Assembly (NCBI GenBank): GCA_001799195.1
Contig: MGSU01000142.1
Span: forward strand, 6,887-15,066
Length of the DNA: 8,180 bases
DNA from: Deltaproteobacteria bacterium RIFOXYA12_FULL_61_11
Lineage (GTDB): Bacteria; Bdellovibrionota_F; JAHFAK01; YA12-FULL-61-11
Direction: 5' to 3'
Positions 1 through 8,180 of the stretch are shown here, piece after piece. Each line of letters begins with the position of its first letter. The first letter of the stretch is position 1. The translations under genes were made by a program, and so were the position numbers. The notes beneath the pieces were generated by a model. The model was not told the origin of the DNA. It ran no database searches and worked only from the letters and a program-made list of their open reading frames with translations.

Positions 1-3000
1 CTTGGCCTCGGCCGGACTGAAGCCGGCTTCTTTCCATGGGGTGGCGAATTCAGCGCGGCGTACGCCGGCGGCCATCCAGGCCTCGGCGGCGGAGTCGTCG
101 AAGCCCGCTTTTTTCCAGGCTGCGGCAGCGGAGGGAGTGGTGGTCCAGCCTTTGGCCTCGGAGGGTTCGAACTTCAGGTTTTTCCATGCAACGGCAGCGC
201 CCGGTACGCGGAACCCGGCTTTCATCCAGGCCACGGTCTCTTCGGCGGTGAACCCGGCTTTGCGCCAGGGCAGGGCTTCTTCCAGGATGAGCGGCCAGGT
301 GGCCGCTTCCTCGGGCTTGAAGCCTTGACGTTGCCATTCTTTTGCCTCGATGGGATTGCGGAAGTTGGCTTTGAGCCACGCTGCGGCATCTTTTGCCTTG
401 AACCCGGCATTGGTCCAGGCAATGGCCTGATCCAAGCCGCACGGCCAAGCCTCTACCTCGTCGGCCTTGAGACCGGCCTGTTTCCAATCCTTGGCGAGTT
501 CCGGCGGCAGGGGCCAGGCTTCGACTTCCGCAGGTTTCAGGCCGGCCTTGTGCCACCGCTCGGCGAGTTGGGGTTCGACGATGCCGTGCTTCCTCCACTC
601 GGTCACTGCAGCGGCTTCGAAACCGGCCTTGCGCCAACGGATCGCTTCTTCGAGGGGCACCGGCCAGGAACGGGCTTCAGTGGGGCTGAATTCGGACCAC
701 AATCCCGCCTTCTCCCACCGCAAGGCCTCCTCGTTGGAGATATGCCAACTCTTGGCAAGTTTGTCGTCGAAGCCGGCCTTCTTCCAGCCTTCCTCGATGA
801 AGGCTGGCTTCTTGCCGGCCGCGGCATCCCGGCCGGTCATCCCGGCCTTCTTCCAGCGTTGGACTTCCTCGAGGCTCAAGCCTTTCCATTCGGCGGCTTC
901 GGCGGCGGTGAAGCCTGCCTGTTTCCAATTCTGGGATTCCTCGAGGCTGAAGGGCCAGGCTTTGGCTTCCTTGGGCTCTACCTTGGCCTGCTTCCACTGC
1001 TTGGCGAACTCGGGGTCTTTGATGCCGGCCGCGTACCAGAGTTTGGTGTCCGCGGGGGTGAAACCGGCACGATGCCACAGCAGTGCGTCGCGGTAATAGA
1101 CCGGCCATTTCTTGTGCTGGTCGAGGGCTAAGCCGGCGCTACGCCACTCCATCGCTTCTTGCAAGCTGAAGGGCCAGGCCGCTACGTCGTTGTCCTTGAA
1201 GCCGGCGTCGCGCCAGGGATAGACCAATTCCGGGGAGGCGAAGCCGAGAGCCTTCCAGGTCTGGACCTGGGGTGCCTCGAGGCCGATCTTCTTCCAACGT
1301 AAGGTCTCGTCGAGGCTCAGCGGCCAGGTCGCGGCGGTGGAGGGATTGAAACCCGCCGCTTTCCAGGCGCCCGCTTCGACAGGGTGTTTGATGCCTGCGC
1401 GCATCCAGCTTTTACTGTCCTCGGGGGTGAACCCGGCTTGCCGCCACTCTTTGGCCATGTCCAGGTCCATGGACCAGGTTCCGCTGTCCTGGACCGAGAA
1501 GCCGGCGTCTTCCCAGGCTTTAGCCTCGATCGGGGTGGTGAAGCCGAGGGCTTTCCATTCGGCCGCGCCCTTGGGATTGTATCCCGCCTCTTTCCATTTC
1601 GCGGTGTCCTGGAACGGGTATGGCCACTCCGAGGCTTCTTGAGGGGTGAAACCCGCATCTTTCCATTGTTTGGCTTCCGCCGCGGATTTGAAGCCCACGC
1701 CCATCCAGGCGGTTGCTTCCGCGGGAGTGAACTTGGCGGCCCGCCAGGTTAAGGTCGCTCCGAGCGGGAGGAACCAGGCGCGGGCTTCTTCTTCTTTGAA
1801 CCCGGCCTTGTGCCACTCCTTGGCCAAGGAGGGCTCGCTCATGCCGAGGTTCTTCCAGGGACGCACGCCCGCGGGGGTGAAGCCGGCGGCCTTCCAAGCG
1901 CGCGCTTCGTCGAGTTCGAGGGACCAGTCCTGAGCGTCCTTGGGACCAAGTCCTGCCTGTTTCCAACGAAGGGTCTCGCTCAGGCCGAAGGGCCATTGCA
2001 TGGCCGTGGTCACGGTGTACCCTGCTTTCTGCCATTGCATGGCGACCTCGGGAGGGAAGCCTTTGTTTCGCCACGATTTTGTCTCGTCGGGCTTAAAGCC
2101 GGCTTTCTTCCAGAGCAGGCTCTCCTCGAGGTCATAGGGCCAGTCCTCGGCGGTCTTGGCGGTGAAGCCGGCATCCTGCCACGCCTTGGCCTCCTCAGGT
2201 GCCATGGGCCAGATCGCGGCCGCGGCCGGCGCAATACCTTGTTGCTTCCAGCGCTTGGCCAGAGTCGGAGAGGTGAAACCCTTGTTCCGCCAGAGCGGCA
2301 CATCGGCGGCTTGGAAGCCCGCCTCTTTCCACGCCTTGGCCTCTCCGAGCGTGGTGTCCCATTTTTCCGAGTCGTCGGCGCTGAACCCCGCCTTCTTCCA
2401 CGCCGTTGCGGCCTCGACCGGGAGCGACCACTTCGCTGCTTCGGCGGGAGAGAAGCCGGCCTGTTTCCAGAGCGAGGCCGTCTGGACTGATTTGTATGCA
2501 GTGTTCTTCCAAGCAGCGGCATCCTGGGGGGTGAAGCCGGCCTTCTTCCAGGCTTCGGCCTCGGCGACCGGGTAAGGCCAGAGTTGTGCATCTGCCGGTT
2601 TGAAACCGGCGTCCTTCCAAGCCTTGGTGTCGCGCAGGGTCGTGGTCCAGGCCGCGGTGTCCTGAGGGGTGAAGGCCGCCTTCTTCCAGGAAACGGCATG
2701 CCGGAATTCGCGCAGACCAGCCAGGTGCCAAGCCTTGATCTCATCGTTGCTGAAACCGGCGCCCTGCCAGGCCTGGGTCGTCGCCAGGTCGAGGGGCCAG
2801 GCCTTGGCGCTCTGCGGAGTGAAGCCGGCCTTCTTCCAGGCGGAGGCGATCTTGCGATCTTTGAAACCGAGCTTCATCCAGGCCTCGAGCTCGTCGATGC
2901 TGAAGCCGAGGTCCAACCAGAGTTTGGTCTCGCCGTACTCATAGGGCCAGGCTCCCGCGCGTTGGGAGGTGAAGCCCAGCTTCTTCCATTTCTGTGCGGC

Positions 3001-3903
3001 GGGGATGGTCGTGAAGCGTTGCTCCTTCCAGCCCTTCATCTCGGCGCTGGTGAAGCCCTGGTCGAGCCATTGCAAGGTTTCGGCGAGTGGGAAGGGCCAC
3101 TTCGAGGCTTGTTCGGCGGTGAAGCTCACCTTTTCCTTCCACAGGAGCGTCTCCTTGAGGGGGAACTCCCACTGCACCGCCTCCTTCGGGGCGAAGCCTT
3201 TCTCTCGCCATTGCGCGGCTGTCTTGGAGTCGGTGACGAAGCGCCGTTGCAGAATAGCGGCTTCTTCGGGCTTGAATTCGGCGTCGGCCCACTCGCGGGA
3301 AACCTTGGGGGGGAAGAATTCTTTCCATTTCTTCGCATCCTCGGCCTCGAAGCCGTGCTTCTTCCAAAGAGCCGCTTCTTTGGCTTCGAAGTTGCTGGTC
3401 TTCCAGCGATGGGCCTCCTTGGGTACCGAGAATTGGTGATCCAGCCAGGGCTTGATCTCCGAGGGTTTGAACAAGCCGGTGGACCAGTCCTTGGCGATGG
3501 TGGGGTGCTCGATACCGGAGCTGATCCACATCTTGACCGTGTCGGGATTGTCGATGCCGTGGTCCAGCCAGGCGCGGGCCTGTTCGGCCGAGATCAGCTT
3601 CTTCTCGGTGAAGAGATAGATGCGGAACCATTGGTCGGTCTTGTTCGGGTCGAAGCCTTGATGTTGCCATTCTTTGGCCACGTCGATGCTGAAGCTCTTG
3701 GTGCTCCACTCGCGGGCCTCGGTGGGCCCGAAACCGGCCTCTTTCCAACGCTTGGCCAGGGCAAGGGTGAAGTTTCCTTTCCATTCCCCGGCCTCGTCGG
3801 CCTTGAACCCCGCATCGCGCCACTGTTCGGCGTCATTGATCTGGAACTTGTTGCCAGCCCAGGCATCGATGTCCGAATCCTCGGCGAAGCCGGCCTCTCT
3901 CCA
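1..3903 (-). repeat. Array of about 100 Trp-anchored 10/13/14-residue protein repeats
   Basis: In-frame Trp codons occur at fixed steps. A 13-residue step carries the core K-x-A-G-F-[TS]-P-x-[ED]-A. A 14-residue step has one extra residue after G-F, usually before a Pro (for example KALGFTTPIEAKAW). A 10-residue step starts with Pro or another residue and runs x-L-[ED]-E-[AT] (for example PLSLDETLRW). The units are divergent in DNA, with only short identical runs such as a stretch of about 20 bases shared near 2530 and 2820, so the array looks old and under protein-level selection and not freshly amplified. Some units have lost Trp: position 254 is Gln and position 1065 is Gly, with spacing on both sides preserved. 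Confidence 0.9.
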
Positions 3904-4008
3904 ACGCTCGCGCTCTGCCGGGGTGAGATCGACCTTGTGGGCAGAACACCCGAGGAGTAGGAGGGCGCAGAACAGTGAGACGAGACGAGATGATGCGTGC
4001 TCGGACAT
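1..4008 (-). CDS. Giant Trp-rich helical-repeat lipoprotein (3' end outside window)
   Basis: Read in the minus frame from the ATG at 4008, all 1336 codons to the window edge are open: I checked every triplet for stops and found none. Residues 1-21 are a lipoprotein signal (lipobox LLGC, Cys21, Ser22 at +2). The mature protein, from about residue 30 on, is a continuous array of short units such as WKKAGFTPEEAKAW and WPLSLDETLRW, with about 103 Trp in all (7.7%). Each unit reads as one short amphipathic helix: a T/S-P-x-E cap, then A-x-x-W, ended by a G-F turn. The likely result is a long alpha-solenoid anchored to the outer membrane and facing the periplasm or outside. Only one other cysteine (about residue 1190) was found beyond Cys21. 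Function is unknown. Binding or scaffolding is an inference from architecture alone. No TPR, HEAT, Sel1, ChW or choline-binding signature fits. Expression is probably from its own promoter at 4073-4100. The reading frame is certain and the family is not. Confidence 0.9.
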   Translation of the reverse strand, partial: MSEHASSRLVSLFCALLLLGCSAHKVDLTPAERERWREAGFAEDSDIDAWAGNKFQINDAEQWRDAGFKADEAGEWKGNFTLALAKRWKEAGFGPTEAREWSTKSFSIDVAKEWQHQGFDPNKTDQWFRIYLFTEKKLISAEQARAWLDHGIDNPDTVKMWISSGIEHPTIAKDWSTGLFKPSEIKPWLDHQFSVPKEAHRWKTSNFEAKEAALWKKHGFEAEDAKKWKEFFPPKVSREWADAEFKPEEAAILQRRFVTDSKTAAQWREKGFAPKEAVQWEFPLKETLLWKEKVSFTAEQASKWPFPLAETLQWLDQGFTSAEMKGWKEQRFTTIPAAQKWKKLGFTSQRAGAWPYEYGETKLWLDLGFSIDELEAWMKLGFKDRKIASAWKKAGFTPQSAKAWPLDLATTQAWQGAGFSNDEIKAWHLAGLREFRHAVSWKKAAFTPQDTAAWTTTLRDTKAWKDAGFKPADAQLWPYPVAEAEAWKKAGFTPQDAAAWKNTAYKSVQTASLWKQAGFSPAEAAKWSLPVEAATAWKKAGFSADDSEKWDTTLGEAKAWKEAGFQAADVPLWRNKGFTSPTLAKRWKQQGIAPAAAAIWPMAPEEAKAWQDAGFTAKTAEDWPYDLEESLLWKKAGFKPDETKSWRNKGFPPEVAMQWQKAGYTVTTAMQWPFGLSETLRWKQAGLGPKDAQDWSLELDEARAWKAAGFTPAGVRPWKNLGMSEPSLAKEWHKAGFKEEEARAWFLPLGATLTWRAAKFTPAEATAWMGVGFKSAAEAKQWKDAGFTPQEASEWPYPFQDTAKWKEAGYNPKGAAEWKALGFTTPIEAKAWEDAGFSVQDSGTWSMDLDMAKEWRQAGFTPEDSKSWMRAGIKHPVEAGAWKAAGFNPSTAATWPLSLDETLRWKKIGLEAPQVQTWKALGFASPELVYPWRDAGFKDNDVAAWPFSLQEAMEWRSAGLALDQHKKWPVYYRDALLWHRAGFTPADTKLWYAAGIKDPEFAKQWKQAKVEPKEAKAWPFSLEESQNWKQAGFTAAEAAEWKGLSLEEVQRWKKAGMTGRDAAAGKKPAFIEEGWKKAGFDDKLAKSWHISNEEALRWEKAGLWSEFSPTEARSWPVPLEEAIRWRKAGFEAAAVTEWRKHGIVEPQLAERWHKAGLKPAEVEAWPLPPELAKDWKQAGLKADEVEAWPCGLDQAIAWTNAGFKAKDAAAWLKANFRNPIEAKEWQRQGFKPEEAATWPLILEEALPWRKAGFTAEETVAWMKAGFRVPGAAVAWKNLKFEPSEAKGWTTTPSAAAAWKKAGFDDSAAEAWMAAGVRRAEFATPWKEAGFSPAEAK
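1144..1896 (-). repeat. Five consecutive 50-residue (150-bp) higher-order modules
   Basis: Trp codons at 1894, 1744, 1594, 1444, 1294 and 1144 are exactly 150 bases apart. Within each interval the Trp steps are 13, 14, 13 and 10 residues, with no exception in five modules (protein residues 705-955). The 10-residue arm is the Pro-led one (for example PYPFQDTAKW, PFSLQEAMEW). This is the cleanest stretch of the array and the best place to define a profile for the family. Confidence 0.9.
3946..4008 (-). other. Lipoprotein signal peptide with lipobox
   Basis: The first 21 codons give a short n-region with one arginine (Arg8), a hydrophobic core (residues 9-19, LVSLFCALLLL) and the lipobox L-L-G-C ending at Cys21, the residue that would be lipidated after signal peptidase II cleavage. 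Ser22 at +2 favours the outer membrane under the usual Lol sorting rule known from enterobacteria. The n-region is weakly charged (Glu3 and His4 beside Arg8), which is slightly atypical. Confidence 0.85.
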
Positions 4009-4013
4009 GAGAT

Positions 4014-4020
4014 CCCCCTT
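4014..4020 (-). promoter_or_regulatory. Ribosome binding site of the repeat lipoprotein gene
   Basis: On the minus strand the sequence AAGGGGG lies 5 bases before the ATG at 4008. It is a partial match to the Shine-Dalgarno consensus. The lipoprotein signal begins directly after this ATG, and that fixes the start. Confidence 0.6.
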
Positions 4021-4033
4021 GAACCGGACGGCA

Positions 4034-4071
4034 GTACCAGCATGCGGAGGCCGTGCTCTCCGACGGGGTAC
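4034..4071. repeat. Nested inverted repeat at the predicted transcript start
   Basis: An outer pair GTACC (4034-4038) and GGTAC (4067-4071) encloses an inner pair CGGAG (4045-4049) and CTCCG (4058-4062). A further AGCA/TGCT pair (4039-4042 and 4054-4057) could compete with the inner arm. The outer arm lies next to the -10 box and across the expected transcript start, so it could be an operator or a weak leader hairpin. The arms are only 5 bases each, and chance is possible. Confidence 0.3.
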
Positions 4072-4072
4072 G

Positions 4073-4100
4073 ATTGTAAACAATGGACCCGGGATGTCAA
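4073..4100 (-). promoter_or_regulatory. Sigma70-type promoter for the repeat lipoprotein
   Basis: On the minus strand a perfect -35 box TTGACA (4100-4095) is followed after 16 bases by TACAAT (4078-4073), one mismatch from the consensus -10. The predicted transcript start is near 4066, giving a leader of about 58 bases before the ATG at 4008. The TGA within the -35 box is the stop codon of tlyA, so the lipoprotein gene can be transcribed independently of the gene in front of it. Confidence 0.7.
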
Positions 4101-4867
4101 CCCAGGACAGGGTATATGCGGCAATGAGTTGGAGAAGAATAGAGGGCTGTGAGCAGGAATTCGAGATTGCCGTCGGCGCCGCTGATCGGCGAGGGGCACA
4201 CCCCCTCGATGGTGCAACCGAGGTCGAGCAGGGAGCGTCGGATTTTTTCGATCGCGTCCTCATGCACCCGGGGGTCCCGGACGATACCTCCCTTGCCTAC
4301 CTCTTTGCGGCCGGCTTCGAACTGGGGTTTGACCAGGACGACCAGACGGCCTCCTGCGCGGAGCCAGCGCAGCACGGGGGCGAAGAGGAGGGTTGCCGAG
4401 ATGAAGGAAACATCCATGACCGCGAGGTCGACGGGTTCCGGGATGAGCTCGAGAGGAGCGGTGCGCACGTTGACCCTCTCCAGCACGATCACCCGGGGAT
4501 CAATGCGCAGGGTATGGTGGAGTTGGCCGTACCCGACATCGACTGCATAGACCCTCTTGGCCCCGTATCGGAGCAGGCAGTCGGTAAAACCGCCGGTGGA
4601 GGCGCCGACGTCGAGGGCTACGGTAGCTTGCACCTCTACCCCGAAGGTGGTGAGGGCCGCCTCGAGCTTGAGGCCGCCTCGACCGACGAAGCGAGGGGGT
4701 TCTGCCAGGGTGATCGGAGCCTCGACCGGAACTGCGTGGCCGGCCTTGCATACGACCTGACCGGCGACGCGGACCTTGCCCGCGAGAATGACGCCCTGGG
4801 CCTTGGTACGGGTCTCGATCAGGCCGCGGTCGACAAGGAGCTGGTCGAGACGTTTTTTCGTTGCCAT
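4097..4867 (-). CDS. tlyA: TlyA family rRNA (cytidine-2'-O)-methyltransferase
   Basis: The 256-residue protein has an N-terminal S4 RNA-binding domain (about residues 4-62, starting KKRLDQLLVDRG) and an FtsJ/RrmJ-type methyltransferase domain (about 63-242). The SAM-binding loop is LDVGASTGGFTD (85-96). The K-D-K-E tetrad known for the family fits Lys67 (GRGGLKLE), Asp152 (MDVSF), Lys180 (VKPQFE) and Glu236 (NLEFLLT). TlyA enzymes use SAM to 2'-O-methylate ribose in 23S rRNA and, in some species, 16S rRNA, and their loss gives capreomycin resistance in mycobacteria. The old name haemolysin A is misleading. The ATG at 4867 is chosen because AAGGG lies 7 bases before it (4875-4879) and the S4 domain begins at once. 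A GTG 17 codons upstream is open but overlaps the likely promoter. Length is normal for the family. The target nucleotides here are not determined. Confidence 0.93.
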   Translation of the reverse strand: MATKKRLDQLLVDRGLIETRTKAQGVILAGKVRVAGQVVCKAGHAVPVEAPITLAEPPRFVGRGGLKLEAALTTFGVEVQATVALDVGASTGGFTDCLLRYGAKRVYAVDVGYGQLHHTLRIDPRVIVLERVNVRTAPLELIPEPVDLAVMDVSFISATLLFAPVLRWLRAGGRLVVLVKPQFEAGRKEVGKGGIVRDPRVHEDAIEKIRRSLLDLGCTIEGVCPSPISGADGNLEFLLTALYSSPTHCRIYPVLG

Positions 4868-4908
4868 GGTCTGGCCCTTGGAGTATGCCTTGGCCCGGAT
4901 CCCGAGCG

Positions 4909-4917
4909 AGTATAGCA
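4909..4917 (-). promoter_or_regulatory. Extended -10 element, probable tlyA promoter
   Basis: On the minus strand TGC followed by TATACT matches an extended -10 (TGn plus hexamer) and lies 41 bases before the tlyA ATG. No clear -35 box is seen, as is common with extended -10 promoters. The site is inside the 71-base divergent gap between tlyA and upp (4868-4938), which must also hold any promoter for the plus-strand operon. For that direction I see only a poor TATAGC candidate (4911-4916) overlapping this one. Confidence 0.45.
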
Positions 4918-4926
4918 CGAATGGGG

Positions 4927-4933
4927 AGGAGGT
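4927..4933 (+). promoter_or_regulatory. Ribosome binding site of upp
   Basis: AGGAGGT lies 5 bases before the ATG at 4939. It selects this start over the in-frame ATG at 4921, which this site overlaps too closely to serve, and over the ATG at 4975, which has no comparable site. Confidence 0.8.
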
Positions 4934-4938
4934 CCGGT

Positions 4939-5754
4939 ATGCGTGATCGGCAATACCTCGGCACGGCGTACACCATGTCCGAGCAAGAACACCACTATGG
5001 TCCCAACGTCCATCTCGTCGCCGATACGGTCCTGCGCACCCTCCTCGCGAGGCTCTGCTCCCCCGAGACGATCCAGCCCGACGTAAACTGGCTGATCGGC
5101 AGGATCTACGAATCCCTGGTCAACGTGGTCATCAATAAGGAATTCACTCACCAGGTCCAGACGCGCAAGACGCGCATGGAAAGCCATATCCCGGGGGGCA
5201 GCTACGAGGTCGAGTTGATCGAACCCAGCACCAGGGTGGTCCTGGTCGACCTGGCCCGCGCCGGCATGTTGCCGTCGATGGTCTGTTTCGAATACTTCAA
5301 CTACGTGATGAAGCCCGAGAACATCCGCCTGGACCACATCTTCATCGCCAGGCAGGTCGACGAGCACCAGCACGTCGTCGGCTCCAGCGTCTCGGGCCAT
5401 AAGATCGGCGGGGACATCGAGGATTCGGTGGTCATTTTCCCCGATCCCATGGGTGCGACCGGGAAATCGATCAAGAAGTCCATCGACGTCATCACCACCG
5501 CGGCCAAGGGTACCCCGCGCAAGCTGATCGCCCTGCATCTGATCATCACCCCGGAGTACGTGCGCTACATCCACACCCACTACCCGCAGTTGGTCATCTA
5601 CGGACTCCGTTTGGACCGGGGCCTCAGCGACGCGGACGTCCTGGCCACGGTGCCGGGTACCTATCACGAGCGCGAACGCGGGCTCAACGAGAAGGATTAC
5701 ATCGTACCCGGAGCCGGTGGCCTGGGCGAAGTCATCAATAATTCGTACGTCTAA
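4939..5754 (+). CDS. upp: Uracil phosphoribosyltransferase (long form)
   Basis: This 271-residue type I phosphoribosyltransferase should convert uracil plus PRPP to UMP in cytosolic pyrimidine salvage. Three regions align by eye with classic Upp: VVLVDLARAGMLPS (the core strand and loop, compare VVPILRAG in Escherichia coli), the PRPP-binding loop FPDPMGATGKS (Asp169-Gly175; compare VDPMLATGGS), and the C-terminal uracil-binding segment YIVPGAGGLGE (from Tyr254; compare YIIPGLGDAG). It is about 60 residues longer than E. coli Upp, with a different N-terminal part (contains HHYGPNVH) and extra residues before the C-terminal motif (GLSDADVLATVPGTYHERER). I recall similar long forms in myxobacteria. 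The start is set by a strong Shine-Dalgarno sequence. It is first in a tight run with hpt (4-base gap) and ridA. Uracil preference is inferred from the C-terminal motif and is not certain for this divergent form. Confidence 0.85.
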   Translation: MRDRQYLGTAYTMSEQEHHYGPNVHLVADTVLRTLLARLCSPETIQPDVNWLIGRIYESLVNVVINKEFTHQVQTRKTRMESHIPGGSYEVELIEPSTRVVLVDLARAGMLPSMVCFEYFNYVMKPENIRLDHIFIARQVDEHQHVVGSSVSGHKIGGDIEDSVVIFPDPMGATGKSIKKSIDVITTAAKGTPRKLIALHLIITPEYVRYIHTHYPQLVIYGLRLDRGLSDADVLATVPGTYHERERGLNEKDYIVPGAGGLGEVINNSYV

Positions 5755-5758
5755 TACT

Positions 5759-6295
5759 ATGAAAACCGAGCTTCCCCTCAAGACGTTGCTCTCGGCCCAG
5801 CGTATCCGCGACCGGATTCTCGAACTGGGAGCCCAGATCACGGCCGACTACGGCCACGACGAACTGACCGTGGTGGCGGTGCTCAAGGGGTCGGTGTTGT
5901 TCTTCGCAGACCTGATCCGGGCCATCGACCGGCCGGTCATGGTCGATTTCCTCGAGGTCTCTTCGTACGGTGACGAGACCAAGTCCTCGGGTGTGATCCG
6001 CATCACCAAGGACCTGACCCATTCGGTCACGGGCCAGCACGTGCTGATCGTCGAAGACATCATCGACACCGGGCTGACCATGCGCTACCTGCTCGAGAAT
6101 CTCCGCACCAGGCGTCCGGCCAGCCTGCGCATCTGCACCCTGCTCGAGAAACTGCCCCGTCCGGCTTCGACCGCGGACCTGGTCATCGACTACTCCGGTT
6201 TCATCATCGACGACAAATTCGTTATCGGTTATGGTCTCGACCACAAGGGCTATTGCCGAAATATCCCGGAAATCTGTTACTTGGAGGTGCCTTGA
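5759..6295 (+). CDS. hpt: Hypoxanthine(-guanine) phosphoribosyltransferase
   Basis: This 178-residue cytosolic purine-salvage enzyme makes IMP (and usually GMP) from hypoxanthine (guanine) and PRPP. All family motifs are present: the PPi-binding loop LKGS (42-45), the flexible catalytic loop SSYGDETKSSG (68-78), the PRPP motif VEDIIDTGLT (98-107; acidic pair Glu99-Asp100) and the purine-binding C-terminal region VIGYGLDHKGYCRN (from Val155). Length is typical of bacterial Hpt. The ATG at 5759 follows the upp stop by 4 bases and has no good Shine-Dalgarno sequence, so it probably relies on translational coupling. An in-frame GTG at 5717 would overlap upp and add 14 residues that do not look like the family. 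Confidence 0.95.
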   Translation: MKTELPLKTLLSAQRIRDRILELGAQITADYGHDELTVVAVLKGSVLFFADLIRAIDRPVMVDFLEVSSYGDETKSSGVIRITKDLTHSVTGQHVLIVEDIIDTGLTMRYLLENLRTRRPASLRICTLLEKLPRPASTADLVIDYSGFIIDDKFVIGYGLDHKGYCRNIPEICYLEVP

Positions 6296-6296
6296 G

Positions 6297-6683
6297 ATGG
6301 AAAAGCTGCTCGTCTCGACGACCGAGGCCCCGGCCGCCCTGGCCGCATACTCCCAGGCAGTCAAGTGCGGGATGTTCTTGTTCACCTCTGGCCAGATCGC
6401 CCTCGATCCCGAGAAGAACGAGATGGTCAAGGGGGATGTCAAGGTACAGACCCGGCGGGTCCTCGATAACCTCAAGGCCGTGCTCGACGCCGCGGATTCG
6501 AACCTCGGCAACGTGCTCAAGGTGACGGTCTACCTGACCGACATGAACGACTATCCTAAGGTGAACGAAATCTATTCCCTGTATTTCGAGCATAACCCTC
6601 CGGCGCGGACCTGTGTCGCGGTCAGCGCCCTGCCGCGCGGAGCCAAGGTCGAGATCGATTGCGTGGCCCTGGTCGCCGTGTGA
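6297..6683 (+). CDS. ridA: RidA family enamine/imine deaminase
   Basis: The 128-residue protein has the full RidA (YjgF/YER057c/UK114) pattern: APAALAAYSQAV near the N-terminus (Tyr18), FTSGQIALDP, the segment VLKVTVYLTDMNDY, and the C-terminal active-site region PARTCVAV with Arg104 and Cys106, followed by VEID with Glu119. These correspond to Tyr17, Arg105, Cys107 and Glu120 of E. coli RidA. Such trimeric cytosolic enzymes hydrolyse reactive 2-aminoacrylate and related enamines/imines released by PLP enzymes, protecting other PLP enzymes. The start lies 1 base after the hpt stop, with GGAGGT (6283-6288) 8 bases upstream inside the hpt end. Being last in a phosphoribosyltransferase operon, it may act on imine products from nucleobase breakdown, but that is inference, since RidA genes sit in many contexts. 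Confidence 0.93.
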   Translation: MEKLLVSTTEAPAALAAYSQAVKCGMFLFTSGQIALDPEKNEMVKGDVKVQTRRVLDNLKAVLDAADSNLGNVLKVTVYLTDMNDYPKVNEIYSLYFEHNPPARTCVAVSALPRGAKVEIDCVALVAV

Positions 6684-6760
6684 GCCCTCGCCGGTCTTGA
6701 GGTCGTCGGCCCCGAATGCGGTTGTGACGTCGGTATTCTCGGGCCTCCCGGCTCGTTCGC

Positions 6761-6767
6761 AAGGTGG
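6761..6767 (+). promoter_or_regulatory. Ribosome binding site of the sulfatase-like gene
   Basis: AAGGTGG lies 6 bases before the GTG at 6774 and supports that start codon. In the rest of the 90-base gap after ridA (6684-6773) I see no convincing promoter boxes and no strong terminator hairpin, so read-through from the upstream operon is possible. Confidence 0.65.
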
Positions 6768-6773
6768 GACCTA

Positions 6774-8180
6774 GTGTCTTGCAAGCGGCCTCTCTTCTTC
6801 TGCCTCTTTTTGTTGGGCCTGCTTTTCGCTGGGTTCCTGGTCCGGTATGGGAGCGATCGGGTTGGTACTCCCCAGCGGCGCTGTACCATCAAGAACGTCG
6901 TGCTGGTCAGCCTGGACACCCTGCGCGCCGATGCGCTCGGGGCCTATGGGAACGCGGGGGAGTTCACCCCGAACCTCGATGCCCTGGCCGCATCGGGTTT
7001 CCTGTTCGAACGGGCCTATACCCACGCTCCGATGACCGCGCCGGCGCACATGTCGCTCTTGACCTCGACCCTGCCGTACGAGCACAAGGTCTGCAATACC
7101 GCGACCGAGGGCTGTACCTTCCCCCTGGGCAACCACCTGGTCACGCTCGCGGAGCTCCTCCAGGCTCGAGGCTTCGAGACCACCGCCTTCACCGGAGGTG
7201 GCTCGGTGGACGGAAGGTACGGCTTTGCTCGGGGGTTTCGGGCCTACCACGACAGCAGCGCCGATTTCGTCGCTTTCCCCGGTCCGGTCCTACACTGGTT
7301 GCGTCGGGCCCCGATCCAACGTCCCTTCTTCCTCTTCCTGCACACCTACAAGACGCATTCCCCCTATTTCCCGGAGCCACGGATACGCGAGCGCTTCTGC
7401 TCGGACCACCAAGGCCAGGTAGTGGTTTCTCCGCACGTTTTACATGACACCCTGTTGCGGCTGCTCGAGGAGGCCCCGGACGAACAAGCTGCAAAAGAGG
7501 TCTTCTGGTTGCTGGCCGACCGGGTCGAGGGCCTGCCGACAAGAGAACATCGCGCCTTGCGGGCGCTCGTCGCCCGAGGCCACAGCCCCGAACGTGCCCT
7601 CGAGGCAGCGGCCCTGTTGCGCGAAGCGGGAATGGAAGGGAGGTTGCCGCGCTATGGTGATCGCCTGTACTGGTCTGCGCTGTCCCATCCCTCGCAAACC
7701 TTGACGAGCGTGCGGGCGTATCGTTGCCTCTATCAAGCCGAGGCACGGGAACTCGACGCCGTGGTCGGCCTCTTGCTGGACACCCTCGCCGAAACGCGCC
7801 GTATCAACAACACCTTGCTGGTGGTGCTCTCGGATCACGGCGAGGAATTCCTCGACCACGGGGGGATGGGGCACGGCATGACCCTCTACGAAGAAGCGCT
7901 CCGCGTGCCGCTGATCGTGAAGCACCCCTGCGCCGCCGAGCCCCTGCGCATCCCGCAAGAGGTCGGGCTCATCGACGTCGCGCCGACGATTCTCGAGCTG
8001 CTCGGCCTTCCCCTCCCCAAGGGGTTCCGAGGGAGATCCCTCGTGCCGTTGTTGCACGGGGAAGCTCTCGAGGAGCGTGCGGTGTATGCGGAACTCGCCC
8101 CGGTGGGGCCGGAGGTGACCTCACGGCCGAGGCAGGGTTGTGCGCTGGTCCTTGGCCGACGCAAGCTTGTACAACTCGAC
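6774..8180 (+). CDS. Membrane-anchored sulfatase/alkaline-phosphatase superfamily enzyme (C-terminus outside window)
   Basis: 469 codons are open to the right edge. Residues 6-23 form a hydrophobic segment after Lys4-Arg5: a signal anchor or signal peptide, so the domain is probably extracytoplasmic. The sulfatase-type core follows: SLDTLRADALGAYG (metal-ligand Asp48), the nucleophile loop APMTAPAHMSLLTS with Thr88 where sulfatases carry Cys/Ser, HTYKTHSPYFPEP (His190, His195), LYQAEARELD (320-328), the metal-binding SDHGEEFLDHG (Asp354, His355), GMGHGM (His367) and IDVAPTILELLG (400-411). A C-x-P-x-R motif is absent, being replaced by T-x-P-A-H. Thr nucleophiles are known in phosphoethanolamine and phosphoglycerol transferases of this superfamily, so phospho-ester chemistry is more likely than sulfate hydrolysis. 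An extra helical stretch of about 90 residues (about 222-312) interrupts the usual core. The start is a GTG with a good Shine-Dalgarno sequence. The natural substrate is unknown. Confidence 0.85.
   Translation, partial: MSCKRPLFFCLFLLGLLFAGFLVRYGSDRVGTPQRRCTIKNVVLVSLDTLRADALGAYGNAGEFTPNLDALAASGFLFERAYTHAPMTAPAHMSLLTSTLPYEHKVCNTATEGCTFPLGNHLVTLAELLQARGFETTAFTGGGSVDGRYGFARGFRAYHDSSADFVAFPGPVLHWLRRAPIQRPFFLFLHTYKTHSPYFPEPRIRERFCSDHQGQVVVSPHVLHDTLLRLLEEAPDEQAAKEVFWLLADRVEGLPTREHRALRALVARGHSPERALEAAALLREAGMEGRLPRYGDRLYWSALSHPSQTLTSVRAYRCLYQAEARELDAVVGLLLDTLAETRRINNTLLVVLSDHGEEFLDHGGMGHGMTLYEEALRVPLIVKHPCAAEPLRIPQEVGLIDVAPTILELLGLPLPKGFRGRSLVPLLHGEALEERAVYAELAPVGPEVTSRPRQGCALVLGRRKLVQLD

Follow-up and report, generated by a model that had tools for sequence, protein, structure and literature searches.

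A giant putative lipoprotein made of tryptophan-started units belongs to an uncatalogued and widespread bacterial repeat family

We describe a giant protein from Deltaproteobacteria bacterium RIFOXYA12_FULL_61_11 that is a real and selected member of an uncatalogued, widespread family of helical repeat proteins. Its unit is started by Trp, typically carries an A-G-F motif and is most often 13 residues long. Judged by sequence comparison, this W-AGF repeat forms a family of its own that is spread over many phyla. Lipoproteins, kinase-like and TPR proteins, and proteins of viral contigs contain this unnamed module, which current databases either miss or mislabel as DotG-like.

Gene organization and lipoprotein signal

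The window, which is the whole 8,180-nucleotide stretch analyzed (G000:C142:6887-15066), comes from a 4.6-Mb assembly of 342 contigs that is 87% complete. The minus strand carries a frame at 1-4008, with its ATG at 4008, which holds the first ~1,336 of ~1,813 codons of the gene. As first read, this frame is rich in tryptophan (103 Trp in 1,335 residues, 7.7%) and open at the left edge of the window. The first-pass annotation had proposed extending the contig to the left. When this was done, the frame and the repeats continued across a 15-N scaffold gap to a TGA at position 5453 of locus L004, and the protein proved larger than first read, ending in a non-repeat domain of ~107 residues with two Cys. 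The assembled coding sequence has 5,442 bases and encodes ~1,813 residues, including five unknown codons; this residue count is provisional because the length of the 15-N gap is the assembler's estimate. The whole protein contains 132 Trp (7.3%). It had been considered that the frame might be broken in the source genome; it is intact there as assembled. No second gene of this kind was found within the source genome.

A sigma-70-type promoter, TTGACA-16-TACAAT, matches at 11 of 12 positions and lies at 4073-4100 on the minus strand; the promoter scan of the region found this one site against a shuffle mean of 0.3. A likely ribosome binding site, inferred from the purine-rich sequence CAAGGGGGATCTC before the ATG, lies at 4009-4025 (minus strand). 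Residues 1-20, MSEHASSRLVSLFCALLLLG (3949-4008, minus strand), are predicted to be a lipoprotein signal peptide. The lipobox L-L-G-C occupies residues 18-21 (3946-3957, minus strand) and bears out the signal noted at first reading; by the lipobox rule Cys21 is predicted to be lipidated, and it is followed by Ser at +2. The source genome encodes LspA (PF01252), which is signal peptidase II, as well as Omp85 proteins, so that the organism is diderm and has lipoprotein processing. With the N-terminal lipobox signal and LspA in the same organism, the protein can be classed as a putative bacterial lipoprotein. Conditional expression had been suggested from the cost of so much Trp. This suggestion found no support, and the near-consensus promoter argues mildly against it.

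The upstream neighbor, on the same (minus) strand at 4097-4867, encodes an FtsJ/S4-domain methyltransferase of the TlyA type. A terminator-like hairpin located at the end of this gene overlaps the promoter of the giant gene (window 4088-4106, minus strand).

Repeat periodicity and selection on the units

The window contains 103 Trp-started helical units of 13, 10 or 14 residues (1-3903, minus strand). About 29 more lie beyond its edge, giving 132 in the whole protein. Among the 131 Trp-Trp spacings, 63 are 13, 33 are 10 and 25 are 14, which makes the unit lengths first proposed (13/14/10) exact. The spacing order is near-strict 13-X-13-X, where X is 10 or 14, and nearly all of the 10s and 14s have 13s on both sides. 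Identity autocorrelation peaks at lag 50 (0.24), lag 23 (0.18), lag 13 (0.16) and lag 27 (0.15), compared with a mean of 0.078. The consensus of the 13-residue unit is W-K-x-A-G-F-x-P-x-E-A-x-x, and the 14-residue unit is the same with one more residue. The 10-residue unit has the consensus W-P-x-x-L-x-E-A-x-x. Positions 2, 3, 7, 9, 12 and 13, which lie between the conserved ones, are variable.

No two of the 13-mers are identical, and their mean pairwise identity is 38%. In unit pairs sharing Ala or Gly at columns 4, 5 or 11, bases 1 and 2 of the codon agree in 99.8% and the third base in 43%. The first two bases agree because the amino acid is shared; the informative part is the scrambled third base. 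Since synonymous sites have been randomized and the amino acids W, A, G, F and A have been held unit after unit, selection has acted on the protein. The repeats are old and are kept by protein-level selection. Scrambled third bases and the lack of identical 13-mers are not what a recently expanded stretch of DNA or an artefact of assembly would show.

Predicted fold of the repeat array

Structure prediction of about residues 700-960 had been recommended at first reading. We modeled residues 705-968 (1105-1896, minus strand), which comprise five 50-residue super-units (13-14-13-10), with AlphaFold2, and the alignment was made up of further stretches of this protein. The model covers 264 of ~1,813 residues. 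It is a confident, all-helical solenoid with a mean pLDDT of 91.5 and a pTM of 0.72. Each unit forms one short helix in the model, the helix lengths are ~9-9-9-6 residues per super-unit, and helix pairs span 23 or 27 residues. The constant parts (W, A-G-F and (T/S)P-x-E-A), taken at first reading to be structural, form the helix frame of the modeled solenoid, and the positions between them vary. A separate prediction for a signal-bearing relative from another phylum, Nitrospinota (L052), also gave 9-residue helices, with a pLDDT of ~90 in the first repeats. The array of the giant protein would thus fall in the alpha-solenoid class by the tandem stacked helices of the AlphaFold2 model.

When the giant-protein model was searched with Foldseek, neither the PDB nor the set of viral models contained a match at E <= 0.001. 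In structural realignment, the best solved matches were designed left-handed alpha/alpha toroids (Doyle et al. 2015). The top row, 5BYO, had a Z of 10.2 with 264 residues aligned at an rmsd of 27.5, which is below the tool's safety level of ~13 for helical repeats. It was followed by 4YXZ (Z 6.9) and 4YXY (Z 5.7, rmsd 3.4 over 76 residues), and the first unrelated row was at 3.9. The same toroids were among the top rows for the L052 model, at a Z of only ~3. The tool warns that helical repeats can reach such Z values without relationship, and we therefore take handedness and class as tentative, if likely. The modeled solenoid may belong to the designed-toroid class, left-handed alpha/alpha, and the toroid match only suggests its left-handedness. 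The toroids are artificial closed rings, whereas the giant-protein model differs from them in overall shape; an rmsd of 27 over 264 residues means that its overall curvature is not that of 5BYO. Toroid units are reportedly 31-33 residues long. According to a review, the toroid architecture was picked by its designers because it was previously unreported (PMC7734218). The predicted coil is closer to an artificial designed protein than to any solved natural one. Going by the model, the fold is most likely an alpha-solenoid, and the matches obtained include no natural protein of solved structure that corresponds to it.

Classical alpha-solenoids such as TPR, HEAT, TALE, PPR and Sel1 are, like the modeled protein, stacks of helix pairs, and they serve as modular binding scaffolds. 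Their units are ~31-47 residues long, in contrast to the predicted helix pair of 23 or 27 residues. PPR and TALE unit lengths fall within this range, TALE being 34 (PMC11514114). Pfam searches of the giant protein found no TPR, HEAT, TALE, PPR or Sel1 match (E up to 1, and up to 10 for the C-terminal part).

C-terminal domain

Proteins L052, L089 and L093 and a protein of genome G021 are built alike: they start with a signal peptide, a lipoprotein signal or a membrane anchor, continue with the repeats and end in a domain containing Cys. L052, L089 and L093 have such a C-terminal domain in common with the giant protein. Compared with the counterpart in L052, L089 and L093, the giant C-terminal domain scored 7.1 bits and ranked second of 2,001 sequences (2,000 shuffles). 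Position and pattern suggest that these domains may be homologous; the match is statistically weak. The C-terminal domain of L052 was modeled as beta with a pLDDT of ~45. We make no claim for the C-terminal fold because of the low confidence of this relative's model.

Relatives in other genomes

Relatives were sought with a back-translated W..AGF.P.(E/D)A..W pattern, which gave 49 stretches in named genomes. Many were true arrays after translation, and several were chance matches (TatD-like proteins and others). A profile search had also been proposed at first reading. The profile built from the giant protein found 28 collected relatives at E values of 2e-6 to 1e-173, and it matched none of seven pentapeptide-repeat controls and none of 28 shuffles. 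The giant protein belongs to this family by profile and by its W-to-W units with AGF and EA. The family is sparse, as a profile search of the 385 further genomes in the sample gave matches in three at E <= 0.001, one of them borderline. No name for the repeat was found in a literature search with motif strings or among Pfam and NCBIfam families.

The relatives have ~5-60 units, most commonly with a plain period of 13, compared with ~130 units in the giant protein. The 10/13/14 alternation and the great length set it apart from the relatives collected. It is the longest frame seen; other relatives reach up to 1,045 residues, some being cut by contig ends. The unnamed W-x2-AGF-x4-A-x2 proteins with 13-residue repeats, for example L083, L091, L086 from Desulfarculaceae and L052, have the same helical unit, and several are lipoproteins. 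The Ca. Calescibacterium protein (L083) has more than 40 units, and arrays were also seen in WOR-3 (L091) and Leptospiraceae. Small W-AGF lipoproteins occur in Desulfarculaceae, Glaciecola, Aliagarivorans and a Pseudomonadales MAG.

The repeat is also joined to other domains, with TPR in L061 and with DUF2207 in L069. Genome G090 encodes a kinase-like protein of 1,045 residues with these repeats. In a sister locus in Ca. Calescibacterium (L082, 1998-4451, plus strand) and in L046 (3708-6842, plus strand), a long run of W-AGF repeats comes after an N-terminal part that looks protein-kinase-like by eye. L083 (1-2811, plus strand) and L046 have membrane helices close to their C-terminal ends. The proteins of L082, L083 and L046 may be kinases in which the repeats act as a sensor or scaffold.

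Proposed role and alternatives

We consider it reasonably probable that the giant protein is an outer-membrane lipoprotein with one very long alpha-solenoid body, serving as a scaffold or tether with a C-terminal head. Each unit would form one short helix of ~9 residues (6 in the short unit), which would start at the (T/S)P-x-E-A cap, have the following Trp close to its end and be stopped by the A-G-F turn. The helices would pair as 23- or 27-residue hairpins, stacked via Trp, Ala, Gly and Phe, and a curved coil of ~66 hairpins would result. A lipid anchor would lie at the N-terminus, a long variable surface would be open to protein partners, and the ~107-residue domain, whose two Cys may form a disulfide, would be presented as a head at the far end. 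Such an anchor, curved helix stack, variable outward positions and far-end head would be arranged as in a scaffold or tether. The relatives, with the repeat in small lipoproteins, next to a Cys-containing C-terminal domain and in kinase-like or TPR fusions, are what one would expect of a scaffold module.

A helix pair in alpha-solenoids in general measures ~1 nm, and ~66 pairs would give a contour of ~60 nm. This exceeds the usual periplasm, and the protein would have to be coiled, follow the wall or project from the cell surface. The Slam family (PF04575) had no match in the source genome and none in the control genomes. Tentatively, the W-AGF repeat may represent a new natural class of alpha-solenoid with an unusually short helix pair of 23-27 residues, of the left-handed alpha/alpha type that is best known to date from closed designed toroids. 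The protein would then be the giant form of this class in the envelope, spanning the periplasm or extending past it.

The first-pass annotation had stated that no named repeat family matches the protein. It remains correct that the protein fits none of the characterized families, with one qualification: PF25296 (Decapeptide) scores above its Pfam cut-off (56.6 bits against 45), as the only significant Pfam match. At face value, the protein would be a DotG/IcmE-type decapeptide protein, either a core subunit of type IVB secretion or a pentapeptide-like beta-helix. The A-G-F motif is common to both, and DotG is the only natural PDB sequence match (E 2.5e-4). However, the NCBIfam DotG model gives 72 bits, far below its cut-off of 750, and PF25296 matches 45 of 386 genomes, where the strong matches inspected are pentapeptide-repeat proteins. 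DotG/IcmE repeats have a 10- or 5-residue period with no Trp in the aligned repeats, and DotG has a TrbI/VirB10 domain. In the giant protein the autocorrelation at lag 5 is 0.049, below the mean, and at lag 10 is near the mean, with the peaks at 13, 23, 27 and 50; for a pentapeptide control they fall at 5, 10 and 20. The AlphaFold2 model is all-alpha. No TrbI/VirB10 domain was matched by Pfam in the C-terminal part, nor was PF03743 found in the 87% complete genome. We therefore reject the PF25296/DotG identity as a cross-hit, based on period, predicted fold, TrbI absence and the non-specificity of the Pfam model, and do not file the protein under DotG. This identity is largely refuted and very improbable.

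A surface adhesin or ligand-binding array, in which variable outer helix positions bind glycans, prey or other cells, would also agree with a lipoprotein that has a very long array and variable positions. We regard it as unlikely. The Pfam search of the giant protein found no carbohydrate-binding or adhesin domain, the reading presupposes surface export, and some relatives, among them kinase, TPR and actinobacterial forms, look cytoplasmic, so that extracellular ligand binding is not the general use of the repeat. The extreme length and regularity, together with the finding of no enzymatic domain, could instead mean that the protein serves the envelope passively, as a spring, a spacer or structural filler rich in Trp, and has no specific partner. 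This is quite improbable, as low complexity is not seen at the variable positions and the protein has retained a separate C-terminal domain. TALE, BurrH and mTERF chains at Z 2-3 against the model raised the idea of a solenoid that binds nucleic acid, as TAL effector and mTERF folds would suggest, and this is the most improbable of all. The Z values are low, the protein is exported, and its unit of 23 or 27 residues differs from the 34 of TALE (PMC11514114). The 13-residue rule has a practical side: being simple, it would suit repeat-protein design.

Other observations on repeat proteins

Three small gammaproteobacterial lipoproteins with ~5 W-AGF units, L066 (from Aliagarivorans, 437-883), L067 (5792-6148) and L048 (4970-5560), all on the minus strand, end in a common (D/N)xRxKGLxP tail. 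For L066 and L067, none of the Pfam or NCBIfam families reached its cut-off. Four Nonomuraea loci (L065, L085, L087 and L092) encode a conserved, cytoplasmic-looking actinobacterial protein that carries W-AGF units on either side of a divergent middle part. Genome G021 has at least three W-AGF proteins (L043 4401-5744, minus strand; L044 4827-5225; L045 706-1230), and an in-frame stop seemingly interrupts the C-terminal domain of the longest.

Three viral contigs from IMG/VR encode W-AGF proteins of 116-401 amino acids (L099 8526-8873, L100 5763-6965 and L101 860-1402). Phage records gave no W-AGF match, and PHROGs and PADLOC gave matches at chance level only.

Loci L102, L103, L105-L108 and L110 bear on the specificity of PF25296, which looks poor: in the genome sample its matches were mainly pentapeptide-repeat proteins. 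Some W-AGF repeat proteins also score over its cut-off.

Matches on Salmonella plasmids were set aside as an unrelated NPLNRQTMEESW repeat. On a Salmonella IncHI plasmid (L012, 5988-7064), a "hypothetical protein" consists of near-identical FNPLNRQTMEESW repeats. It is probably a translated tandem DNA repeat and not a W-AGF relative.
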